64,000 nt of DNA from Prevotella sp. (GTDB lineage: Bacteria > Bacteroidota > Bacteroidia > Bacteroidales > Bacteroidaceae). Positions 1-64,000 of this stretch are shown in pieces. Made by a program: the position numbers and the translations under genes. The stretch's first letter is position 1. Each line of letters opens with the position of its first letter. The notes below the pieces were generated by a model. It was not told the origin of the DNA. It saw only the letters and a program-made list of their open reading frames with translations, and ran no database searches. The DNA lies in the NCBI GenBank assembly GCA_017554105.1, contig JAFZIY010000017.1:62001-126000 (forward strand), given 5' to 3'.

Positions 1-485
1 ATTATGTCCTTGGCTCCTTGCAAAGCAGCCTCGACGTCCTTTACATCGCCACGCACGAATCTCTCTGCCGCCTTCTCAGGATGCTGTTCCCTCTGCATCA
101 GCAATATCGTTGCCAGCGGCTCCAATCCCTGCTCACGGGCCACCATGGCGCGAGTCCTGCGCTTCGGCTTGTATGGCAGATAGATGTCCTCCAGTTCAGT
201 TGCGTTCCATGTCGCCTCGATACGCTGTTGCAGTTCGCTTGTCATGTGCCCCTGCTCTGTGATGCTTTTTATGATTGTCTCCTTGCGCTTGCCTATCTCT
301 TTCAGGCGGTCGTTCATGTCGGCAATCTTTGCTATCAGAACCTCGTCGAGACCTCCAGTACGTTCCTTGCGATATCGCGAGATAAAAGGTATTGTGCAGC
401 CGTCATCGAGCAGTCGCAGTGTGTTCTCCACTCCCTCCTGCGGCAGTTGCAGTTCGCGGGCAATTATCTTTGTGAATACGTTCAT
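1..485 (-). CDS. tex: Tex-family RNA-binding transcription accessory protein, N-terminal part
   Basis: This is the first 161 codons of a gene that runs off the left edge. The translation starts MNVFTKIIARELQL and contains the segment IPFISRYRKERTGGLDE, which is the signature of the Tex N-terminal domain, followed by helical segments with ELEDIYLPYKPKRRTRA, also typical of Tex. Full Tex proteins are about 700-780 residues with YqgF-like, helix-hairpin-helix and C-terminal S1 domains; those parts lie outside the window. Tex binds nucleic acid in the cytoplasm and affects transcription and stress responses. The start at 485 is the first in-frame ATG and there is no upstream alternative before the promoter region shared with the divergent esterase gene. 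Confidence 0.9.
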   Translation of the reverse strand, partial: MNVFTKIIARELQLPQEGVENTLRLLDDGCTIPFISRYRKERTGGLDEVLIAKIADMNDRLKEIGKRKETIIKSITEQGHMTSELQQRIEATWNATELEDIYLPYKPKRRTRAMVAREQGLEPLATILLMQREQHPEKAAERFVRGDVKDVEAALQGAKDI

Positions 486-698
486 GTCTTTCAGTTTTAA
501 ATTCACCTGCAAATATACAGATAAAAAATGACATTTCACAAGGCTTTGGCAAATCGCTTCGTGATTATTGTTAATCTTTCATAACAAGCGCTCCTTCCAT
601 TTATACGTTTTGTGATGAAAAACGTCAAACAAAACATCAAGATGTTTTAGTCATCCAGAAGATGCCAGAAATCTAAATTCTAACGTAAACATATATTT

Positions 699-2138
699 AT
701 GAGAAAACTTATGGTTGCGTGTCTCTTGTTGCTGGTAATGGCAACACAGGCACAGACAGCGAGAAACTTCAAGTTGCCACTCACCGAGAGCGGCGAGTCA
801 GAGATGGTGGTGTTCCTTCCTGAGAACCCCACGGGAAAAGCAATAGTAGGTATCCCGGGAGGCGGTTACTCGGTTCTCTCGAACACCCATGAGGGCACAC
901 AATGGTACGAGTGGCTCAACAAACGCGGCATTGCCTACATCGTGGTGAACTATCGTCTGCCCAATGGCGACCGCACGCGTCCTATTGGCGACGTAGAGAA
1001 AGCCTTCAAGACGGTACGCGACTCTGCCACGGTATGGAAAATCAATCCTCGTGACGTGGGCATCATGGGTTTCTCGGCAGGTGGTCATCTGGCATCAGTA
1101 ATCTCTACCCTCTCCGACTATGAGGTGCGTCCCGACTTCACCATCCTTTTCTATCCTGTCATCTCGATGGACGAGAACGTGTCCCATAAGTATTCATGCA
1201 TCAATTTCCTGGGCGAGGAAGGACATAAGAACCCTGAGTTAGTAAACAAGTATTCCACGCAGAACGCGGTGAAGCGCCACCTCACTCCCCCGGCCATTAT
1301 CATTACGGCCAATGACGACCGCCTCGTGCCTCCTGTGACAAACGCCATAGCATACTATACGGCAATGCGCAACGCAGGCAACGAATGTTCCCTGCACGTC
1401 TATCCCACGGGCGATCATGGCTTTGGCATCGGACCTTGGTTCAAGTATCATGACCAGATGCTCTCCGACCTCGGCAACTGGCTCGACAACCGCAATGCTC
1501 CGAAACCTGACGCAATACGCGTGGCATGTATCGGCAACAGCATTACCGACGGTCACGGCATCGAGATGGCTCCACAACACGGATATCCTGCCCAACTGCA
1601 ACATATGATGGGCAAGGACTACTGGGTGAAGAACTTCGGCGTGAGCGGACGTACCCTGCTCAGCAAGGGCGACCTTCCATATATCAACGAGACGGCTTGG
1701 CTCGACGCACAGGCCTTCAATCCCGACATCGTCATAATCAAGTTGGGTACCAACGACTCGAAACCACAGAACTGGCAATATGGTAGCGAGTTCAAGCAAG
1801 ACCTGCAGCAACTCATCACTCGCCTCTGCCCTGGCATTGGTTCAACAAAGAAGAAAGGCAAGAAACAGGCTCAGCCTGAGGTGAAGCAGCCTAAGATTTA
1901 TCTCTGCACCCCGATTCCTGCCTTCAAACCGTCGTGGAACATTAACGACGCCATCATTGCCAACGACATCATCCCCATAGAGAAGGAAGTGGCCAAGGAA
2001 TACGGACTGCCCGTTATCGACCTCTACACTCCTTTCTCCGGCAACTCCGACCTGGTGCAGCCCGACGGCATACACCCCAACGACAAGGGCGTGAGGAAAA
2101 TGGCAGAGATTATCTCCGCTGCACTTAAGGGTAACTAA
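699..2138 (+). CDS. Secreted two-domain esterase: alpha/beta hydrolase plus SGNH/GDSL hydrolase
   Basis: A 479-residue exported protein with a signal peptide at residues 1-18 (ends ATQAQ). Residues about 25-265 form an alpha/beta hydrolase of the BD-FAE/acetyl-xylan-esterase kind: oxyanion motif PGGGY at 53-57, nucleophile elbow GFSAGG with Ser126, acid in NDD (206-207) and His240 in GDHGF. Residues about 272-479 form a second, SGNH hydrolase domain: GNSIT with Ser281, GTND at 350-353 and DGIHPN with Asp456/His459. Both catalytic sets look intact. Such fusions in gut Bacteroidetes usually remove acetyl or other acyl groups from plant polysaccharides; the substrate here is inferred only. A lysine-rich insert (TKKKGKK, about 383-389) lies between the SGNH blocks. 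The fucosyltransferase gene follows 48 bp downstream on the same strand. Confidence 0.88.
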   Translation: MRKLMVACLLLLVMATQAQTARNFKLPLTESGESEMVVFLPENPTGKAIVGIPGGGYSVLSNTHEGTQWYEWLNKRGIAYIVVNYRLPNGDRTRPIGDVEKAFKTVRDSATVWKINPRDVGIMGFSAGGHLASVISTLSDYEVRPDFTILFYPVISMDENVSHKYSCINFLGEEGHKNPELVNKYSTQNAVKRHLTPPAIIITANDDRLVPPVTNAIAYYTAMRNAGNECSLHVYPTGDHGFGIGPWFKYHDQMLSDLGNWLDNRNAPKPDAIRVACIGNSITDGHGIEMAPQHGYPAQLQHMMGKDYWVKNFGVSGRTLLSKGDLPYINETAWLDAQAFNPDIVIIKLGTNDSKPQNWQYGSEFKQDLQQLITRLCPGIGSTKKKGKKQAQPEVKQPKIYLCTPIPAFKPSWNINDAIIANDIIPIEKEVAKEYGLPVIDLYTPFSGNSDLVQPDGIHPNDKGVRKMAEIISAALKGN

Positions 2139-2186
2139 GGAGATTCCTGAAAAAATACAGAGGGTGACTTCACAGGCAAGAAACGG

Positions 2187-2990
2187 ATGAAGATTATTTG
2201 TCTTAAGGGCGGACTCGGCAATCAGATTTTTGAGTATTGCCGATTCCGCTTCTTAAAGGAAACAAGCGGCGAGAGCATAAGCATCCATTATGACTCGCGA
2301 CGACTGAAGCAGCATGGCGGCACTCTGCTGGACCGCTGCTTTGACATCTCCTTGCCCAAAAGAAGTGTCACCGTCGACATTGCTGTGGTGGTCCTGAAGA
2401 TGCTGCGGTCTGTTCACGTCATGCCCAGACTCTACGATGACAGTCGCGACGACTGCGTGCTTATCGACGACTATTGTCAGAATCGTCGTTTCATAACCTC
2501 TGCACGTAAGTGGCTTCCCTTCCGTGAGTTCCGTTTAAGTGAGAAAAGCGCGCAAGTGCTAAGCATTATCAATGGCGAGAACTATCCCGTGGCGGTGCAT
2601 GTGAGGCGCGGTGACTATCTCATAGAACAGAACCTTGACGACTTCGGACTATGCACTACCGACTACTACCATTCCGCTATCAACCAAATCCTTGAAAAAC
2701 ACCCGTCGGCACGCTTCTTCCTATTCTCCGACGACATGACATGGGTGAAGAATAACCTACATGTCGAGAATGCCGTATGCGTGGAGAGAGAGCAAGGCGA
2801 GCCCGACTACATAGACCTTTTCCTGATGACACGCTGTCGCGGACATATCATAGCGAACAGCACCTTCAGTTTCTGGGGCGCCATGCTGGCCAACGATGAA
2901 GGGGCAACGAACATCTACCCACGCCGTTGGTTCGCCAATCCCACATGGACAGTTCCCGACATCTTCCCCGACGATTGGATTGCCTTATAA
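2187..2990 (+). CDS. Glycosyltransferase family 11 (alpha-1,2-fucosyltransferase-like)
   Basis: A 267-residue cytoplasmic enzyme. The N-terminus KGGLGNQIFEY is the GT11 opening motif, HVRRGDY at 138-144 is the GDP-fucose-binding block of alpha-1,2 and alpha-1,6 fucosyltransferases, FLFSDD at about 178-183 and NSTFSFWGA at 224-232 complete the usual set. The length matches bacterial GT11 enzymes (about 270-300). It likely transfers fucose to a surface glycan; the acceptor cannot be read from the sequence and no capsule genes are adjacent. Its stop codon at 2988-2990 abuts the stop of the convergent yjbQ gene with no intervening base, so the two transcripts must overlap or share termination signals inside coding DNA. 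Confidence 0.92.
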   Translation: MKIICLKGGLGNQIFEYCRFRFLKETSGESISIHYDSRRLKQHGGTLLDRCFDISLPKRSVTVDIAVVVLKMLRSVHVMPRLYDDSRDDCVLIDDYCQNRRFITSARKWLPFREFRLSEKSAQVLSIINGENYPVAVHVRRGDYLIEQNLDDFGLCTTDYYHSAINQILEKHPSARFFLFSDDMTWVKNNLHVENAVCVEREQGEPDYIDLFLMTRCRGHIIANSTFSFWGAMLANDEGATNIYPRRWFANPTWTVPDIFPDDWIAL

Positions 2991-3404
2991 TTACTCGCCT
3001 ATAATAGTACACACAACCCTTCTCTGACCGCCGTAGTTGCGGTGCTCGCAAAGATATATTCCCTGCCAAGTACCGAGATTCAATCGCCCGCGGGTGATGG
3101 GAATAGTGAGCGAATTGCCTATTATGGTCGCCTTGGCATGGGCAGGCATGTCGTCACTTCCTTCCAGCACATGGTCGTAGTAAGGCTGGTTCTCGGGCAC
3201 GATGTGGTTGAATATCTGCTCCATGTCCGACCTTACGTCAGGGTCATAGTTCTCATTTATCGACAGACTGCAACTGGTATGTTTCACGAAGACGTGCAAC
3301 AACCCTGTCTGAGGCAACTCAGGCAACTGCCCAAGAATCTCACTCGTCACGAGATGGAAGCCTCTACGCCTTTCCTTCAGTATTATCTCTTTCTGCTGTA
3401 TCAT
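2991..3404 (-). CDS. yjbQ: YjbQ/UPF0047 family protein
   Basis: A 137-residue cytoplasmic protein. The open frame extends to 3449, but the family begins at MIQQKEIIL, so the ATG at 3404 is chosen. Conserved blocks are visible: LHVFVKHTSCSLSINENYDPDVR, then DDMPAHAKATIIGNSL, then ITRGRLNLGTWQGIYLCEHR, split here only for length. The family is known for weak thiamine-phosphate synthase activity in some members; its main role is not settled. The protein keeps the conserved histidines and the G-x-WQGI core and is probably functional. It converges with the GT11 gene and is divergent from ligA. Confidence 0.92.
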   Translation of the reverse strand: MIQQKEIILKERRRGFHLVTSEILGQLPELPQTGLLHVFVKHTSCSLSINENYDPDVRSDMEQIFNHIVPENQPYYDHVLEGSDDMPAHAKATIIGNSLTIPITRGRLNLGTWQGIYLCEHRNYGGQRRVVCTIIGE

Positions 3405-3489
3405 TGTCCTAATTTCTATTATCCAAATAGTTTGGCGCAAAGTTAGCAAAATAAATGCAAAAACATTTCAGTAGTCGGAATAATATTAG

Positions 3490-3497
3490 TATTTTTG
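3490..3497 (+). promoter_or_regulatory. -7 element upstream of ligA
   Basis: TATTTTTG matches the Bacteroidetes TAnnTTTG element and lies 24 bp upstream of the ligA ATG, giving a very short untranslated leader. Confidence 0.55.
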
Positions 3498-3512
3498 TAG
3501 GGTGAAAACTGA

Positions 3513-5606
<2,094 letters not shown>

Positions 5607-5609
<3 letters not shown>

Positions 5610-5640
5610 GAGTTAGGGAGTTAAGGAGTTAGGGAGTTAT
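5607..5640 (+). repeat. Degenerate GGAGTTAGG tandem tract starting at ligA stop
   Basis: The tract reads as four imperfect copies of GGAGTTAGG/GGAGTTAAG. Its first triplet is the ligA stop codon. A roughly complementary stretch (TTAACTCC, AACTCCTTAAC) follows at about 5683-5706, so the transcript could fold into a long imperfect hairpin acting as terminator. Confidence 0.7.
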
Positions 5641-5815
5641 GACAAATGCTTTATTATCTGAAGCCTGTATACAAAACTGATGTCTTAACTCCAAAACTCC
5701 TTAACTTCTTCACTCCCCAATCCTATTTTTCTCTGCACAAAAATGCAAAAAATGTGCAGAAAACTTTGCACGTAAAAAGATTTTTATTATTTTTGCAGAT
5801 AATATGTAAAACACC

Positions 5816-6658
5816 ATGAATACTATACATAATTTCGAGGAACTGAGAGAGAGGCTGCGCCAAGGCGAGCCTTGTCGCGTCGCTGCCATCGAGGCAACCG
5901 ACAGCCATTCGAGTGAGGCGGTAGAAACGGCTGTAAACGAGGGATGGGCCATCGTGACCAACATCACCACTGGCGACCCGCAACGGTCGGCTGACGAGGC
6001 CGTACGGATGGTGAGAGATGGTGAGGCCGACGTCATAATGAAGGGTATCATCAATACCGACGTGCTACTGCGCGCCGTGCTGAATAAAGAACATGGACTG
6101 CTGCCGAAGGGCAACGTACTGACACACCTCAGCGCCATCTACCTGCCCATGCTGGGTAGAATCATTCTGATGGGCGACCCGGCGGTGATTCCCTACCCCA
6201 CCCTGGAACAGCGCGAGGCAATGATTCGATATACCGTGAAATTGGCTGCGGCATACGGCATCGAGGAACCGCGCATCGCCCTGATACATTGCACGGAGAA
6301 GGTGTCAGAGAAGTTCCCGCTCACCCTCGACTATGTGCAACTCATAGAGAAATGCAAGCGAGGAGAGTTTGGCAAGGCGATAGTCGACGGACCCACAGAC
6401 CTGAAGTGCGCCATCTGCAAGGAGTCGGCTGATATAAAAGGCATAGTAAGTCCGCTCGAGGGCAAGGCAGACATGCTGATGATGCCAGACATAGAGGCTG
6501 GCAACGTATTCTACAAGACGCTCACCGCCTTCACCGACGCACAACTTGCCGTGGGACTGATGGGTGCCTCATGCCCCATCTCGCTCACCTCGCGCAGCGA
6601 CAGCATGCAGACGAAACTCAATTCGCTCGCGATGGCATGTTTGCAAGTTAGGAGTTAG
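5816..6658 (+). CDS. ptb: Phosphate butyryltransferase (Ptb family)
   Basis: A 280-residue cytoplasmic phosphotransacylase that converts butyryl- or branched acyl-CoA plus phosphate to acyl-phosphate. The fold is that of the PTA/PTB family: ADVIMKGIINTDVLLRAVLN, a stretch LSAIYLPMLGRIILMGDPAV and the C-terminal segment GLMGASCPISLTSRSDS are characteristic. Length is close to clostridial Ptb (about 300). butyrate kinase follows 66 bp downstream, so the pair forms the standard acyl-phosphate/ATP module. The last codons (VRS and TAG) are encoded by a GAGTTAGG tract. Substrate could be isobutyryl- or isovaleryl-CoA rather than butyryl-CoA. Confidence 0.93.
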   Translation: MNTIHNFEELRERLRQGEPCRVAAIEATDSHSSEAVETAVNEGWAIVTNITTGDPQRSADEAVRMVRDGEADVIMKGIINTDVLLRAVLNKEHGLLPKGNVLTHLSAIYLPMLGRIILMGDPAVIPYPTLEQREAMIRYTVKLAAAYGIEEPRIALIHCTEKVSEKFPLTLDYVQLIEKCKRGEFGKAIVDGPTDLKCAICKESADIKGIVSPLEGKADMLMMPDIEAGNVFYKTLTAFTDAQLAVGLMGASCPISLTSRSDSMQTKLNSLAMACLQVRS

Positions 6659-6663
6659 GAGTT
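6646..6663 (+). repeat. AGTTAGG tract containing the ptb stop codon
   Basis: The sequence AGTTAGGAGTTAGGAGTT supplies the last three residues and the TAG stop of ptb. Same sequence family as the tract at the end of ligA. Confidence 0.7.
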
Positions 6664-6724
6664 GTAGGGGCGTTCTACGTGTGCGCCCGACCAGATACCA
6701 TTAAAATCAAAACTAAGAAAACAC

Positions 6725-7786
6725 ATGAAAATACTTGCTGTTAACCCGGGAATGATTTCCACAAAAGTGGGAGTGTTCATCGACGAAGAGATAGTGATGC
6801 ACGCATGCATCAACCATCCATACGAGGAACTGTGCAAATACCCGTTCATCATGGATGAGTTCGACTATCGTAAGGATGCTCTTGTGGCAGAACTGAAGCG
6901 TCAAGGCTATGAGATGGACTTTGATGTCATCGTAGGTCGCGGCGGACTGGTGAAGCCCATCGAGAGCGGTGTCTATGAACTGAACGACAAGGTGATTGAG
7001 GACACCCGTCACCCACGTCTGCACCATGCATGTAACCTCGGTTCACTGATAGCACTGGCACTGGCGAAGGAAATTCCCGGATGCCGCGCGTTCACCGTTG
7101 ACCCTGGCGTTGTGGACGAACTCGACGACGTGGCACGCATCACAGGACTGCCCGAGGCACCCCATCGCACGATATGGCACGCTCTCAACCAACGCGAGAT
7201 AGCAAAGAGATACTGTCGTGAACATGGACTGAAATACGAGGAACAAGACCTGATAGTGTGTCACCTCGGCAGCGGTATCTCGTTCGCAATGCATCATCAT
7301 GGACGAGCCATCGAGTGCAGCGACGCCCTGAGTGGCGACGGACCATTTACTCCCTCGCGCGCTGGAATACTCTCTCCTGTTGACATCATACACCTCTGCT
7401 TCAGCGGGAAATACAACGAAAAGGAGATGCTACGCAAGATAAACGGACACAGTGGACTGACCGCTCACCTCGGTACCAACGACGTACGTGAGGTGGAGAA
7501 ACGCATCAAGGAAGGCGACGAGCATGCCAAACTTATCCTCGATGCCATGATATACAGCATCTCAAGACATCTCGCATCACTCGCACCAGCCACCTACGGA
7601 CATGTGGACGCCGTGATTCTGACCGGTGCCATAGCGCACAGCAAGTACGTAGGCGAGCAACTCACCAAGCGCCTCGAGTACCTTGCACCCGTCTTCATCT
7701 ATCCAGGAGAGGACGAACTCACCGCCCTCGCCCACAACGCCTACCGCGCAATGACAGGGCAACAGGAGATAAAAGAATATAAGTAA
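6725..7786 (+). CDS. buk: Butyrate kinase
   Basis: A 353-residue cytoplasmic acyl kinase of the acetate/butyrate kinase family. It transfers phosphate from butyryl-phosphate (or branched acyl-phosphate) to ADP. Visible family blocks are NPGMISTKVGVF at the N-terminus (phosphate loop of the ASKHA fold), GRGGLVKPI, HLGSGISFA and a C-terminal TGAIAHSKYVGEQL. Length matches the family. It forms an operon with ptb. The gene ends just before a perfect palindrome that can terminate transcription. Confidence 0.95.
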   Translation: MKILAVNPGMISTKVGVFIDEEIVMHACINHPYEELCKYPFIMDEFDYRKDALVAELKRQGYEMDFDVIVGRGGLVKPIESGVYELNDKVIEDTRHPRLHHACNLGSLIALALAKEIPGCRAFTVDPGVVDELDDVARITGLPEAPHRTIWHALNQREIAKRYCREHGLKYEEQDLIVCHLGSGISFAMHHHGRAIECSDALSGDGPFTPSRAGILSPVDIIHLCFSGKYNEKEMLRKINGHSGLTAHLGTNDVREVEKRIKEGDEHAKLILDAMIYSISRHLASLAPATYGHVDAVILTGAIAHSKYVGEQLTKRLEYLAPVFIYPGEDELTALAHNAYRAMTGQQEIKEYK

Positions 7787-7788
7787 GC

Positions 7789-7808
7789 CTTTCCCTCCGG
7801 AGGGAAAG
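7789..7808 (+). terminator. Palindromic hairpin after buk
   Basis: CTTTCCCTCCGGAGGGAAAG is a perfect 20-nt palindrome directly after the buk stop. It is not followed by a clear T run, so it is either a weak terminator or a member of the G/C-rich hairpin repeats seen elsewhere in the window. Confidence 0.6.
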
Positions 7809-7862
7809 AAGCAAGAAGCAAGAAGTAAGAGGTAAGGAGGCAGAAGGTAAGAAGTGAGGTTG
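7806..7862 (+). repeat. Degenerate AAGAAGTAAGAGGTAAG tract
   Basis: About 57 bp of imperfect purine-rich copies (AAGCAAGAAGTAAGAGGTAAG and relatives) run from the buk hairpin to the phased palindromes. Similar tracts occur after cobS. Confidence 0.65.
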
Positions 7863-7863
7863 T

Positions 7864-7900
7864 CAGGAACGGCTCCTGAGTAGATCAGGAACGGTTCCTG
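7864..7900. repeat. Two palindromes with 22-bp centre spacing
   Basis: CAGGAACGGCTCCTG (7864-7878, centre 7871) and CAGGAACGGTTCCTG (7886-7900, centre 7893) each have 5-bp arms around a 5-nt centre. The 22-bp spacing matches the longer arrays at 34111 and 44182. Confidence 0.8.
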
Positions 7901-7978
7901 ATAATAGTATTTCACGTATTTTTGAGCATCAGGTGAAATAATTATGTGCTCAGAGAGAAGTATTTCGTTTTTTTTACT

Positions 7979-7986
7979 TAAATTTG
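7979..7986 (+). promoter_or_regulatory. -7 element upstream of the CotH-like gene
   Basis: TAAATTTG matches TAnnTTTG and lies 51 bp upstream of the start codon. Confidence 0.5.
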
Positions 7987-8037
7987 TAGCCGAAATAATA
8001 ATGCATACTAATAACAACTGTCTAAACAATAATAAAC

Positions 8038-10998
8038 ATGAAGAAGCTTTTTACTGCCGCTGTGCTGCTGGTCATGACCACAATGTCGGCCAACGCACAA
8101 GACACGCATCTGGTAATCAACGAACTGATGCAGTCGAACGTTGAATGCCTCTTTGACGACGTGACGAAGGAGTTTCCTGACTCATGGGTGGAATTGTATA
8201 ACCCCACAGAAGATGACATCAACCTCGGGGACTATCAAATCAGCAATAAGAATAAGGCGAATAAAGCCTGGCAGTTGCCCGCCGAGACCGTTGCGTCCAA
8301 AGGGTATGTGATTATCTACTGCGACAAGGAGGGGATTGAGACGAACCGCCTCCACGCTGATTTCCGTCTGGAGTCAGGCAAGGGTTGTACGGTTTATCTT
8401 TTCAAAAACAAAGGGTCTGTGCCTGTTGACAGTCTCCCTTATATTGATGGCAAACCTATGGTTAAGATGCCTGCACCCGATGTGGCGTTCGGTCGCAAGA
8501 CCGACGGTGCTGACGAGTGGGGTTATCAGGTGACAGCATCACCGGGAAGGGCCAACACTAATCAGATTTGTAATGCTAAGCATATATTAGGTGCTCCTGA
8601 ATTTAGCGAACCGGGTCGTGTGAGCAATAGTACCGTCAACCTGATGCTGAGTGTGCCCGAAGGTGCTCCAGAGGGTACTATTATCCGCTACACCATCGAC
8701 GGCAGCGAGCCTACGACAACGAGTACGCAGTATACTTCCCCCATCAGCATTACCAGTACCAAGGTGATTCGCGCCAAGTTGTTCTGCGATGGTTGGCTCT
8801 CACCCGTTTCAACCGCCCAATCGTATATCTTCCATCCAAGGAATATGACGGTTCCCATCTTCTCTATCCAGACAAACAACCGCTATCTGAACGATTCAGA
8901 GATTGGCATCTTTCCCAACAACACAGGCAAGGATAACAAGGTGGACTGGCGTCGTCCCATCAATATTGAAATGTTCACCAGCGAGGGTACGGAAAGCGAC
9001 TTCAATCAACTCGGCGAAACCCGTATTCAGGGCGGTCAGTCGCGTGCGAATGCCCTCAAGTCGATGGCCTTCTATGCCAACAAGCGATTTGATCCCGACA
9101 AAAAGCGTTTCGATTATGAGTTCTTCCCCGACCAGAAGCCGGGTGTAAGCCAGTTCAAGTCGTTCTCGCTCCGCGATGGCGGTAACGACTTCGGCGACCT
9201 CTATTTCCGCGACCTTATCATCCAGCGCACGATGGGAGAGAATACCGACCTTGACTGGCAGGCCGGCCATACGGCTGTTCTCTACATTAACGGTCAGTAT
9301 ATGGGTATGCTCAACATCCGCGAGCGCTCAAACGCAGACAATATCTATAGTAACTACAACGGCCTTGAGGACATCGATATGGTTGAGATTTCCCATGAAA
9401 AAGTGAATGGTGTAGATCAGTACATCGAGGAACTGAAGGAAGGTACCTTGGAGGAAAACTACAATGCCTTCAAGACCTTCTACAGCGAGGAAGGTCACAG
9501 CCTGGCAGAATATGAGCAATGGATGGACGTCAGCGAGTATCTGAACATCATGATTATGAATCTCTTCTATGGCAACATCGATTTCCCCGGCAACAACATC
9601 GTGTTCTGGCGCCCCAACAAAGGCGACAAGGATTCAGGTCTGCCCAAGAGATGGCGCTTTATCGCCAAGGATACCGACTTCGGACTCGGACTCTATGGCA
9701 GGAAACCTAATTACAACACCATCGAAATGCTCTACAACCCAAGTTATGACACCGAAAATAACTGGGCCTTTACCGAACCGGCTACACGCCTCATCAAGCA
9801 CATGCTTGCAGACCCGGACATCCTGAACCTGTTCATAGACAAGAGCTGTGTTTATATGGGCGACTTTATGAATGCCAGCGGAACCGGTGAGATGATTGAC
9901 AAGATCAAAGATGAGGCATTAGAGGAATTTGCTGCCCATCGCGTCAAATACAATGGCGGTAATATCAATAACCAACGTACCAATATCACAAACAAGTTCA
10001 ACGATGCCAAGAAATGGCTCACAGGATACTCCGAGACAAGCTGGGGACATACGACCACTTATAATTCACGTACAGACTACTTCTACGAATACATTCGTAG
10101 CCAATGGAATCTCGGAACAGCCATTCCCGTGACCATCAACTTGACCGATGACAACCAGCCCATCGAAAACCTGCCCGACGAAGTGCTCATCAACGGCATC
10201 AAGCTTACCAGGGGCGTGTTCGACGGCAAGCTCTTCAAAGGTCGCGATATTACCCTCGAGGGCAAGACCAATGTCGAGAACGATCTCATAGTAAAAAAAT
10301 GGAAAATAGTGACTACCGTCAATGGAGTAGAAAATACGACATATTCTGACGGACCCACATACAACTTCACCGTGCCTTCATGCACGAAACTCAAAATCAC
10401 CCCCGTTATGGACGACGATCCTAGAGCCAAGGTTACAATTGGTAAACGTGAAGCCGTTTCATTCAGCAGCACCAAGGCTCTTGACTTCACCGACCAACCC
10501 GTAGAAGCCTTCATCGTTACCGCGAAGAACGGCAACACCTTCGCAATGAAGCAAGTTTATACCGTTCCTGCACAAACAGGCCTCGTCATCGAAGGTGCAC
10601 AAGGTGTATATAAGATTCCTGTTGCCGAGAGTTCTACATTCGACAACGTTTCCGGCAACTTACTTAAGTCAACCGCTACCGCAGAGTTCGAGGTGCCTGA
10701 TGATGGAAATGCTTACTATGGCCTGTTCTACTCGTATGTTCAGGAAAAGGTTGGCTTCCAGAAGAAGGCAGCAGGATTCATCTTCGACAAAGGCAAGAGC
10801 TATCTGCTCCTTCCAGAATCGATGGCTGAGGCAAACATCAACGAAATCTTCTGCGACGAGACAACCGCTATCCAGGGTGTTTACAACAATACATGGACAG
10901 ACGACAAGGCATACAACCTGAACGGCCAGCGCGTTGACAAGAACTACAAGGGTATTATTATTATGAACGGCAAGAAGGTCGTAAACAATAGGAAGTAA
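8038..10998 (+). CDS. Secreted CotH-family protein with lamin-tail and chitobiase-like domains
   Basis: A 986-residue exported protein with a signal peptide (ends MSANAQD). Residues about 22-175 resemble a lamin-tail domain (LVINELMQSNVEC, DSWVELYNPTEDDINLGDY, PGRANTNQ). Residues about 190-265 resemble a chitobiase/hexosaminidase C-terminal fold (GTIIRYTIDGSEPTTTS, TKVIRAKLF). Residues about 270-690 form a CotH kinase-like domain (GNDFGDLYFRDLIIQ, GMLNIRERSN, WRFIAKDTDFGLGL). The C-terminus ends with LNGQRVDKNYKGIIIMNGKK, a tail very common on Prevotella surface proteins and reminiscent of type IX sorting tails. CotH proteins are atypical kinases or cellulosome-associated proteins; the role here is unknown, probably at the cell surface. 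A small peptide gene follows 23 bp downstream. Confidence 0.88.
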   Translation: MKKLFTAAVLLVMTTMSANAQDTHLVINELMQSNVECLFDDVTKEFPDSWVELYNPTEDDINLGDYQISNKNKANKAWQLPAETVASKGYVIIYCDKEGIETNRLHADFRLESGKGCTVYLFKNKGSVPVDSLPYIDGKPMVKMPAPDVAFGRKTDGADEWGYQVTASPGRANTNQICNAKHILGAPEFSEPGRVSNSTVNLMLSVPEGAPEGTIIRYTIDGSEPTTTSTQYTSPISITSTKVIRAKLFCDGWLSPVSTAQSYIFHPRNMTVPIFSIQTNNRYLNDSEIGIFPNNTGKDNKVDWRRPINIEMFTSEGTESDFNQLGETRIQGGQSRANALKSMAFYANKRFDPDKKRFDYEFFPDQKPGVSQFKSFSLRDGGNDFGDLYFRDLIIQRTMGENTDLDWQAGHTAVLYINGQYMGMLNIRERSNADNIYSNYNGLEDIDMVEISHEKVNGVDQYIEELKEGTLEENYNAFKTFYSEEGHSLAEYEQWMDVSEYLNIMIMNLFYGNIDFPGNNIVFWRPNKGDKDSGLPKRWRFIAKDTDFGLGLYGRKPNYNTIEMLYNPSYDTENNWAFTEPATRLIKHMLADPDILNLFIDKSCVYMGDFMNASGTGEMIDKIKDEALEEFAAHRVKYNGGNINNQRTNITNKFNDAKKWLTGYSETSWGHTTTYNSRTDYFYEYIRSQWNLGTAIPVTINLTDDNQPIENLPDEVLINGIKLTRGVFDGKLFKGRDITLEGKTNVENDLIVKKWKIVTTVNGVENTTYSDGPTYNFTVPSCTKLKITPVMDDDPRAKVTIGKREAVSFSSTKALDFTDQPVEAFIVTAKNGNTFAMKQVYTVPAQTGLVIEGAQGVYKIPVAESSTFDNVSGNLLKSTATAEFEVPDDGNAYYGLFYSYVQEKVGFQKKAAGFIFDKGKSYLLLPESMAEANINEIFCDETTAIQGVYNNTWTDDKAYNLNGQRVDKNYKGIIIMNGKKVVNNRK

Positions 10999-11021
10999 AA
11001 CTAATAAAAAAGTTTACACAG

Positions 11022-11186
11022 ATGGAAAAAAAGATATATATTAAGCCTTGCCTGAAAGTACTGCTCTTCGATGTGGAGCCCGTTTTGGGAAAAAACACAA
11101 AGCCCGTAATCCCACCAGGCGAACCAGGTGAGGATTTGAGCAAAGAAAACAGCCTTGACGTCGTATGGGATGAAGACGAAGACTAA
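11022..11186 (+). CDS. Small acidic-tailed peptide, 54 residues
   Basis: An ORF too short for usual cut-offs, directly downstream of the CotH-like gene and probably co-transcribed. The N-terminal half has the pattern MEKKIYIKPCLKVLLFD, which resembles the large group of unnamed short Bacteroidales peptides that begin MxKxYxKPxxxVxxL; the C-terminal half is proline-, then acid-rich (PVIPPGEPGEDL ... WDEDED). There is no signal peptide or membrane segment and only one cysteine. Function unknown; such peptides are sometimes discussed as secreted or modified-peptide precursors, but no modifying enzyme is adjacent. The coding call rests on position, the intact frame and the following strong terminator. 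Confidence 0.7.
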   Translation: MEKKIYIKPCLKVLLFDVEPVLGKNTKPVIPPGEPGEDLSKENSLDVVWDEDED

Positions 11187-11200
11187 GTAGGAAAGCACAA

Positions 11201-11234
11201 TTGAGGTTGTCAGAAAAGTATCTGACAACCTCAA
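11201..11234 (+). terminator. Hairpin terminator after the 54-residue peptide gene
   Basis: TTGAGGTTGTCAGA (11201-11214) is followed by a 6-nt loop and its perfect complement (11221-11234), a 14-bp stem. It ends the CotH/peptide transcription unit. Confidence 0.85.
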
Positions 11235-11577
11235 TTCTTAATGCCTAATTCCTCACTGGGCCGAAAGTCATGACAAATAGCCTCTACAAGATGTGACAAT
11301 TGGCCATTTTTACCTCCATTTTCTGCTATGTGACTGGCTAATTTAGCATAAATGACTTCAAAACTGGTGCAGAGCAGTAATTTTCTGAACAACATTTGAG
11401 TGCATAAAGTACAGGTAAAAGCATCAAAACAAGCGTCTCAAGCACCTATATTAAGGCTTTTTAGAGGAGAAATCTGCAGTTTTTTGTGCTTTTTTCAGGT
11501 TATGATAACTAGCGTAGAGTTTTTGTATACATTGTATCTTATTGATATACTGCTTTTTAGATGAAAACTAATTGCTA
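11235..11577. other. Non-coding stretch without recognised features
   Basis: About 340 bp of AT-rich DNA between the terminator and the inverted repeat. No plausible ORF, RNA gene or repeat was recognised. It is probably decayed sequence from the same event that left the repeat and the gene remnant downstream. Confidence 0.5.
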
Positions 11578-11732
11578 AATCTTACAGTCTTACAGTCTTA
11601 CAGACGTTTTTTTTGATATGTCACAACCCCTCATTTTATATATAAATACTTATATATCAATTAGTTATATAATATTTAGAAGGGGGTTGTAATACATGTT
11701 TTTTGATTGTAAGACTGTAAGACTGTAAGATT
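11578..11732. repeat. Perfect 25-bp inverted repeat around an AT-rich core
   Basis: The left arm (11578-11602) is AAT followed by triplicated CTTACAGT-type units; the right arm (11708-11732) is its exact reverse complement (TGTAAGACTGTAAGACTG...). Inside the arms a weaker second pair is visible (TCACAACCCC at about 11621 and GGGGGTTGTAA at about 11682). The core is about 105 bp and very AT-rich. The right arm begins 13 bp after the stop codon of a gene remnant, so the repeat looks like the end structure of a lost module. Confidence 0.9.
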
Positions 11733-11745
11733 TTGGCTGTACACT

Positions 11746-11850
11746 TTACTCTACGAGGCCCTTCAGTGCCTGGCGAATCTCATTGCATACGGCGAGGGCG
11801 AAGCCACGGTAGTCAAAGATAGAAATAGTCCCAATCTTAGAAAAGAATGA
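11746..11850 (-). pseudogene. 3' remnant of an unidentified gene
   Basis: The minus strand reads SIFDYRGFALAVCNEI then RQALKGLVE and a TAA stop at 11746-11748, a coding-looking stretch of about 30 codons with normal codon use for this genome. Upstream it runs into the promoter of the alcohol dehydrogenase gene with no start. It is therefore the tail of a truncated gene. The family was not identified; together with the TGTAAGACTG inverted repeat it may come from a mobile or primase/VirE-type module, which is a guess. Confidence 0.5.
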
Positions 11851-11905
11851 AACGGAAATTTTCAATAAAAAACATGTTTCGTTTGCCCATCTGACAAGAA
11901 ATGAC

Positions 11906-11913
11906 TAACTTTG
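11906..11913 (+). promoter_or_regulatory. Promoter of the alcohol dehydrogenase gene
   Basis: TAACTTTG at 11906-11913 with TTTG at 11882-11885, 20 bp apart, is a near-consensus Bacteroidetes promoter (TTTG-N19/20-TAnnTTTG). It lies 35 bp before the start codon. Confidence 0.75.
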
Positions 11914-11948
11914 AAGCGCAAAAGAACAAATAAACCGGAAAAACAATT

Positions 11949-13133
11949 ATGAAAGATTTCAAGTACTATGCACCCACAGAGGTTATCTTCGGCAGGAATG
12001 CTGAGGAGGAGACAGCAAAGATGGTTAGGAAATATGGCGGCAAGAAGGTGTTGCTTCATTACGGAGGAAAGAGCGCAGAACGCTCCGGACTGCTGCCAAA
12101 GGTGGAACAACTGCTGAAGGATGAGGGCATCGAATATGTGAAACTGGGAGGTGTTGTGCCTAACCCTCGCCTGTCGCTGGTGCGCAAGGGCATGGAGATT
12201 TGTCGCAAGGAGGGTATCGACTTCCTGCTTGCCGTGGGCGGAGGTAGCGTGATTGACTCTGCTAAGGCTATGGGATACGGTCTCTGCTACGATGGCGACG
12301 TATGGGACCTGTTCATCGGCAAGGACATTCCGAAGGCGTGTCTCCCTATAGGATGCGTGCTTACCATTCCCGCCGCAGGTAGTGAGATGAGCGAGGGATG
12401 TGTGATAACCAACGAGGAGGGATGGCTGAAACGCTCGTGCGACTATGATGTGGCGCGATGCAAGTTCGCCATAATGAACCCCGAACGCACATTCACCCTG
12501 CCACCATACCAGACTTCATGCGGCGTTACCGACATCATGATGCACACCATGGAGCGCTATTTCTCGCACGACAACGACATGCTTGTGACCGACAACATGG
12601 CCGAGGCGGTATTGCGCACGGCAAAGGAGTGCGTGTTCTATGTACTCGACAATCCTGAGGACTATGAGCATCGGGCACAGATAATGTGGGTGGGTAGTCT
12701 GGCACATAACGGTCTGACAGGCTGCGGACTGGAACAGGACTGGGCGACACACCAACTGGAGCATGAGTTGAGCGGTATGTTCGACGTTGCCCACGGAGCA
12801 GGACTGGCAGCAATGTGGCCCAGTTGGGCACGCTACGTATATAAGGAGAACATGAAGCGCTTCGTACAATTTGCGGTCAACGTGATGGGCGTTCACAACA
12901 ACTTCAACGACCCAGAGCAGACCGCGCTCAACGGTATAGCGGCAATGGAACAATTCTACCATGCCATCGGAATGCCAATCAACATAAAGGAACTCATAGG
13001 CAGGGACATCACCGACGACGAGATAAAGGAGATGGCCCGCAAGTTGTCTGACGACGGCAAGAACGTCATTGGCGGTTTCAAGAGACTGGCACAGGCTGAC
13101 ATGGAAAACATCTACAGGATGGCTAGAGGATAA
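11949..13133 (+). CDS. Iron-containing alcohol dehydrogenase (butanol-dehydrogenase type)
   Basis: A 394-residue cytoplasmic NAD(P)H-dependent dehydrogenase. The N-terminus KDFKYYAPTEVIFG and the nucleotide-binding stretch AVGGGSVIDSAKAMGYG are typical of the YqhD/BdhA branch of type III alcohol dehydrogenases; HQLEHELSGMFDVAHGAGL contains histidines used for metal binding in this family. It probably reduces aldehydes to alcohols or detoxifies aldehydes; the substrate is not predictable. It has its own promoter and is followed after 9 bp by trmD, so trmD may be co-transcribed. Confidence 0.92.
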   Translation: MKDFKYYAPTEVIFGRNAEEETAKMVRKYGGKKVLLHYGGKSAERSGLLPKVEQLLKDEGIEYVKLGGVVPNPRLSLVRKGMEICRKEGIDFLLAVGGGSVIDSAKAMGYGLCYDGDVWDLFIGKDIPKACLPIGCVLTIPAAGSEMSEGCVITNEEGWLKRSCDYDVARCKFAIMNPERTFTLPPYQTSCGVTDIMMHTMERYFSHDNDMLVTDNMAEAVLRTAKECVFYVLDNPEDYEHRAQIMWVGSLAHNGLTGCGLEQDWATHQLEHELSGMFDVAHGAGLAAMWPSWARYVYKENMKRFVQFAVNVMGVHNNFNDPEQTALNGIAAMEQFYHAIGMPINIKELIGRDITDDEIKEMARKLSDDGKNVIGGFKRLAQADMENIYRMARG

Positions 13134-13142
13134 ACTTTATAA

Positions 13143-13817
13143 ATGAGAATAGACATTATCACGGTATTGCCCGAGATGATCGAGGGATTCGTCCATGAGT
13201 CGATACTCGCAAGGGCAGAGAAGAAGGGGCTGGCGGAGATTCATCTGCACAACCTCAGGGACTATACAACTGACAAGTGGAGACGGGTGGACGACTATCC
13301 GTATGGTGGCTTCGCGGGTATGGTGATGCAGATAGAGCCTATTGACCGCTGCATCTCGGCGCTGAAGGCGGAACGCGACTACGACGAGGTGATATTCACT
13401 TCGCCCGACGGAGAGCAGTTCAACCAGCACGTTGCCAACGACCTGTCGCTGAAGGAGAACATCATCATCCTGTGCGGACATTACAAGGGTGTGGACCAAC
13501 GGGTGAGAGACCACTTGATAACACGTGAGATTAGCGTGGGTGACTTCGTCCTCACTGGCGGAGAACTGCCTGCTGCGATAATCGCGGATGCGGTGGTACG
13601 CGTCGTTCCTGGTGTCATAGGCGATGAGCAGAGCGCCCTTTCCGACTGTTTCCAGGACGACCTTCTAGCTGCTCCCATCTACACCCGTCCGGCAGACTAC
13701 AAGGGATGGAAAGTGCCCGAGATTCTTCTTAGCGGCAACGAGGCTAAGATAAAGCAATGGGAAATGGACCAGGCAATGGAACGCACACAGAGGCTAAGGC
13801 CGGACCTTTTGAAGTAA
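13143..13817 (+). CDS. trmD: tRNA (guanine-N1)-methyltransferase
   Basis: A 224-residue SPOUT-class methyltransferase that makes m1G37 in tRNAs reading CNN codons, using S-adenosylmethionine. The N-terminus [13 protein letters not shown], the [10 protein letters not shown] segment and the trefoil-knot region [12 protein letters not shown] ... [11 protein letters not shown] are diagnostic. Length is typical of Bacteroidetes TrmD. It sits alone, without rimM or rplS, immediately after the alcohol dehydrogenase gene. The stop is directly followed by the left half of a palindromic repeat doublet. Confidence 0.96.
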
Positions 13818-13818
13818 A

Positions 13819-13914
13819 GACCCACCTCCATCTCCTCCCCAAGGGAGGAGGGTTTAAACACCTAAAAGTAATCCGACTCCCTTCCCTTCGGGAGGGGATG
13901 GGGGTAGGTTCTTA
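13819..13914. repeat. Inverted doublet of G/C-rich hairpin repeats between trmD and the patatin gene
   Basis: Two copies of a hairpin repeat face each other: the left (13819-13857) contains CTCCTCCCCAAGGGAGGAG, the right (13876-13914) CCCTTCCCTTCGGGAGGGG followed by ATGGGGGTAGG. The doublet fills the whole gap between convergent genes and includes the TAA stop of the patatin gene (13912-13914), so it probably terminates both transcripts. The right copy is closely similar to the element inside the aminopeptidase gene at 15233-15267. Confidence 0.85.
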
Positions 13915-14760
13915 ATTTTTAATTCCCAACAAAAATTTTTCGCCGAGACGGAAGCCTTCTTCATACAAGCGTTCCAGTTTTTCTGTATCACGGGTGACGC
14001 GACCCACTTCCATAGGACGCTCGGGACGTATCACGACCACTTCGCCCCAACGCTCCATACGCTCCATCAGTTCAAGTTGCTCATTATATGCTTCCACGCG
14101 ATGGCTCAGGGCAACCCTCAGCCGCGGGTATTCGTCATAGAGAAGCGATGGCACTTTTATGTCACGCTCTTTAGAACGGTATCCGAAGTTGCGCGTGGAG
14201 ATGACGATGTTGAAATCGTGACCTTTGTCTATTGAACGCTGTATCGGAATGCTATCGACAATGCCTCCATCGAGCATCGGTATTCCGTCAATATCAACCA
14301 CACTGCTTACGAAAGGCAATGCAGACGATGCCATAACGATGTCGTTAAAGCGCTGAGGGTTCTTATATTCGGAGAGATACTCTGCACGGCCTGTCTCGCA
14401 GTTGGTGGCTACCACCTCGAACTCTGCCCCACTCTTGACGTATGTCTCCCAGTCGAATGGCACCAACTTGTTGGGAAACTCATCATACAGAAGGTGACGG
14501 TCGAAGATGCTGCGCTGGGTGACGAGATGCTTCAGTCCGATATAGTCATACTGCCCGAGCATATTGATATTGGCAATCCTTGCCCGACGTATCTGATGAC
14601 TCATATACGACACGCCATTACAGGCACCTGCCGAGACTGCCACGACATAACGGAAATACATGTCGTGCTTCATGAAAGCATCAAGCACACCTGTGGTGAA
14701 GACGCCACGCATGCCGCCGCCTTCAAGCACCAATCCTGTATTCCTGTTTATCTTCATCAT
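13912..14760 (-). CDS. Patatin-like phospholipase
   Basis: A 282-residue protein of the patatin/RssA-YjjU kind. Features seen are the oxyanion motif EGGGMRG at 13-19, the nucleophile elbow AVSAGAC with Ser43 and the catalytic aspartate in LDGGIVDSIP. There is no signal peptide, so it is probably a cytoplasmic lipid acyl hydrolase; the true substrate is unknown. The start could be the first or second of two adjacent ATG codons (14760 or 14757). It converges with trmD and is divergent from pepP. Confidence 0.92.
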   Translation of the reverse strand: MMKINRNTGLVLEGGGMRGVFTTGVLDAFMKHDMYFRYVVAVSAGACNGVSYMSHQIRRARIANINMLGQYDYIGLKHLVTQRSIFDRHLLYDEFPNKLVPFDWETYVKSGAEFEVVATNCETGRAEYLSEYKNPQRFNDIVMASSALPFVSSVVDIDGIPMLDGGIVDSIPIQRSIDKGHDFNIVISTRNFGYRSKERDIKVPSLLYDEYPRLRVALSHRVEAYNEQLELMERMERWGEVVVIRPERPMEVGRVTRDTEKLERLYEEGFRLGEKFLLGIKN

Positions 14761-14889
14761 CTTTTTCGTTGCGCAAAGGTAACATTTTTTCTTTTCTCCG
14801 CAAAAAATAAGACCTTATGATTTGATTTCAAAATATAATTCGTATTTTTGCAATGTAATTAATCAAAATCATACAAGCACTAAACACCT

Positions 14890-16299
14890 ATGTTTAACAA
14901 AGAAGTTTATATAGAGCGCCGCGCACAACTCAAGAAGTTGGTGAAAAGCGGCATAATAGTCTTGTTCGGAAATAACGAGTCGCCTAACAACTATCCATCT
15001 AATGCATATTACCCGTTCAGGCAGGACTCCTCGTTCCTCTATTATTTCGGACAGAAGCGCGACGGACTGGTAGGTGTCATCGATATTGACAACGACAAGG
15101 AATATCTCATCGGCGACGACATCGACATTGAGGACATCGTATGGTATGGATCGGTTGACAGCGTGGCAGATATGGCGGCACAGGTGGGCGTGACCAATAC
15201 CGCCCCGATGAACAAGTTGAAAGAAATTCTTTCTCCCCTCCCCCCGGGAGGGGCTGGGGGTGGGCCTAGTATCCACTTTCTCCCACCCTATCGCCACGAC
15301 ACGAAAATACAGATAATGGATTTGTGGGGCATCCATCCTTCCAAACAGAAGGAGGCGGCTTCACAGCCACTCATCAAAGCCGTCGTGAAGATGCGCGCCA
15401 CGAAGACACCAGAGGAAATTGAGGAACTGGAACGTGCTGTGGAGATTGGCTACAAGATGCACACGACAGCGATGCGAATCACCCGTCCCGGCGTGACCGA
15501 GAAATATGTTGGCGGTCAGGTGGATGGTATCGCTCATTCTTACGGAGCGCAGGTGAGTTTCGCCACTATCTTCTCGCAACATGGTGAGATTATGCACGGC
15601 AATCCGTCGATGGATATTCTCGAAAGCGGACGACTGGTGTTGTGCGATGCCGGTGCCGAAACCATCAACCACTACTGTTCCGACCACACGCGCACCTTCC
15701 CTGTGAATGGCAAGTACACCCAACGTCAACTGGACATCTATCGCATCGTTGAGGAGTGTCACGACTATGTGCTCGATGTGGCGAAGCCTGGTGTGAAATA
15801 CATGGACGTGCACTTTGCCGTTTGCCGCCTGATGACGGAACGCCTGAAGGAGCTGGGACTGATGAAGGGTGACGTTGACGAGGCTGTTGCTGCCGGAGCA
15901 CACGCGATGTTCCTGCCTCACGGACTGGGACACATGATGGGTATGGACGTTCACGATATGGAGGGACTGGGACAGATCTACGTGGGTTTCGACGAGGAGA
16001 CACGCCCCAATCTCGAACAGTTCGGAACCAACTGCCTGCGCATGGGTCGCCGTTTGGAAGAAGGTTTTGTGGTGACCGACGAGCCGGGCATCTACTTCAT
16101 CCCTGCCCTCATCGACGACTGGCGCAAGAGCGGACATTGTGCAGAGTTCCTGAACTTCGACCTGTTGGAAACTTACAAGGACTTCGGTGGCATCCGTATC
16201 GAGGACGACGTGCTGATTACCAAAGACGGCTGCCGCTTCCTCGGCAAGAATCGCATACCTTACCATCCGAAGGATGTGGAAGCCTTCATGGCGAAATAG
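14890..16299 (+). CDS. pepP: Xaa-Pro aminopeptidase (M24B) with an in-frame repeat insertion
   Basis: A 469-residue cytoplasmic metallopeptidase that removes residues before proline. The creatinase-like N-domain is followed by the pita-bread catalytic domain with metal ligands in DAGAETINHYCSDHTRTFP, HGLGHMMGMDVHD, TDEPGIYF and IRIEDDVL. The segment LSPLPPGGAGGGP (about residues 115-127) is encoded by a palindromic repeat (15233-15267) that interrupts the N-domain in frame before SIHFLPPYRHD. The rest of the protein looks intact, so the insertion appears tolerated. The TAG stop at 16297-16299 opens a TTAAGAATTA tract. Confidence 0.94.
   Translation: MFNKEVYIERRAQLKKLVKSGIIVLFGNNESPNNYPSNAYYPFRQDSSFLYYFGQKRDGLVGVIDIDNDKEYLIGDDIDIEDIVWYGSVDSVADMAAQVGVTNTAPMNKLKEILSPLPPGGAGGGPSIHFLPPYRHDTKIQIMDLWGIHPSKQKEAASQPLIKAVVKMRATKTPEEIEELERAVEIGYKMHTTAMRITRPGVTEKYVGGQVDGIAHSYGAQVSFATIFSQHGEIMHGNPSMDILESGRLVLCDAGAETINHYCSDHTRTFPVNGKYTQRQLDIYRIVEECHDYVLDVAKPGVKYMDVHFAVCRLMTERLKELGLMKGDVDEAVAAGAHAMFLPHGLGHMMGMDVHDMEGLGQIYVGFDEETRPNLEQFGTNCLRMGRRLEEGFVVTDEPGIYFIPALIDDWRKSGHCAEFLNFDLLETYKDFGGIRIEDDVLITKDGCRFLGKNRIPYHPKDVEAFMAK
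15233..15267. repeat. Palindromic repeat inserted in frame in pepP
   Basis: CCCCTCCC (15235-15242), CCC loop, GGGAGGGG (15246-15253), followed by the tail CTGGGGGTGGG. About 28 of 33 positions match the right-hand copy at 13876-13914. It is translated as a Pro/Gly-rich stretch. Confidence 0.88.
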
Positions 16300-16332
16300 T
16301 TAAGAATTACGAATTAAGAGTTAAGAATTAAG
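16297..16332 (+). repeat. TTAAGAATTACGAATTAAGAG tract at the pepP stop
   Basis: Degenerate tandem copies of GAATTAAG/GAGTTAAG start with the pepP TAG stop codon. Confidence 0.65.
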
Positions 16333-16341
16333 AAAATGGGA

Positions 16342-16379
16342 ACACGCCCATTGCATTTCACGGGATGCGATGGGCGCGT
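16342..16379. terminator. Hairpin between pepP and the convergent metallopeptidase gene
   Basis: ACACGCCCATTGCAT (16342-16356) pairs with ATGCGATGGGCGCGT (16365-16379) through 15 positions with G-U pairs. It lies between two convergent genes and probably serves both. Confidence 0.65.
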
Positions 16380-16400
16380 CTGATATGTTAATGGAAATAA

Positions 16401-17210
16401 TTATTTCCTAGCGTTTATGAATTCCTTATACCAAGGCTCATAGCGGTCCGTCCATCCTATTAGCCACGCCGTCAGTCCGCCGACATTTTTATATATCATA
16501 ATGTCTGCATCCCCAGGTTGACTAGTCATTATATCATCATACTTTGCCCCTCCTTCTCTGGTGAAATTCGTATTGACAAGTTGTTTGACTCGTTCTGAAG
16601 GGAACTTTGGACCGTACGAATATTTAGATTCATACAAATCTTCCGCCCCATAATTATGCAACATTTCATGGACAATGGTATTAGAATATCCATGAAAATG
16701 TGTGGACCAGAATGTTTCTCCCATAAACACGACACTATAACGATCATCGCTGTCGGCTGTGTATAGAACACTAATACCGCTCTGTTCATTGCTATCTTTG
16801 TTGACAACGACTATTTCCACACATTGCGTGGCATCGGTATTTTTCCTTACCCAATCGTGGAATTGTTCGATACTGTTATAGCCTATCTTTTTATATGCCC
16901 TTAAGAGAATATCACGCTCCCACTTGGGGGAGTTGTCGGGAATGTAATCAAAACGTATCGGATTGGTGATGCCGAAAAAGCCGTTCTGGAACTCTAACCT
17001 CTTGCCATACCTCGCTGCCTGCTCACTAAGAAAATCCTCTGCGTATAATACGCGCCTGTTGAACCTATCGGCATCCTCTTTTCTAAATGTAGATTCCGTA
17101 ATATACAATGTCAGCACATATATTTTCCCCTCTAAGCGCTTGCTACGATTCTGGGCATGTATGGCAGACACGCCCATCAGAACAAGAAAACATAATATTA
17201 AACGTTTCAT
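16401..17210 (-). CDS. Exported zinc metallopeptidase-like protein (HExxHxxGxxD)
   Basis: A 269-residue protein with a clear signal peptide (1-20, ends AIHAQ). Residues 181-191 read HEMLHNYGAED, that is HExxHxxGxxD, the zinc signature of metzincin-like enzymes in which Asp replaces the third His, as in snapalysin. Downstream comes IMTSQPGDADIMIYK, where the methionine could form the Met-turn. Otherwise the family is not recognised. It is the last gene of an operon of exported small proteins, 39 bp after a CxxCxGxG protein, so it may process or degrade proteins in the same compartment; this is inference from position. Confidence 0.82.
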   Translation of the reverse strand: MKRLILCFLVLMGVSAIHAQNRSKRLEGKIYVLTLYITESTFRKEDADRFNRRVLYAEDFLSEQAARYGKRLEFQNGFFGITNPIRFDYIPDNSPKWERDILLRAYKKIGYNSIEQFHDWVRKNTDATQCVEIVVVNKDSNEQSGISVLYTADSDDRYSVVFMGETFWSTHFHGYSNTIVHEMLHNYGAEDLYESKYSYGPKFPSERVKQLVNTNFTREGGAKYDDIMTSQPGDADIMIYKNVGGLTAWLIGWTDRYEPWYKEFINARK

Positions 17211-17249
17211 ACTCTCCGATTTGAAGGTTATAACAATAATCGTTTCATA

Positions 17250-17855
17250 CTACTGGCTAGGTACCTTTACCCCGTTCTTCCTCATCTGTTGCAAGCGGTG
17301 ATTTACTCTGGCTTTCGCCATCTTACGCATCTTCTCCTCCTCGCTGTCGTTAGGGTCAAACTGAACCGTCACCGTACCTGAATAGCCGTTGTCGTCGGTA
17401 TAGGTGGAAGTCGCCGTTGTGGCCTTTGCCTTTCCTGTTCCTCCACATACATGACATTGCCATTGGGTGACTTTATCGCCGTGACATTGGTTGCATACGT
17501 AGAAGCCTGCGCCTTCGCACTTCCAGCACACCCTTATGCCCGTGCCCTTGCAGGTCTCACACTCAGGTGTTCCCTTGCCGCCACACCATTGGCACTCTCT
17601 CCACTCGTCTTTGACTTTTGTTCCGCCGCGACCGTTACAATGAGCACAAGTAACTTGTTTCGCCCCCTGACACATATTGCAGCGTACCTCTTTCTTGCCT
17701 AAGCAGAAATCGCATTCGCGCGTACCTTGTCCTCCACAGAAGGCACATGCACGCTCTTCCAGACCTTTTCCGTGACAGTTGTCACAATCGGTCTGTGCCT
17801 TAGCGTATAACGATGCTATTGCCATCATCATACAGATAAGAATACTCCGTTTCAT
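17250..17855 (-). CDS. Exported CxxCxGxG-repeat protein A
   Basis: A 201-residue protein with a signal peptide (1-20, ends YAKAQ). Residues 23-145 hold ten CxxCxG motifs of the DnaJ zinc-finger type (for example CDNCHGKG, CAFCGGQG, CQWCGGKG, CETCKGTG, CHVCGGTG). There is no J domain. In DnaJ four such motifs bind two zinc ions and help to hold unfolded proteins; here the array is exported and repeated, so metal binding or thiol chemistry outside the cytoplasm is plausible but unproven. The C-terminal 55 residues are threonine-rich then basic and helical. Third-from-last segment of the operon; 17 bp separate it from the upstream EF-hand gene. Confidence 0.85.
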   Translation of the reverse strand: MKRSILICMMMAIASLYAKAQTDCDNCHGKGLEERACAFCGGQGTRECDFCLGKKEVRCNMCQGAKQVTCAHCNGRGGTKVKDEWRECQWCGGKGTPECETCKGTGIRVCWKCEGAGFYVCNQCHGDKVTQWQCHVCGGTGKAKATTATSTYTDDNGYSGTVTVQFDPNDSEEEKMRKMAKARVNHRLQQMRKNGVKVPSQ

Positions 17856-17872
17856 AGATTATATCTGTTTTG

Positions 17873-18352
17873 TTATTTCACGTACTCCACCTGGACATCG
17901 TCCTTTCCGCTAATCTCTGGTTTACAACCCTCCGCCAGGATTATCTTCTTAAGCCATGAAGCATTGCCGACATGAAGTTTTTCGAGTTTCGTCTGGTTTC
18001 GCAGGTCGATTTCTTCAACGGGTGTGGTGCCTACTCCAAGTGCGGTGAGGTTGGGGAAATACTTCAGGAAATCGTAATTGTCGATGACATTCGAGCGGCC
18101 ACCTCTTTCAAGAGACAGATACGTTGCCTTCTTTGCCTCACAGCAATCCACGATGCCGTCGCCATTGGTGTCAATATCCTTGAAGCACTGTGAGAAGATG
18201 TTATTGTCTTCTATCTTGACAACCGTAACTTTCTCTTTCTTCTCTGCTTTGCAGCACTCCTTCTTCTCCTTATCACAACACTTATGTTCTTGCGCCTGTG
18301 CAGCACCAATAGCCACGAAGGCAATAACCAATGATAAAATGAATCTTTTCAT
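17873..18352 (-). CDS. Exported EF-hand/leucine-rich repeat protein, one module
   Basis: A 159-residue protein with a signal peptide (1-20). A Cys/Lys/Glu-rich stretch follows (KCCDKEKKECCKAEKKEK, residues 24-41), then a canonical EF-hand loop at 61-72 (D-T-N-G-D-G-I-V-D-C-C-E, ligands at 1, 3, 5, 9, 12), then four short leucine-rich repeats (FLKYFPNLTALGVG, VEEIDLRNQTKLEKLHVG). The same module occurs twice in the 277-residue protein upstream in the operon. The EF-hand suggests calcium binding. Role unknown. Confidence 0.84.
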   Translation of the reverse strand: MKRFILSLVIAFVAIGAAQAQEHKCCDKEKKECCKAEKKEKVTVVKIEDNNIFSQCFKDIDTNGDGIVDCCEAKKATYLSLERGGRSNVIDNYDFLKYFPNLTALGVGTTPVEEIDLRNQTKLEKLHVGNASWLKKIILAEGCKPEISGKDDVQVEYVK

Positions 18353-18429
18353 AATTGTATATTTTAATAAGTTGTTTTCTTCAATGAAATCAATAATTGT
18401 CTCATAAATCTCTCCTCTTTTCTCCCTGT

Positions 18430-18506
18430 TTATTTATACACCACCTTTGCCTGCTCACCCTTGTAGACCACGGGGTACTTGATCTCAGGCCGCAGCCTCG
18501 CCGCTC
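18430..18506 (-). pseudogene. 3' fragment of an EF-hand/LRR paralogue
   Basis: The minus strand encodes RPEIKYPVVYKGEQAKVVYK and a TAA stop (18430-18432), which matches the end of the 277-residue protein (KPEIKYPVAYKGEKAKIVHK) almost residue for residue. Only about 25 codons remain and an in-frame TGA lies just upstream. It marks a deletion or recombination event that removed most of a further paralogue from the operon. Confidence 0.8.
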
Positions 18507-18531
18507 AATGATTTCGTCAAAGTTGTACATT

Positions 18532-19056
18532 TCACAACTCATCCATTCCGTCCTGATTTGTTTTTTCCGGCTGGTCATGGTCCTCATAATATAACATGAC
18601 CTTATTGCCGCCTGGTTGGGAACGGTCCAGTTTTAAACCGATGCGGGTTTTCCCGTCAGAGTATCTACTCCACCCCGTGTCATCAGGTTTATCGACAAAA
18701 AATTGGCGATATTTGCTGTCGAGCGACTTCTTTATCTTTTCGTAAATGCTGTTTGCCGTAGTACCCACGTTGTTGAATACCACGCTCTCTAAAGCATCAT
18801 TGTCGAAATAGAATGCCACTTCTGTCCAAAAGGCGCCTCCAAAAGGAATATGGTCAGCATTTATCCATAACGATTCGTAATCATCAAACTCCAAATCCAC
18901 CTCCCATTCAAAACCTTTTTGTTCCACTATGGTCTTGACCTCCTGTAGCGTGCTTTTCCCCAAAGTCGCTCCCCAGATTGTTCTGGTGATTTGGGAATAA
19001 GCATGAACAGATGCAAGCGTAAGGACTAATAAAAGAAATACCTTTTTCATCATCAT
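18532..19056 (-). CDS. Exported protein of unknown function
   Basis: A 174-residue protein with a signal peptide (ends HAYSQ). The first of three adjacent methionines is taken; a start at the third would fit equally well. The mature part begins TRTIWGATLGKSTLQEVKTI and contains a VAFYFDNDALESVVF strand pair; this G-x-T/S-x-x-E-V plus beta arrangement recalls the 157-residue protein at 54451-54924, but the likeness is weak. No catalytic motif was seen. It sits between an EF-hand remnant and CxxCxGxG protein B in the operon. Confidence 0.78.
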   Translation of the reverse strand: MMMKKVFLLLVLTLASVHAYSQITRTIWGATLGKSTLQEVKTIVEQKGFEWEVDLEFDDYESLWINADHIPFGGAFWTEVAFYFDNDALESVVFNNVGTTANSIYEKIKKSLDSKYRQFFVDKPDDTGWSRYSDGKTRIGLKLDRSQPGGNKVMLYYEDHDQPEKTNQDGMDEL

Positions 19057-19086
19057 ACATTTAATTGAGGTTGTTTCTTCAGTGAC

Positions 19087-19506
19087 CTAAATCCTTCCTG
19101 CTGCGATACATTCCGGGCAGCGCCATACTTTCACGCCTGTGCTGCCGCAGTTGAAGCAACTGATGGTGCCGTTGCCGTTGCAGTCGCGGCACATCGACCT
19201 ACCGGTGCCGCGGCACAGTTCGCAGCGGAATCCTCCTCTACCCTGACAGTTCCAGCAGTCGTCACCGTTGCTGTCTTTACCTTTTCCTTCGCATTGATAG
19301 CAATCGAGGGTTTGGGCGCCGTGACAGGTCTCGCAGGTGATTTCTCCTGTGCCTTTACAATGGTCGCATGTGCTGCCGCCGTTGCCGTTGCATACTTGGC
19401 ACGTCTCGCGTATCACGCCTTCATCGCCGCAGCGGTTACAAGTTTGTGCATTCATGGATAATGTACCCACGATTGCGATTACTAATGATAAGATTACTCG
19501 TTTCAT
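19087..19506 (-). CDS. Exported CxxCxGxG-repeat protein B
   Basis: A 139-residue protein with a signal peptide (1-20, ends SMNAQ). Practically the whole mature chain is a row of about ten CxxC motifs (CNRCGDEG, CQVCNGNG, CDHCKGTG, CYQCEGKG, CWNCQGRG, CELCRGTG, CRDCNGNG and others), spaced about 11-14 residues apart, without any other domain. Paralogous to proteins A and C of the operon. It is expected to bind several zinc ions or other soft metals if exported in reduced form. Gaps to neighbours are 30 and 37 bp. Confidence 0.85.
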   Translation of the reverse strand: MKRVILSLVIAIVGTLSMNAQTCNRCGDEGVIRETCQVCNGNGGSTCDHCKGTGEITCETCHGAQTLDCYQCEGKGKDSNGDDCWNCQGRGGFRCELCRGTGRSMCRDCNGNGTISCFNCGSTGVKVWRCPECIAAGRI

Positions 19507-19543
19507 AATCGTTCGTTTTTAATGCGTTATTATTTCGTTTGAT

Positions 19544-20377
19544 TTACCTTTTATGTACTATTTTTGCCTTCTCACCCTTGTAAGCCACGGGATACTTGAT
19601 TTCAGGCTTACAGCCCTTGGCGAGAACAATGGTCTTCAACATACGGCAGTCGCTGAGGTCCAGTTCCTTCAATTTAGGAAGGCAACTGAGGTCTATTGTC
19701 TCTAAGTAGGTCATGCCTGCATGGAAATACTCAAGATTGGGGAAATTCTGCAAATCTTCATACGACTTAATGTTGCGCATGAAACTCTTGAAGTTCATCA
19801 GGCTGAGTCTCGTAACGGCAGCCGCCTCTTCCTTTGAGATTACACCATCTTTGTCAGCATCCACCTTGTTCCTGAGACAAAAGTCCTTTATGGCATCGTC
19901 CTTGAACTTAAATGTCGCATCGGGTTTTTCCTTATAGAACACCACCTTGACGGCTTCTCTTGTGGGGTCATTGTCGGGCACTCCCGTAATTTCAGGTGCC
20001 ACATCTCCTCCCACTATGATTGTCTTCAGCCAAAGGGCATTGGTGACATTCACCAGTTTGAGTTTCGTGAGATAGTGCATGTCAATGATTTCCAACGTGG
20101 TGTTGCCCACTGAAAGAGCCTCGAGGTTGGGGAAATACTTCAGGAACGCATAGTCCTCGATGATGTTCAGGCGTCCACCCTTTTCAAGTGAGAGCATCGT
20201 TGCAGCCGCTGCCTCAGCATAGGTCACAATACCATCGTTGTTGATATCGCATGTAGCAAAACACTGTGAGAACATATCATGGTCCTCAATCTTAATAAAC
20301 GTGTCATTGGCTTCCTGTGCCTGTACAGACACCATTCCTGTCATGGCAAATGCCATAATCAACATATTACGTTTCAT
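19544..20377 (-). CDS. Exported EF-hand/leucine-rich repeat protein, two modules
   Basis: A 277-residue protein with a signal peptide (1-20). Two copies of an EF-hand plus LRR module are present: EF loops at 44-55 (D-I-N-N-D-G-I-V-T-Y-A-E) and 173-184 (D-A-D-K-D-G-V-I-S-K-E-E), each followed by AAAATMLSLEKGG-type helix and repeats such as FLKYFPNLEALSVG and LQNFPNLEYFHAG. A short proline/charged linker at about 134-158 joins them. Calcium binding is likely; a protein-interaction role for the LRR part is inference. It is 46 bp downstream of CxxCxGxG protein C. Confidence 0.84.
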   Translation of the reverse strand: MKRNMLIMAFAMTGMVSVQAQEANDTFIKIEDHDMFSQCFATCDINNDGIVTYAEAAAATMLSLEKGGRLNIIEDYAFLKYFPNLEALSVGNTTLEIIDMHYLTKLKLVNVTNALWLKTIIVGGDVAPEITGVPDNDPTREAVKVVFYKEKPDATFKFKDDAIKDFCLRNKVDADKDGVISKEEAAAVTRLSLMNFKSFMRNIKSYEDLQNFPNLEYFHAGMTYLETIDLSCLPKLKELDLSDCRMLKTIVLAKGCKPEIKYPVAYKGEKAKIVHKR

Positions 20378-20423
20378 AGCTATTAACTTTTAATGGTTAC
20401 AAATAATTCCTCCTTACACTCCC

Positions 20424-20735
20424 TTAGTCATTCGTATGGATGGTACCGCGGCCAAAGCAGCGCGTGCAGAGAACCTTACCCTTGCCGTCACATGTGCGGC
20501 AGTCGTTGTAACCAGAGCCTTCGCATATACCACACTCGTAAGTGCTTCCCTGGAACGTCACCGTTCCCGAACCTCCACACTTTGCACATTGGTAACGTGC
20601 CTTTCCCTCGCATGTGGGACACGTGACACTTCCTTCACCGCCACACTTGTCGCACGTGCTCTCTCCTGTAACGGTCCAACTCATTGCCACCAATGACATA
20701 GCAAAGACAGCAAACATCAATATAGATTTCTTCAT
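20424..20735 (-). CDS. Exported CxxCxGxG-repeat protein C, first gene of operon
   Basis: A 103-residue protein with a hydrophobic N-terminus (KKSILMFAVFAMSLVAMSW) that can act as signal peptide. Six CxxCxG motifs follow: CDKCGGEG, CPTCEGKA, CAKCGGSG, CGICEGSG, CRTCDGKG and CTRCFGRG. It is the promoter-proximal gene of the minus-strand operon 20735-16401; a TATATTTG element lies 30 bp upstream. The small size and lack of any other domain point to a metal-binding or structural protein. Confidence 0.83.
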   Translation of the reverse strand: MKKSILMFAVFAMSLVAMSWTVTGESTCDKCGGEGSVTCPTCEGKARYQCAKCGGSGTVTFQGSTYECGICEGSGYNDCRTCDGKGKVLCTRCFGRGTIHTND

Positions 20736-20764
20736 GATTATAAGTTTTTTAGTTAATATATCTG

Positions 20765-20772
20765 CAAATATA
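20765..20772 (-). promoter_or_regulatory. -7 element of the exported-protein operon
   Basis: TATATTTG on the minus strand, 30 bp before the first gene of the operon. The 320-bp gap to the divergent C1 peptidase gene holds only this and the opposing promoter. Confidence 0.7.
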
Positions 20773-20997
20773 GCGAATTAACGCACTTTTGTCAAGAGTT
20801 TTTTCCTATTAGTTCATAGGAGATTCCCTATTATTTGGAAAAATCCTAAGTATTAATCTTTTACGGACTTTTAGTTATCAATGGCAAATATAATAAATAA
20901 CTCTCAAAGTGTATCATTTATAGGACACTTTTTTATTAAAATAATCAAAAAAGACATTTTCGGGGCATTTATATGTGTATCAATCGTAATTATTTCG

Positions 20998-21005
20998 TAT
21001 CTTTG
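20998..21005 (+). promoter_or_regulatory. -7 element of the C1 peptidase gene
   Basis: TATCTTTG lies 51 bp before the peptidase start codon and faces away from the exported-protein operon. Confidence 0.65.
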
Positions 21006-21055
21006 CAAAGAATTATCAGTGAACAACTAAAAACAATCATAATAAAGAATTACAA

Positions 21056-22255
21056 ATGAAAAGATTCATGACTTTGGCGCTGGTAGCTGCGATGTTCAGC
21101 ACAGGCGCTATGGCACAAGAGGCTAGTGAAAACAGCAACAAGCCTGTGTTCACAACAATCAAGTCGCTGCCTATCACAAGTATCAAGGACCAGAACCGCT
21201 CGGGTACATGCTGGGCATACTCAACATTATCGTTCTTCGAGAGCGAGATACTGAAGGCAACGGGCAAGACATACGATCTCTGCGAGATGTTCATCGCCAA
21301 CAAGGACTATATGGAGCGTGCCGTTCTTACCGTACGCATGCACGGCGACAGCCAGTTCTCACAGGGTGGTTCGGCAGGCGATGTGCTCGACATCATCAAG
21401 CGCCACGGCATTTGCCCAGAGACGGCAATGCCTCTGCCCGGTACTATGCAGGGCGACTCACTTGCTAACTTCAATGAGTTCTTTGAAGTGATGTCACCAT
21501 ACGTTGATGCTGTGGCAAAGAGCAAGGCAAAGAAAATCTCCAACCAGTGGAAACCAGGACTTCAGGGCATTCTCGATGCTTATCTTGGCAAATGTCCCGA
21601 GACATTCGTTTACGAAGGCAAGACCTACACCCCGAAGCAGTTCGCTGAGAGCCTCGGCATCAACTGGGACGACTATGTAAGCATTACAAGTTACACCCAC
21701 CACCCATTCTACACTGCATTCCCTGTTGAGGTACAGGACAACTGGCGTTGGGACCGCTCTTACAACGTACCAATGGACGAGATGATGCGCATCATCGACA
21801 ACGCACTTGACAATGGCTACACCATCGCATGGGGTGGTGACGTGAGTGAGGAAGGCTTCACCCGCAAGGGCTTGGGCATCGCATACGACACCAAGGCTGT
21901 GCAGAGCCTTACTGGAAGTGATGCAGCACGTTGGTTGAAACTGACATCTACAGAGAAGAAGAGCAAGCTCGACTCTCTCGGAGTGAATGCTCCTGAGATT
22001 GTTCCTACACAGGAAATGCGTCAGGAAGGGTTCGACAACTGGGAACTCACCGACGACCACGGCATGCACATCTACGGTCTGGCAAAGGACCAGAACGGCA
22101 AGGAGTACTACATGGTGAAGAACTCTTGGGGCGAGTATGGCGACTATAATGGCACATGGTATATGACCAAAGCTTTCGTGGCAGCCAAGACAATGGACTA
22201 CCTCGTTAACAAGAACGCCATTCCAAAGGACATCCGCAAGAAACTCGGAATCTGA
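21056..22255 (+). CDS. Exported papain-like (C1B, bleomycin-hydrolase type) peptidase
   Basis: A 399-residue protein with a signal peptide (1-20, ends GAMAQ). The active site is intact: Gln46 and Cys52 in DQNRSGTCWAYSTLSF, His335 in DDHGMHIYGLA and Asn356 in MVKNSWGEYG. The segment FSQGGSAGDVLDII and overall length fit the PepC/bleomycin hydrolase subgroup, which in other bacteria is cytoplasmic; this one is exported, as commonly seen in Bacteroidetes. It is divergent from the CxxCxGxG operon across a shared 320-bp regulatory gap. A strong terminator follows. Confidence 0.93.
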   Translation: MKRFMTLALVAAMFSTGAMAQEASENSNKPVFTTIKSLPITSIKDQNRSGTCWAYSTLSFFESEILKATGKTYDLCEMFIANKDYMERAVLTVRMHGDSQFSQGGSAGDVLDIIKRHGICPETAMPLPGTMQGDSLANFNEFFEVMSPYVDAVAKSKAKKISNQWKPGLQGILDAYLGKCPETFVYEGKTYTPKQFAESLGINWDDYVSITSYTHHPFYTAFPVEVQDNWRWDRSYNVPMDEMMRIIDNALDNGYTIAWGGDVSEEGFTRKGLGIAYDTKAVQSLTGSDAARWLKLTSTEKKSKLDSLGVNAPEIVPTQEMRQEGFDNWELTDDHGMHIYGLAKDQNGKEYYMVKNSWGEYGDYNGTWYMTKAFVAAKTMDYLVNKNAIPKDIRKKLGI

Positions 22256-22292
22256 TATTCATTCGCTAAGACGCGAGAATAACGCCAGAAAC

Positions 22293-22320
22293 AGGCTGGG
22301 TTGCTGTTGCAATCCAGCCT
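22293..22320 (+). terminator. Terminator after the C1 peptidase gene
   Basis: AGGCTGGGTTGC (22293-22304), loop TGTT, GCAATCCAGCCT (22309-22320), then TCTTTGTTTT. A 12-bp stem with one G-U pair. Confidence 0.9.
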
Positions 22321-22376
22321 TCTTTGTTTTCAATAAGCCAACAGTCAACAAGTAAAATGCCATGTTTTATGCCCTC

Positions 22377-22445
22377 AAAGGCCATCAAACGCATTGCAAA
22401 AGGCCATCAAACGCATTTTGAAAGGACACTATATGACATGAAAGG
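22377..22445. repeat. Short 22-bp direct repeats
   Basis: AAAGGCCATCAAACGCATT occurs at 22377-22395 and exactly again at 22399-22417 (period 22); degenerate copies beginning AAAGG follow at 22421 and 22441. The spacing equals that of the palindrome arrays elsewhere, though the units here are not clearly palindromic. Confidence 0.75.
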
Positions 22446-22487
22446 CACCTCATAATGGTTTAAAGAAGAGAAAAAATGTGTGTTTTC

Positions 22488-22518
22488 TTTGCCGTTTTTT
22501 ATTTTTTCAATATATTTG
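22488..22518 (+). promoter_or_regulatory. Consensus promoter of the small outer membrane protein gene
   Basis: TTTG at 22488-22491 and TATATTTG at 22511-22518, 19 bp apart, match the Bacteroidetes consensus exactly. The leader to the start codon is about 120 nt. Confidence 0.8.
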
Positions 22519-22643
22519 CATTCTAAACCTAAGAAATATGCCTATGACATAAACAAATAAAAGGACATTAAGGAATGAAGCGTTAGCTTTGGACTATTAT
22601 CTATTAACACATAAGTAACATTACACTAAAAAACATATCAGAC

Positions 22644-23135
22644 ATGAAAAAATATTTTTTAACATTGTGCGTGGCTCTTGTCAGCATGTGTGCATTTGCC
22701 CAAAAGGGACAGAAGGCTATTGGCCTCAACCTATCGTATGGCACAGAGATTTCCAACCTCGGTATCGGCGCGAAGGGACAGTATAACTTTACGGATGCTA
22801 TCCGTGTCGAGGCATCCTTCGACTACTTCTTGAAAAAAGACGATCTATCGATGTGGGATGTCAACGTGAACGCCCATTACCTCTTCCCCGTCAAAGATTT
22901 GAAAATCTATCCGCTCGTTGGCCTCACCTACACTAATTGGAAAGACAGTTTTGATTACTGGGATGGTATTAAAGACTATTACGATGACAGCGAGGGCAAG
23001 TTTGGTGTGAACCTTGGCGGTGGCGTTCAGTATGACATCAACGATAATTGGGCAGTTAATTTTGAAATGAAGTATCAGATAATCGGAGATTTCGACCAAG
23101 CAGTTTTCGGGTTTGGCGTAGCTTACAAGTTCTAA
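22644..23135 (+). CDS. Small outer membrane beta-barrel protein
   Basis: A 163-residue protein with a signal peptide (ends MCAFAQK). The mature chain consists of alternating amphipathic strands (AIGLNLSYG, IGAKGQYNF, IRVEASFDYF, MWDVNVNAHYLF, VGLTYTNW, FGVNLGGGVQYDI, WAVNFEMKYQI, FGFGVAYKF) and ends with an aromatic residue after Tyr-Lys, as expected for an eight-stranded barrel of the OmpA/OmpX size class. Ligand or function unknown. It is monocistronic. Confidence 0.85.
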   Translation: MKKYFLTLCVALVSMCAFAQKGQKAIGLNLSYGTEISNLGIGAKGQYNFTDAIRVEASFDYFLKKDDLSMWDVNVNAHYLFPVKDLKIYPLVGLTYTNWKDSFDYWDGIKDYYDDSEGKFGVNLGGGVQYDINDNWAVNFEMKYQIIGDFDQAVFGFGVAYKF

Positions 23136-23454
23136 GACTATCCATACTTGGTAATGGTGCCATTTATTGTTTCCTTTTCTTTTCCATAAGGAACCTGAAT
23201 AGAACCTACAGATAGACTATATTGATGAGGAAAAAGACTTGTTTTGGTCAGTAATCTCGCCAAAATTTCTTTTTGAAAGAGGGTATTATGGTTTAAAGAA
23301 CTTAAAAAAATGAGATTTTTCTTGTAATCATTGAAAAAGTCATTTTTATTTGCTAACTTTGTGGCACATTCTATGCGCATATAAAAAGACACGCAATGAA
23401 AACGTTGGGAACAGCATAGGATTCTGGCTTGAAAAGGAAATAAAAATAATATAA
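23136..23454. other. Intergenic region before recJ
   Basis: About 320 bp. The only recognisable element is TAACTTTG at 23354-23361, a good -7 element for recJ-recQ (leader about 85 nt). An 84-codon minus-strand frame crosses this promoter and is not considered a gene. Confidence 0.6.
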
Positions 23455-25176
23455 ATGCACTTTAAATGGAACTACGAAACACCATCACCAGAGCAACAGA
23501 AGGCGGCTGAGGAGTTGGCAGCCAAATTGGGAATGGCGCCTGTGCTGGCCTCCATCCTGATTAAGCGAGGAATCACCACCGAGTCGGCGGCAAAACGTTT
23601 CTTCCGTCCTCAACTCGGAGACTTGCTTAACCCGTTCCTGATGAAAGACATGGACGTGGCTGTAGATCGCCTAAACGACGCTATGGGGCGCAAGGAGCGC
23701 ATTATGGTCTATGGTGACTACGATGTTGACGGTTGTACTGCCGTTGCATTGGTGTATAAGTTTTTGCAGCAATTCTATTCTAACATCGAGTATTATATCC
23801 CCGACCGCTACGACGAGGGTTACGGTGTGAGTTATAAGGGAATAGACTATGCCAAGGAAACAGGTGTTAAACTTATCATTATTCTCGACTGCGGAATAAA
23901 AGCGGTCGACGAGATTGCCTATGCTAAGAGCCTGGGCATTGACTTTATTATCTGCGACCACCACGTTCCCGACGACGTGATGCCGCCCGCCGCGGCGATT
24001 CTAAACCCGAAACGCCCCGACGACTCTTATCCTTTCAAGCATCTGTGCGGTTGCGGAGTGGGATTCAAGTTCATGCAGGCGTTTGCCAAAAACAATGGCA
24101 TTCCTTTCGCCCGTCTTATCCCATTGCTCGACCTCTGTGCCGTAAGTATCGCGGCAGACATCGTCCCCGTGACCGAGGAAAACCGTATTCTGGCATTCCA
24201 CGGACTGAAACAGCTGAATCAGAACCCTAACATCGGACTGAAGGCTATTATCGATATATGTGGCATGAACGGCAGAGACATCTCGATGAGCGACATCGTC
24301 TTTAAGATCGGTCCGCGCATCAACGCATCGGGACGTATGGAGAACGGCAAGATGAGTGTTGACCTTCTGGTGGAAAAAGACTTCCAGACGGCGCTCAGTA
24401 AGGCACATCACATAAACGAATACAACGAGCAGCGCAAGGACATCGACAAACAGATGACCGAAGAGGCGAACCAAATCGTGGCACGCATCGACAGCCAAAA
24501 CCATCAACAGAGCATCGTGCTCTATGATGAGAACTGGAAAAAGGGAGTAATAGGCATTGTCGCGTCAAGACTCACCGAACTCTACTTCCGCCCCACCGTG
24601 GTGCTCACGCGCGACGGCGATATGGCAACGGGCTCGGCACGTAGCGTGAAGGGATTCGATGTATATTCGGCAATAAAGAGTTGCCGCGAACTTCTCGTAA
24701 ACTTTGGAGGGCATACCTACGCAGCCGGTCTTACGCTGAAGTGGGGCGATGTGCCTGAGTTCCGCAACCGTTTCCAGAAGTTTGTCGAGGAGCATATTCA
24801 CCCCGAACAGACCGAGGCGATACTCGACATCGACGCGGTGATAGACTTCAAGGACATCACCCGACGCCTGCACAACGACCTTAAGCGCTTTGCACCGTTC
24901 GGACCGGCCAATGCCAAGCCGTTGTTTGCCACTCACGGGGTCTATGACTTCGGCACAAGCAAGGTGGTGGGAAGGCAACAGGAACACATCAAACTGGAAC
25001 TTGTTGACTCCAACTCGAACAATGTGATGAACGGCATCGCGTTCGGACAAAGTGAGTCGGTGCGTTACATCAAGAGCAAACGCTCGTTCAGCATCGCCTA
25101 TACCATAGAGGACAACGTGTTCAAGAAAGGCGATGTGCAACTGCAGATAGAAGATATCAAGCCCGATGGGAATTGA
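23455..25176 (+). CDS. recJ: Single-stranded-DNA-specific exonuclease RecJ
   Basis: A 573-residue cytoplasmic DHH-family exonuclease (5'-3'). Motif I VMVYGDYDVDGCTA-like segment is at 84-96 with aspartates 88, 90 and 92; DCGI, CDHHVPD (motif III) and the DHHA1 segment SARSVKGFDVYSAIKSC ... GGHTYAAGLTL follow; an OB fold lies near the C-terminus. Length is typical. The gene overlaps recQ by 11 bp, so the two repair enzymes are translationally coupled and likely act in the same recombination pathway (RecFOR type). Confidence 0.96.
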   Translation: MHFKWNYETPSPEQQKAAEELAAKLGMAPVLASILIKRGITTESAAKRFFRPQLGDLLNPFLMKDMDVAVDRLNDAMGRKERIMVYGDYDVDGCTAVALVYKFLQQFYSNIEYYIPDRYDEGYGVSYKGIDYAKETGVKLIIILDCGIKAVDEIAYAKSLGIDFIICDHHVPDDVMPPAAAILNPKRPDDSYPFKHLCGCGVGFKFMQAFAKNNGIPFARLIPLLDLCAVSIAADIVPVTEENRILAFHGLKQLNQNPNIGLKAIIDICGMNGRDISMSDIVFKIGPRINASGRMENGKMSVDLLVEKDFQTALSKAHHINEYNEQRKDIDKQMTEEANQIVARIDSQNHQQSIVLYDENWKKGVIGIVASRLTELYFRPTVVLTRDGDMATGSARSVKGFDVYSAIKSCRELLVNFGGHTYAAGLTLKWGDVPEFRNRFQKFVEEHIHPEQTEAILDIDAVIDFKDITRRLHNDLKRFAPFGPANAKPLFATHGVYDFGTSKVVGRQQEHIKLELVDSNSNNVMNGIAFGQSESVRYIKSKRSFSIAYTIEDNVFKKGDVQLQIEDIKPDGN

Positions 25177-27079
25177 TTTATCAAGAACTACCTACCGCCA
25201 GATACTGAAGGAATACTGGGGATACGATGATTTCCGAGGCATTCAGAGTGAAATCATTGAGAGCATCGGGGCTGGAAAAGACACTCTGGGACTGATGCCT
25301 ACCGGCGGTGGTAAGTCGATAACGTTCCAGGTACCGGCAATGGCAATGAAAGGGGTGTGCATCGTTATCACACCTCTTATCGCACTGATGAAAGACCAGG
25401 TGGCAAACCTGCGACGACTGGGCATTCCTGCCGCATTCGTGAACAGTAGCATGGGGCATAATGAGATGCTCACTACACTTGAGAACTGCGTCTATGGAGG
25501 AACGAAACTGCTTTATGTGTCGCCCGAACGACTCTCCTCCGAACTTTTCCAGACAAAACTAAAACATATGGAAGTCAGTTTCATCACCGTTGATGAAGCC
25601 CACTGCATCAGTCAATGGGGCTACGACTTCCGACCATCCTATCTTGAAATAGTTAATATCAGGAAACTGAAACCCACGGCACCGGTGCTTGCACTTACAG
25701 CAACGGCAACGCCCGAGGTGGTGGACGATATTCAGGAACGGCTTGGATTCGGCGAGAAGAACGTCTTCCAGATGAGTTTCGAGCGCAAGAACCTTGCATA
25801 TATCGTGCGCCATGCCACCGACAAAGAGGAACAACTGCTGCATATTCTCGGCTCTATCGAGGGAAGTGCCATTGTGTATGTTCGCAGTCGGAGACGTACT
25901 GTGGAACTGGCGAAACTACTGATGCAAAACGGTATCAGCGCACTGGCATACAATGCAGGACTCGACAGTGAGGTGCGCAATACCCGACAAGAGGAATGGA
26001 GCACGTCAAAGGTCCGTGTCATGGTGGCTACAAACGCCTTCGGTATGGGTATCGACAAGCCCGACGTGAGGCTGGTGATACACATGGACTGCCCGAGTTC
26101 TCTCGAGGCATATTTTCAGGAGGCAGGGCGTGCAGGACGTGATGGCAAGAAGAGTTATGCCGTTCTGCTGTATAACGATGCCGACAGCAATAAACTGATG
26201 AAGCGTGTTTCCGACACCTTCCCGTCAAAAGAGTATATTTGTAACGTATATGAACACCTTGCCTACTTCTACCAGATGGCCGTCGGATGTGGCGAAGGGA
26301 TGACGAGGGAGTTTAATATCGACAAGTTCTGTGTGGCGTTCAAGCACTTCCCAGTGCAGGTGGAGTCGGCATTGCACATACTGACACGCGCAGGATATAT
26401 AACGTATGACGAGGAACACGACAACCGTGCACGTCTTCACTTCACCCTCGGACGTGAGGAACTGGACAGACTGAACCATCTCTCAGAGGCAGAGAACACC
26501 GTCATCACTACCCTATTGCGGTGCTATGGCGGCTTGTTTGTTGACTATCAATACATCAACGAGGGGTTCCTGGCGCAACAGGCAGGCATGGACATGATGG
26601 AGGTTTACACCATCCTGAAGAATCTTAACGACAAACACATACTGCATTTTATACCTCAGAAGAAGACACCTTATATAACATACACGCGCAATCGTGAGGA
26701 TGGAGAGAACGTTGTCTTGCCATCTTCTATATATGAGGACCGCAAGAGTGACATGGAAAAACGCATAAAGAAAATGATTGAATATGCCACCGATGACAAT
26801 ACCTGCCGTTCCAAGATGCTGCTTAGATACTTTGGAGAAAAACGGTCGGACGATTGCGGACAGTGTGACGTGTGCGTCGAGCGTAATACCAACCATCTCT
26901 CAAGCGAGCGGCTATTGCCTGGAACACAATATATCATGGAACTCCTCAGCGACGGCAAGCGCCATCATGTAACCGAACTATTGCGTTCCAAAGTGTCATC
27001 TGACATCATCGACGAAGCACTCGAAGACCTTCTTGCAGAAGAAAAGATAAAGATGAACGGCAGTTTTATCTTCTTATAG
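25166..27079 (+). CDS. recQ: ATP-dependent DNA helicase RecQ
   Basis: A 637-residue superfamily 2 helicase. Seen are the motif 0/I region YWGYDDFRGIQSEII and MPTGGGKSITFQVP, DEAH box in TVDEAHCISQWG, motif VI QEAGRAGRDG, the RQC zinc cysteines in CRSKMLLRYFGEK ... CGQCDVC, and a C-terminal winged-helix-like segment. A classical HRDC domain is not obvious; the last 60 residues (GTQYIMELLSDGK ...) look like a short helical domain instead. Start overlaps recJ by 11 bp. Confidence 0.95.
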   Translation: MGIDLSRTTYRQILKEYWGYDDFRGIQSEIIESIGAGKDTLGLMPTGGGKSITFQVPAMAMKGVCIVITPLIALMKDQVANLRRLGIPAAFVNSSMGHNEMLTTLENCVYGGTKLLYVSPERLSSELFQTKLKHMEVSFITVDEAHCISQWGYDFRPSYLEIVNIRKLKPTAPVLALTATATPEVVDDIQERLGFGEKNVFQMSFERKNLAYIVRHATDKEEQLLHILGSIEGSAIVYVRSRRRTVELAKLLMQNGISALAYNAGLDSEVRNTRQEEWSTSKVRVMVATNAFGMGIDKPDVRLVIHMDCPSSLEAYFQEAGRAGRDGKKSYAVLLYNDADSNKLMKRVSDTFPSKEYICNVYEHLAYFYQMAVGCGEGMTREFNIDKFCVAFKHFPVQVESALHILTRAGYITYDEEHDNRARLHFTLGREELDRLNHLSEAENTVITTLLRCYGGLFVDYQYINEGFLAQQAGMDMMEVYTILKNLNDKHILHFIPQKKTPYITYTRNREDGENVVLPSSIYEDRKSDMEKRIKKMIEYATDDNTCRSKMLLRYFGEKRSDDCGQCDVCVERNTNHLSSERLLPGTQYIMELLSDGKRHHVTELLRSKVSSDIIDEALEDLLAEEKIKMNGSFIFL

Positions 27080-27084
27080 AAAGA

Positions 27085-27120
27085 GTTAAGGAGTTATGAC
27101 TGATGTCACAACTCCTTAAC
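27085..27120. terminator. Bidirectional terminator between recQ and ilvC
   Basis: GTTAAGGAGTTATGAC (27085-27100), loop TGAT, GTCACAACTCCTTAAC (27105-27120): a 16-bp stem with one mismatch, made from the same GAGTTA-type sequence as the stop-codon tracts. It separates convergent genes. Confidence 0.85.
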
Positions 27121-27142
27121 TTCTTTAATTCTTTAAAAGGAA

Positions 27143-28186
27143 TCAGTTGTTCTCAGGACGCAACTTGCGTACTGTAGCACCTGCACGCCACATCTCGCTC
27201 TCACGCATCTGGCGCAGTTCCTCGTTCAGTTTCTCACGATAGTCTGGCTGTGAGTTGCTGTCGATAGAGATCTGAGCCTCGTCGCCAGTCTTTACTGAGT
27301 AGTAAAGCCACTCCATAACAGGCTTGATGGCAGCCTTGAAACGCGGTGCCCAGTCAAGTGCTCCACGCTGTGCTGTGGTAGAGCAGTTAGCGTACATCCA
27401 ATCCATTCCCTTCTCTCCGAAGAGCGGGCCAAGGCTCTGTGTCAACTCCTCTACGGTCTCATTGAATGCCTCCGATGGTGAGTGACCATTCTCGCGAAGC
27501 ACCTCATACTGTGCTGCGAGCAAGCCCTGGATGGCTCCCATCAGTGAACCACGCTCACCAGTGAGGTCACTTGTAGCCTCGCGCTGGAATGTTGTCTTGA
27601 ACATATAGCCTGCTCCGATACCAATACCGAAGGCGATTGTCTTCTCCTCAGCCTTACCGCTGGCATCCTGATATACAGCATACGAGCAGTTGAGTCCACG
27701 ACCTTCGCAGAACATTGTGCGCAGCGAGGTACCGGAACCCTTAGGAGCAACCATTATAACGTCAACATCTTCTGGTGGGACAACGCCAGTGCGGTCGCTC
27801 CAGTTGATTGCAAATCCGTGTGAATAATAAAGGGTCTTGCCCTTAGTGAGATATTTCTTGATTGTAGGCCAAACCTGAATCTGACCTGCATCAGAAAGCA
27901 ACATGCAGAGGATAGTGCCTTTCTCGGCAGCCTCCTCGATAGAGAACAGAGTCTTACCAGGTACCCATCCGTCGGCAACAGCCTTGTCGAAGGTCTTACC
28001 CTGACGCTGACCGACAATTACGTTGAACCCGTTGTCACGCAGGTTGCATGCCTGTCCAGGTCCCTGAATACCATAACCGATAACGGCGATAGTCTCGTTC
28101 TTCAATACTTCACGTGCTTTCTCCAAAGAGAATTCCTTGCTGGTGACTACGGTTTCCATTACGCCACCAAAATTCATTTCTGCCAT
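27143..28186 (-). CDS. ilvC: Ketol-acid reductoisomerase
   Basis: A 347-residue NADPH-dependent enzyme of valine/isoleucine synthesis, class I type by length. Seen are the Rossmann motif IAVIGYGIQGPGQACNLRDNG, KGSGTSLR, and the metal-binding knotted domain with GERGSLMGAIQGLLAAQYEVL. An N-terminal leader of about 20 residues (GGVMETVVTSKEFSLEKA) precedes the Rossmann fold. It is the last gene of the ilv cluster but has its own promoter at 28317-28324 and a structured 130-nt leader. Confidence 0.96.
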   Translation of the reverse strand: MAEMNFGGVMETVVTSKEFSLEKAREVLKNETIAVIGYGIQGPGQACNLRDNGFNVIVGQRQGKTFDKAVADGWVPGKTLFSIEEAAEKGTILCMLLSDAGQIQVWPTIKKYLTKGKTLYYSHGFAINWSDRTGVVPPEDVDVIMVAPKGSGTSLRTMFCEGRGLNCSYAVYQDASGKAEEKTIAFGIGIGAGYMFKTTFQREATSDLTGERGSLMGAIQGLLAAQYEVLRENGHSPSEAFNETVEELTQSLGPLFGEKGMDWMYANCSTTAQRGALDWAPRFKAAIKPVMEWLYYSVKTGDEAQISIDSNSQPDYREKLNEELRQMRESEMWRAGATVRKLRPENN

Positions 28187-28316
28187 AAATAAATGGAATT
28201 TTAAATGTTATACATTCCTCCCGAACCATGCCCGCCCTACCCGAGAGCAGTCGTCTTGTTGATTCTTCACGCCCTTCACGAGAGCACGAACCAGAGGCTA
28301 AACTAAAAATCGTGTG

Positions 28317-28324
28317 CAAAGTTA
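28317..28324 (-). promoter_or_regulatory. -7 element and long leader of ilvC
   Basis: TAACTTTG on the minus strand, about 130 nt before the ilvC ATG. The leader contains two imperfect direct copies, GCTCTCGTGAAGGGCG and GCTCTCGGGTAGGGCG, which may be regulatory. No leader peptide rich in branched-chain codons was found. Confidence 0.6.
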
Positions 28325-28423
28325 CAACAATTTATGCAAAACAGGAAACAAATAATTATGATTTGTTGCCAAATTAGTGCATTATGTTACATCTTTATAC
28401 TAATTTAACTCTAAAGCGACAAT

Positions 28424-29203
28424 TCAAATGAACTTCACTTTAGAACGACATACCTCAATCTCCTCGCTACCATCGGAGGACAGTTTGGTAATACGAATCT
28501 TGAAAGCGAGGTCGTCTTCTTCGTCGGTTTCACGATAGAAACTGAGCCTGTCGCCACCATGTGCTTCGGCAACATAGGCAACGTCAAAGCGTTTCATCGT
28601 GTGTTCCTTATACCAGTCGAGCGAGAAGAGGTCGAGCACATGCTCGATATACTTTACGGAATTGATGTGACCGTTGATGTCAACATCATTATAATTGGTC
28701 TCTATCGTACGTACAAGTTCGGCGTTTTCATCCATCTTGACACGCGAGAGCTTCGCCATCGGGTTCTCTTTTTCCTTTTCGACATAGTCGAGAATGGAAC
28801 CGTTGTTGACTTCAAGGAGGTTACACGGCTGACGGGTCACCGTGTCTATCATAGCCCAGATACTGCGACCATAGCCATATACTTTGGGTGATGGTTCGTC
28901 GGTTGCCGCCACCACACGGAAATTACGGTTGGTAAAATAGCGCATTGCACTTTCTACCCATGTCTCGACATAAAACTTCTCATACTGTCGCGGCATCTCA
29001 TCCATCTCTATGGCAAGGCGGGAGAGCACCCATGTCTTGTTGATTGAGTTCAGGTAGTCCATGCCGAAACCACGGTCACGACTATGAAAATCGGCAGCAT
29101 TGAGCATGTGATTGCCCAGATGTCCCATAAAAAGACGATGGCTGAAGTCGCAATGAAACGGCTCCGCCATGTCCAGATATCTTCCTACTTTTTCCATTTT
29201 CAT
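28424..29203 (-). CDS. Acyl-ACP thioesterase (FatA/FatB type)
   Basis: A 259-residue cytoplasmic hot-dog-fold enzyme that releases fatty acids from acyl carrier protein. Two hot-dog halves are visible: the first with GMDYLNSINKTWVLSRLAIEMDEMP and YFTNRNFRV, the second with NYNDVDINGHINSVKYIEHVLD, where the Asn-His pair of NGHINSVKY is the catalytic region of the family. Located between ilvH and ilvC, as in other Bacteroidales, it may shape branched-chain fatty acid composition from ilv-derived 2-oxoacids; that link is inference. Five bases separate it from ilvH. Confidence 0.92.
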   Translation of the reverse strand: MKMEKVGRYLDMAEPFHCDFSHRLFMGHLGNHMLNAADFHSRDRGFGMDYLNSINKTWVLSRLAIEMDEMPRQYEKFYVETWVESAMRYFTNRNFRVVAATDEPSPKVYGYGRSIWAMIDTVTRQPCNLLEVNNGSILDYVEKEKENPMAKLSRVKMDENAELVRTIETNYNDVDINGHINSVKYIEHVLDLFSLDWYKEHTMKRFDVAYVAEAHGGDRLSFYRETDEEDDLAFKIRITKLSSDGSEEIEVCRSKVKFI

Positions 29204-29208
29204 CGTAC

Positions 29209-29823
29209 CTATCCGTTCTTCCTACGCAATTTCTCCTGTTCTTCGAGGAAATCAGACACTTGCTCCACAGGACTGCGAGTTACGGCAATGCGACCCGAAC
29301 GGGTATATTGCAACACGCAACCCAACTTGTCGAGGGCGAAATAAAGGTCGGTAATCTCTTCTGTCTTGCCTGAAAGCATCACGGAACAGAACGTGGGATT
29401 CACCTCCATTATATGTGCATCGGCACGACGCACGAGGCGAGAAATCTCAGGATTCTCAAGAACCACCGATGTGGCAAGCTTGTAAAGACCCACCTCGCGG
29501 ATAAATAACTGGTCATCAGTATAATAGCTCGCCTTTATCACATCTATCTTCTTCTCTATCTGCTTGGTAATTTTTACTATCTGATCCTCGTCGCTATAGG
29601 CCGTGATAGTATATTTATGTACCCCGGGAATGCTTGAAGCCGAAACGTTAAGACTCTCGATATTCACCTGTCGACGAGTGAATACAGCAGTAATCTGATT
29701 CAGAATACCCGCAATGTTTTCCGAATAAACAAGTAACGTATATAGCGTTCTGCCCTCTGAGCCCCCTGAGTTAGGGGGTTGGGGATCTGAACGACCGATT
29801 TGTATTTCTTTTTTCTCTTTCAT
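29209..29823 (-). CDS. ilvH: Acetolactate synthase small (regulatory) subunit
   Basis: A 204-residue ACT-domain protein that binds valine and controls IlvB. The ACT domain starts at RTLYTLLVYSENIAGILNQI and is followed by the usual C-terminal part (EIRTREVG-like IREVGLYKLAT). The first 25 residues are unusual: SDPQPPNSGGSEG is encoded by a palindromic repeat (29761-29793), so the start region has been rebuilt by a repeat insertion. The ATG at 29823 is preferred to the one at 29835; neither has a strong Shine-Dalgarno. Forms an operon with ilvB upstream and the thioesterase downstream. Confidence 0.93.
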   Translation of the reverse strand: MKEKKEIQIGRSDPQPPNSGGSEGRTLYTLLVYSENIAGILNQITAVFTRRQVNIESLNVSASSIPGVHKYTITAYSDEDQIVKITKQIEKKIDVIKASYYTDDQLFIREVGLYKLATSVVLENPEISRLVRRADAHIMEVNPTFCSVMLSGKTEEITDLYFALDKLGCVLQYTRSGRIAVTRSPVEQVSDFLEEQEKLRRKNG

Positions 29824-29888
29824 AATATATAGCATTTAGCAGGCAGTCCTTAAATTGTTCAGACCCCCTGACCCCTGACCCAGGGGGT
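29761..29888. repeat. ORF-less inverted repeat pair at the ilvB/ilvH junction
   Basis: Copy R3 (29761-29793) matches the DUF559 cassette end at 31590-31622 at 30 of 33 positions in the same orientation; copy R4 (29856-29888) matches the other end at 26 of 33 positions in the opposite orientation. They enclose 62 bp that hold the ilvH start codon. R4 begins 4 bp after the ilvB stop. The arrangement resembles a non-autonomous derivative of the DUF559 cassette. Confidence 0.88.
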
Positions 29889-29891
29889 AAT

Positions 29892-31649
29892 TTATATCTC
29901 CAACATCATCTCGTCAACACTCATTCCAGGAGGTGTCATCGGCAGAACGTCGTCTTCTTCGAGTATAGCACACTCCATGATGAATGGTCCATCGGTAGCA
30001 AGCATCTTCTCAACGGCAGCATGAAGGTTCTCCCTTTGAGTCACTGCCTGATACGGAATACCATATGCCTTGGCTATCTGCTCATAGCATGGATTAAGCA
30101 TCTTGGTGAACGACTTGCGCTTCTGCCAGAACATATCTTGCCACTGGCGAACGTTACCGAGGTAATTGTTGTTGAGAAGTATCATCTTAACTGGCGACTG
30201 TTGCTCCATAATGGTGCCCAGTTCCTCAATACACATCTGGAAACCTCCATCACCCATGAAGCACACAACAGTACGGTCAGGAGCTCCGAAGGTGGCACCG
30301 ATGGCAGCAGGCATACCGAATCCCATCGTACCAAGTCCACCACTGGTGGCTATCGAACGATTATTGTTATACTTGAAATAGCGTGTTGCGAACAGTTGGT
30401 TTTGTCCAACGTCGGTCACTAGCACGGCTTCTCCCTTGGTGGCCTCGGCAACAGCATTCACCACCTCGCCCATCAGGAGCATTCCCTCCTTTGGATGGAT
30501 TGCCGGCTCGATGACTTTCTCGCGCTCGCGTTCTTGCAATGGACGGAACGATTCTATCCATTCTGAGTGGTCGTTCTTGTCTATCAGCGCTGTAATTGCA
30601 GGTAACGACTCCTTGCAGTCGGCAATTACGGCCACGTCGGTCTTCACGTTCTTGTCTATCTCACTGCGGTCGATGTCCAGATGTATCACCTTAGCCTGCT
30701 TGGCGTAAGTCTTCAAAGAACCTGTCACTCGGTCACTGAAACGCATTCCGATGGCTATCAGCACATCGCATTCCTGCTCTTTCATGTTAGGTGCATAGTT
30801 GCCGTGCATACCCAGCATACCCATGTTCAGTGGATGGTTTGAAGGCAATGCCGAGAGACCAAGCATCGTTCTGCCTGCTGGAATGTTGGCTTTCTCGAGG
30901 AATGCCAGCAGTTCTTGCTGTGCATTACCGAGTTCCACGCCTTGTCCGACAAGTGCAAAAGGCTTCTTGGCAGCATTTATCAGTTCCGCAGCCTGACGCA
31001 CGGCATCCTCTTTTAATTTTGGATAAGCAACGTAAGAACGCACAAAATCAACCTTCTTCGGCTGGAACTCAACCATCTCTGTCTGCGCATTCTTAGGGAA
31101 GTCAAGCACTACAGGGCCTGGACGACCACTTCGGGCTATATAAAAAGCACGGCTGACAGCCCATGCAATGTCCTCGGCATGGCGTATCTGATAGCTCCAC
31201 TTGCTTATAGGCTGGGCGACACCAACAAGGTCAACCTCCTGGAAAGCATCCGTTCCTAATGCCCCGATGGCCACCTGACCGGCAATAACCACAATCGGAG
31301 TGGAGTCCATCATGGCATCGGCAACACCTGTGAGGGTATTTGTCGCACCAGGACCACTGGTCACAATGGCCACACCGACTTCGCCACTCACACGGGCATA
31401 GCCCTCTGCGGCATGTGTGGCACCTTGCTCATGGCGAACAAGTATATGGTCGAAGCATTTCTTCTCGCCTCGAGTATAATCGTAAAGGGCATCGTAAACT
31501 GGCATTATCGCACCACCAGGATAGCCGAAGATGGTCTTCACGCCCTCTGCCTGCAATGCACGCATCAATGCCTCTGAGCCTGTTATCTTGCCCCCTAAGT
31601 TAGGGGGTTGGGGGTCTGAACAGTTTTTATTATGTTTTATCTGACTCAT
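29892..31649 (-). CDS. ilvB: Acetolactate synthase large (catalytic) subunit
   Basis: A 585-residue thiamine-diphosphate enzyme that condenses pyruvate (or pyruvate plus 2-oxobutanoate). Seen are IFGYPGGAIMPVYDAL with the catalytic Glu region HEQGATHAAEGYARVSG, SGPGATNTLTG, and the TPP/Mg site GDGGFQMCIEEL ... NNNYLGNVRQW. The ATG at 31649 is chosen because it overlaps the DUF559 stop in ATGA (31649-31646). Residues from the start up to the family's own beginning (KITGSEALMRALQ) include [10 protein letters not shown], encoded by the repeat at 31590-31622. So the cassette supplies the start codon and about 20 extra residues. Confidence 0.95.
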   Translation of the reverse strand: MSQIKHNKNCSDPQPPNLGGKITGSEALMRALQAEGVKTIFGYPGGAIMPVYDALYDYTRGEKKCFDHILVRHEQGATHAAEGYARVSGEVGVAIVTSGPGATNTLTGVADAMMDSTPIVVIAGQVAIGALGTDAFQEVDLVGVAQPISKWSYQIRHAEDIAWAVSRAFYIARSGRPGPVVLDFPKNAQTEMVEFQPKKVDFVRSYVAYPKLKEDAVRQAAELINAAKKPFALVGQGVELGNAQQELLAFLEKANIPAGRTMLGLSALPSNHPLNMGMLGMHGNYAPNMKEQECDVLIAIGMRFSDRVTGSLKTYAKQAKVIHLDIDRSEIDKNVKTDVAVIADCKESLPAITALIDKNDHSEWIESFRPLQEREREKVIEPAIHPKEGMLLMGEVVNAVAEATKGEAVLVTDVGQNQLFATRYFKYNNNRSIATSGGLGTMGFGMPAAIGATFGAPDRTVVCFMGDGGFQMCIEELGTIMEQQSPVKMILLNNNYLGNVRQWQDMFWQKRKSFTKMLNPCYEQIAKAYGIPYQAVTQRENLHAAVEKMLATDGPFIMECAILEEDDVLPMTPPGMSVDEMMLEI

Positions 31650-32077
31650 TTCCTTTGAAATCTTAAGTTCCAATTATTATCGTTTATATACCTCCTTATT
31701 CTTTCCAAGACATCCGGCAAATCGTTTTTTATCTCGTCATTTGTGAAACGAATAACTTTTATTCCGTTGCTTTCTAAAAACTCCGTCCTGTCTTCGTCTT
31801 TTTCCTGCACATAATCTGTCTGATGTATCTCTCCATCAACTTCTATGCATAGTTTCAGAACTGGACAATAGAAATCCATTATGTAGGGGCCGTAACCATG
31901 TTGTCTTCTGAACCGCCAACCATCTAACTGTCTTCTGCTTAAATGTTTCCATAGCATCCTTTCACTTGGAGTCATATCATGTCGAAGCAATTGACGGTAC
32001 TCCTTATTATGAGGCTGGTTGGAAAAGTTCATGGTTTCTGCTATTGTTCAGACCCCCAACCCCCTAACTTAGGGGGC
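31590..32077. mobile_element. Candidate DUF559 cassette with perfect 33-bp inverted termini
   Basis: The left end 31590-31622 and the right end 32045-32077 are exact reverse complements over 33 bp. Each end contains a hairpin (CCCCCTAA / TTAGGGGG) followed by TTGGGGGTCTGAACA towards the inside. Between them lies only the DUF559 gene, which starts 13 bp inside the right end. The right end contains the ilvD stop codon and the left end is read in frame as the start of IlvB. No target duplication was seen. Confidence 0.82.
31646..32032 (-). CDS. DUF559 (Vsr-like, PD-(D/E)xK) endonuclease-domain protein
   Basis: A 128-residue protein of the DUF559 family, related to very-short-patch-repair endonucleases. 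Candidate catalytic residues are Asp53 in IMDFYCP and Glu64-x-Asp66 in CIEVDGEIH, with the conserved TPSERMLWKHLR-like helix (Glu24) and the C-terminal GIKVIRFTNDEI. There is no partner domain. It lies inside the inverted-repeat cassette, between ilvD and ilvB on the same strand, and its TGA overlaps the ilvB start in ATGA. A role in moving or maintaining the flanking repeats is a hypothesis; the family has no established function. Confidence 0.9.
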   Translation of the reverse strand: MNFSNQPHNKEYRQLLRHDMTPSERMLWKHLSRRQLDGWRFRRQHGYGPYIMDFYCPVLKLCIEVDGEIHQTDYVQEKDEDRTEFLESNGIKVIRFTNDEIKNDLPDVLERIRRYINDNNWNLRFQRK

Positions 32078-33875
32078 TAAGCATCCTCACCCCACCCTTA
32101 TCAGCAGAAGACACACTCTGGGCATAAGCACGGAGAGCCTTCGAGACGGTACGGTTTCGCTTCAACGGCTGCTGCGGACGGGCTGCAAGCTCCTCATCGG
32201 AAAGTTTCACGTTGATGCTTCGGCTTGGTATGTCAATCTCAATGATGTCGCCATCCTTTATCTTACCGATGTTTCCGCCAGAGGCTGCCTCAGGCGAGAT
32301 GTGTCCGATACTGAGTCCACTCGTACCGCCAGAGAATCGTCCGTCGGTAATCAGAGCGCACTCCTTGCCAAGGTGCATTGACTTAATGTAAGACGTAGGA
32401 TAAAGCATTTCCTGCATGCCCGGTCCGCCCTTGGGACCCTCGTGTGTAATAACGACACAGTCACCACTCTTCACCTTGCCGCCAAGAATGCCATCACAGG
32501 CATCTTCCTGAGAGTCGAAGACAACGGCAGGACCTTCGAAGTGCCACAGGCTCTCATCCACACCGGCAGTCTTCACAACACAACCGTCCTGGGCGATGTT
32601 GCCGAAGAGCACAGCCAGTCCGCCATCCTTGGTATAAGCATGCTCAAGGTCACGAATGCAACCATTTGCACGGTCCTTATCAAGTTCGCCCCACTGAGCA
32701 TCCTGACTGCCCATCTCTGTGGAGAAGCGGTTGCCAGGAGCGGTTTGATAGATGCGGTTTGCCTCCTCATCGATATCATCTTTCATTATGTCATACTTCT
32801 CGAGTTGTTCACCGAGAGTCTTGCCATCGACACGCTTACAGTCCTTGTTTATCAGACCACCCTTGGCAAGTTCGTTGATGATGCCAAGTATTCCACCTGC
32901 ACGACCACACTCCTGCACACTGTACTTCTGTGTGTTTGGAGCCAGTTTACACAGGCAAGGAGTCTTGCGGCTCAGTTCGTCGATATCGTTCATGGTGAAG
33001 TTCGCACCAGCCTCCTGTGCCACCGCGAGCAAGTGGAGCACGGTATTGGTAGAACCACCCATTGCGATGTCGAGCGTCATTGCATTGAGGAAAGCGTCAC
33101 GTGTGGCTATATTACGAGGCAGAACGCTCTCGTCTCCATCCTCATAATATGCTAAGGCGTTCTTAACTATCTGACGTGCCGCATCGCGGAAGAGCTGCAC
33201 TCTATTCTTATGTGTAGCCAATATTGTTCCGTTTCCAGGCAGGGAGAGACCGATAGCCTCGGTCAGTGAGTTCATGGAATTTGCCGTGAACATGCCCGAA
33301 CACGAACCACATCCAGGACAGGCGCAGCCTTCTATCTCTGCCATCTCATCGTCACTGACACTCGGGTCGGCACCTTTAACCATTGCTGTGATAAGGTCGG
33401 CATTCTCACCGCGCCACCTGCCAGCCTCCATCGGACCGCCAGAGCAGAACACGGCAGGGATGTTAAGGCGCATCGCGGCCATCAACATACCAGGTGTAAC
33501 CTTGTCGCAGTTGGATATACATATCATCGCATCAGCCTTGTGTGCATTCACCATATACTCCACCGAGTCGGCAATGATATCGCGAGAAGGCAGTGAATAG
33601 AGCATTCCATCATGCCCCATGGCTATTCCGTCGTCAATAGCGATGGTATTGAATTCTGCCGCATAGCATCCCATGCGCTCAATCTCCTCGCGCACTATCT
33701 GTCCTATTTCATGTAGATGAGTGTGTCCTGGTACGAACTGAGTAAACGAGTTTACGACTGCTATGATTGGTTTCCCAAACTGTTCACGCTTCATTCCAGT
33801 GGCCACCCACAGTGCACGGGCACCTGCCATTCTCCTTCCTTCGGTGCAAACAGCACTTCTTAACTGATGTTTCAT
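32064..33875 (-). CDS. ilvD: Dihydroxy-acid dehydratase
   Basis: A 603-residue iron-sulfur dehydratase of valine/isoleucine synthesis, first gene of the ilv operon. Cysteine ligands are visible in [30 protein letters not shown], and the family block [21 protein letters not shown]. It is of usual length. The last codons (LSPLS and TAG) come from the right end of the DUF559 cassette, so the native stop has been replaced. A TAACTTTG promoter lies 33 bp upstream. Confidence 0.96.
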
Positions 33876-33907
33876 AATGCTTTCTCTACTATATAATAAT
33901 TGTCCTG

Positions 33908-33915
33908 CAAAGTTA
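33908..33915 (-). promoter_or_regulatory. -7 element of the ilv operon
   Basis: TAACTTTG on the minus strand, 33 bp before the ilvD ATG. The phased palindrome array at 34111-34193 lies about 200-285 bp further upstream. Confidence 0.7.
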
Positions 33916-34110
33916 CTCAGTTTTTATCTAATAACCAACAAATACCTGAATAATTTTACAAAAAGCAAACAATCCGAAACAAAAACCATGTAAAAATGTT
34001 TCATTTCATAACTTTTTGGATAATAAAACTTATAAAACCGACAGCAAATGTCACACTAATAAAACAAAGGAAACTTCAACCGGATTATACACTTTCGTTA
34101 AACGATCATG

Positions 34111-34193
34111 TTACCAACCATTGGTAATCACCTTACCAGATACTGGTAACAGCATTACCAGCCATTGGTAACAACATTACCAACGGCTGGTAG
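34111..34193. repeat. Four palindromes at exact 22-bp period
   Basis: TTACCAACCATTGGTAA (34111-34127), TTACCAGATACTGGTAA (34133-34149), TTACCAGCCATTGGTAA (34155-34171) and TTACCAACGGCTGGTAG (34177-34193). Each has 6-bp arms TTACCA/TGGTAA around a 5-nt centre; centres are 34119, 34141, 34163 and 34185. Located between the ompA terminator and the ilvD promoter. Confidence 0.95.
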
Positions 34194-34216
34194 CATTTTA
34201 TTGAGACACAAAAAAT

Positions 34217-34240
34217 CCCGCCCCTCATAAGAAGGGCGGG
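34217..34240 (-). terminator. Terminator of the OmpA-family gene
   Basis: CCCGCCC (34217-34223) pairs with GGGCGGG (34234-34240); on the minus strand the stem is followed by ATTTTTTGTG, a typical intrinsic terminator. Confidence 0.9.
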
Positions 34241-34273
34241 AGTGGTTTTACATAATAATCTTATTCGGTTGGA

Positions 34274-35440
34274 TTATTTTGTAGTGTCGTGGAATGTAAC
34301 CACGCGGTTGAACTCTACCTGCTCGAAGAGCTTGTCTGTTGGGCCGTGTCCCTCAGTGGTCAGACGGTCAGCAGCAATCTTGTACTTCTTAACAAGTGCG
34401 CTCTTAACAGCCTCAGCGCGGTCGATAGACAACTTCTTGTTGAGCTCGAGTGAACCCTCTGGAGAAGCATAACCGTCAATCTTAACCTTTGCCTCAGGAT
34501 GATTCTTCATGTAGTTAGAGATAAGCTCGATTGGAGCATACTGTGCTGGGTCAATCACGCTCTTACCCTGACGGAAGAGAACGGTTGGCTGCAGGTTAGC
34601 TACCTCTTTTGGCTCTGGGCAAGTTGGGCAAACGCGTGCGTTGCACTCGTCGAGCAGCTTCTGGAGGCGAGCAATCTCACGATCCTTAGCATCGAGGTCG
34701 TTGCGCAGACCGTTGATGATAGCGTTCAGGCGGTCGATCTCAGCCTGGTTGCGGAGGTCAGCAACTTTGAAGTTGTGAGTACCGTTAGAGTTCTTGAACT
34801 TGTAAACGATACCTGCGTTCAGCTGGAAGAATGCGTCGTTAACATCGAACTTTGTGCCTGTGTAAGTCTTAAGCAAGTTGCCATAGTTATCTTCCATATC
34901 AAAATACTGAGGACCATTGAGACCCCATGTTACAGCTGGCTCAATGTAAACCTGCCAAGCCTTCTCAGCACCGAGGTTGAATGTGAAGTCGAGACCTGCC
35001 TTTGCTGTAGTGAAGTTAACGTTGTGTGGGAAGCCCCATGTTCCGTAGAAGTGAGTCCATCCCAGACCACCGACTGCAACAACCTCAAATGCACGTGGCT
35101 CGCCAGGATATCCACCGAACCAGTTGCTCAGGTTAACAGTAGCGATACCACCAACGTTTGTAGCGCGAACTGCTGTGCCTGTAGAAGGAGCTGGTTTGTT
35201 TGAGAAGTATGCGTTGCCTTCAACTGCCAGACCGAATACTGGAGTGAACCAGCGACCAATACGAAGACCAGCGTTTGGGTTAAGGCCACCAAGCCATCCA
35301 CTCTGCTCAGTCATCTTTGTAGAAACTCCACCATTGATGCCAATGTAGAAGTTGTCAAAAGTCTTACTCTCCTCAAGAGCCTGAGCTGATGCGGTGAGTG
35401 TCATTGCTGCTGCAGCAAACAATACAAATAACTTTTTCAT
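34274..35440 (-). CDS. OmpA-family outer membrane protein
   Basis: A 388-residue protein with a signal peptide (ends TLTASAQ). The N-terminal part (about 25-225) is a predicted beta-barrel rich in alternating aromatic strands; a coiled coil follows (NQAEIDRLNAIINGLRNDL ... KDREIARLQKLLDEC), then a CPTCPEP hinge and a C-terminal OmpA peptidoglycan-binding domain (IDGYASPEGSLELNKKLSIDRAEAV). This is the abundant major OmpA type of Bacteroidales, linking outer membrane and cell wall. Codon use is strongly biased to frequent codons, consistent with high expression. Confidence 0.94.
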   Translation of the reverse strand: MKKLFVLFAAAAMTLTASAQALEESKTFDNFYIGINGGVSTKMTEQSGWLGGLNPNAGLRIGRWFTPVFGLAVEGNAYFSNKPAPSTGTAVRATNVGGIATVNLSNWFGGYPGEPRAFEVVAVGGLGWTHFYGTWGFPHNVNFTTAKAGLDFTFNLGAEKAWQVYIEPAVTWGLNGPQYFDMEDNYGNLLKTYTGTKFDVNDAFFQLNAGIVYKFKNSNGTHNFKVADLRNQAEIDRLNAIINGLRNDLDAKDREIARLQKLLDECNARVCPTCPEPKEVANLQPTVLFRQGKSVIDPAQYAPIELISNYMKNHPEAKVKIDGYASPEGSLELNKKLSIDRAEAVKSALVKKYKIAADRLTTEGHGPTDKLFEQVEFNRVVTFHDTTK

Positions 35441-35649
35441 TTTCTTTTGATTTTAATTAGTTAACTATAATAATTGTGTTAAAATAAATTGTCCAAATTT
35501 TTGTTATTGAGTGCAAAGTAATAAAAAAATGTTGAAACTGCCAAATTTTTTCAACTAAAAATTGAAAAATATTTCATCTTTTGTTGAATTAGGTTAACAA
35601 ATCTGTAAAAATGGACAACAATATCAGTCCTTTTTTGTAATTTCGCAGC

Positions 35650-36177
35650 ATGAAAAGGATTATTCTAATTACCGGCGGACAACGGTCAGGAAAAAGTGCC
35701 TACGCAGAAAAACTGGCACTTAGTCTGAGTTCCAATCCTGTATATATCGCTACGGCACATATATGGGATGATGAGTTTCGTCAGAGAGTGCAAAGGCATA
35801 AGGAACGGCGCGGTGCCCAATGGGAAAACATCGAAGAGGAGAAATACCTCAGCCATCACAATATATATAATAAGGTAGCGGTAATTGACTGCATTACCCT
35901 CTGGTGCACAAATTTCTTTTATGACCACAATGCAAAGGAATGGGAACAACCGTCTGTTGACGATGCCTTGCGCGAGATAGAAGCAGAGTTTGACCGTTTT
36001 ACGACTCAAGATGCCACCTTCATCTTCGTGACCAACGAGATAGGAAGTGGCGGAGTAAGTACCGACAGTGTGCAACGTCGCTTCACCGACTTACAAGGAT
36101 GGATGAACCAATATGTAGCCCAGAAGGCCGACGAGGTGATAATGATGGTGAGCGGTATACCGGTGAAGATTAAATGA
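35650..36177 (+). CDS. cobU: Adenosylcobinamide kinase / adenosylcobinamide-phosphate guanylyltransferase
   Basis: A 175-residue bifunctional enzyme that phosphorylates adenosylcobinamide and adds GMP. The P-loop ITGGQRSGKSAYAEKLAL, the segment YIATAHIWDDEF with RVQRHKERRGAQW (guanylylated His region) and VTNEIGSGGVSTD are diagnostic. First gene of cobU-cobT-cobS-cobC, which assembles the lower-ligand loop of cobamides. No cobalamin riboswitch was found upstream; a TAATTTCG element lies 11 bp before the start. Confidence 0.95.
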   Translation: MKRIILITGGQRSGKSAYAEKLALSLSSNPVYIATAHIWDDEFRQRVQRHKERRGAQWENIEEEKYLSHHNIYNKVAVIDCITLWCTNFFYDHNAKEWEQPSVDDALREIEAEFDRFTTQDATFIFVTNEIGSGGVSTDSVQRRFTDLQGWMNQYVAQKADEVIMMVSGIPVKIK

Positions 36178-36228
36178 GTTAGGAGTTAGGAGTTAGGAGT
36201 TAGAAGTTTGGAGTTTGGAGTGGAGTTA
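36175..36228 (+). repeat. GAGTTAGGAGTTAGG tract after cobU
   Basis: Starts with the cobU TGA and continues as about six copies of GAGTTAGG, changing to GAGTTTGG, up to the cobT start. It is the longest and most regular of the stop-codon tracts. Confidence 0.75.
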
Positions 36229-36230
36229 TT

Positions 36231-37301
36231 ATGGACAACGAAATAAATAAAGGTAATATAAATCCTTCCCTTAGGGAAGGACATAGGATGGGTGACAGAT
36301 TGGATATTTCTGTTATCCGCAACAAGATAGACAATCTGAACAAGCCTAAAGGTTCTTTGGGTCTGCTGGAAACACTGGCTGAGCAGATTTGCATGGTACA
36401 ACAGACTCTGACACCAACCCTAAAACACCCATGCCACATTCTGTATGGCGCAGACCATGGAATAGAACGCGAGGGAGTAAGCGTAAGTCCACGCGACGTG
36501 ACATGGCAGCAAATGCAGAACTTCACTCGAGGCGGAGGCGGTGTGAACATGTTCTGCCGTCAACATCACTTCAAACTGTTCATCGTGGATGTGGGAGTTG
36601 ATCACGACCTATGTGACTATCCAGACATAATAAACCGAAAGATTGCCAACGGAACACGCAATTTCCTTTATGAACCGGCAATGAGTGAGGAAGAGTACCG
36701 CAAGGCATTATCTGTCGGAAGAGAAATGGCTGAACGTTGTCATGAGGAAGGAAGCAATATCATCTGTATTGGCGAGATGGGCATTGGCAACACCTCACCA
36801 TCGAGTATATGGATGCATCTGCTGGGGAATGTTCCACTTGACGAGTGCATCGGTGCCGGTGCCGGACTTGACCAAAAAGGAATAGAACATAAGCGTGAGG
36901 TGCTTCATAAGGCTGTTGAGCGGTTCACCGAGAAAGACACGCTGTCGATAATACGCCACTTCGGAGGGTTTGAGATGGTGGCTGCTATAGGAACGATGCT
37001 AAGGGCAGCAGAACTGAAAATGCTAATTATGGTGGATGGTTTCATTATGTCAGCGTGCATGCTTGCCGCCTCACGTCTGTGTCCTGCCGTTCTCGACTAC
37101 GCTATTTTCGGACACTGCGGTGACGAGAGTGGACACAAACGAATGCTTGAACTGATGAATGCCCGTCCTCTTCTGCATCTTGGAATGAAACTCGGCGAAG
37201 GAACGGGCGCACTATGCTCCTACCCTCTCATCGTCAGTGCTGTTAACATGATGACAGAAATGAATAATTTCGAGAATGCTCACATCACGAAATATTTCTA
37301 A
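36231..37301 (+). CDS. cobT: Nicotinate-nucleotide-dimethylbenzimidazole phosphoribosyltransferase
   Basis: A 356-residue cytoplasmic enzyme that activates the lower-ligand base as its alpha-ribazole phosphate. Seen are KPKGSLGLLETLAEQIC, the segment YGADHGIEREGVSVSP, GIGNTSPSSIW and the catalytic-Glu region at the C-terminus (KLGEGTGALCSYP). The first 19 residues (DNEINKGNINPSLREGHR) are not family-like and are encoded partly by a hairpin repeat at 36264-36280; an in-frame ATG at 36288 gives the family-like start MGDRLDISVIRNKID. Either start is possible. Confidence 0.93.
   Translation: MDNEINKGNINPSLREGHRMGDRLDISVIRNKIDNLNKPKGSLGLLETLAEQICMVQQTLTPTLKHPCHILYGADHGIEREGVSVSPRDVTWQQMQNFTRGGGGVNMFCRQHHFKLFIVDVGVDHDLCDYPDIINRKIANGTRNFLYEPAMSEEEYRKALSVGREMAERCHEEGSNIICIGEMGIGNTSPSSIWMHLLGNVPLDECIGAGAGLDQKGIEHKREVLHKAVERFTEKDTLSIIRHFGGFEMVAAIGTMLRAAELKMLIMVDGFIMSACMLAASRLCPAVLDYAIFGHCGDESGHKRMLELMNARPLLHLGMKLGEGTGALCSYPLIVSAVNMMTEMNNFENAHITKYF
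36264..36280. repeat. Hairpin repeat in the 5' end of cobT
   Basis: CCTTCCCTTAGGGAAGG, 7-bp arms around TTA, followed by ATAGGATGGGTGA. Similar in layout to the hairpin-plus-TGGGGGT repeats but more diverged. Confidence 0.6.
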
Positions 37302-37322
37302 ACCGTAAACTCTAAACAAAAA

Positions 37323-38123
37323 TTGGAAATTAATATTGACCAAACAAAGTGGTGGCAGAGGATTTATGCCGCGCTGATTTTCTTCACTCGCCTACCCTTC
37401 TGGCGGTTTTATCAACCACCACATCAATGCTATCAGACCGTTGTGGAACATTGGCCACTCGTGGGATGGCTTACAGGAGGTGTCATGGCTGCAGTGGTGT
37501 ATTTCGGAAGCATGCTGTTTCCATTCCATATCGCACTATTGCTTGCTATAGCAGCACGCGTTCTGCTCACAGGAGCGTTGCATGAGGACGGGCTTGCCGA
37601 CTTCTTCGACGGTTTTGGAGGAGGTGGCAGCAACCGTGAACGCATACTGCAGATAATGAAGGACCCGCACATCGGCACATATGGTGTGTTAGGACTTATT
37701 CTATACTTTGCTCTTCTTTATGGAGCACTAAGCACACTGACACCTTTTGTTGCCGCAATAACTATCTTTGCAGGAGATGCCTATTGTAAGATGATTGCCG
37801 CCCAGATAATAATGTTCCTACCATATGCACGTACCGAGGAAACCAGTAAGGCACATACTGTATATCGTAAAATGAGCGTCAAGGCAGGCATCTTGCTCTT
37901 TATACAAGGCGTATTGCCTATGATCCCACTTATCTTTGCCAGCCTTGAGGGATTGTCGTTGCGATGGGACCTGCTTATATTCGTACCCTGCATCGTGATG
38001 TATTTCATTTATTATATGATGCTCCGTAAGATAAAGGGATATACTGGCGACTGCTGCGGTGCATTGTTCTTACTCATCGAACTATCGTTCTATCTTACAA
38101 TGGCAGCAACACTAGGGAAGTAA
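37323..38123 (+). CDS. cobS: Adenosylcobinamide-GDP ribazoletransferase (cobalamin synthase)
   Basis: A 266-residue inner-membrane protein that joins adenosylcobinamide-GDP with alpha-ribazole (phosphate). Seen are FFTRLPFWRF at the N-terminus, the acidic motif GALHEDGLADFFDGFGGG and HIGTYGVLGLIL, with about six hydrophobic segments. The start is TTG at 37323, 21 bp after cobT; there is no in-frame ATG before the conserved region. The stop TAA lies in an AAGTAAGAGGTAAG tract. Confidence 0.93.
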   Translation: MEINIDQTKWWQRIYAALIFFTRLPFWRFYQPPHQCYQTVVEHWPLVGWLTGGVMAAVVYFGSMLFPFHIALLLAIAARVLLTGALHEDGLADFFDGFGGGGSNRERILQIMKDPHIGTYGVLGLILYFALLYGALSTLTPFVAAITIFAGDAYCKMIAAQIIMFLPYARTEETSKAHTVYRKMSVKAGILLFIQGVLPMIPLIFASLEGLSLRWDLLIFVPCIVMYFIYYMMLRKIKGYTGDCCGALFLLIELSFYLTMAATLGK

Positions 38124-38160
38124 GAGGTAAGAGGTATGAGGTATGAAGTGAGAATTAGTT
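38116..38160 (+). repeat. AAGTAAGAGGTAAGAGGTATG tract at cobS stop
   Basis: Degenerate tandem copies including the cobS TAA (38121-38123); fills most of the gap to the next gene. Confidence 0.65.
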
Positions 38161-38176
38161 CTAAATAGGAAGAAAC

Positions 38177-38722
38177 ATGAAAATATACATGATAAGACAT
38201 ACCAGCGTGGGAGTGCCAAAAGGCACATGCTATGGATGGACTGACGTTCCCGTTGCTGACACCTTCGAACAGGAAGCATCTGAGACGAAGCGCAATCTCG
38301 AGAGCATGCTGGGCGACAACAAGTTAGACATAGTGTACTCTTCACCACTTACAAGGGCACGCAAACTTGCATCGTTCTGCGGTTATGACAACCATGTTAC
38401 TGATGACCGACTGAAAGAGATGAACATGGGCGATTGGGAAATGATGCGCTATGACGACATTGAGAGCAAAGACCCCGCAATACTAAAATGGTATAACGAC
38501 TACATGAACCTTGCCGCCACTAATGGCGAGAGCTATCGTTTATTATACCAGCGAGTTGCCAACTTCCTTGATGAGCTACGCAAAAAAGACTACGAAAACG
38601 TGGCAATATTCGCTCACGGCGGCGTGCTCATCTGTGCCGGTGTCTATGCTCACCTTTTCCCTGAGGATGATTGTTTCAGACATCTCACTCCATACGGAGG
38701 GATACAAGAGATAGAATTATAG
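38177..38722 (+). CDS. cobC: Histidine phosphatase, probable alpha-ribazole phosphatase
   Basis: A 181-residue cytoplasmic phosphatase with the RHT variant of the phosphohistidine motif at the N-terminus (MIRHTSVGVPKGTCYG), the second-arginine block SPLTRARKLA, EMNMGDWEMM and the second histidine in IFAHGGVLICAG. The G-x-CYG-x-TDVP segment is typical of CobC. Position at the end of cobU-cobT-cobS supports the role of removing the phosphate of alpha-ribazole phosphate or adenosylcobalamin phosphate. Confidence 0.9.
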   Translation: MKIYMIRHTSVGVPKGTCYGWTDVPVADTFEQEASETKRNLESMLGDNKLDIVYSSPLTRARKLASFCGYDNHVTDDRLKEMNMGDWEMMRYDDIESKDPAILKWYNDYMNLAATNGESYRLLYQRVANFLDELRKKDYENVAIFAHGGVLICAGVYAHLFPEDDCFRHLTPYGGIQEIEL

Positions 38723-38753
38723 CAAATAGTTTATAACCCCATAAGTAAACAAA

Positions 38754-38791
38754 AGCAATTGCCCGTAGCGATTTTGCTACGGGCAATTGCT
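38754..38791. terminator. Bidirectional terminator between cobC and the oxidoreductase operon
   Basis: AGCAATTGCCCGTAGC (38754-38769), 6-nt loop, GCTACGGGCAATTGCT (38776-38791): perfect 16-bp stem with T runs on both strands. Confidence 0.93.
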
Positions 38792-38813
38792 TTTTATTAT
38801 AAATCCTGACGGA

Positions 38814-39356
38814 TTACACTTTATTGATGATTGTCCTACCTGCCTTGATAGCCTCCATGTTGAGTGGAATGAGACTGTGATGGCGCTCAGGCAGTGTCTT
38901 GAAGAGAGCCTTCTCCACACCCTTGTCGCTTACTACAGGACATACCTCAAGCAATCCGCCGAGTACAATCATATTAAATACCTTCGAGTTCTTCATCTCC
39001 GCAGCCTTATCCATGGCGTCAATACGATAAACGGTGATGTCATCTCGTTTCGGAGGATTTATGATGCCATAGCCATCATAAATAAGTATTCCTCCCGGCT
39101 TTATCTTAGATTCAAACTTATCGAGTGAAGGTTGGTTAAGAACGATTGCTATGTCATACTTACTCAGTATAGGTGATGATATGCGCTCATCGCTCACAAT
39201 CACCGTAACGTTGGCAGTTCCACCACGCTGTTCTGGTCCATAAGCAGGCATCCACGTTACCTCTTTATCTTCCATCAGTCCGGAGTAAGCCAGAATCTTT
39301 CCCATTGAAAGGACACCCTGTCCTCCAAATCCACTGATTATAATTTCTTTCTTCAT
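38814..39356 (-). CDS. 2-oxoacid:ferredoxin oxidoreductase, gamma subunit
   Basis: A 180-residue cytoplasmic subunit. The N-terminus IISGFGGQGVLSMGKILA and the segment VTWMPAYGPEQRGGTANVTVIVSD are family signatures of the gamma domain. Last gene of a ferredoxin-alpha-beta-gamma set of the 2-oxoisovalerate/2-oxoglutarate type. The enzyme oxidises a 2-oxoacid to an acyl-CoA with reduction of ferredoxin, or runs in reverse for reductive carboxylation. Confidence 0.93.
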   Translation of the reverse strand: MKKEIIISGFGGQGVLSMGKILAYSGLMEDKEVTWMPAYGPEQRGGTANVTVIVSDERISSPILSKYDIAIVLNQPSLDKFESKIKPGGILIYDGYGIINPPKRDDITVYRIDAMDKAAEMKNSKVFNMIVLGGLLEVCPVVSDKGVEKALFKTLPERHHSLIPLNMEAIKAGRTIINKV

Positions 39357-39370
39357 AACTTCGGGACTTA

Positions 39371-40135
39371 TTAAATAGTATCTTTTAGGTCTCCTTGCGG
39401 ATAGAATGGGAACATGTTCTCAACCATCCATTTGTTTGCCTTTGCTGGTGACATCTTCCATCCGCTGTTACATGTAGAGGTGATTTCCACGAGACACGAG
39501 CCTTTGCAAGCCATGTTTGCCTCGAAAGCCTTGCGGATAGCCTTCTTTGCTTTCAGAATATGCCCAACGGTGTCAACGCTCTGGCGGGTAACAAAGCATG
39601 TGCCCTCAAGTTGTGCAGCAATCTCTGGCATCTTCAAAGGATATCCATGCAAGTCTGGCACACGTCCGTAAGGACAAGTCGCCGTCTTCTGGCCAAGCAA
39701 CGTAGTAGGAGCCATCTGTCCACCCGTCATACCATATATGGCATTGTTGATGAAGATGATGGTAATATTCTCGCCACGGTTCAGCGCATGTATTGTCTCT
39801 GCCGTACCGATACAAGCCAAGTCACCATCACCCTGATAGGTAAACACCAGACGATCAGGCCACAAACGCTTGATGGCAGTAGCAATGGCTGGAGCACGTC
39901 CGTGAGCCGCCTCCTGCCAGTCGATATCGATATAACGATAGGCGAACACGGCACATCCCACTGGCGAAACACCAACAGACTTCTCTTCCATTCCCATTTC
40001 CTCAATTACCTCAGCAATGAGTTTATGGACAACGCCATGCGAACATCCCGGACAATAGTGCATGGGGACATCGTTCATCAGCGTCGGTTTCTTATACACC
40101 AGATTCTCTGGGCTTATAATCTCATTCTTTTCCAT
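39371..40135 (-). CDS. 2-oxoacid:ferredoxin oxidoreductase, beta (TPP-binding) subunit
   Basis: A 254-residue subunit with the start region MHYCPGCSHGVVHKLI, the thiamine-diphosphate/Mg block TYQGDGDLACIGTAETIHAL ... FINNAIYGMTGGQMAPTT and TCNSGWKMSP. Length and motifs are those of the four-subunit enzymes. Three bases separate its start from the alpha stop, 14 bp its stop from gamma, so all are co-translated. Confidence 0.94.
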   Translation of the reverse strand: MEKNEIISPENLVYKKPTLMNDVPMHYCPGCSHGVVHKLIAEVIEEMGMEEKSVGVSPVGCAVFAYRYIDIDWQEAAHGRAPAIATAIKRLWPDRLVFTYQGDGDLACIGTAETIHALNRGENITIIFINNAIYGMTGGQMAPTTLLGQKTATCPYGRVPDLHGYPLKMPEIAAQLEGTCFVTRQSVDTVGHILKAKKAIRKAFEANMACKGSCLVEITSTCNSGWKMSPAKANKWMVENMFPFYPQGDLKDTI

Positions 40136-40138
40136 GGC

Positions 40139-41221
40139 TTACATCAGTTTGGTTTTGATAGCATTCACAATCTCATCCGGTTCGGGCACTATACCACCCA
40201 AACGTCCAAAATGTTCCACTGGCACAGCACCATTAATGGCGAGTCTAACGTCCTCTACCATTTGTCCTGCGTTAATCTCTGCCACAAGCACGCCCTTCTT
40301 TCCACGTGCTGCCTCTGCAATCTGCTTTGACGGGAACGGCCATAGAGTTATCGGTCGGAAGAGTCCAACCTTGATTCCTTCCTCGTGAGCAATCTCAAGA
40401 GCTTTCTCAGCAATACGTGCTGCCGAGCCGAAACTTACTATCATATACTCAGCATCGTCAAGATGCTGTGTCTCGAAGCGCACTTCCTTGTCACGAATCT
40501 CCTGATACTTCTCCTGCAAGTGGATGTTACGCTTTTCCATCTCCTCAGAGCGCAGTTCAAGCGATGTTATGATATTTGGCTCACGGTCTTTTGTACGTCC
40601 GAAAGTTGCCCAAGGACATTCTTTCTTTACCTCTTCTTCTGTGCGACGTGGTTTATAAGGAGGTAACACCACCTTTTCCATCATCTGCCCAATGACACCA
40701 TCCGACAGAATCATCGCAGGATTACGGTATTTAAACGCTAATTCAAAGGCAAGGTCAACAAAGTCGGCCATCTCCTGAACGCTGTTAGGAGCAAGAGTGA
40801 TGACATAGTAGTCGCCATTTCCTCCACCTCGGGTAGCCTGGAAATAGTCTGCCTGAGAAGGTTGGATAGTACCCAGTCCAGGACCGCCGCGCTGTACATT
40901 GACAAACAGTCCGGGCAGTTCGGCACCTGCCATATAGGCAATGCCCTCCTGCATTAAAGCCACACCTGGACTTGATGATGATGTCAATACTCGCTTGCCA
41001 GCACCGGCACCTCCATAAACCATATTTATGGAAGCCACCTCACTCTCGGCCTGTAGCACAACCATACCCGTTGTTTCCCACGGCTTGAGTTCTGCAAGCG
41101 TCTCTATTACCTCACTCTGTGGAGTGATTGGATATCCGAAATACCCGTCAGCGCCACAGCGGATTGCGGCATGGGCTATCGCCTCATTGCCTTTCATAAG
41201 AGTTACTTCTTGTTCTGCCAT
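40139..41221 (-). CDS. vorB: 2-oxoacid:ferredoxin oxidoreductase, alpha subunit (VorB-like)
   Basis: A 360-residue subunit; the frame is open up to 41260 but the ATG at 41221 gives the family start MAEQEVTLMKGNEAIAHAAI and lies 2 bp after the ferredoxin stop. Seen are GYPITPQSEVIE, SEVASINMVYGGAGAGKRVLT, NVQRGGPGLGTIQPSQADYF and the C-terminal transketolase-like part. The set closely resembles 3-methyl-2-oxobutanoate (2-oxoisovalerate) ferredoxin oxidoreductases of Bacteroidales; 2-oxoglutarate is the other likely substrate. Confidence 0.92.
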   Translation of the reverse strand: MAEQEVTLMKGNEAIAHAAIRCGADGYFGYPITPQSEVIETLAELKPWETTGMVVLQAESEVASINMVYGGAGAGKRVLTSSSSPGVALMQEGIAYMAGAELPGLFVNVQRGGPGLGTIQPSQADYFQATRGGGNGDYYVITLAPNSVQEMADFVDLAFELAFKYRNPAMILSDGVIGQMMEKVVLPPYKPRRTEEEVKKECPWATFGRTKDREPNIITSLELRSEEMEKRNIHLQEKYQEIRDKEVRFETQHLDDAEYMIVSFGSAARIAEKALEIAHEEGIKVGLFRPITLWPFPSKQIAEAARGKKGVLVAEINAGQMVEDVRLAINGAVPVEHFGRLGGIVPEPDEIVNAIKTKLM

Positions 41222-41223
41222 AG

Positions 41224-41457
41224 CTAATCCTCCATACGTTTTTTGTAAACTGCAATACATCCATCAGGACACACGATAGCACACGATGCACAGCCGATAC
41301 AGTCGTCGGGGTTCACCGCCTCCACATACGGGTATCCATGGACATTGACTTTCTTTGTTGCCAAGGCGATTACCCCTTTCGGACAAGCGTCGGCACATAG
41401 TGCGCAGCCCTTGCAACGGTCGGTATTCACCACAATAGCACCTCTGAATTTTGCCAT
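41224..41457 (-). CDS. 2[4Fe-4S] ferredoxin subunit of the oxidoreductase
   Basis: A 77-residue electron carrier with two complete cluster motifs, CKGCALCADACPKG and CIGCASCAIVCPDG. The frame extends upstream to 41484, but MAKFRGAIVVNTDRCKGC is the typical start, so 41457 is chosen. First gene of the oxidoreductase set; it passes electrons from the TPP subunit to soluble ferredoxin. Confidence 0.92.
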   Translation of the reverse strand: MAKFRGAIVVNTDRCKGCALCADACPKGVIALATKKVNVHGYPYVEAVNPDDCIGCASCAIVCPDGCIAVYKKRMED

Positions 41458-41511
41458 AATGTTTGTTTTTGTCCTGTTCGCCACCCTGCCACAGCCAAAG
41501 CAGTTCGGTTC

Positions 41512-41691
41512 TCAGGGGTTGTACATGTCTTTACAATAGTAATTCAATATGTCGTCGAGCATTTTCTTTGCTTCGACGGCAGGGCTATTCGGATCTAAGG
41601 CTATAGCTTCAAGGTAACAGTTTATCGCTTCCTGAAAGTTACCTTGTTGCCGGTAGTTGTTGCCCTGCTTATAGTATTCTTCAGCTGTCAT
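41512..41691 (-). CDS. Small TPR protein, 59 residues
   Basis: A short gene whose ATG overlaps the folD stop codon (ATGA at 41691-41688), so translation is coupled. The sequence [20 protein letters not shown] then [20 protein letters not shown] is one and a half tetratricopeptide repeats; the rest is a short helix. It lies 54 bp upstream of the ferredoxin gene. A single TPR is too short to form a full superhelix, so it probably binds one partner or dimerises. Found in the same place in related genomes by recollection only; not checked. Confidence 0.85.
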
Positions 41692-42560
41692 TTTCTCTTA
41701 TATGCCTCCAGCGTATTCTTCATCAGCGAGCAGATGGTCATAGGACCCACGCCGCCTGGCACTGGAGTTATGTATGAACATTTGGGTGCCACCTCGTCGA
41801 ACTTCACGTCTCCATTGAGGCGGTAGCCACTCTTACGTGTCTTGTCAGCCACACGTGTGGTACCCACATCAATAACGACGGCACCTTCCTTCACCATGTC
41901 TGCCGTCACAAAATTGGGTTGACCGATTGCCGCGATGATGATATCCGCAGCACGACACTCCTCTTTCAGTGTCTTCGAACGGCTGTGGCAAACGGTAACT
42001 GTGGCATCGCCATACTGCTTCTGCAGCATCAACTGCGCCATTGGCTTACCTACGATGTTCGAACGTCCCAGCACAACGCACTTCTTGCCTGAAGTCTCTA
42101 TGCCATAGCGCTGAAGCAACGTGATGATGCCAAGCGGTGTGGCGGAGATGAAACAAGGCAGACCTATCGACATACGTCCCACGTTGATGGGATGGAATCC
42201 GTCAACATCCTTTCGGTAGTCGATGGTCTCAATCACTTTCTGCTCATCGATGTGACGTGGCAAAGGCAGTTGCACTATGAAGCCATCGATTGACGAGTCA
42301 TCATTCAACTGGCGCACCTTGGCAAGCAGTTCTTCCTCTTTGACATCTGACTCATAACGAATCAGCGTTGACTCGAAACCACATGCATCACATGCCAGCA
42401 CCTTGTTCTTCACGTATGTCTCGCTGCCACCATCGTGACCAACGAGTATTGCTGCGAGATGTGGGCGCTTCTTGCCATGTGCAACGAGAGCCTCAACCTC
42501 CTGCCTTATCTCCTCCTTTATCTTTGCTGCGGTAGCCTTACCGTCTATAAGTTTATACAT
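41688..42560 (-). CDS. folD: Methylenetetrahydrofolate dehydrogenase / cyclohydrolase
   Basis: A 290-residue bifunctional folate enzyme. Seen are the catalytic region [14 protein letters not shown], the block [28 protein letters not shown], the NADP motif [18 protein letters not shown] and [11 protein letters not shown]. Normal length. Located 50 bp after ffh on the same strand and overlapping the small TPR gene. Confidence 0.96.
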
Positions 42561-42583
42561 TGAAATATATTCTTTGAACTTTT

Positions 42584-42618
42584 TAACTCCTAATTCCTAA
42601 CTCTAAACTCCTAATTCA
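42584..42618 (-). repeat. GAATTAGGAGTTTAG tract at the ffh stop
   Basis: On the minus strand GAATTAGGAGTTTAGAGTTA and further copies; the first TAG is the ffh stop (42613-42611). Same family as the tracts after ligA, ptb and cobU. Confidence 0.7.
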
Positions 42619-43939
42619 TCTTAGGCATTCCCTTCATCATACCCTTCATTCCACCGCTGGTGACCATCTTCATCATCTTGCGCGTCTGGTCGAACTGCTT
42701 TATCAGTCGGTTCACGTCCTGTATGGTGGTTCCCGAACCTTTTGCAATGCGGTTGCGACGGCTGGTATTGAGTATTTCGGGGTTACTACGCTCCTTCGGT
42801 GTCATGCTCTGTATTATCGCCTCGATACCCTTGAAGGCGTCATCGTCGATATCAACGTCCTTTATAGCCTTGCCCACTCCAGGAATCATGGAAGCCAAGT
42901 CCTTAAGATTACCCATTTTCTTTATCTGCTGTATCTGTCCGAGGAAGTCATTGAAGTCGAACTTGTTCTTCATGATTTTCTTCTGAAGACGTTTCGCCTC
43001 TTCCTCATCATACTGCTCCTGAGCACGCTCCACAAGTGAGACAATGTCGCCCATTCCCAGTATTCGGTCTGCCATTCGTTCGGGATGGAACACGTCGATA
43101 GCCTCCATCTTCTCGCCTGTTCCCACGAACTTAATCGGCTTTGTAACCACCGTGCGTATTGAGAGGGCTGCACCACCACGGGTATCGCCATCGAGTTTCG
43201 TAAGCACTACACCGTCGAAGTCAAGTCTCTCGTTAAACTCGCGAGCCGTGTTCACGGCATCCTGACCTGTCATTGAGTCAACAACGAAGAGCGTTTCATC
43301 AGGATTCAAGGCGTTCTTCAGCATCTCTATCTCCTGCATCATCTCCTCGTCAACAGCGAGACGACCAGCAGTATCGACGATGACGACATCGTTCCCCTTT
43401 GCCTTTGCCTCAGCAATTGCATGGTTGGCGATGCTTACCACGTCCTTGCTCTCAGGCTCACTATATACTGGAACATCAACAGAAGCACCCACAACCTTCA
43501 ACTGTTCGATGGCAGCAGGACGATAAACGTCGCACGCCACGAGCAAAGGTTTCTTGTGCTGCTTTGTCTTCAGCATGTTTGCAAGTTTTCCGCTGAACGT
43601 CGTCTTACCAGAACCCTGCAAACCCGACATCAGAATAATAGCAGGTTTTCCTGTAAGTTGCAGTTCCGAAGCGGTGCCTCCCATCAGCGTGGCAAGTTCA
43701 TCATGTACAATCTTCACCATCAACTGACCAGGCTTAATGGCTGTAAGCACGTTCATTCCCATTGCCTTTTGCTTCACCGTATCAGTGAACTGCTTAGCCA
43801 CTTTATAGTTAACGTCTGCATCGAGCAGCGCCCTGCGCACATCCTTCAGAGTCTCCGCAACGTTTATCTCGGTGATTTTTCCTTCACCTTTAAGTATCTT
43901 AAACGACCTTTCCAGTCTGTCACTTAAATTCTCAAACAT
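42611..43939 (-). CDS. ffh: Signal recognition particle protein Ffh
   Basis: A 442-residue GTPase that targets nascent membrane proteins with 4.5S RNA. The N domain (FENLSDRLERSFKILKG), G domain with P-loop GLQGSGKTTFSGKLA, DTAGRLAVDEE, TKLDGDTRGGAAL and the methionine-rich M domain (IPGVGKAIKD, SMTPKERSNPEI, SGTTIQDVNRLIKQFDQTRKMMKM) are all present. Promoter TATCTTTG on the minus strand lies at 44014-44021, 75 bp upstream. No 4.5S RNA gene was seen nearby. Confidence 0.97.
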   Translation of the reverse strand: MFENLSDRLERSFKILKGEGKITEINVAETLKDVRRALLDADVNYKVAKQFTDTVKQKAMGMNVLTAIKPGQLMVKIVHDELATLMGGTASELQLTGKPAIILMSGLQGSGKTTFSGKLANMLKTKQHKKPLLVACDVYRPAAIEQLKVVGASVDVPVYSEPESKDVVSIANHAIAEAKAKGNDVVIVDTAGRLAVDEEMMQEIEMLKNALNPDETLFVVDSMTGQDAVNTAREFNERLDFDGVVLTKLDGDTRGGAALSIRTVVTKPIKFVGTGEKMEAIDVFHPERMADRILGMGDIVSLVERAQEQYDEEEAKRLQKKIMKNKFDFNDFLGQIQQIKKMGNLKDLASMIPGVGKAIKDVDIDDDAFKGIEAIIQSMTPKERSNPEILNTSRRNRIAKGSGTTIQDVNRLIKQFDQTRKMMKMVTSGGMKGMMKGMPKMN

Positions 43940-44013
43940 CAGTTTCTCTTTTTCTTAATACTTAAGTTTATTATAAAATACGAATAAAAATACCCTCCCT
44001 TTAAAATCCTTTG

Positions 44014-44021
44014 CAAAGATA
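44014..44021 (-). promoter_or_regulatory. -7 element of ffh
   Basis: TATCTTTG on the minus strand, followed by GCAAAGGA; 75 bp before the start codon of the ffh-folD-TPR-oxidoreductase gene row. Confidence 0.65.
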
Positions 44022-44181
44022 AATAAAATAAAGTAATTAAAGCACAACATCAACACCAATTTAATGTATTTTAAAACATAAATTAACAAAAGTGCGCACA
44101 GACACAACATAATGTGCAAAAAACGGCAATCTCAGCCTTCACAAGACACATGTTGCTTCACAACTCAGGTCGTTACAGTAA

Positions 44182-44329
44182 GTAAAACTGGCTGTTTTAC
44201 ATTGCAATCCTGGCAGGATTACAAACCAAACCTGGCAGGATTGGTGAGTAAACCTGCCAGGTTTGGTCTGAGTTTTATGTCAAAACGGGTTATAAAAGAT
44301 GTCCTTTCGCATGTCGAAAGGTGTCCTTT
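44182..44329. repeat. Seven different palindromes at exact 22-bp period
   Basis: Arms and centres: GTAAAAC/GTTTTAC (centre 44191), AATCC-TGGCA-GGATT (44213), CCAAACC/GGATTGG-type with AAACCTGGCAGGATT (44235), AAACCTGCCAGGTTT (44257), GTTTT-ATGTC-AAAAC (44279), AAAG-ATGTC-CTTT (44301), AAAGG-TGT-CCTTT (44323). All centres are 22 bp apart although arm sequences differ, so the fold and spacing are kept while sequence changes. A degenerate eighth unit may sit at 44345. Confidence 0.92.
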
Positions 44330-44346
44330 GACATTGCGAAAGATGC

Positions 44347-44462
44347 CTAAATGCCGAACGAAAGGGGAACCATCACTTTCAAGGAGATGTTGCGTCCCAT
44401 GTTGAACACGCCAGTCCTGCCCGTCACGTTGTTCACGTCAGCATACTTCAACCGCGACAAAA
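44347..44462 (-). pseudogene. C-terminal remnant of a TonB-dependent receptor
   Basis: The minus strand reads LKYADVNNVTGRTGVFNMG followed by RNISLKVMVPLSFGI and a TAG stop (44347-44349). The endings GxNxxLKxxxPxxFGI with Phe near the end are typical of outer membrane receptor barrels. The frame degenerates upstream (stops in all frames by about 44500), so only some 35 codons of the gene are left. Confidence 0.6.
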
Positions 44463-45048
44463 GGTGAACACGCCAGCATCTCTACAGGATGTTGACGGGT
44501 TCTTTTATTACTTGACTCGCACTCCATCCGAGGCTCTTCTTAACCAGATACAATAATAGTGCATCCTTTTCATTAATACGAATAAAACACTATTGTTATA
44601 AAAGTTTTTTGTTATAATTAGGACCATTTCTTTTTTTATTTGTATATTTGCACCAGAAAACAGACTCGTAGCAATGATGTTCGGTGAAGCTGATGAAGCT
44701 ACGGGGCTGGACACTACATGAAGGAAAAGCGTCACACGATGCTTTGTTGATTGGTCGTCTGAAATTACCACAAAAGATTGAGTGCCAAAAACAATGCGGA
44801 GTTGATGTCACGGGTATGCTGAAAATGTATCCCGTCGTGTGCGTGAGGGCGAAATGCCTTCAACGCACACTTTGCGGGTGCATTAGCAATACTTTGCGTG
44901 GGTATCACTCTGTTCGTCAGCACTCAGGGCTGTGGTAGGCCTCAGATGACAGACGGGCAGAAGGTGGATACCCACGTTTTTGTTATGTAGTTAATCAATT
45001 AACAAATAAAAGACTTCATTGGGTATCTGGAGTAGGGAGATTATCGCT
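44463..45048. other. Decayed stretch with a promoter and gene relics
   Basis: A good -7 element TATATTTG is at 44643-44650. Downstream are only tiny frames (a 15-codon frame at 44674 ending in ATGA) and an open segment 44847-44990 without start, reading FAGALAILCVGITLFVSTQG then CGRPQ, which looks like a membrane or lipoprotein segment. These look like the wreck of one or two genes. No tmRNA, RNase P or SRP RNA signature was found. Confidence 0.45.
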
Positions 45049-45339
45049 ATGACTATGGACATTGAGAAATTTAAGAGAGTTATCAATAGCAAGAAACTAT
45101 CGGCAATATTCTGTTCCCAAGACTTTATTAAAGTGTACCGTGATATGTTCGAAGAAGATTATACTAAAAACATGTCCGTTGGAAAGGGTAGTTTTCGGAA
45201 ATTGCATGGCCCCATAGCATCATATCTAAGGAGAAAAGAAAAGGTTCTTGGAATTCGTAAGGTTGACGAAAAACCAAATGAAAATGTCAAAGGGAACATG
45301 ACCAAATGTGCGTTATGGGAGAAAGTCAAAAAGAATTAA
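45049..45339 (+). CDS. Hypothetical basic protein, 96 residues
   Basis: A 96-residue, lysine-rich protein (starts MTMDIEKFKRVINSKKL) of unknown family. The frame is open from a TTG at 45019, but the ATG at 45049 follows GGGAGATT and is preferred. Base composition is clearly more AT-rich than the housekeeping genes around, as for the next gene. No motif was recognised; the basic C-terminal half (SYLRRKEKVLGIRK) could bind nucleic acid. Possibly acquired. Confidence 0.6.
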   Translation: MTMDIEKFKRVINSKKLSAIFCSQDFIKVYRDMFEEDYTKNMSVGKGSFRKLHGPIASYLRRKEKVLGIRKVDEKPNENVKGNMTKCALWEKVKKN

Positions 45340-45424
45340 CCACAAAATCACTTTACCACTACTCGGGAATCTTTACATGATCTGCTTACTGTATCTTAAA
45401 CACAATGAAATATAAACTAATCGT

Positions 45425-46810
45425 ATGAGAAAATATATTCTTTTAAGTTTGCTATTAAGCACTTGTTTATCTGTTCATTCTCAGAATGATTTTGCAACTA
45501 TTACAAACAATGTTAATAGTGAATTCATCTTTGTCGACATCCACGGGCAAAAAGTTTTTGACGCTATTAAAAACGAAGTTTATAGTCGGTATAGAAATCT
45601 CATTGAGCCAAGACTCTTTACCCAGATTGGGAAAAATATTGATTTTACTGCACAGCATTATTTAATTAACGGCGTTGTTTCTAAAGGAAAATTATTTGAA
45701 GAAACAATCGCCACGTTCTATGACATGTCATCATTTACTCCTAATCTTATATTGCAAGGTAAGGTTTCGTACCAAACTAACAGATTGGTCGTAGAAGGAA
45801 TAAAATATGATAAGACCCCAACTGGTACAAATAGAATATACGGATTATTTTATGTTTATAACATGGATGATTACTCTATGAATTATAAACCCAAAAAGGC
45901 TGGAGCACTGAGGATAAAATGCGCTAAAGCATTATATTTAGAAGGTTTTTATAATCAGAGTCCAGTTATAGTAAAATATAATAACAATAGTTCATCTATT
46001 TATATATACGGGAAAGCAATTGGCAAGGAAAGATCTTTTTTATCAGCTGAAATTCCTAATTACAATCTTAATAATGATGAAACTTTCGATATAGCCAAAA
46101 TCATTCTCCTTATTGGTGACAATGCGACATTACGCGATGGGGAGGGAATAGTATTTAAAGGTCGTATAAAGCCAATTCTACAAGGTAGTGACCCCATTAT
46201 GTTCCAACTAATCGAAGGAGAGCTAAATTATGGAAACGGAGATAGATTTAAGGGGAATTTGTCTACAAAGACAGTTGGACACTTTTTTATTGACGGTACG
46301 ACCATTCTTGCTGATGGAACAAAACTACAAGGCAATTGGCTGGAGAAATACAAATTATCAAATAATCAATGGACTAAAGTGTATAATTGCAAAAATCCTT
46401 CAGATGCCATTGCCCTTGCCAAGAAATTAGCGATAGAAGATGAAAAGCAGATGAAAGAAGAACGATATCAATCCCTCGTTGAAAGAGTAAAAGCCCTCGG
46501 CAAAACACCATATCAAAAAGCCCTCATTTCATGGCGAGATAAATTCCTCAGAAAATTGGAAAGAGAGTGTTGGGTTTCTGGACAAACAATACTGGGTGGT
46601 ATTATGATTGAAGGTTTGTCAGGTCCTGTTATCAATCAGGTAACAATTGGGACTTCGATGGCACCCATAATTTATAAAGCTGTTTCTAACAACCCTATGA
46701 CCTGTAAATCTATCATGTCAGAGATGGATATAGAATTGAAGCAAATTGTAAAACTAGCTAAGCCTATCGAGATAGAACTTGAACAATTACAAGAAGAAAG
46801 AATGAAATAA
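45425..46810 (+). CDS. Exported MORN-like repeat protein, AT-rich
   Basis: A 461-residue protein with a signal peptide (ends CLSVHSQ). The middle part (about 255-310) carries MORN-type repeats: GELNYGNGDRFKGNL, then TTILADGTKLQGNWLEKY. The C-terminal 130 residues are helical and rich in Lys/Glu (EDEKQMKEERYQSLVERVKAL) with two short hydrophobic segments. The family was not recognised. The gene is strongly AT-rich and uses AT-ending codons, unlike its neighbours, which suggests recent acquisition together with the 96-residue gene upstream. Confidence 0.78.
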   Translation: MRKYILLSLLLSTCLSVHSQNDFATITNNVNSEFIFVDIHGQKVFDAIKNEVYSRYRNLIEPRLFTQIGKNIDFTAQHYLINGVVSKGKLFEETIATFYDMSSFTPNLILQGKVSYQTNRLVVEGIKYDKTPTGTNRIYGLFYVYNMDDYSMNYKPKKAGALRIKCAKALYLEGFYNQSPVIVKYNNNSSSIYIYGKAIGKERSFLSAEIPNYNLNNDETFDIAKIILLIGDNATLRDGEGIVFKGRIKPILQGSDPIMFQLIEGELNYGNGDRFKGNLSTKTVGHFFIDGTTILADGTKLQGNWLEKYKLSNNQWTKVYNCKNPSDAIALAKKLAIEDEKQMKEERYQSLVERVKALGKTPYQKALISWRDKFLRKLERECWVSGQTILGGIMIEGLSGPVINQVTIGTSMAPIIYKAVSNNPMTCKSIMSEMDIELKQIVKLAKPIEIELEQLQEERMK

Positions 46811-46873
46811 TAATAAACATACTTGAATAACAATTATGGACGTTCCATTGAGGAAAAATTGAAATAGAAGAAC

Positions 46874-46898
46874 ATAGCTATGGCTGTGCCATAGCTAT
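46874..46898 (+). terminator. Hairpin after the MORN-like gene
   Basis: ATAGCTATGGC (46874-46884), TGT loop, GCCATAGCTAT (46888-46898): perfect 11-bp stem. A second hairpin, CGAAAC/GTTTCG, follows at 46912-46925 and a third, AGCAATGCAAAA with TTTTGCATTGCT, at about 46951-46982 just before the next promoter. Confidence 0.7.
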
Positions 46899-46991
46899 CA
46901 GACGAGCCGAGCGAAACAAGTTTCGAGTCCTTTACACTCAGCAATGCAAAATAAAAAACAACTTTTCTTTTGCATTGCTTTCGTTTTTTCG

Positions 46992-46999
46992 TAACTTTG
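46992..46999 (+). promoter_or_regulatory. -7 element of the GH95 gene
   Basis: TAACTTTG lies 56 bp upstream of the start codon. Confidence 0.65.
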
Positions 47000-47054
47000 C
47001 AGAAATTTACCCACATGCCCTAAACTGAGATTACACTAAACATTTAGTATTTTT

Positions 47055-49535
47055 ATGAAAAGGATAGTATTATTGATATCCACATTGCTGATGACAGTCA
47101 GCCTAATGGCACAAGACCATATAATGTGGTATGGAAAACCGGCAACCAACTGGCTTGAGGCATTGCCAATAGGTAACTCCCATCTTGGAGCAATGGTGTT
47201 CGGAGGCACAGAATGCGAGGAGATACAGTTAAACGAGGAAACTTTCTGGTCGGGTTCGCCCCACAATAACAATAGCAACGAGTCGTTGGAACACCTGCAG
47301 GAGATACGGAACCTTATCTTTGACGGACACGAGGAGGATGCTCATGCCCTGATTGACAAGTATTTCTTCAAGGGTCCTCACGGCATGAAATACTTGCCAT
47401 TAGGCAGTGTTAAACTGAAACTCGGCCATGATAACGTGACCGATTACTATCGTGAACTGAATCTGGGCGACGCCCTCAGCACCACCCGTTATATATATAA
47501 AGGTGTGAGATACGAGCGCACTGTCTTCGCTTCGCAGGCCGACAACGTTATCGTAGTCCGTATCAAGGCGAGCAAGAAAGGTGCCTTGTCGTTCGATGTC
47601 AATTTCGATTCGCCACTAAAGGCGGAGACGACCAATTGGTTGGAACGGGAACATCGTGCCGTTAAAGAACTGGCGGCTATAGTCGAAGGTGTTGAACATG
47701 AGGGCATCAAGGCTGGCTTGAAGGCTGAGTGCCGCATCAAGGTGGAGTCAGATGGAAAGATTGAGAACAAGCTTCAGTCGTTGGGTGTTTCCAACGCCAC
47801 AACGGCTACTCTCTATATCACCGCTGCCACGAATTTCGTGAACTACCACGACATCAGCGGAAATCCTGTGAAGAAGAATAATGAGACGTTAGATGGTTTG
47901 CAGGGAAAGAGCTACAAGCAACTGCTGAAGAATCATATCAGGAAGTATCAGGAACAATATAACCGTGTAAGTCTCACTCTGCCGAAGTCAGAGAACTCGG
48001 GTATGGAGACGGACAAACGCCTTGCTGCTTTCGCCAACGGGAATGATATGGATATGGTCTCACTGATGATGCAGTATGGCCGTTACCTGCTCATCTCCTC
48101 ATCGCAGCCCGGTGGACAGCCCGCTAACCTGCAAGGTGTATGGAATGCACAGGTCAACGCACCTTGGGATTCGAAATACACCATCAACATCAATGCAGAG
48201 ATGAACTACTGGCCTGCCCTCATAGGAAACATTGCTGAGACGCAGCAACCGTTGTTCTCGATGATTCGCGACCTGAGTGAGACGGGTGCCATCACGGCGA
48301 AGGACATGTATGGTTGTAAGGGGTGGGTAGCCCACCATAATACCGACCTATGGCGTGTGGCAGGTCCTATCGACGGCACGACGTGGGGTATGTTTCCCAC
48401 TGGAGGCGCCTGGCTGACCACCCATCTCTGGCAGCATTATCTCTATACGGGAGACAAGAACTTCCTTGAAGAGTATTATCCTGTGATGAAGGGTGCTGCC
48501 GATTTCCTGTTGGACTATATGCAGACCTATCCTGCTACTGGTGAGGTAAAGACTGCCGCTGGCTGGCTGATGACGGTTCCCACCGTATCACCGGAGCATG
48601 GACCGATGGGTAAGAGAACGACAGTAACTGCCGGTTCGACAATGGATAACCAGATTGTCTTCGACGTACTCAGCCAAGTCATCGCTGCAGCCAAGACTTT
48701 AGGTAAGGATGAGAGTTCTCTCTCCGCTTATCGCAAAGCCCTCGACCGCCTTCCTCCTATGCAGATTGGTCGCTACGGACAACTGCAGGAGTGGCTTATC
48801 GACGGTGATGATCCCAAAGATGAGCATCGTCATATCTCCCATCTCTATGGTCTTTATCCCTCGAACCAGATTTCACCCTACTCACATCCGGAGTTGTTTA
48901 CGGCTGCTGCCAACACCCTGAATCAGCGTGGTGATATGGCTACGGGTTGGAGTCTGGGCTGGAAGATCAATTTCTGGGCACGTATGTTGGACGGAAATCA
49001 TGCCTTCAAGATTATCAAGAACATGCTACATCTGTTGCCCAATGACCGTTCGGCCAGACAATATCCTGACGGACGTACCTATCCTAACCTCTTCGATGCC
49101 CACCCACCGTTCCAGATTGACGGCAACTTCGGATGTGCCGCAGGTATCTGTGAGATGCTGATGCAGAGCCATGACGGTGCGGTTCACCTACTGCCGGCAC
49201 TTCCAGACTCATGGATCGATGGTGAAGTGAAGGGGCTTCGTGCTCGTGGTGGTTTCGTTGTTGACATGAAATGGAATAATGGCACGCTGAAAGAGGCTAG
49301 AGTGAAATCGACCATCGGTGGCACTCTGCGCATACGTTCATACGTCCCTATGCACGGTAAGGGATTGAAAAAGGCAGAAGACAGTTGTCCAAACTCCTTG
49401 CTTATGCCTTCAGACATAAAGAACCCGCTCAAGTCTGACGAACTGAAAGCCTTCAATCTCCTACCCATCCGCAAAGTATATGAATATGATGTGGAGACAA
49501 CCAAGGGGAAAGAATATGTTTTTATAGTTGATTAA
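47055..49535 (+). CDS. GH95 alpha-L-fucosidase
   Basis: An 826-residue exported glycoside hydrolase with a signal peptide (ends VSLMAQ). The N-terminal GH95 beta domain begins [21 protein letters not shown] with [13 protein letters not shown]; the (alpha/alpha)6 barrel includes [14 protein letters not shown], the catalytic-region motif [26 protein letters not shown], and [16 protein letters not shown]; a C-terminal beta domain contains [19 protein letters not shown]. It should remove alpha-1,2-linked L-fucose (or galactose) from host or plant glycans in the periplasm. It stands alone with no SusC/D pair in sight. Confidence 0.95.
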
Positions 49536-49550
49536 AGACTTGTCAACCAT

Positions 49551-50270
49551 TTACACTATAAGCTTCCTTATCTCCATTTCGGTAGCATAAGGAAGTTTTT
49601 TCTTTAGATGGTTGAGGATTCTTTGCAATGACTCCTCTGGCGAACGGTCAGTAATAAGCGTCTCCTCGCCATACATCAGTTCGGGCGTTGTATATCGGGC
49701 AACACCCCATCCGTAGCGTTTCCCTTCGCGGTCGTAGTTGTATTCAAAATCGGCGACGATGAAACGAAGCGACATCTGGAGTCGGGTGATTATCGACTCA
49801 AAGCCTCGGTTGCGTGCTTCCCCACCCTTCGGCCACAGAGAACGAGGCTTGTCACGTAGCGCTTCACGTTCCATCGGAGACAACTTAGGTGCCCGGGGAC
49901 GGACAAAACCGCACTCGCGCTTGATGTCTTTGGTAAGCATCGTCTGGTGGGCAATCACCGTTTCAAATACCTCTCGCTCTGCTTCATTATGCGGATAGTG
50001 ATAACAAGAGCGGCGGTAGTTGAGAAGGTCGGGCAGCCATTCAAGTGATACGAAACCTGCCTTGCCGTCATAGAGTTTGCCGTATGCCAGCGACCCCATG
50101 CCGATTAACGGTCCCTTCCATTCCCAAGGACCGTCTCGCTCGTCAGAGAACCATAGATCACGAGGAGTGTGTTCTTCGATGGATAGACCATCGATGCCAC
50201 AATAGAAGAAAGGCAGGAAACCTGTTTCCAGTGCCATTTGCTCCACATCCTCAATACATCGTATCATCAT
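49551..50270 (-). CDS. Conserved Bacteroidales protein, AlkZ-related type
   Basis: A 239-residue cytoplasmic protein. The frame is open to 50648, overlapping the divergent metal genes, but a minus-strand TATCTTTG at 50289-50296 sits just upstream of tandem ATGs at 50270/50267, so the start is placed there. Conserved-looking segments are FLPFFYCGIDGLSIEEHTP, WFSDERDGPWEWKGPLIG, FVSLEWLPDLLNYRRS and YGWGVARYTTPE. These recall a Bacteroides family annotated as winged-helix or AlkZ-related; a DNA-repair role is not shown by the sequence. Confidence 0.75.
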   Translation of the reverse strand: MMIRCIEDVEQMALETGFLPFFYCGIDGLSIEEHTPRDLWFSDERDGPWEWKGPLIGMGSLAYGKLYDGKAGFVSLEWLPDLLNYRRSCYHYPHNEAEREVFETVIAHQTMLTKDIKRECGFVRPRAPKLSPMEREALRDKPRSLWPKGGEARNRGFESIITRLQMSLRFIVADFEYNYDREGKRYGWGVARYTTPELMYGEETLITDRSPEESLQRILNHLKKKLPYATEMEIRKLIV

Positions 50271-50288
50271 TCCAAGGTATTTGTTTTG

Positions 50289-50296
50289 CAAAGATA
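50289..50296 (-). promoter_or_regulatory. -7 element that decides the start of the AlkZ-related gene
   Basis: TATCTTTG on the minus strand; the first usable ATG downstream is at 50270, which argues against longer versions of the protein. Confidence 0.6.
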
Positions 50297-50380
50297 AACT
50301 TTTTCTCTCAGAGAAGTAGTTTTTTTCCATAAAATAATTCCTACTTCTCACTTTGCAACCGAGTTGCATTCCTTTTACCG

Positions 50381-50388
50381 TAACTTTG
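50381..50388 (+). promoter_or_regulatory. -7 element of the metal-transport pair
   Basis: TAACTTTG lies 34 bp before the start of the HMA-domain gene and opposes the promoter at 50289. Confidence 0.7.
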
Positions 50389-50421
50389 CACCAGAAAAGT
50401 AAAAACAATAAAAAAATCATT

Positions 50422-50637
50422 ATGAAAAAGTCATTTAAAATTGAGGTTGATTGCGCAAATTGTGCAAATCTTGTGGAAGAAGAAGTGAAGAAAGTCAAGG
50501 GCGTTAAGAGCGTCCGTGTAGTATTCATGACCCAGAAGATGAAGATTGAATTTGATGATGATATCGACCCAGAAGAAGTGATGAAAGAAGTGAAAAGGGT
50601 TGCGAAAAAGGTGGAACCGGATTTTGAGATATTATGA
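50422..50637 (+). CDS. Heavy-metal-associated (HMA) domain protein
   Basis: A 71-residue single HMA domain with the metal-binding CxxC in VDCANCANLVEEEVKKV. The frame is open from 50353 but the ATG at 50422 follows the promoter and starts the domain. It ends with a 4-bp overlap (ATGA) into the P-type ATPase, which itself lacks an N-terminal HMA domain, so the metal-binding domain is a separate chain delivering or sensing the metal. The acidic C-terminal half (DDDIDPEEVMKE) could favour zinc over copper. Confidence 0.9.
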   Translation: MKKSFKIEVDCANCANLVEEEVKKVKGVKSVRVVFMTQKMKIEFDDDIDPEEVMKEVKRVAKKVEPDFEIL

Positions 50638-52562
50638 CCAAGAAACAACAGACGATGCTCATTCGCATCATTGTGGCAGCAGTGCTCACAACAGCACTTG
50701 CACTGCTGCCTGACATCACTGCACTGCCTTTGGGTAATGTGGGGAAAGGACTGCTATATTATGTAGTGGTGTATCTTATCATCGGCTATGACATTCTGAG
50801 GAAGGCACTGCTCGGTATCAAGAACAGACGAGTCTTCGATGAGAATTTCCTCATGGTCGTTGCAACAATCGGTGCCTTCGCCCTCGCACTTTACGAAAAC
50901 AGCGGTGACTATCTTGAAGCCATCGCAGTGATGCTGTTCTATCAAGTGGGCGAATTCTTCCAAAGCTATGCCGTGGGTAAGAGCCGTCGCGACATCACCA
51001 AACTAATGGACATACGTCCCGACTATGCAAACATCGAGCAGGAGGACGGAAGCCTTGAGCGCATTGATCCAGATGATGTGGAGGTTGGACAGGTCATCGT
51101 AGTGCAACCTGGCGAGAAAGTACCTATCGACGGCATCGTGGTGCAGGGTACATCGTCACTGAATACCTCCGCACTGACTGGTGAGTCACTGCCTCAGGAA
51201 ATACACGAAGGTGAACAGATAATCAGCGGAAGCATCAATATGACGGGTGTGCTTAAGGTGAGAACGACAAAAGAGTTTGATGAATCCACGGTGTCCAAGA
51301 TTATGGAACTTGTGGAAGACAGTGCCTCTCACAAGTCACGTTCAGAGGATTTCATCACACGCTTTGCACGCATCTACACACCAGCAGTGTGCATTTCAGC
51401 ACTTGTTCTAGCAGTGCTGCCACCTTTGGTGCGCCTGATTTTCATGGGCGCAGAGCCGATGTGGAGTCAATGGATATATCGTGCACTGATATTCCTCGTC
51501 ATAAGTTGTCCCTGTGCTCTAGTAGTCAGCATACCACTCTCGTTCTTTGCGGGCATCGGTGGTGCCAGTCGCGAGGGTATACTGGTTAAAGGAGCCAATA
51601 TGCTTGAGACTCTGGCAAAGGTGAAAACGGTGGTACTCGACAAGACAGGAACACTCACTTTGGGCGTTTTTGAAGTGACTGCGATGCACGGCATAGACGA
51701 CAGTGACGAAACCGATGAGGAGAAGAAAATGCGGCTGGTGGAACTGGCGGCTCTTGCCGAATGTGCCTCTTCACATCCAATAAGCAAGAGTCTGAAACGA
51801 GCCTACGGCAAGGCGATAGACCATAGCAGAGTGAGCGACATACAGGAAATCAGTGGTCACGGAATAACAGCAGTCATCGATGGAAGGAAGGTGAGTGTAG
51901 GCAATGAGAAACTGATGGAGAAAACTGGTGTGACTTATTGTCACTGCCATGCTTCGGGAACCATTGTTCACGTGGCATGCGACGGAATCTACATGGGACA
52001 CATCGTGCTGGGCGACATCGTAAAGCCACATGCTAAGGAGGCAATAGAGGCGATGCGCAATGCTGGTGTTGACCAAACGGTTATCCTTACCGGCGACAAC
52101 AAAAAGGTGGCACAAGACGTGATGTCACAACTCGGTGTTGACAAAGTATATAGCGAACTGCTTCCTGCTGACAAGGTGAAGAAACTTGAGGAGATAATGA
52201 GCAGTCATCCAACGGGGGCATGCGCTTTCGTGGGCGACGGCATCAACGATGCACCAGTGCTCTCGCGCGCCGATCTCGGAATAGCGATGGGCGGTCTGGG
52301 CAGCGATGCCGCCATCGAAGCAGCCGACATCGTACTGATGGATGACGACCCGATGAAGATATCAAAGGCGATACGCATCTCACGGAAGACTCTCACCATA
52401 GTATGGCAGAACATCATAATGGCTCTTGGCATCAAGGCTGTTTGCCTTCTGCTCGGTGCTATGGGCATTGCCAACATGTGGCTTGCAATCTTCGCCGATG
52501 TCGGAGTGCTTATTCTTGCCGTGCTTAACGCCATCCGCGCAATGTACGTCAAACGGATATGA
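50634..52562 (+). CDS. Heavy-metal P1B-type ATPase (Zn/Cd/Pb/Co export type)
   Basis: A 642-residue inner-membrane pump. Seen are the actuator TGESLPQE, the intramembrane metal motif SCPCALVVS, phosphorylation site DKTGTLTLG, the HP-type nucleotide-binding segment ECASSHPISKSL, GDGINDAPVLSRADLGIAMG and final transmembrane helices with KAVCLLLGAMG. CPC plus the C-terminal lysine/aspartate pattern (AIFADVGVLILAVLNA) matches ZntA/CadA rather than CopA. It uses ATP to export divalent soft metals. Coupled to the HMA gene. Confidence 0.93.
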   Translation: MTKKQQTMLIRIIVAAVLTTALALLPDITALPLGNVGKGLLYYVVVYLIIGYDILRKALLGIKNRRVFDENFLMVVATIGAFALALYENSGDYLEAIAVMLFYQVGEFFQSYAVGKSRRDITKLMDIRPDYANIEQEDGSLERIDPDDVEVGQVIVVQPGEKVPIDGIVVQGTSSLNTSALTGESLPQEIHEGEQIISGSINMTGVLKVRTTKEFDESTVSKIMELVEDSASHKSRSEDFITRFARIYTPAVCISALVLAVLPPLVRLIFMGAEPMWSQWIYRALIFLVISCPCALVVSIPLSFFAGIGGASREGILVKGANMLETLAKVKTVVLDKTGTLTLGVFEVTAMHGIDDSDETDEEKKMRLVELAALAECASSHPISKSLKRAYGKAIDHSRVSDIQEISGHGITAVIDGRKVSVGNEKLMEKTGVTYCHCHASGTIVHVACDGIYMGHIVLGDIVKPHAKEAIEAMRNAGVDQTVILTGDNKKVAQDVMSQLGVDKVYSELLPADKVKKLEEIMSSHPTGACAFVGDGINDAPVLSRADLGIAMGGLGSDAAIEAADIVLMDDDPMKISKAIRISRKTLTIVWQNIIMALGIKAVCLLLGAMGIANMWLAIFADVGVLILAVLNAIRAMYVKRI

Positions 52563-52643
52563 AAACCAATTCAACATGTTTTGGTCTTTATGTCAAATAT
52601 TTAGCATGAATCCACGTTATATATATACAAACATTATAAGACT

Positions 52644-53258
52644 ATGGCCAAAGTTCTATTGATTAACGGTTCGCCACGAAAGAATGGTAACACTTTCACT
52701 GCTCTCTCTGAAGTCGCACATGTACTAAATGAGCAAGGTATAGAGACGGAGATAGCATGGATTGGAAATAAAGCAATACGAGGATGCATCGCATGTGGGT
52801 CATGCAAGACAAAAGGAAACGGACAATGCGTTTTCAATGACGATGTGTGCAATGAGATGATTAGAAAAATGAACAATGTCGACGGACTTGTTGTCGGTTC
52901 GCCAACATACTACGGAACACCTAACGGCAGCGTTCTGTCGCTTATTCATCGTATGTTATTCGCAGGTGCTGATGTGGAAAACAAACCTGCTGCCGCAGTA
53001 GTAGTATGTCGCCGAGGAGGGGCGTCTGCCGCATTTCAAACACTACAGATGCCATTCCAGATGAAGAACATGCCTATAGTCACATCTCAGTATTGGAACA
53101 TTGTATACGGAAGAGATGAAGGTCAGGCGGCTCTCGATACCGAGGGAATGCAGACCATGCGCACGCTGGGCAACAATATGGCATGGATGCTGAAGTCGCT
53201 TAAACGCGACGAAGGTCCAGAGCGTGAGCAATGGCAACCCATGAATTATATAAGATAG
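52644..53258 (+). CDS. Flavodoxin-fold FMN reductase, iron-sulfur flavoprotein type
   Basis: A 204-residue cytoplasmic protein. The N-terminal INGSPRKNGNTFTALSEV is the FMN-phosphate loop of NADPH-dependent FMN reductases; CIACGSCKTKGNGQC (C-x2-C-x2-C-x7-C) matches the compact iron-sulfur motif of Isf proteins; VVGSPTYYGTPNGS is the flavin ring loop. It probably carries out electron transfer in defence against oxygen or peroxide, by analogy with Isf. Monocistronic, with a short spacing to the next gene. Confidence 0.9.
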   Translation: MAKVLLINGSPRKNGNTFTALSEVAHVLNEQGIETEIAWIGNKAIRGCIACGSCKTKGNGQCVFNDDVCNEMIRKMNNVDGLVVGSPTYYGTPNGSVLSLIHRMLFAGADVENKPAAAVVVCRRGGASAAFQTLQMPFQMKNMPIVTSQYWNIVYGRDEGQAALDTEGMQTMRTLGNNMAWMLKSLKRDEGPEREQWQPMNYIR

Positions 53259-53298
53259 ACAATCACACAAAGCCTTTTGTAAACAAAAACTATACATT

Positions 53299-53796
53299 AT
53301 GAAAAAGATTATGTTATGCCTGTTGGCAACATTATTTATTGTCGGTTGTTCCACAACGATGTATAATGCTGATGGAACAAAAATGACAAAGGAGCAAATA
53401 CGAGCTGCAAGGACACAACATGTGCTCGATGGCATCGCAAACAGACAATTCAAAATCAACGTTGACCGCATGTACCCCTCACGCATGCCTGCCAAACATC
53501 TCTCGACTCTTTATTCTCTTGAAGTAAAAGGTGACACAATCGTGTCTTATCTTCCTTATTTCGGACGTGCATATTCTGTTCCATACGGTGGTGGAAAGGG
53601 TCTCAACTTCATTGGTATAATGAATTACTATGAGCCACGACAAGTAAAGAAAAACGAAATAATTGTTGATATTGGCGTTGAGAACGAAGAAGACACATAC
53701 GTCTATTCGCTATCTATTTTCGACAACGGAAACACAGACATCAACGTACATTCACGAAACAGAGAACTGATAATGTTTTCTGGAGTAATGGAGTAA
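53299..53796 (+). CDS. DUF4251-like lipoprotein
   Basis: A 165-residue lipoprotein with lipobox LFIVGCS (Cys17). The mature part starts with a helix [24 protein letters not shown]-type (split region 34-57), followed by [22 protein letters not shown] and paired strands; these are features of DUF4251 proteins common in Bacteroidales. Function unknown; location would be outer membrane, facing the periplasm. Confidence 0.85.
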
Positions 53797-53834
53797 GTAT
53801 TCTTTCTGCGCATAGAAATCTGAACAATAACAAT

Positions 53835-54404
53835 ATGGACATACTGAACAAGCGTATATTGCAGGACGGCAAATGCTTTCCTGGCGGAATACTGAAGGTT
53901 GACAGTTTCATAAACCATCAGATGGATCCCTCACTGATGATGCAGATTGCAGAAGAGTTTGTGAGAATCTTCTCTGGTCATAATATCAATAAGATAATAA
54001 CCATAGAAGCAAGTGGCATTGCGCCCGCCATTTTTGTGGGTTATTTGATGCACCTCCCCGTTGTCTTCGTAAAGAAGAAACAACCCAAGACAATGGAAAA
54101 TATGCTTGTCTCCACTGTGCATTCATTCACAAAGAGTCGTGATTACACAGTATGTATAAGCAATGATTACCTCAAAAGCGATGACCACATTCTCTTTATC
54201 GACGACTTCCTTGCCTATGGCAATGCCTCATTGGGAATAATCGACCTCGCACGTCAAGCAGAAGCGACCATAGAAGGAATGGGATTTATTATTGAAAAAG
54301 CATTCCAGACAGGAGGAGACATCCTTAGAAAAGAAGGCATCTTCTATCGCGCCCTTGCAACCGTGGAAAGCCTTGACAATTGCAAGATAGTGCTTAAAAG
54401 TTAA
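53835..54404 (+). CDS. xpt: Xanthine phosphoribosyltransferase
   Basis: A 189-residue cytoplasmic type I phosphoribosyltransferase that salvages xanthine. Seen are [19 protein letters not shown], the PRPP loop [16 protein letters not shown] and [13 protein letters not shown]; length and the N-terminal [19 protein letters not shown] fit Xpt. No purine riboswitch was found in the 38-bp gap upstream, so it depends on a promoter further up or on read-through. Confidence 0.95.
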
Positions 54405-54422
54405 TTGTATTGTAAAGAAAAA

Positions 54423-54445
54423 GAGTTGGGAGCAATTCCCAACTC
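54423..54445. terminator. Bidirectional terminator after xpt
   Basis: GAGTTGGGA (54423-54431), loop GCAAT, TCCCAACTC (54437-54445), with A and T runs on the two sides; lies between convergent genes. Confidence 0.88.
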
Positions 54446-54450
54446 TAATA

Positions 54451-54924
54451 TTATTCCCATGCCGATGGATATGTGGCTACCACCGACAGCGATTTGTCTT
54501 CTTCGTCACGAATAATTGAAAGGATATACTCAGGCTCGCCATCACCCGTCTCGTCGACGAAATAAACCTTTGCACCAGGAAGTTCGTCATCATCTTCACT
54601 CTCTACAATAGCATTGTTTCCTATTATCTGCTGCTGCAACTCGGCACCTTCTGCTATATCCTCCACTTCAGCACCTAGCATTATGGTTGAAAGCTTGTCA
54701 TCATCATCAAACTGAACGATGAGCAGGTCATATTCGACACCATTGCGCTCCACATCAATAAAGAGAAAAGAATTGGCTTCCTGATCTATCATTATACTAT
54801 CGCAATCCACCGCTACGGCAGACGCTTCTTCCTGAGTCATTCCAAATCTGAATCCTAAAACATCTTGTGCACTAACTGAAACACTCGCCATTATAAAGGC
54901 GAATACAAAAAACAATTTCTTCAT
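54451..54924 (-). CDS. Exported acidic protein of unknown function
   Basis: A 157-residue protein with a signal peptide (ends VSVSAQD). The mature part begins VLGFRFGMTQEEASAVAVDC and continues as acidic beta strands (LLIVQFDDDDKLSTIML, EYILSIIRDEED). The F-G-M-T-x-E-E-A start recalls bacterial proteins that begin with a G-x-S/T-x-x-E(V/A) helix, such as the 174-residue protein at 18532; homology is not proven. Monocistronic. Confidence 0.8.
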   Translation of the reverse strand: MKKLFFVFAFIMASVSVSAQDVLGFRFGMTQEEASAVAVDCDSIMIDQEANSFLFIDVERNGVEYDLLIVQFDDDDKLSTIMLGAEVEDIAEGAELQQQIIGNNAIVESEDDDELPGAKVYFVDETGDGEPEYILSIIRDEEDKSLSVVATYPSAWE

Positions 54925-55045
54925 TCTTTACAACTAATATTAATTTTGCTGCAAATATAATCCAATAGTTCTGAATTGCCAAAATAATAACAAACTATTT
55001 TTCAGTATCGTACAAAATCTTGACACATGTTTCTTCTTCGAGAAA

Positions 55046-55093
55046 AATCAGTCACGCCACAACCGAATATTTACGATTGTGGCGTGACTGATT
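55046..55093. terminator. Strong bidirectional hairpin after the 37-residue peptide gene
   Basis: AATCAGTCACGCCACAA (55046-55062), 14-nt loop, TTGTGGCGTGACTGATT (55077-55093): perfect 17-bp stem followed by T runs on both strands. Confidence 0.92.
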
Positions 55094-55114
55094 TTTTCAG
55101 ATCATGGCTTTACG

Positions 55115-55228
55115 TCATGTGTACCAGATAGTTGAATTTGAAGCCTCATTGTAAACCCGATCCTCGTCATTATAAACATTATCGAGTTCAAAGTCTTCTT
55201 GGTTGTGGCATTTTGGCTTAATGTTCAT
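55115..55228 (-). CDS. Orphan small peptide, 37 residues, with own promoter and terminator
   Basis: A very short gene preceded by AAGGAGATTTGCC, one of the few clear Shine-Dalgarno sequences in the window. The peptide starts MNIKPKCHNQEDFELDN and continues with repeated acidic/aromatic YN(D/E)-type turns (VYNDEDRVYNEA) ending in TIWYT. No signal peptide, one cysteine. A consensus promoter (55328-55359) and a perfect terminator (55046-55093) frame it, so it is an independent transcription unit. A short frame MKNYKEICHEH overlaps its start. Function unknown; an export or modified-peptide role is only a possibility. Confidence 0.72.
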   Translation of the reverse strand: MNIKPKCHNQEDFELDNVYNDEDRVYNEASNSTIWYT

Positions 55229-55327
55229 GGCAAATCTCCTTATAGTTTTTCATATTATTGCCCCACCCGATTAATAGTTTAACAGTCCCAGTCGGGGACA
55301 CTTGACTGGTATGTATTATCCTCGTTG

Positions 55328-55359
55328 CAAATATACAAATAAATAAAATAGACTCCAAA
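55328..55359 (-). promoter_or_regulatory. Consensus promoter of the 37-residue peptide gene
   Basis: On the minus strand TTTG (55359-55356), 20 bp, TATATTTG (55335-55328). The predicted leader of about 95 nt contains CCAGTC/GACTGG-type complementary segments that could fold. Confidence 0.8.
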
Positions 55360-55548
55360 CTTTTATTGATATTTTTAAACTAAAAAACTGTGTTTTGTTT
55401 CAATTTTAAGCATTTTTCGTTTAGAAATCTTGCATTTTAAAACATTTTCATGTCTTCATTCTATTGAATATAGGAATAAAGATCTACCATGACATCTGAT
55501 GATGTCGAAAGGTATGAAATAGGGAAAAAGGATGTTCGTGAAGAAATG

Positions 55549-56247
55549 TTACCAGTCCATTCCCCCATATGGGAAGTCATTGAAACTTCTACCGAATGGG
55601 TATGAAGGAATCCATGCTGGTTCTGACCTACCTTCAAACGACACAGTAACACTAAAATTATGGTTGGGGCTATAGCGAACAGCAGCACCAATGCGGTCAC
55701 CCACATTATTCATATAATAGAGTGGCACTGGCATTTCTTTATTGAGAAGCGATTTCTGTCCATATAAAAAAGCTTCCCAGTGTTCGTTGAAACGATAACC
55801 AAGCACGGCATTTAGCCCTGCATCACGGTAACTGCGATGCCCCCAATTGATGTTGTCAAAATATCCTCCTACAGCAAGTGAAAGTTTGTTCGAAAGAGGT
55901 ACTAGATAAACAGCCGAGATGTTCTGGGAAAAACCAGCACCACCATATCGATTCTTTCCTAAAGAAGAGAATACACTTGCGCCAAGGGAAACATTAAGAC
56001 CTGAATGCAGATTCCACATCCCTGCCCCACTCCAAGGTCCCAATATATAATCATTGCGATAGGTAAGCGAATCCGTCATATTGGTGTAGTCCCGTGTCGC
56101 CATGGGCTGCTCTACTATGGGTGTTTGATAATGGTTAATCGGCATATCATAGCCTTCAGACTTGCTGAAGTCTGTCTCCGTGTTCTCTTGTGCCTGCAAT
56201 CTCAGGCAACTGAGTACTAATACCAATATGAATAACAGTTTCCTCAT
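55549..56247 (-). CDS. Exported outer-membrane-type protein of unknown function
   Basis: A 232-residue protein with a signal peptide (ends RLQAQE). After an unstructured stretch of about 50 residues, the chain has alternating strands (LNVSLGASVFSSLG, QNISAVYLVPL, LSLAVGGYFDNI, LNAVLGYRFNEHWEAFLYG, IGAAVRYSPNHNFSVTVSFEG), consistent with a beta-barrel. The C-terminus YPFGRSFNDFPYGGMDW lacks a terminal phenylalanine. Similar barrels are common in Bacteroidales; no role is known. Confidence 0.8.
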   Translation of the reverse strand: MRKLLFILVLVLSCLRLQAQENTETDFSKSEGYDMPINHYQTPIVEQPMATRDYTNMTDSLTYRNDYILGPWSGAGMWNLHSGLNVSLGASVFSSLGKNRYGGAGFSQNISAVYLVPLSNKLSLAVGGYFDNINWGHRSYRDAGLNAVLGYRFNEHWEAFLYGQKSLLNKEMPVPLYYMNNVGDRIGAAVRYSPNHNFSVTVSFEGRSEPAWIPSYPFGRSFNDFPYGGMDW

Positions 56248-56358
56248 ATCATGGGCAAAGATATTACGAAGTTTCGTAACGCCAAAACTTATTAAGTCTT
56301 TTTCGGTGTTTTTTGTTTGATTAACACTTTATTTCACGGTTATACAGCTTTTTTTAAT

Positions 56359-56366
56359 TATCTTTG
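56359..56366 (+). promoter_or_regulatory. -7 element of the TPR gene
   Basis: TATCTTTG, 30 bp before the chosen ATG at 56396; the open frame from 56375 would leave almost no leader. Confidence 0.6.
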
Positions 56367-56395
56367 TAGCCTAATTGAAACAAACAAAAGCACAG

Positions 56396-57250
56396 ATGAA
56401 CTTTTTCAAAGCACTGTTCGGAAGCAAAACAAAGACTCCCGAAGAAGACAAGAAGGAAACAGAAGCCCACGACTTCGACGTATTAAAATATGACGGCAAG
56501 GAGGCCCTGATGCGGGGAGACGCAGACTATGCCGTGAAATGTCTCACCCATGCACTGAAGATAAAGGACGACCCCGAGACCCGTGACTATCTCAGTCAGG
56601 CACTCATACGCCAAGGCGACCTGCTCATGGCTTACGAGCATTTACAAAAACTCGCAGAAACTGAGCCCGATAACGTGAAGATATACATGCAAATGGCCCA
56701 TGTGGCATATATGATGGAGGACTACAACGCCATGTCGAATGCTTGCGAGAAAGCAATGCTCGTCGATAAAGACATGCCCGAACTGATGTACCTCTATGCA
56801 CAGGCATGTATCGGACTCAACGACTCATCAAATGCTGTTGCGATGCTGACAAAGGCAATAAGCCTGCGCGAAGATTATGGCGATGCTTATCTCTTGCGCG
56901 GAGAGACACTGCTCGCCGATGGTAATCTTGAGGATGCCAGTGAGGATGCAACATGGTTGACAGAGCGGTATGGTAACGTTGAGGAGGTACTGATGTTCAG
57001 TGGTCGTTTGGAAAGGGCGAAGGGTAACGATGAGAAAGCAATGGAGACTTTCAGCCATGTAATTGAGATTAATCCGTTCTCTATCGAAGCATACAGTGAG
57101 CGTGCTGCAATAAAACAGGAACAGGGAGACATTGCCGGGTATGAAGAAGACATGCAGAAGGTGGCTGAAATGACTCCTGAGAGCGACGAAGAAAACATAG
57201 AGGAGAAGACAAAGCAAGCATACAAAAATAACAATCCCTTCGGTATCTAA
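56396..57250 (+). CDS. Tetratricopeptide repeat protein
   Basis: A 284-residue cytoplasmic protein. After a short basic start (FFKALFGSKTKTPEEDKKE), six or so TPR units cover residues 30-255, for example GKEALMRGDADYAVKCLTHAL, LSQALIRQGDLLMAYEHLQKL, MAHVAYMMEDYNAMSNACEKA, YAQACIGLNDSSNAVAML and LRGETLLADGNLEDASED. The C-terminal tail is acidic. It probably acts as a scaffold; nothing specific can be read. The start at 56396 follows a good promoter and excludes the TTG at 56375. Confidence 0.87.
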   Translation: MNFFKALFGSKTKTPEEDKKETEAHDFDVLKYDGKEALMRGDADYAVKCLTHALKIKDDPETRDYLSQALIRQGDLLMAYEHLQKLAETEPDNVKIYMQMAHVAYMMEDYNAMSNACEKAMLVDKDMPELMYLYAQACIGLNDSSNAVAMLTKAISLREDYGDAYLLRGETLLADGNLEDASEDATWLTERYGNVEEVLMFSGRLERAKGNDEKAMETFSHVIEINPFSIEAYSERAAIKQEQGDIAGYEEDMQKVAEMTPESDEENIEEKTKQAYKNNNPFGI

Positions 57251-57389
57251 CCTGACTGTTATCGGAACCTATGCCCTAACGACATTCGTCGACACATATA
57301 TTAAGGTAAAACAAGGTCGTAACCATAGAAAATGTAAGGTAAAAACGAAAAAAAGCAGCAAATTGTTTGCTTGTTTCAAGGAATTGTTA

Positions 57390-57397
57390 TACTTTTG
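57390..57397 (+). promoter_or_regulatory. Promoter of the aromatic amino acid operon
   Basis: TACTTTTG at 57390-57397 with TTTG at 57366-57369 (20 bp apart), 27 bp before the leader peptide ATG. Confidence 0.75.
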
Positions 57398-57423
57398 CAC
57401 CCAAGTTAAACAAAATAGTAGAA

Positions 57424-57501
57424 ATGAATAAGTCATACGCATCTTTTTATTACTTTTATTTTTACTTTGCAGGGAACTGTGAAGCGGGAAGTTGCGTGTA
57501 G
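57424..57501 (+). CDS. Aromatic leader peptide of the pheA operon
   Basis: A 25-residue leader ORF. Codons 8-15 (57445-57468) read FYYFYFYF, eight aromatic codons in a row, with Tyr5 before them. The end of the ORF (codons 19-22) contains the sequence that pairs with the terminator arm downstream. This is the hallmark of ribosome-mediated attenuation by charged tRNA-Phe and tRNA-Tyr. The reading frame, position and the phenylalanine/tyrosine pathway genes downstream support the call. Confidence 0.88.
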   Translation: MNKSYASFYYFYFYFAGNCEAGSCV

Positions 57502-57577
57502 ATTTCAACTTAGGAGAAACAAACGAAAAAAGATATACGTTTAAATCCCGCTTCAAGATGATTGAGGCGGGTTTTTT
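57480..57577 (+). promoter_or_regulatory. Transcription attenuator of the pheA-tyrA operon
   Basis: The terminator arms are CCCGCTTCAA (57547-57556) and TTGAGGCGGG (57562-57571) followed by GTTTTTTGG. The alternative antiterminator pairs TGAAGCGGGA (57480-57489) with TCCCGCTTCA (57546-57555), a perfect 10-bp stem that uses the same left arm. A ribosome stalled at the aromatic codons leaves 57480-57489 free (read-through); one that reaches the stop at 57499 covers it (termination). Confidence 0.87.
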
Positions 57578-57583
57578 GGTAAT

Positions 57584-58414
57584 ATGAAAAGAATTGCGAT
57601 ACAAGGATTGTTGGGCTCATTCCATGACATTGCCGCCCATCAGTATTTCAAGGACGAGCAGATACAACTGATATGCTGCTCCACTTTCGAGCAGGTGTTC
57701 GAGAACATCAAGCGCGACCCCACTGCCATTGGCATGATGGCTATAGAGAACACCATTGCCGGAAGCCTGCTGCATAACTACGAACTGCTACAGCAGTCGG
57801 GAACAACAGTGGTGGGAGAGCATAAACTGCATATCAGCCACTGCATCTGCTGCCTTCCAGATGACAACTGGGCAACAGTAACAGAGGTACACTCCCACCC
57901 CGTTGCACTGATGCAATGCCGCAACTATCTTGCCAACCATCCAGAACTGAAAATGGTGGAAGCAGAGGACACTGCAGGTTCGGCACAGTATATCAAAGAG
58001 CAAAACTGCCGAGGATGGGCTGCAATATGTAGCCGAGATGCAGCCGAGATGCACGGCATGCGCATACTGGAAGACAAGATAGAGGACAACAAACACAACT
58101 TCACACGATTCCTCGTGGTGTGCAATCCGATGAAGGCCGACTTCCTCAGGTCATTGCCCCAGACCACCAAGTCGAGTCTTGTGTTCTCGCTGCCTCACGA
58201 GGAAGGCTCGCTGTCACAAGTGCTCTCGATACTCTCCTTCTACAAGATTAATCTCACGAAGATACAGTCTTTGCCCATAATAGGTCGAGAATGGGAGTAT
58301 AAATTCTATGTCGATGTCACCTACGATGACATCATACGCTACCGCCAGAGTATTGACGCGATAGCGCCATTAACAAGAGAAATGAAGATACTTGGAGAAT
58401 ACGAAGGACATTGA
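57584..58414 (+). CDS. pheA: Prephenate dehydratase
   Basis: A 276-residue cytoplasmic enzyme that forms phenylpyruvate from prephenate. Seen are QGLLGSFHDIAAHQYF, GMMAIENTIAGSLLHNYELL, HCICCLPD region, EDTAGSAQYIKEQN with NFTRFLVV (catalytic TRF motif) and a C-terminal ACT domain (SLVFSLPHEEGSLSQVLSIL ... LTKIQSLPI) for feedback by phenylalanine. No chorismate mutase domain; that activity is in the DAHP synthase fusion two genes downstream. Under control of the attenuator. Confidence 0.95.
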   Translation: MKRIAIQGLLGSFHDIAAHQYFKDEQIQLICCSTFEQVFENIKRDPTAIGMMAIENTIAGSLLHNYELLQQSGTTVVGEHKLHISHCICCLPDDNWATVTEVHSHPVALMQCRNYLANHPELKMVEAEDTAGSAQYIKEQNCRGWAAICSRDAAEMHGMRILEDKIEDNKHNFTRFLVVCNPMKADFLRSLPQTTKSSLVFSLPHEEGSLSQVLSILSFYKINLTKIQSLPIIGREWEYKFYVDVTYDDIIRYRQSIDAIAPLTREMKILGEYEGH

Positions 58415-58452
58415 AAAGTGAGAATTGATAATTGAAAATTGAAATTTGAAAA
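58412..58452 (+). repeat. GAAAATTGAAAATTTG tract at the pheA stop
   Basis: Begins with the pheA TGA and fills the gap to the next start: AGAATTGATAATTGAAAATT and further copies. Another flavour of stop-codon tract. Confidence 0.65.
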
Positions 58453-58454
58453 CT

Positions 58455-59624
58455 ATGATAGAGCCAGCTGAGCGATTGAAGCTCGTAAGTGAATACTATT
58501 TCAGTAGGAAATTGAAGGAGGTGGCACAGATGAATGCCGAAGGGAAGGACATTATCAGCCTCGCGATAGGTAGTCCCGACATGCCGCCATCTCAGAAAAC
58601 AATAGACAAGTTGTGCGAAGTGGCACAGCAACCAGGCGCACACGGCTATCAGCCAACGATGGGAACACCCGAGTTACGGCAGGCTATGGCACGCTTCTAC
58701 AAGCGTTTCTATGACGTAGAACTTGACCCCGCGACAGAGATACAGCCACTTATAGGTTCAAAAGAGGGTATCTTGCACACCACACTCGCATTCGTAAATC
58801 CTGGTGAGGAAGTGCTGGTTCCTAACCCTGGCTACCCCACATACACCTCACTGAGCAAGATTCTCGGTGCCAAAGTAGTGAACTATGACCTCAGGGAAGA
58901 CCGCCAGTGGCAACCCGACTTCGAACAACTGGAGGCAATGGACCTGTCGAAAGTGAAACTGATGTGGACGAACTACCCCAACATGCCCACAGGAGGGCCA
59001 GCACTGATGGAGACCTACGAACGGTTGGTTGACTTCGCCCGTCGTCACGGCATTGTGGTGATTAACGACAACCCCTACTCCTTCATCATCAACGAGCACC
59101 CCATTTCACTGTTGCAAGTGGAGGGAGCCAAGGATTGTTGCATTGAGTTCAACTCGATGTCGAAGAGCCACAACATGCCAGGATGGCGTGTCGGACTGTG
59201 CGCATCGAATGCACAGTTCATCTCATGGATACTGAAGATAAAGAGCAACATCGACAGCGGAACATTCCGCGGAATACAACTTGCGGCGGCAGAAGCCTAC
59301 GACAACAGTGACGAATGGCACCACGAGGCTAACATCGACACCTATATGCGCCGTCGGAAGATTGCCGAGGAGATAATGACCGTATTGGGATGCCAGTACG
59401 ACCCACAGCAGGTGGGTATGTTCCTTTGGGGAAAAATTCCTGAGAAATATGCCGATGTAGAAGACCTAACCGAGCAAGTGCTCCATGAGGCTCGCGTCTT
59501 CATCACACCAGGTTTCATCTTCGGAACCAACGGCAAGCGCTACATACGCATCTCGCTATGTGCCAAGGACGACAAGATGAATGAGGCATTGCAGAGAATA
59601 AAAACAGTTTTCGGAAACAATTAA
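58455..59624 (+). CDS. PLP-dependent aminotransferase (class I), aromatic pathway
   Basis: A 389-residue cytoplasmic aminotransferase. The frame is open from a TTG at 58446 but ATG 58455 starts the family-like IEPAERLKLVSEYYFSRKL. Seen are IGSPDMPPS, GTPELRQAMARFY, NYPNMPTGGP, the cofactor lysine in NSMSKSHNMPGWRVG and the carboxylate-binding Arg in KRYIRISLC. In this operon it most likely transaminates phenylpyruvate or hydroxyphenylpyruvate (or prephenate); a diaminopimelate or aspartate role cannot be excluded from sequence alone. Confidence 0.9.
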   Translation: MIEPAERLKLVSEYYFSRKLKEVAQMNAEGKDIISLAIGSPDMPPSQKTIDKLCEVAQQPGAHGYQPTMGTPELRQAMARFYKRFYDVELDPATEIQPLIGSKEGILHTTLAFVNPGEEVLVPNPGYPTYTSLSKILGAKVVNYDLREDRQWQPDFEQLEAMDLSKVKLMWTNYPNMPTGGPALMETYERLVDFARRHGIVVINDNPYSFIINEHPISLLQVEGAKDCCIEFNSMSKSHNMPGWRVGLCASNAQFISWILKIKSNIDSGTFRGIQLAAAEAYDNSDEWHHEANIDTYMRRRKIAEEIMTVLGCQYDPQQVGMFLWGKIPEKYADVEDLTEQVLHEARVFITPGFIFGTNGKRYIRISLCAKDDKMNEALQRIKTVFGNN

Positions 59625-59639
59625 AAAGAATATAAGACT

Positions 59640-60704
59640 ATGGAACTTGAATTAGAAAGACTCCAATTGCCAAGTGACCAGAAACGACCTTTCGTTATCG
59701 CAGGTCCTTGCAGCGCAGAGACAGAAGAGCAAGTGATGAAAACCGCCAAGCAACTGGCACAGAAAGGTTGCCACATGTTCCGTGCGGGAGTGTGGAAACC
59801 ACGCACTAAGCCAGGAGGCTTCGAGGGACACGGAGAACCCGCCCTTGCCTGGCTGAAACAGGTAAAGGAAGACACGGGCATGCTGGTTGCCACCGAAGTG
59901 GCAACGCCAGAGCACGTGGAACTCGCCATGAAGTATGGAATCGACATCATGTGGGTGGGTGCCCGCACCAGTGCCAACCCCTTTGCGATGCAGGCATTAG
60001 CCGATTCGATGAGAGGAGTTGACGTTCCTGTGTTTGTGAAAAACCCTGTCAATCCCGACCTTGAACTCTGGATTGGCGCATTGGAACGTCTCAACGGAGC
60101 AGGTATTAAGAAATTGGGTGCCATACACCGTGGATTCTCAAGTTACGACAAGACCATCTACCGTAATCTCCCTATGTGGCAAATACCGATAGAACTGCGC
60201 CGCCGCATACCTGACCTTGCCATCATCTGCGACCCATCGCACATCGGAGGACGGCGCGACCTCATTGCACCTTTGTGCCAGCAGGCGATGGATTTGGGCG
60301 CTGACGGACTGATTGTAGAGAGCCACTGCGACCCTGACAAGGCATGGAGCGACGCTAAGCAGCAGGTGACTCCCGATGTTCTCGACTATATTCTCTCACT
60401 TCTCGTGATACGTGACGACACCGTTACGACAGAGGGAATCAGTCAGTTGCGCAAGCAGATAGACGAACTCGACAACCAGGTGATGGATGTTCTTGCTAAA
60501 CGGATGCGTGTTTGCCGCGAGATAGGACAGTATAAGAAAGAACATAACATGACCGTGCTGCAGGCACAACGCTACAACGAGATTCTTGACAAGCGCGGAG
60601 CACAAGGTTCCCTCTGCGGTATGGACTCCGAGTTCATCAAGAAAATCTACGAGGCAATACACGAAGAGAGTGTGCGACAGCAGATAGAGATAATAAATAA
60701 GTAA
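59640..60704 (+). CDS. DAHP synthase / chorismate mutase fusion
   Basis: A 354-residue bifunctional enzyme. Residues 1-260 form a type I-beta DAHP synthase (VIAGPCSAETEEQVMKTA, RAGVWKPRTKPGGFEGHGE, CDPSHIGGRRDLIAPLCQQA, DGLIVESHCDPDKAWSDAKQ); residues about 268-354 form an AroQ chorismate mutase (ISQLRKQIDELDNQVMDVLAKRM-type helix, split, then VCREIGQYKKEHNMTVLQ). It commits carbon to the shikimate pathway and converts chorismate to prephenate, so regulation of one by the other is likely. 15 bp after the aminotransferase. Confidence 0.95.
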   Translation: MELELERLQLPSDQKRPFVIAGPCSAETEEQVMKTAKQLAQKGCHMFRAGVWKPRTKPGGFEGHGEPALAWLKQVKEDTGMLVATEVATPEHVELAMKYGIDIMWVGARTSANPFAMQALADSMRGVDVPVFVKNPVNPDLELWIGALERLNGAGIKKLGAIHRGFSSYDKTIYRNLPMWQIPIELRRRIPDLAIICDPSHIGGRRDLIAPLCQQAMDLGADGLIVESHCDPDKAWSDAKQQVTPDVLDYILSLLVIRDDTVTTEGISQLRKQIDELDNQVMDVLAKRMRVCREIGQYKKEHNMTVLQAQRYNEILDKRGAQGSLCGMDSEFIKKIYEAIHEESVRQQIEIINK

Positions 60705-60717
60705 AAGAAACCTAATA

Positions 60718-61512
60718 ATGAGAATATTAGTTTTAGGAGCAGGAAAGATGGGAAGTTTCTTCCTCGACCTGCTCAGTTTCGAGCATGAGACGGCCGTCTT
60801 CGAGAAAGACCCCAAGCGACTGCGTTTCACATACAACACACTTAGGTTCACCGAACTGGAGGAAATACGCGAGTTCAAGCCAGAACTCGTCATCAATGCG
60901 GTGACAGTGAAATACACCATACCTGCATTTAAGGAAGTCATCCCATATCTGCCGAAAGACTGTATCATCAGCGACATCTCGTCAGTGAAGACAGGGCTCA
61001 AGGAGTTCTACGAGACAACGGGCATGCACTATGCGTCCTCTCACCCAATGTTCGGTCCGACATTCGCCAACCTCAACCAACTATCTGAGGAGAACGCTAT
61101 CATCATCAACGAGGGAGATTTCATAGGACGACTCTTCTTTAAGGACCTATACACCAAGTTGGGACTTAACATCTATGAGTACTCTTTCGAGGAACACGAC
61201 CGCACGGTGGCATATTCACTATCTATACCGTTTGTTAGCACCTTCGTCTTTGCTGCCGTAATGCAACATCAGGATGCGCCTGGAACAACATTCAAACGTC
61301 ACATGAGGATTGCGAAGGGAGTGCTCAACGAGGATGATTTCCTTCTTCAAGAAGTTCTCTTTAACCCTTATACCAGCGAGAATGTCGCCAAAATACGTAC
61401 CGAACTCAAGGAGTTGCTTGAGATAATAGACAACAAGGACGGTGAGGGAATGAAGAACTATCTCCGTAAAATACGCAATAACGTGAAGCGAGATATCGAA
61501 ATAAAGAAATGA
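60718..61512 (+). CDS. tyrA: Prephenate dehydrogenase
   Basis: A 264-residue NAD-dependent enzyme that makes 4-hydroxyphenylpyruvate. The Rossmann motif ILVLGAGKMGSFFLDLL opens the protein; ISDISSVKTGLKEFYETTG and SSHPMFGPTFANL hold the substrate-binding His; the helical dimer domain follows (EEHDRTVAYSLSIPFVSTFV). It is shorter than the classical enzyme and lacks an ACT domain. Overlaps the next gene by ATGA. Confidence 0.93.
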   Translation: MRILVLGAGKMGSFFLDLLSFEHETAVFEKDPKRLRFTYNTLRFTELEEIREFKPELVINAVTVKYTIPAFKEVIPYLPKDCIISDISSVKTGLKEFYETTGMHYASSHPMFGPTFANLNQLSEENAIIINEGDFIGRLFFKDLYTKLGLNIYEYSFEEHDRTVAYSLSIPFVSTFVFAAVMQHQDAPGTTFKRHMRIAKGVLNEDDFLLQEVLFNPYTSENVAKIRTELKELLEIIDNKDGEGMKNYLRKIRNNVKRDIEIKK

Positions 61513-62558
61513 AAAGACATTGGGGGATGGATGATAGATGTTGGATGATGGTTATCATCCTGCTATTGGGCGTTGGCAACAAAGCGTTCAGCCAACACCC
61601 AGCACCTAACACCCATCACCCGATATCCCATCCTTTTACCTTCGTTGAACTAAACTGCGAGAATCTTTTCGATACAGAGCACGATTCACTTAAACAAGAC
61701 CAAGAATGGCTTGATGGAAGTCCACGCCACTGGACACGAAAACGCTACTGGCAGAAGATTAACAACATTGCGCAGGAGATTATTGCTTGCGGCGAGAGTG
61801 ATGGCGGATGGAACTTGCCCGACCTTGTCGCGCTATGCGAAATCGAGAATGACAGCGTGATGAGAGATCTCACGAAACGCTCTTTATTGCGCAAATCACG
61901 CTATCAATATGTTATGACCGAGAGTCCTGACATACGCGGAATAGACGTCGCACTGATGTATAGTCCATCGTCGTTCCGCCTCATCGAAAGCAGAAGCATT
62001 AGCGTGACACCACTCGAAGGAATGCGCCCCACACGCGACATTCTTTACGCTAAAGGGCTGATAATCAGCGGAGACACTTTGCATGTCTTCGTAATCCACG
62101 CACCAAGCAGATATGGCGGAGAACATTCCACACGACCACACAGACTGCAGGTGGCAACAACTCTCGCGACAAACATCGACTCCATATACTCCATTTCACC
62201 AAAAGCACCAATCATTGTCGCAGGAGACTTCAACGACTATTACGACAATGCGTCGCCACAACTACTATATCAGCACGGACTAAAGAATCTCACCCATAAT
62301 GCTAAAGGCATCAACGGAGCCGAAGGAACATACAAGTTCATGGGAGAATGGCGAAGCATCGACCATATTATGGCTACGCAGACTATGGCTGACAAAGTGA
62401 CCAAAGCATATATTGCAGATCATGACTTCCTGCTCGAGGAAGACGATAAATATGGTGGAAAAATGCCTATGAGAAACTACCAAGGATTCAAGTATAAGGC
62501 AGGATTCAGCGACCATTTGCCGCTTGTAGTGCAATTTAATTTGGAAGTTTCAGAATAA
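61509..62558 (+). CDS. Exported endonuclease/exonuclease/phosphatase-family protein
   Basis: A 349-residue protein of the DNase I/inositol phosphatase fold: FVELNCENLFDTEHDSL, CEIENDSVMRDL (metal Glu), HAPSRYGGEHSTRPHR, VAGDFNDYYDN and the final SDHLPLVVQF catalytic His. An N-terminal signal-like helix WMMVIILLLGVGNKAFSQ is preceded by a charged, odd stretch and followed by HPAPNTHHPISHP. These two segments are encoded by degenerate tracts (GGATGATAGATGTTGG at 61519-61552 and AACACCCAGCACC at 61590-61622) that are roughly complementary. Coupled to tyrA by a 4-bp overlap although functionally unrelated. Confidence 0.88.
   Translation: MKRHWGMDDRCWMMVIILLLGVGNKAFSQHPAPNTHHPISHPFTFVELNCENLFDTEHDSLKQDQEWLDGSPRHWTRKRYWQKINNIAQEIIACGESDGGWNLPDLVALCEIENDSVMRDLTKRSLLRKSRYQYVMTESPDIRGIDVALMYSPSSFRLIESRSISVTPLEGMRPTRDILYAKGLIISGDTLHVFVIHAPSRYGGEHSTRPHRLQVATTLATNIDSIYSISPKAPIIVAGDFNDYYDNASPQLLYQHGLKNLTHNAKGINGAEGTYKFMGEWRSIDHIMATQTMADKVTKAYIADHDFLLEEDDKYGGKMPMRNYQGFKYKAGFSDHLPLVVQFNLEVSE
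61519..61622. repeat. Complementary degenerate tracts in the signal-peptide region
   Basis: Left tract: GGATGGATGATAGATGTTGG and copies. Right tract: CCAACACCCAGCACCTAACA and copies. Read in frame in the exported phosphatase-family gene; another flavour of tandem tract, here inside coding DNA. Confidence 0.6.
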
Positions 62559-62609
62559 AATTATATCTTTGTGCCATAATTTATCAAACACTTAAAATTT
62601 TACTATATC

Positions 62610-63482
62610 ATGAAACTAGACGGAAGAAGAGAAAGTGGCAACGTTGACGACCGCCGAAGAATGAGCGGTGGCGCCAAGGCTGGTTTGGGAATTGGAGGTA
62701 TTATCCTCGTGGCAATCGTCACATTCCTTTCGGGTGGTAACATAGGTGATGTCATTCAGAACGTCGGTTCGCAGATGATTACCGGCGGAGAGGTGACAAC
62801 ACAAAGTGACAGAGAGTTCACACAAGAGGAAGAAGAACTTGCGGCATTCTCAAAGAAGGTGCTCGCCAGCACCGAGGATGTTTGGTCGAAAGTGTTCCAA
62901 GAGTATGGTCTGGGCGAATATCGCGCGCCTACAATGGTACTCTACACCGGTGCCGTGCAGACTGCTTGCGGCCAGGGTAACGCACAGGTAGGACCTTTCT
63001 ATTGCTCTGCTGACGAGAAACTGTACATCGACTTGTCGTTCTTCACATCAATGAAGAGGCAACTTGGAGCCGACGGTGACTTCGCATACGCTTACGTCAT
63101 AGCGCACGAGGTGGGCCATCATGTACAGCACTTGCTGAAGACTCTCGACAATGCACATGCCAAGATGCAACGCATGAACAAGGTTGACCAGAACAAACTG
63201 AGTGTGAGAATAGAGCTTCAGGCAGACTTCTACGCAGGAATATGGGGACACTACGAGCAGAAGATGTTCGGTTCTCTTGAGGACGGCGACCTCCAGGAGG
63301 CAATACAGTGCGCACATCAGATTGGCGACAACTACCTGCAGGAGAAGGCTCAAGGACGCAGCGTACCAGAAAGCTTCACTCACGGAACTTCGGCTCAGCG
63401 TATGAAATGGCTGAAACTGGGTCTCCAAACGGGTGACATGCGCCAGGGTGACACATTCTCGAAGAGCGATAGCCAACTCTAA
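62610..63482 (+). CDS. YpfJ-type neutral zinc metallopeptidase, membrane-anchored
   Basis: A 290-residue protein. A short cytoplasmic N-terminus rich in Arg/Asp (DGRRESGNVDDRRRMSGG) is followed by one transmembrane helix (LGIGGIILVAIVTFLSGG) and a long periplasmic domain with the zinc motif HEVGHHVQH, the second block VRIELQADFYAGIWG and the C-terminal HGTSAQRMKWLKLGLQTGD. This is the full pattern of the YpfJ/neutral zinc metallopeptidase family. Function in the cell is not known. Confidence 0.93.
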   Translation: MKLDGRRESGNVDDRRRMSGGAKAGLGIGGIILVAIVTFLSGGNIGDVIQNVGSQMITGGEVTTQSDREFTQEEEELAAFSKKVLASTEDVWSKVFQEYGLGEYRAPTMVLYTGAVQTACGQGNAQVGPFYCSADEKLYIDLSFFTSMKRQLGADGDFAYAYVIAHEVGHHVQHLLKTLDNAHAKMQRMNKVDQNKLSVRIELQADFYAGIWGHYEQKMFGSLEDGDLQEAIQCAHQIGDNYLQEKAQGRSVPESFTHGTSAQRMKWLKLGLQTGDMRQGDTFSKSDSQL

Positions 63483-63536
63483 TCAAAATGAAAAAGCAGC
63501 GTATTCGCTGATTATAAAAATATTAAACAGAAAACG

Positions 63537-63569
63537 AAACGGCGTGTTTGCAGGTTAAACACGCTGTTT
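63537..63569 (+). terminator. Terminator after the YpfJ-type gene
   Basis: AAACGGCGTGTTT (63537-63549), 7-nt loop, AAACACGCTGTTT (63557-63569) followed by TTGTTGTT. 13 bp with one G-U pair. Confidence 0.88.
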
Positions 63570-63788
63570 TTGTTGTTCTACCAATGCTTTAAATCGGCAA
63601 AACAAACACTTTTTTAAAGATACACTTTGCATTTTCATATTTTTTTCATAAATTGCAACCGTTTTTATGCAGCCGAGAGCAGAGACCATGCTTGCATGGG
63701 CTATGCCGAGGCAAGAAAAGGTCGGATGTAATCCAACCGTTTTTCGGAGTTTTATTTATGTTCACATGAATTAAGTTGATAAAGATAT
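63570..63788. other. Region before the SIR2-like gene with hairpins
   Basis: Contains the perfect palindrome CCATGCTTGCATGG (63686-63699) flanked by GCCGAG on both sides, and an imperfect hairpin GGTCGGAT/ATCCAACC followed by GTTTTT at about 63720-63747. A possible -7 element (TACACTTTG, one base too long) is at about 63621. No gene. Confidence 0.45.
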
Positions 63789-64000
63789 ATGGAAGAAAAG
63801 AACAAAATGATGGATTTGTCTTTTGAAGACATGTTTGGCACAAACGTCTTTGAAGGTAATAATGACGAACCATTATGGGACAAACTGATACAGCAGATCA
63901 TTGACGGAAATGTAATCCCTGTAATTGGGACTGACTTGTTGATAGACAACAGTTCCAATTTGCATAAGGTTATTATTGACTTTCTTGCCAAAGGTTTTCA
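63789..64000 (+). CDS. SIR2-like domain protein, N-terminal part (right edge)
   Basis: The first 70 residues of a gene cut by the window end. The segment LIQQIIDGNVIPVIGTDLLI (31-51) has the pattern of SIR2-like/STALD proteins, where the N-V-I-P-V-I-G-x-(D/E)-L-L loop contacts the NAD nucleotide. Such proteins are usually large, often with a TIR or other domain at the C-terminus, and several are antiviral NAD-depleting effectors. Here only the start is visible, so the role is a prediction. ATG at 63789 is the first in-frame start; no clear ribosome-binding site. Confidence 0.6.
   Translation, partial: MEEKNKMMDLSFEDMFGTNVFEGNNDEPLWDKLIQQIIDGNVIPVIGTDLLIDNSSNLHKVIIDFLAKGF

Follow-up and report, generated by a model that had tools for sequence, protein, structure and literature searches.

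A DUF559 nuclease gene between inverted REP-type hairpins: a candidate minimal mobile element in Prevotella

Introduction

REPIN-RAYT systems, or REPtrons, are the described systems that come closest to the locus reported here. In part according to PMC3733652, they comprise a single small nuclease gene with REP hairpins in inverted orientation on either side, scattered inverted pairs that lack the gene but match the repeats of the enzyme, a specificity of repeat for enzyme, and an enzyme that is often inherited in place, all of which are features that our locus and its relatives share. The enzyme in these systems is a Y1 HUH tyrosine transposase (TnpA-REP), whereas the one considered here, a member of the DUF559 family, is predicted to be a Vsr-like PD-(D/E)XK nuclease; furthermore, the DUF559 gene itself is also found in frame inside host genes. 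The GTAG tag that stands 5' of the hairpin in REPIN-RAYT systems is absent from the repeat family of our locus. GTAG does occur 3' of the hairpin in a few other families (L032, L040 and L046), where it is not conserved.

CGTC-tagged REPs, including dRS3 of Neisseria and RPE-4/6 of Rickettsia, are reported to occur without a dedicated transposase (PMC3733652); the superfamily is recognised by a CGTC foot, a stem of 8-9 bp starting with AT, and a CCA tail. In the same source, Rickettsia palindromic elements and other intragenic REPs are described as in-frame palindromic insertions that supply short peptides only. DUF559 loci are like the Rickettsia palindromic elements in being inserted in frame into protein genes, and differ from them in that the insert also contains a nuclease domain, some 100 aa long.

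Two further enzymes bear on the comparison. EDxHD or Vsr-type homing endonucleases such as I-Bth0305I are intron-linked and cut a defined target (see also PMC12350094); the DUF559 protein studied here resembles I-Bth0305I in fold and, distantly, in sequence, and differs in that inverted hairpins bound its gene and copies lacking the gene are dispersed in the genome. Caulobacter VsrA is itself a DUF559 protein, which causes a DNA-damage response in cells lacking cytosine methyltransferase and has been proposed as a putative Vsr-type repair enzyme; the passages of PMC12907096 consulted make no mention of hairpin ends, which bound the gene of the present member of the same Pfam family.

We analysed a window, that is, a whole stretch of 64,000 nucleotides, from Prevotella sp. 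(GCA_017554105.1, contig JAFZIY010000017.1, positions 62,001-126,000 of the forward strand); all coordinates below are positions in this window, and G000 denotes the 3.1 Mb genome that carries it. A sequence-only reading of this DNA had proposed a minimal selfish element in which DUF559 takes the role that Y1 transposases play for REP sequences, and had known of no described system of this kind. In agreement with the latter point, no DUF559-hairpin element was described in the titles and openings of abstracts covered.

Results

The element lies between ilvD and ilvB, and its features are collected in Table 1. Its two arms are 33 nt long, 100% complementary and spaced 422 nt apart, and the DUF559 gene is the only gene that they enclose; the exact inverted repeat of the sequence-only reading is confirmed. 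Each arm is composed of a hairpin on the outside and a tail on the inside, as had been claimed. Folded as DNA, an arm by itself is of modest stability (-6.6 to -6.7 kcal/mol, z -1.2 to -1.9). Both host genes are unbroken, as that reading had also held. The ilvD stop codon, TAG, occupies 32064-32066 within the right arm; at the other end, the DUF559 stop and the IlvB start overlap (ATGA), and the translation of the left arm forms the end of the first 20 residues of IlvB, from which it follows that the left arm is translated as part of the IlvB N-terminus. The gene between the arms is DUF559 and not a DDE transposase gene, in which the unit differs from a classical insertion sequence. Rfam had no match across 29600-32200, and a known RNA family was rejected as an explanation.

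Table 1. Positions of the DUF559 element and of neighbouring features in the window
Feature	Position	Strand	Remarks
Whole DUF559 element, 488 bp	31590..32077	-	Between ilvD and ilvB; relatives with empty junctions
Left terminal inverted repeat	31590..31622	+	Outer hairpin 31591-31607, inner tail GGGGGTCTGAACA; forms IlvB N-terminus when translated
Right terminal inverted repeat	32045..32077	-	Tail inside, hairpin 32060-32076 outside; contains ilvD stop codon
DUF559 (PF04480) nuclease gene, 128 aa, predicted Vsr-like fold	31646..32032	-	
ATGA overlap of DUF559 stop and IlvB start	31646..31649	-	
ilvD	32064..33875	-	Host gene; last codons and stop inside right arm
ilvB	29892..31649	-	Host gene; first 20 codons inside element
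ilvN	29209..29835	-	Host gene; N-terminus partly encoded by gene-less copy
REPIN-like gene-less copy, two inverted arms, window repeat family	29761..29888	.	Between ilvB and ilvN

When the hairpin core was sought in the window with up to 3 mismatches, 6 strand-wise matches were found at three places, compared with a mean of 0.05 and a maximum of 2 in shuffled sequence. One of these places is the gene-less copy between ilvB and ilvN, the left arm of which encodes part of the IlvN N-terminus and which is missing from the ilvB-ilvN junction of a related genome, G028. Neither this copy nor the repeat matches across the genome were part of the sequence-only reading.

The protein belongs to DUF559 (PF04480) with an E-value of 8e-33 and 113 bits, against a gathering cut-off of 20.6; the second Pfam match, MTES_1575, is below its cut-off. 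An AlphaFold2 model (pLDDT 84) was compared with known structures by Foldseek, which placed 3HRL, a DUF559 protein of Neisseria, first (8e-8) and gave 3R3P at 2.5e-4, the second rank being held by the homing endonuclease I-Bth0305I (TM 0.75 by target); sequence searches returned the same first two. Besides sharing the Pfam family, 3HRL contains a stretch that agrees by eye with the Neisseria gene at one of our loci (L211). Structures of E. coli Vsr were weak matches (1CW0, E 0.06; 1VSR, E 0.08). Residues E24, D53, E64, D66, H70 and D79 are invariant in alignments of 37 and 41 sequences, and the catalytic role that such residues have in Vsr is predicted for the window enzyme. On the modelled fold and these conserved acidic and histidine residues, the protein is predicted to be a Vsr-like PD-(D/E)XK nuclease.

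Comparison of the ilvD-ilvB junction among relatives shows that the site is usually empty. Thirty junctions were read, 24 of them from the same genus, and the element is present only in G000 and, as a broken copy, in G028 (2/24); none of the six from other genera has it. Hence it is not the case that all relatives carry the gene here without repeats. One junction is longer but lacks the element (L061), another has a single hairpin of a different family (L056), and one from another genus has two hairpins (L082). The DUF559 clade of the window occurs in seven different neighbourhoods, the ilv operon included, the others being mlaE/ABC, LutB/LdhH, an Na/H exchanger (in two genomes), ABC-F, 3-keto-5-aminohexanoate cleavage enzyme/threonate kinase, and aldo-keto reductase/pyridoxamine kinase, although several of these NCBIfam names score below family cut-offs. 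The site in the ABC-F gene is empty in relatives. These empty sites and differing neighbourhoods are indirect signs, drawn from sequence comparison, that elements of this type may have moved. Among the 35 close DUF559 pairs examined, 29/35 keep the same flanks and 6/35 differ, which indicates that the DUF559 gene itself moves seldom. No clear target-site duplication was seen at the empty sites, which are only about 74-85% identical to the filled ones.

The hairpin and tail pattern, with up to 3 mismatches, is found at 18 dispersed places in G000, two of which are the arms of the element itself, compared with 1 for a control pattern. The lengths of ten gene-less inverted pairs are 108-128 bp in nine cases and 197 bp in the tenth, and, like REPINs, these pairs have their hairpins at the outer and their tails at the inner side; two further places look single and unpaired (L011 and L013), the latter lying at a junction read as hisA-hisF. 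For seven of the ten pairs the site is empty in at least one relative (G028, G025, G034 or G019, at 74-85% identity). The flanks of five pairs (L012, L016, L019, L021 and L023) match G028 as two separate pieces, so these sites may be filled in G028. Other genomes of the clade likewise often have their matching repeats arranged as REPIN-like gene-less inverted pairs.

Paired inverted hairpins recur around other DUF559 genes; their absence there would have spoken against the sequence-only reading. We scored each locus by the best inverted repeat between its 250-bp flanks, with thresholds of ≥20 (strong) and ≥14. The 150 genomes of the genus hold at least about 150 DUF559 places, with at least 87/150 genomes having one or more among the matches listed, and five genes in G000 alone; 93 loci were read, an incomplete one (L030) being left out. 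Scores reached ≥20 in 69/93 and ≥14 in 79/93 (median 27), and 14/93 fell below 14. By comparison, among 260 control ORFs, drawn from these genomes at 20 regions, 3 reached ≥20 and 4 reached ≥14 (median 8), one of the three high scorers (L179) being a REP-like pair itself, and none of 53 small control ORFs reached 14. When left and right flanks of different loci were paired (554 mismatched pairs), ≥20 was reached by 36 (6.5%) and ≥14 by 19.5%, the latter because many of the repeat families resemble one another. Most arms consist of a C/G-rich hairpin plus tail, and both orientations are found, with the hairpin outside, as in the window, or inside.

The pattern extends beyond the genus. It is weaker phylum-wide, where 13/29 loci, which were those with the top HMM scores and were not accompanied by a control-gene set, reach 14 and 5/29 reach 20. 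A plasmid collection contained 48 records with DUF559, from which 14 loci, belonging to Alphaproteobacteria, Deinococcus, cyanobacteria and Neisseria, were scored with 300-bp flanks; 10/14 reach 20. Three of these records also supplied 112 control ORFs of high GC, none of which reaches 14. Loci from E. coli and Lelliottia, scored in addition, show no paired repeat (0/2), but have type-like hairpins on one side. A second search, with a Novosphingobium DUF559 protein as query, gave 61 loci, of which 57 could be scored, mostly from Alphaproteobacteria, but also from Planctomycetota, Chloroflexi, Verrucomicrobia, Kiritimatiellae, Gallionella, Kerfeldbacteria, one Prevotella and others, judged by record title; 38/57 score ≥20 (median 25), whereas none of 570 shuffles scores above 13. 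L293, which is counted among the 38, is no hairpin. The association of DUF559 with flanking repeats, and its specificity, are solid, and the matching hairpin pairs at relatives in several phyla suggest an unrecognised kind of mobile element.

The same data bear on a role in the host, in which a Vsr-like nuclease would process palindromes in hairpin or mismatch repair and its gene would cluster with them through local recombination. The proposal of Caulobacter VsrA as a repair enzyme (PMC12907096), the weak resemblance of the fold to Vsr (E 0.06-0.08) and the E. coli and Lelliottia copies without paired ends fit such a role. Yet the gene is found at varied places with its own ends, inside operons and host genes, at sites that are empty in relatives, and clade-specific repeats would be unexpected for a housekeeping repair gene; we therefore consider this explanation improbable.

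Repeat sequence follows the protein. Protein identity and repeat similarity are correlated (Mantel r=0.583 for 71 loci and 2434 between-genome pairs, against a maximum of 0.110 in 1000 permutations), a result conditional on having repeats, since 71 of the 93 loci were used (score ≥14 and a recognised frame). The seven proteins nearest to the window DUF559 (56-61% identity) all have the window repeat, and the next (51%) is without it. The window clade (E≤1e-38), whose members are 54-61% identical to the window DUF559, is present in 9/150 genomes of the genus, the G028 copy being broken, and the window repeat, counted by one pattern with ≤2 mismatches, is present at all in 31/150. Three or more repeats were counted in 9/9 genomes with the clade versus 8/141 others (Fisher 3e-10, which is not a clean probability because the genomes are related). 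These eight repeat-bearing genomes weigh against DUF559 as the enzyme of the repeats. Six of them are less than 90% complete, but G071 (93%) and G116 (99%) are not excused by missing sequence; for two of the eight, G111 and G120, the matches listed include no DUF559.

DUF559 might instead be a passenger, captured by REP or REPIN elements that are moved by another enzyme such as a Y1 transposase (RAYT). Y1_Tnp matches are indeed found in 87/150 genomes of the genus, G000 included, and the inheritance in place of most related DUF559 genes (29/35 pairs) would be expected of a passenger. Only 5/20 sampled Y1 loci of the genus score ≥20, however, and the repeats at these five belong to another sequence type, while G149 has 35 window repeats and no Y1 match, as have G055 (16) and G039 (3), both less complete. 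RAYT was accordingly rejected as the mobiliser, the sampled Y1 genes having other repeats and some repeat-rich genomes lacking a Y1 match. Capture would also leave unexplained why the repeat sequence follows the DUF559 clade, and we assign it a low probability.

Some DUF559 domains are inserted within host proteins. NCBIfam and Pfam matches show the host protein resuming after the DUF559 domain in MetH (L197, L202) and leucyl-tRNA synthetase (LeuRS; L140, L184, L208), and interrupted MazG (L033), ABC-F ATPase (L041), HsdR (L302) and MetG (L303) are further cases; there are also N-terminal fusions, which involve IspF at L005, guanylate kinase at L119 and an amino-acid-kinase protein at L048. 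G226 and G253, each given as 100% complete, have no LeuRS above the family cut-off other than the interrupted one. In G000 and other relatives the ABC-F gene runs on without a break, and no host residues are seen to be lost where it carries the insert. Judged by open frame alone, a long host frame continues on both sides in 5/93 genus loci, 10/26 phylum loci (a set biased to top scores) and 4/59 further loci.

Insertion at fixed positions would be expected if the nuclease cut an empty target and break repair copied the unit in, as in homing, with hairpins that serve recombination or termination and are left uncut. I-Bth0305I is the second-best match by both fold and profile, and the two MetH insertions, in genomes of different genera, are at about the same place. 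The LeuRS insertions, on the other hand, are at different profile positions (about 233-238, 378 and 470-484) and sites are diverse overall; one conserved target site per enzyme was not found, members of one clade lying in different operons. Homing does not predict gene-less inverted pairs at many unrelated sites, nor that terminal repeats co-vary with the enzyme, and we regard it as very improbable here.

Intragenic copies are known both for CGTC REPs and for the repeats linked to DUF559, and a CGTC or TGTC foot can be seen by eye at the loci of S. meliloti (L212), Qipengyuania (L213), Novosphingobium (L217) and Neisseria (L211), whereas the window repeat family has no CGTC foot. No repeat with an ATTCCC stem and a CGTC foot, and so no classical CGTC repeat, was found beside the DUF559 loci scanned; one unrelated ATTCC match was seen in L143. 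The connection with CGTC REPs is a lead and not a case of membership.

Discussion

We consider that this locus is probably a minimal mobile element, consisting of one Vsr-like nuclease gene between inverted REP-type hairpin ends, with the nuclease acting on its own REP family. Our reasons are the anatomy of the locus, the association across several phyla, the co-variation of protein and repeat, the repeat number by clade, the empty sites, the in-frame insertions and the fold. Against it weigh the mostly in-place inheritance of the gene, the DUF559 loci with low scores or no pair, the repeat-bearing genomes outside the clade and the want of a clear target-site duplication. The idea that DUF559 stands to these repeats as Y1 does to REP sequences is thus supported as a candidate, in particular by co-variation, clade-linked repeat number and the differing repeats of Y1 genes.

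The DUF559 nuclease would most likely be the dedicated enzyme of its own REP family. We infer that it recognises hairpin and tail, probably as a single-stranded hairpin at the replication fork or as a cruciform, and that it would cut at the foot of the element ends; cutting may then allow copying to new sites, seldom of the full element and more frequently of the gene-less inverted pairs, and host replication and repair would finish the insertion. The attribution of recognition, cutting and copying to DUF559, as opposed to some other enzyme, belongs to the same inference. PD-(D/E)XK enzymes are not known to form a covalent intermediate when they hydrolyse DNA, which leaves the joining step without a known enzyme. 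Since the ends can be translated, an insertion would be survivable in an operon or at the end of a gene, and even in frame within an essential gene.

On a broader view, which we hold to be evenly balanced, DUF559 nucleases may be the dedicated mobilisers of a REP/REPIN superfamily that spans many phyla and is separate from RAYTs, possibly including CGTC repeats, and whose read-through units let a nuclease reside in frame within an essential protein, for example leucyl-tRNA synthetase.

If this is true, bacterial REP-type repeats have a second, unrelated class of enzyme behind them, and a role would be found for the many genes whose annotation says no more than DUF559 or 'endonuclease domain-containing protein', and for which identity with the mismatch-repair enzyme Vsr cannot simply be assumed. 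The transposase reported as missing from some REP families would have a candidate, and proline/glycine-rich peptide insertions in proteins of bacteria would have a source. It would also mean that essential genes can tolerate the insertion of a mobile element when both the ends and the gene of that element are translatable in frame.

Hairpin repeats and the element in related genomes

In the related genome G028 the DUF559 copy at the ilv site matches in two separate pieces with stops present, one arm of the element has diverged, and four matching repeats remain genome-wide. In the window's own genome (G000), one unpaired repeat of the window type lies at a putative hisA-hisF junction (L013 1501-1529; C4:63201-63229). 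Within the window, a hairpin pair of another family separates a putative trmD from a patatin-like gene, both named from the sequence, and a single hairpin is translated as SPLPPGGAGGGP inside its host frame.

Positions of the G028 copy and of further hairpin repeats in the window
Feature	Position	Remarks
DUF559 copy	G028 C36:261855-262237	Same ilv place as the window element
Hairpin pair	window 13820-13909	Family other than window type; arms ACCCACCTCCAT... / ...ATGGGGGTAGGT
Single hairpin repeat	window 15233-15265	In frame within putative aminopeptidase-P gene

Variation among DUF559 loci

At 14 loci (L005, L031, L035, L037, L049, L051, L052, L105, L106, L136, L137, L141, L150 and L160) DUF559 is in frame with a downstream frame of 165-230 aa, identified at L005 by family search as IspF. 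Several of these loci have flanks in common and appear to have been inherited in place. In some arms, at L003, L026 and L042, one of the strands contains four runs of G (as in GGGGAGGGG..GGGGTGGGG), which makes a G-quadruplex possible there in addition to the hairpin.

The best-matching solved structure, PDB 3HRL, is an N. gonorrhoeae DUF559 protein, with which the gene at the Neisseria locus L211 agrees on comparison by eye; this gene lies between near-repeats of ~100 bp in direct orientation, whose end is a hairpin with a CCCGTC foot.

Y1 genes of the same genus

Paired repeats of a separate kind, such as CCCCGAAGGGG, AGGGGCATCGCCCCT or CAGGGCAACGCCCTG, accompany RAYT-like Y1 genes of the same genus (L316, L318, L320, L322, L335), and two REP systems therefore exist side by side.
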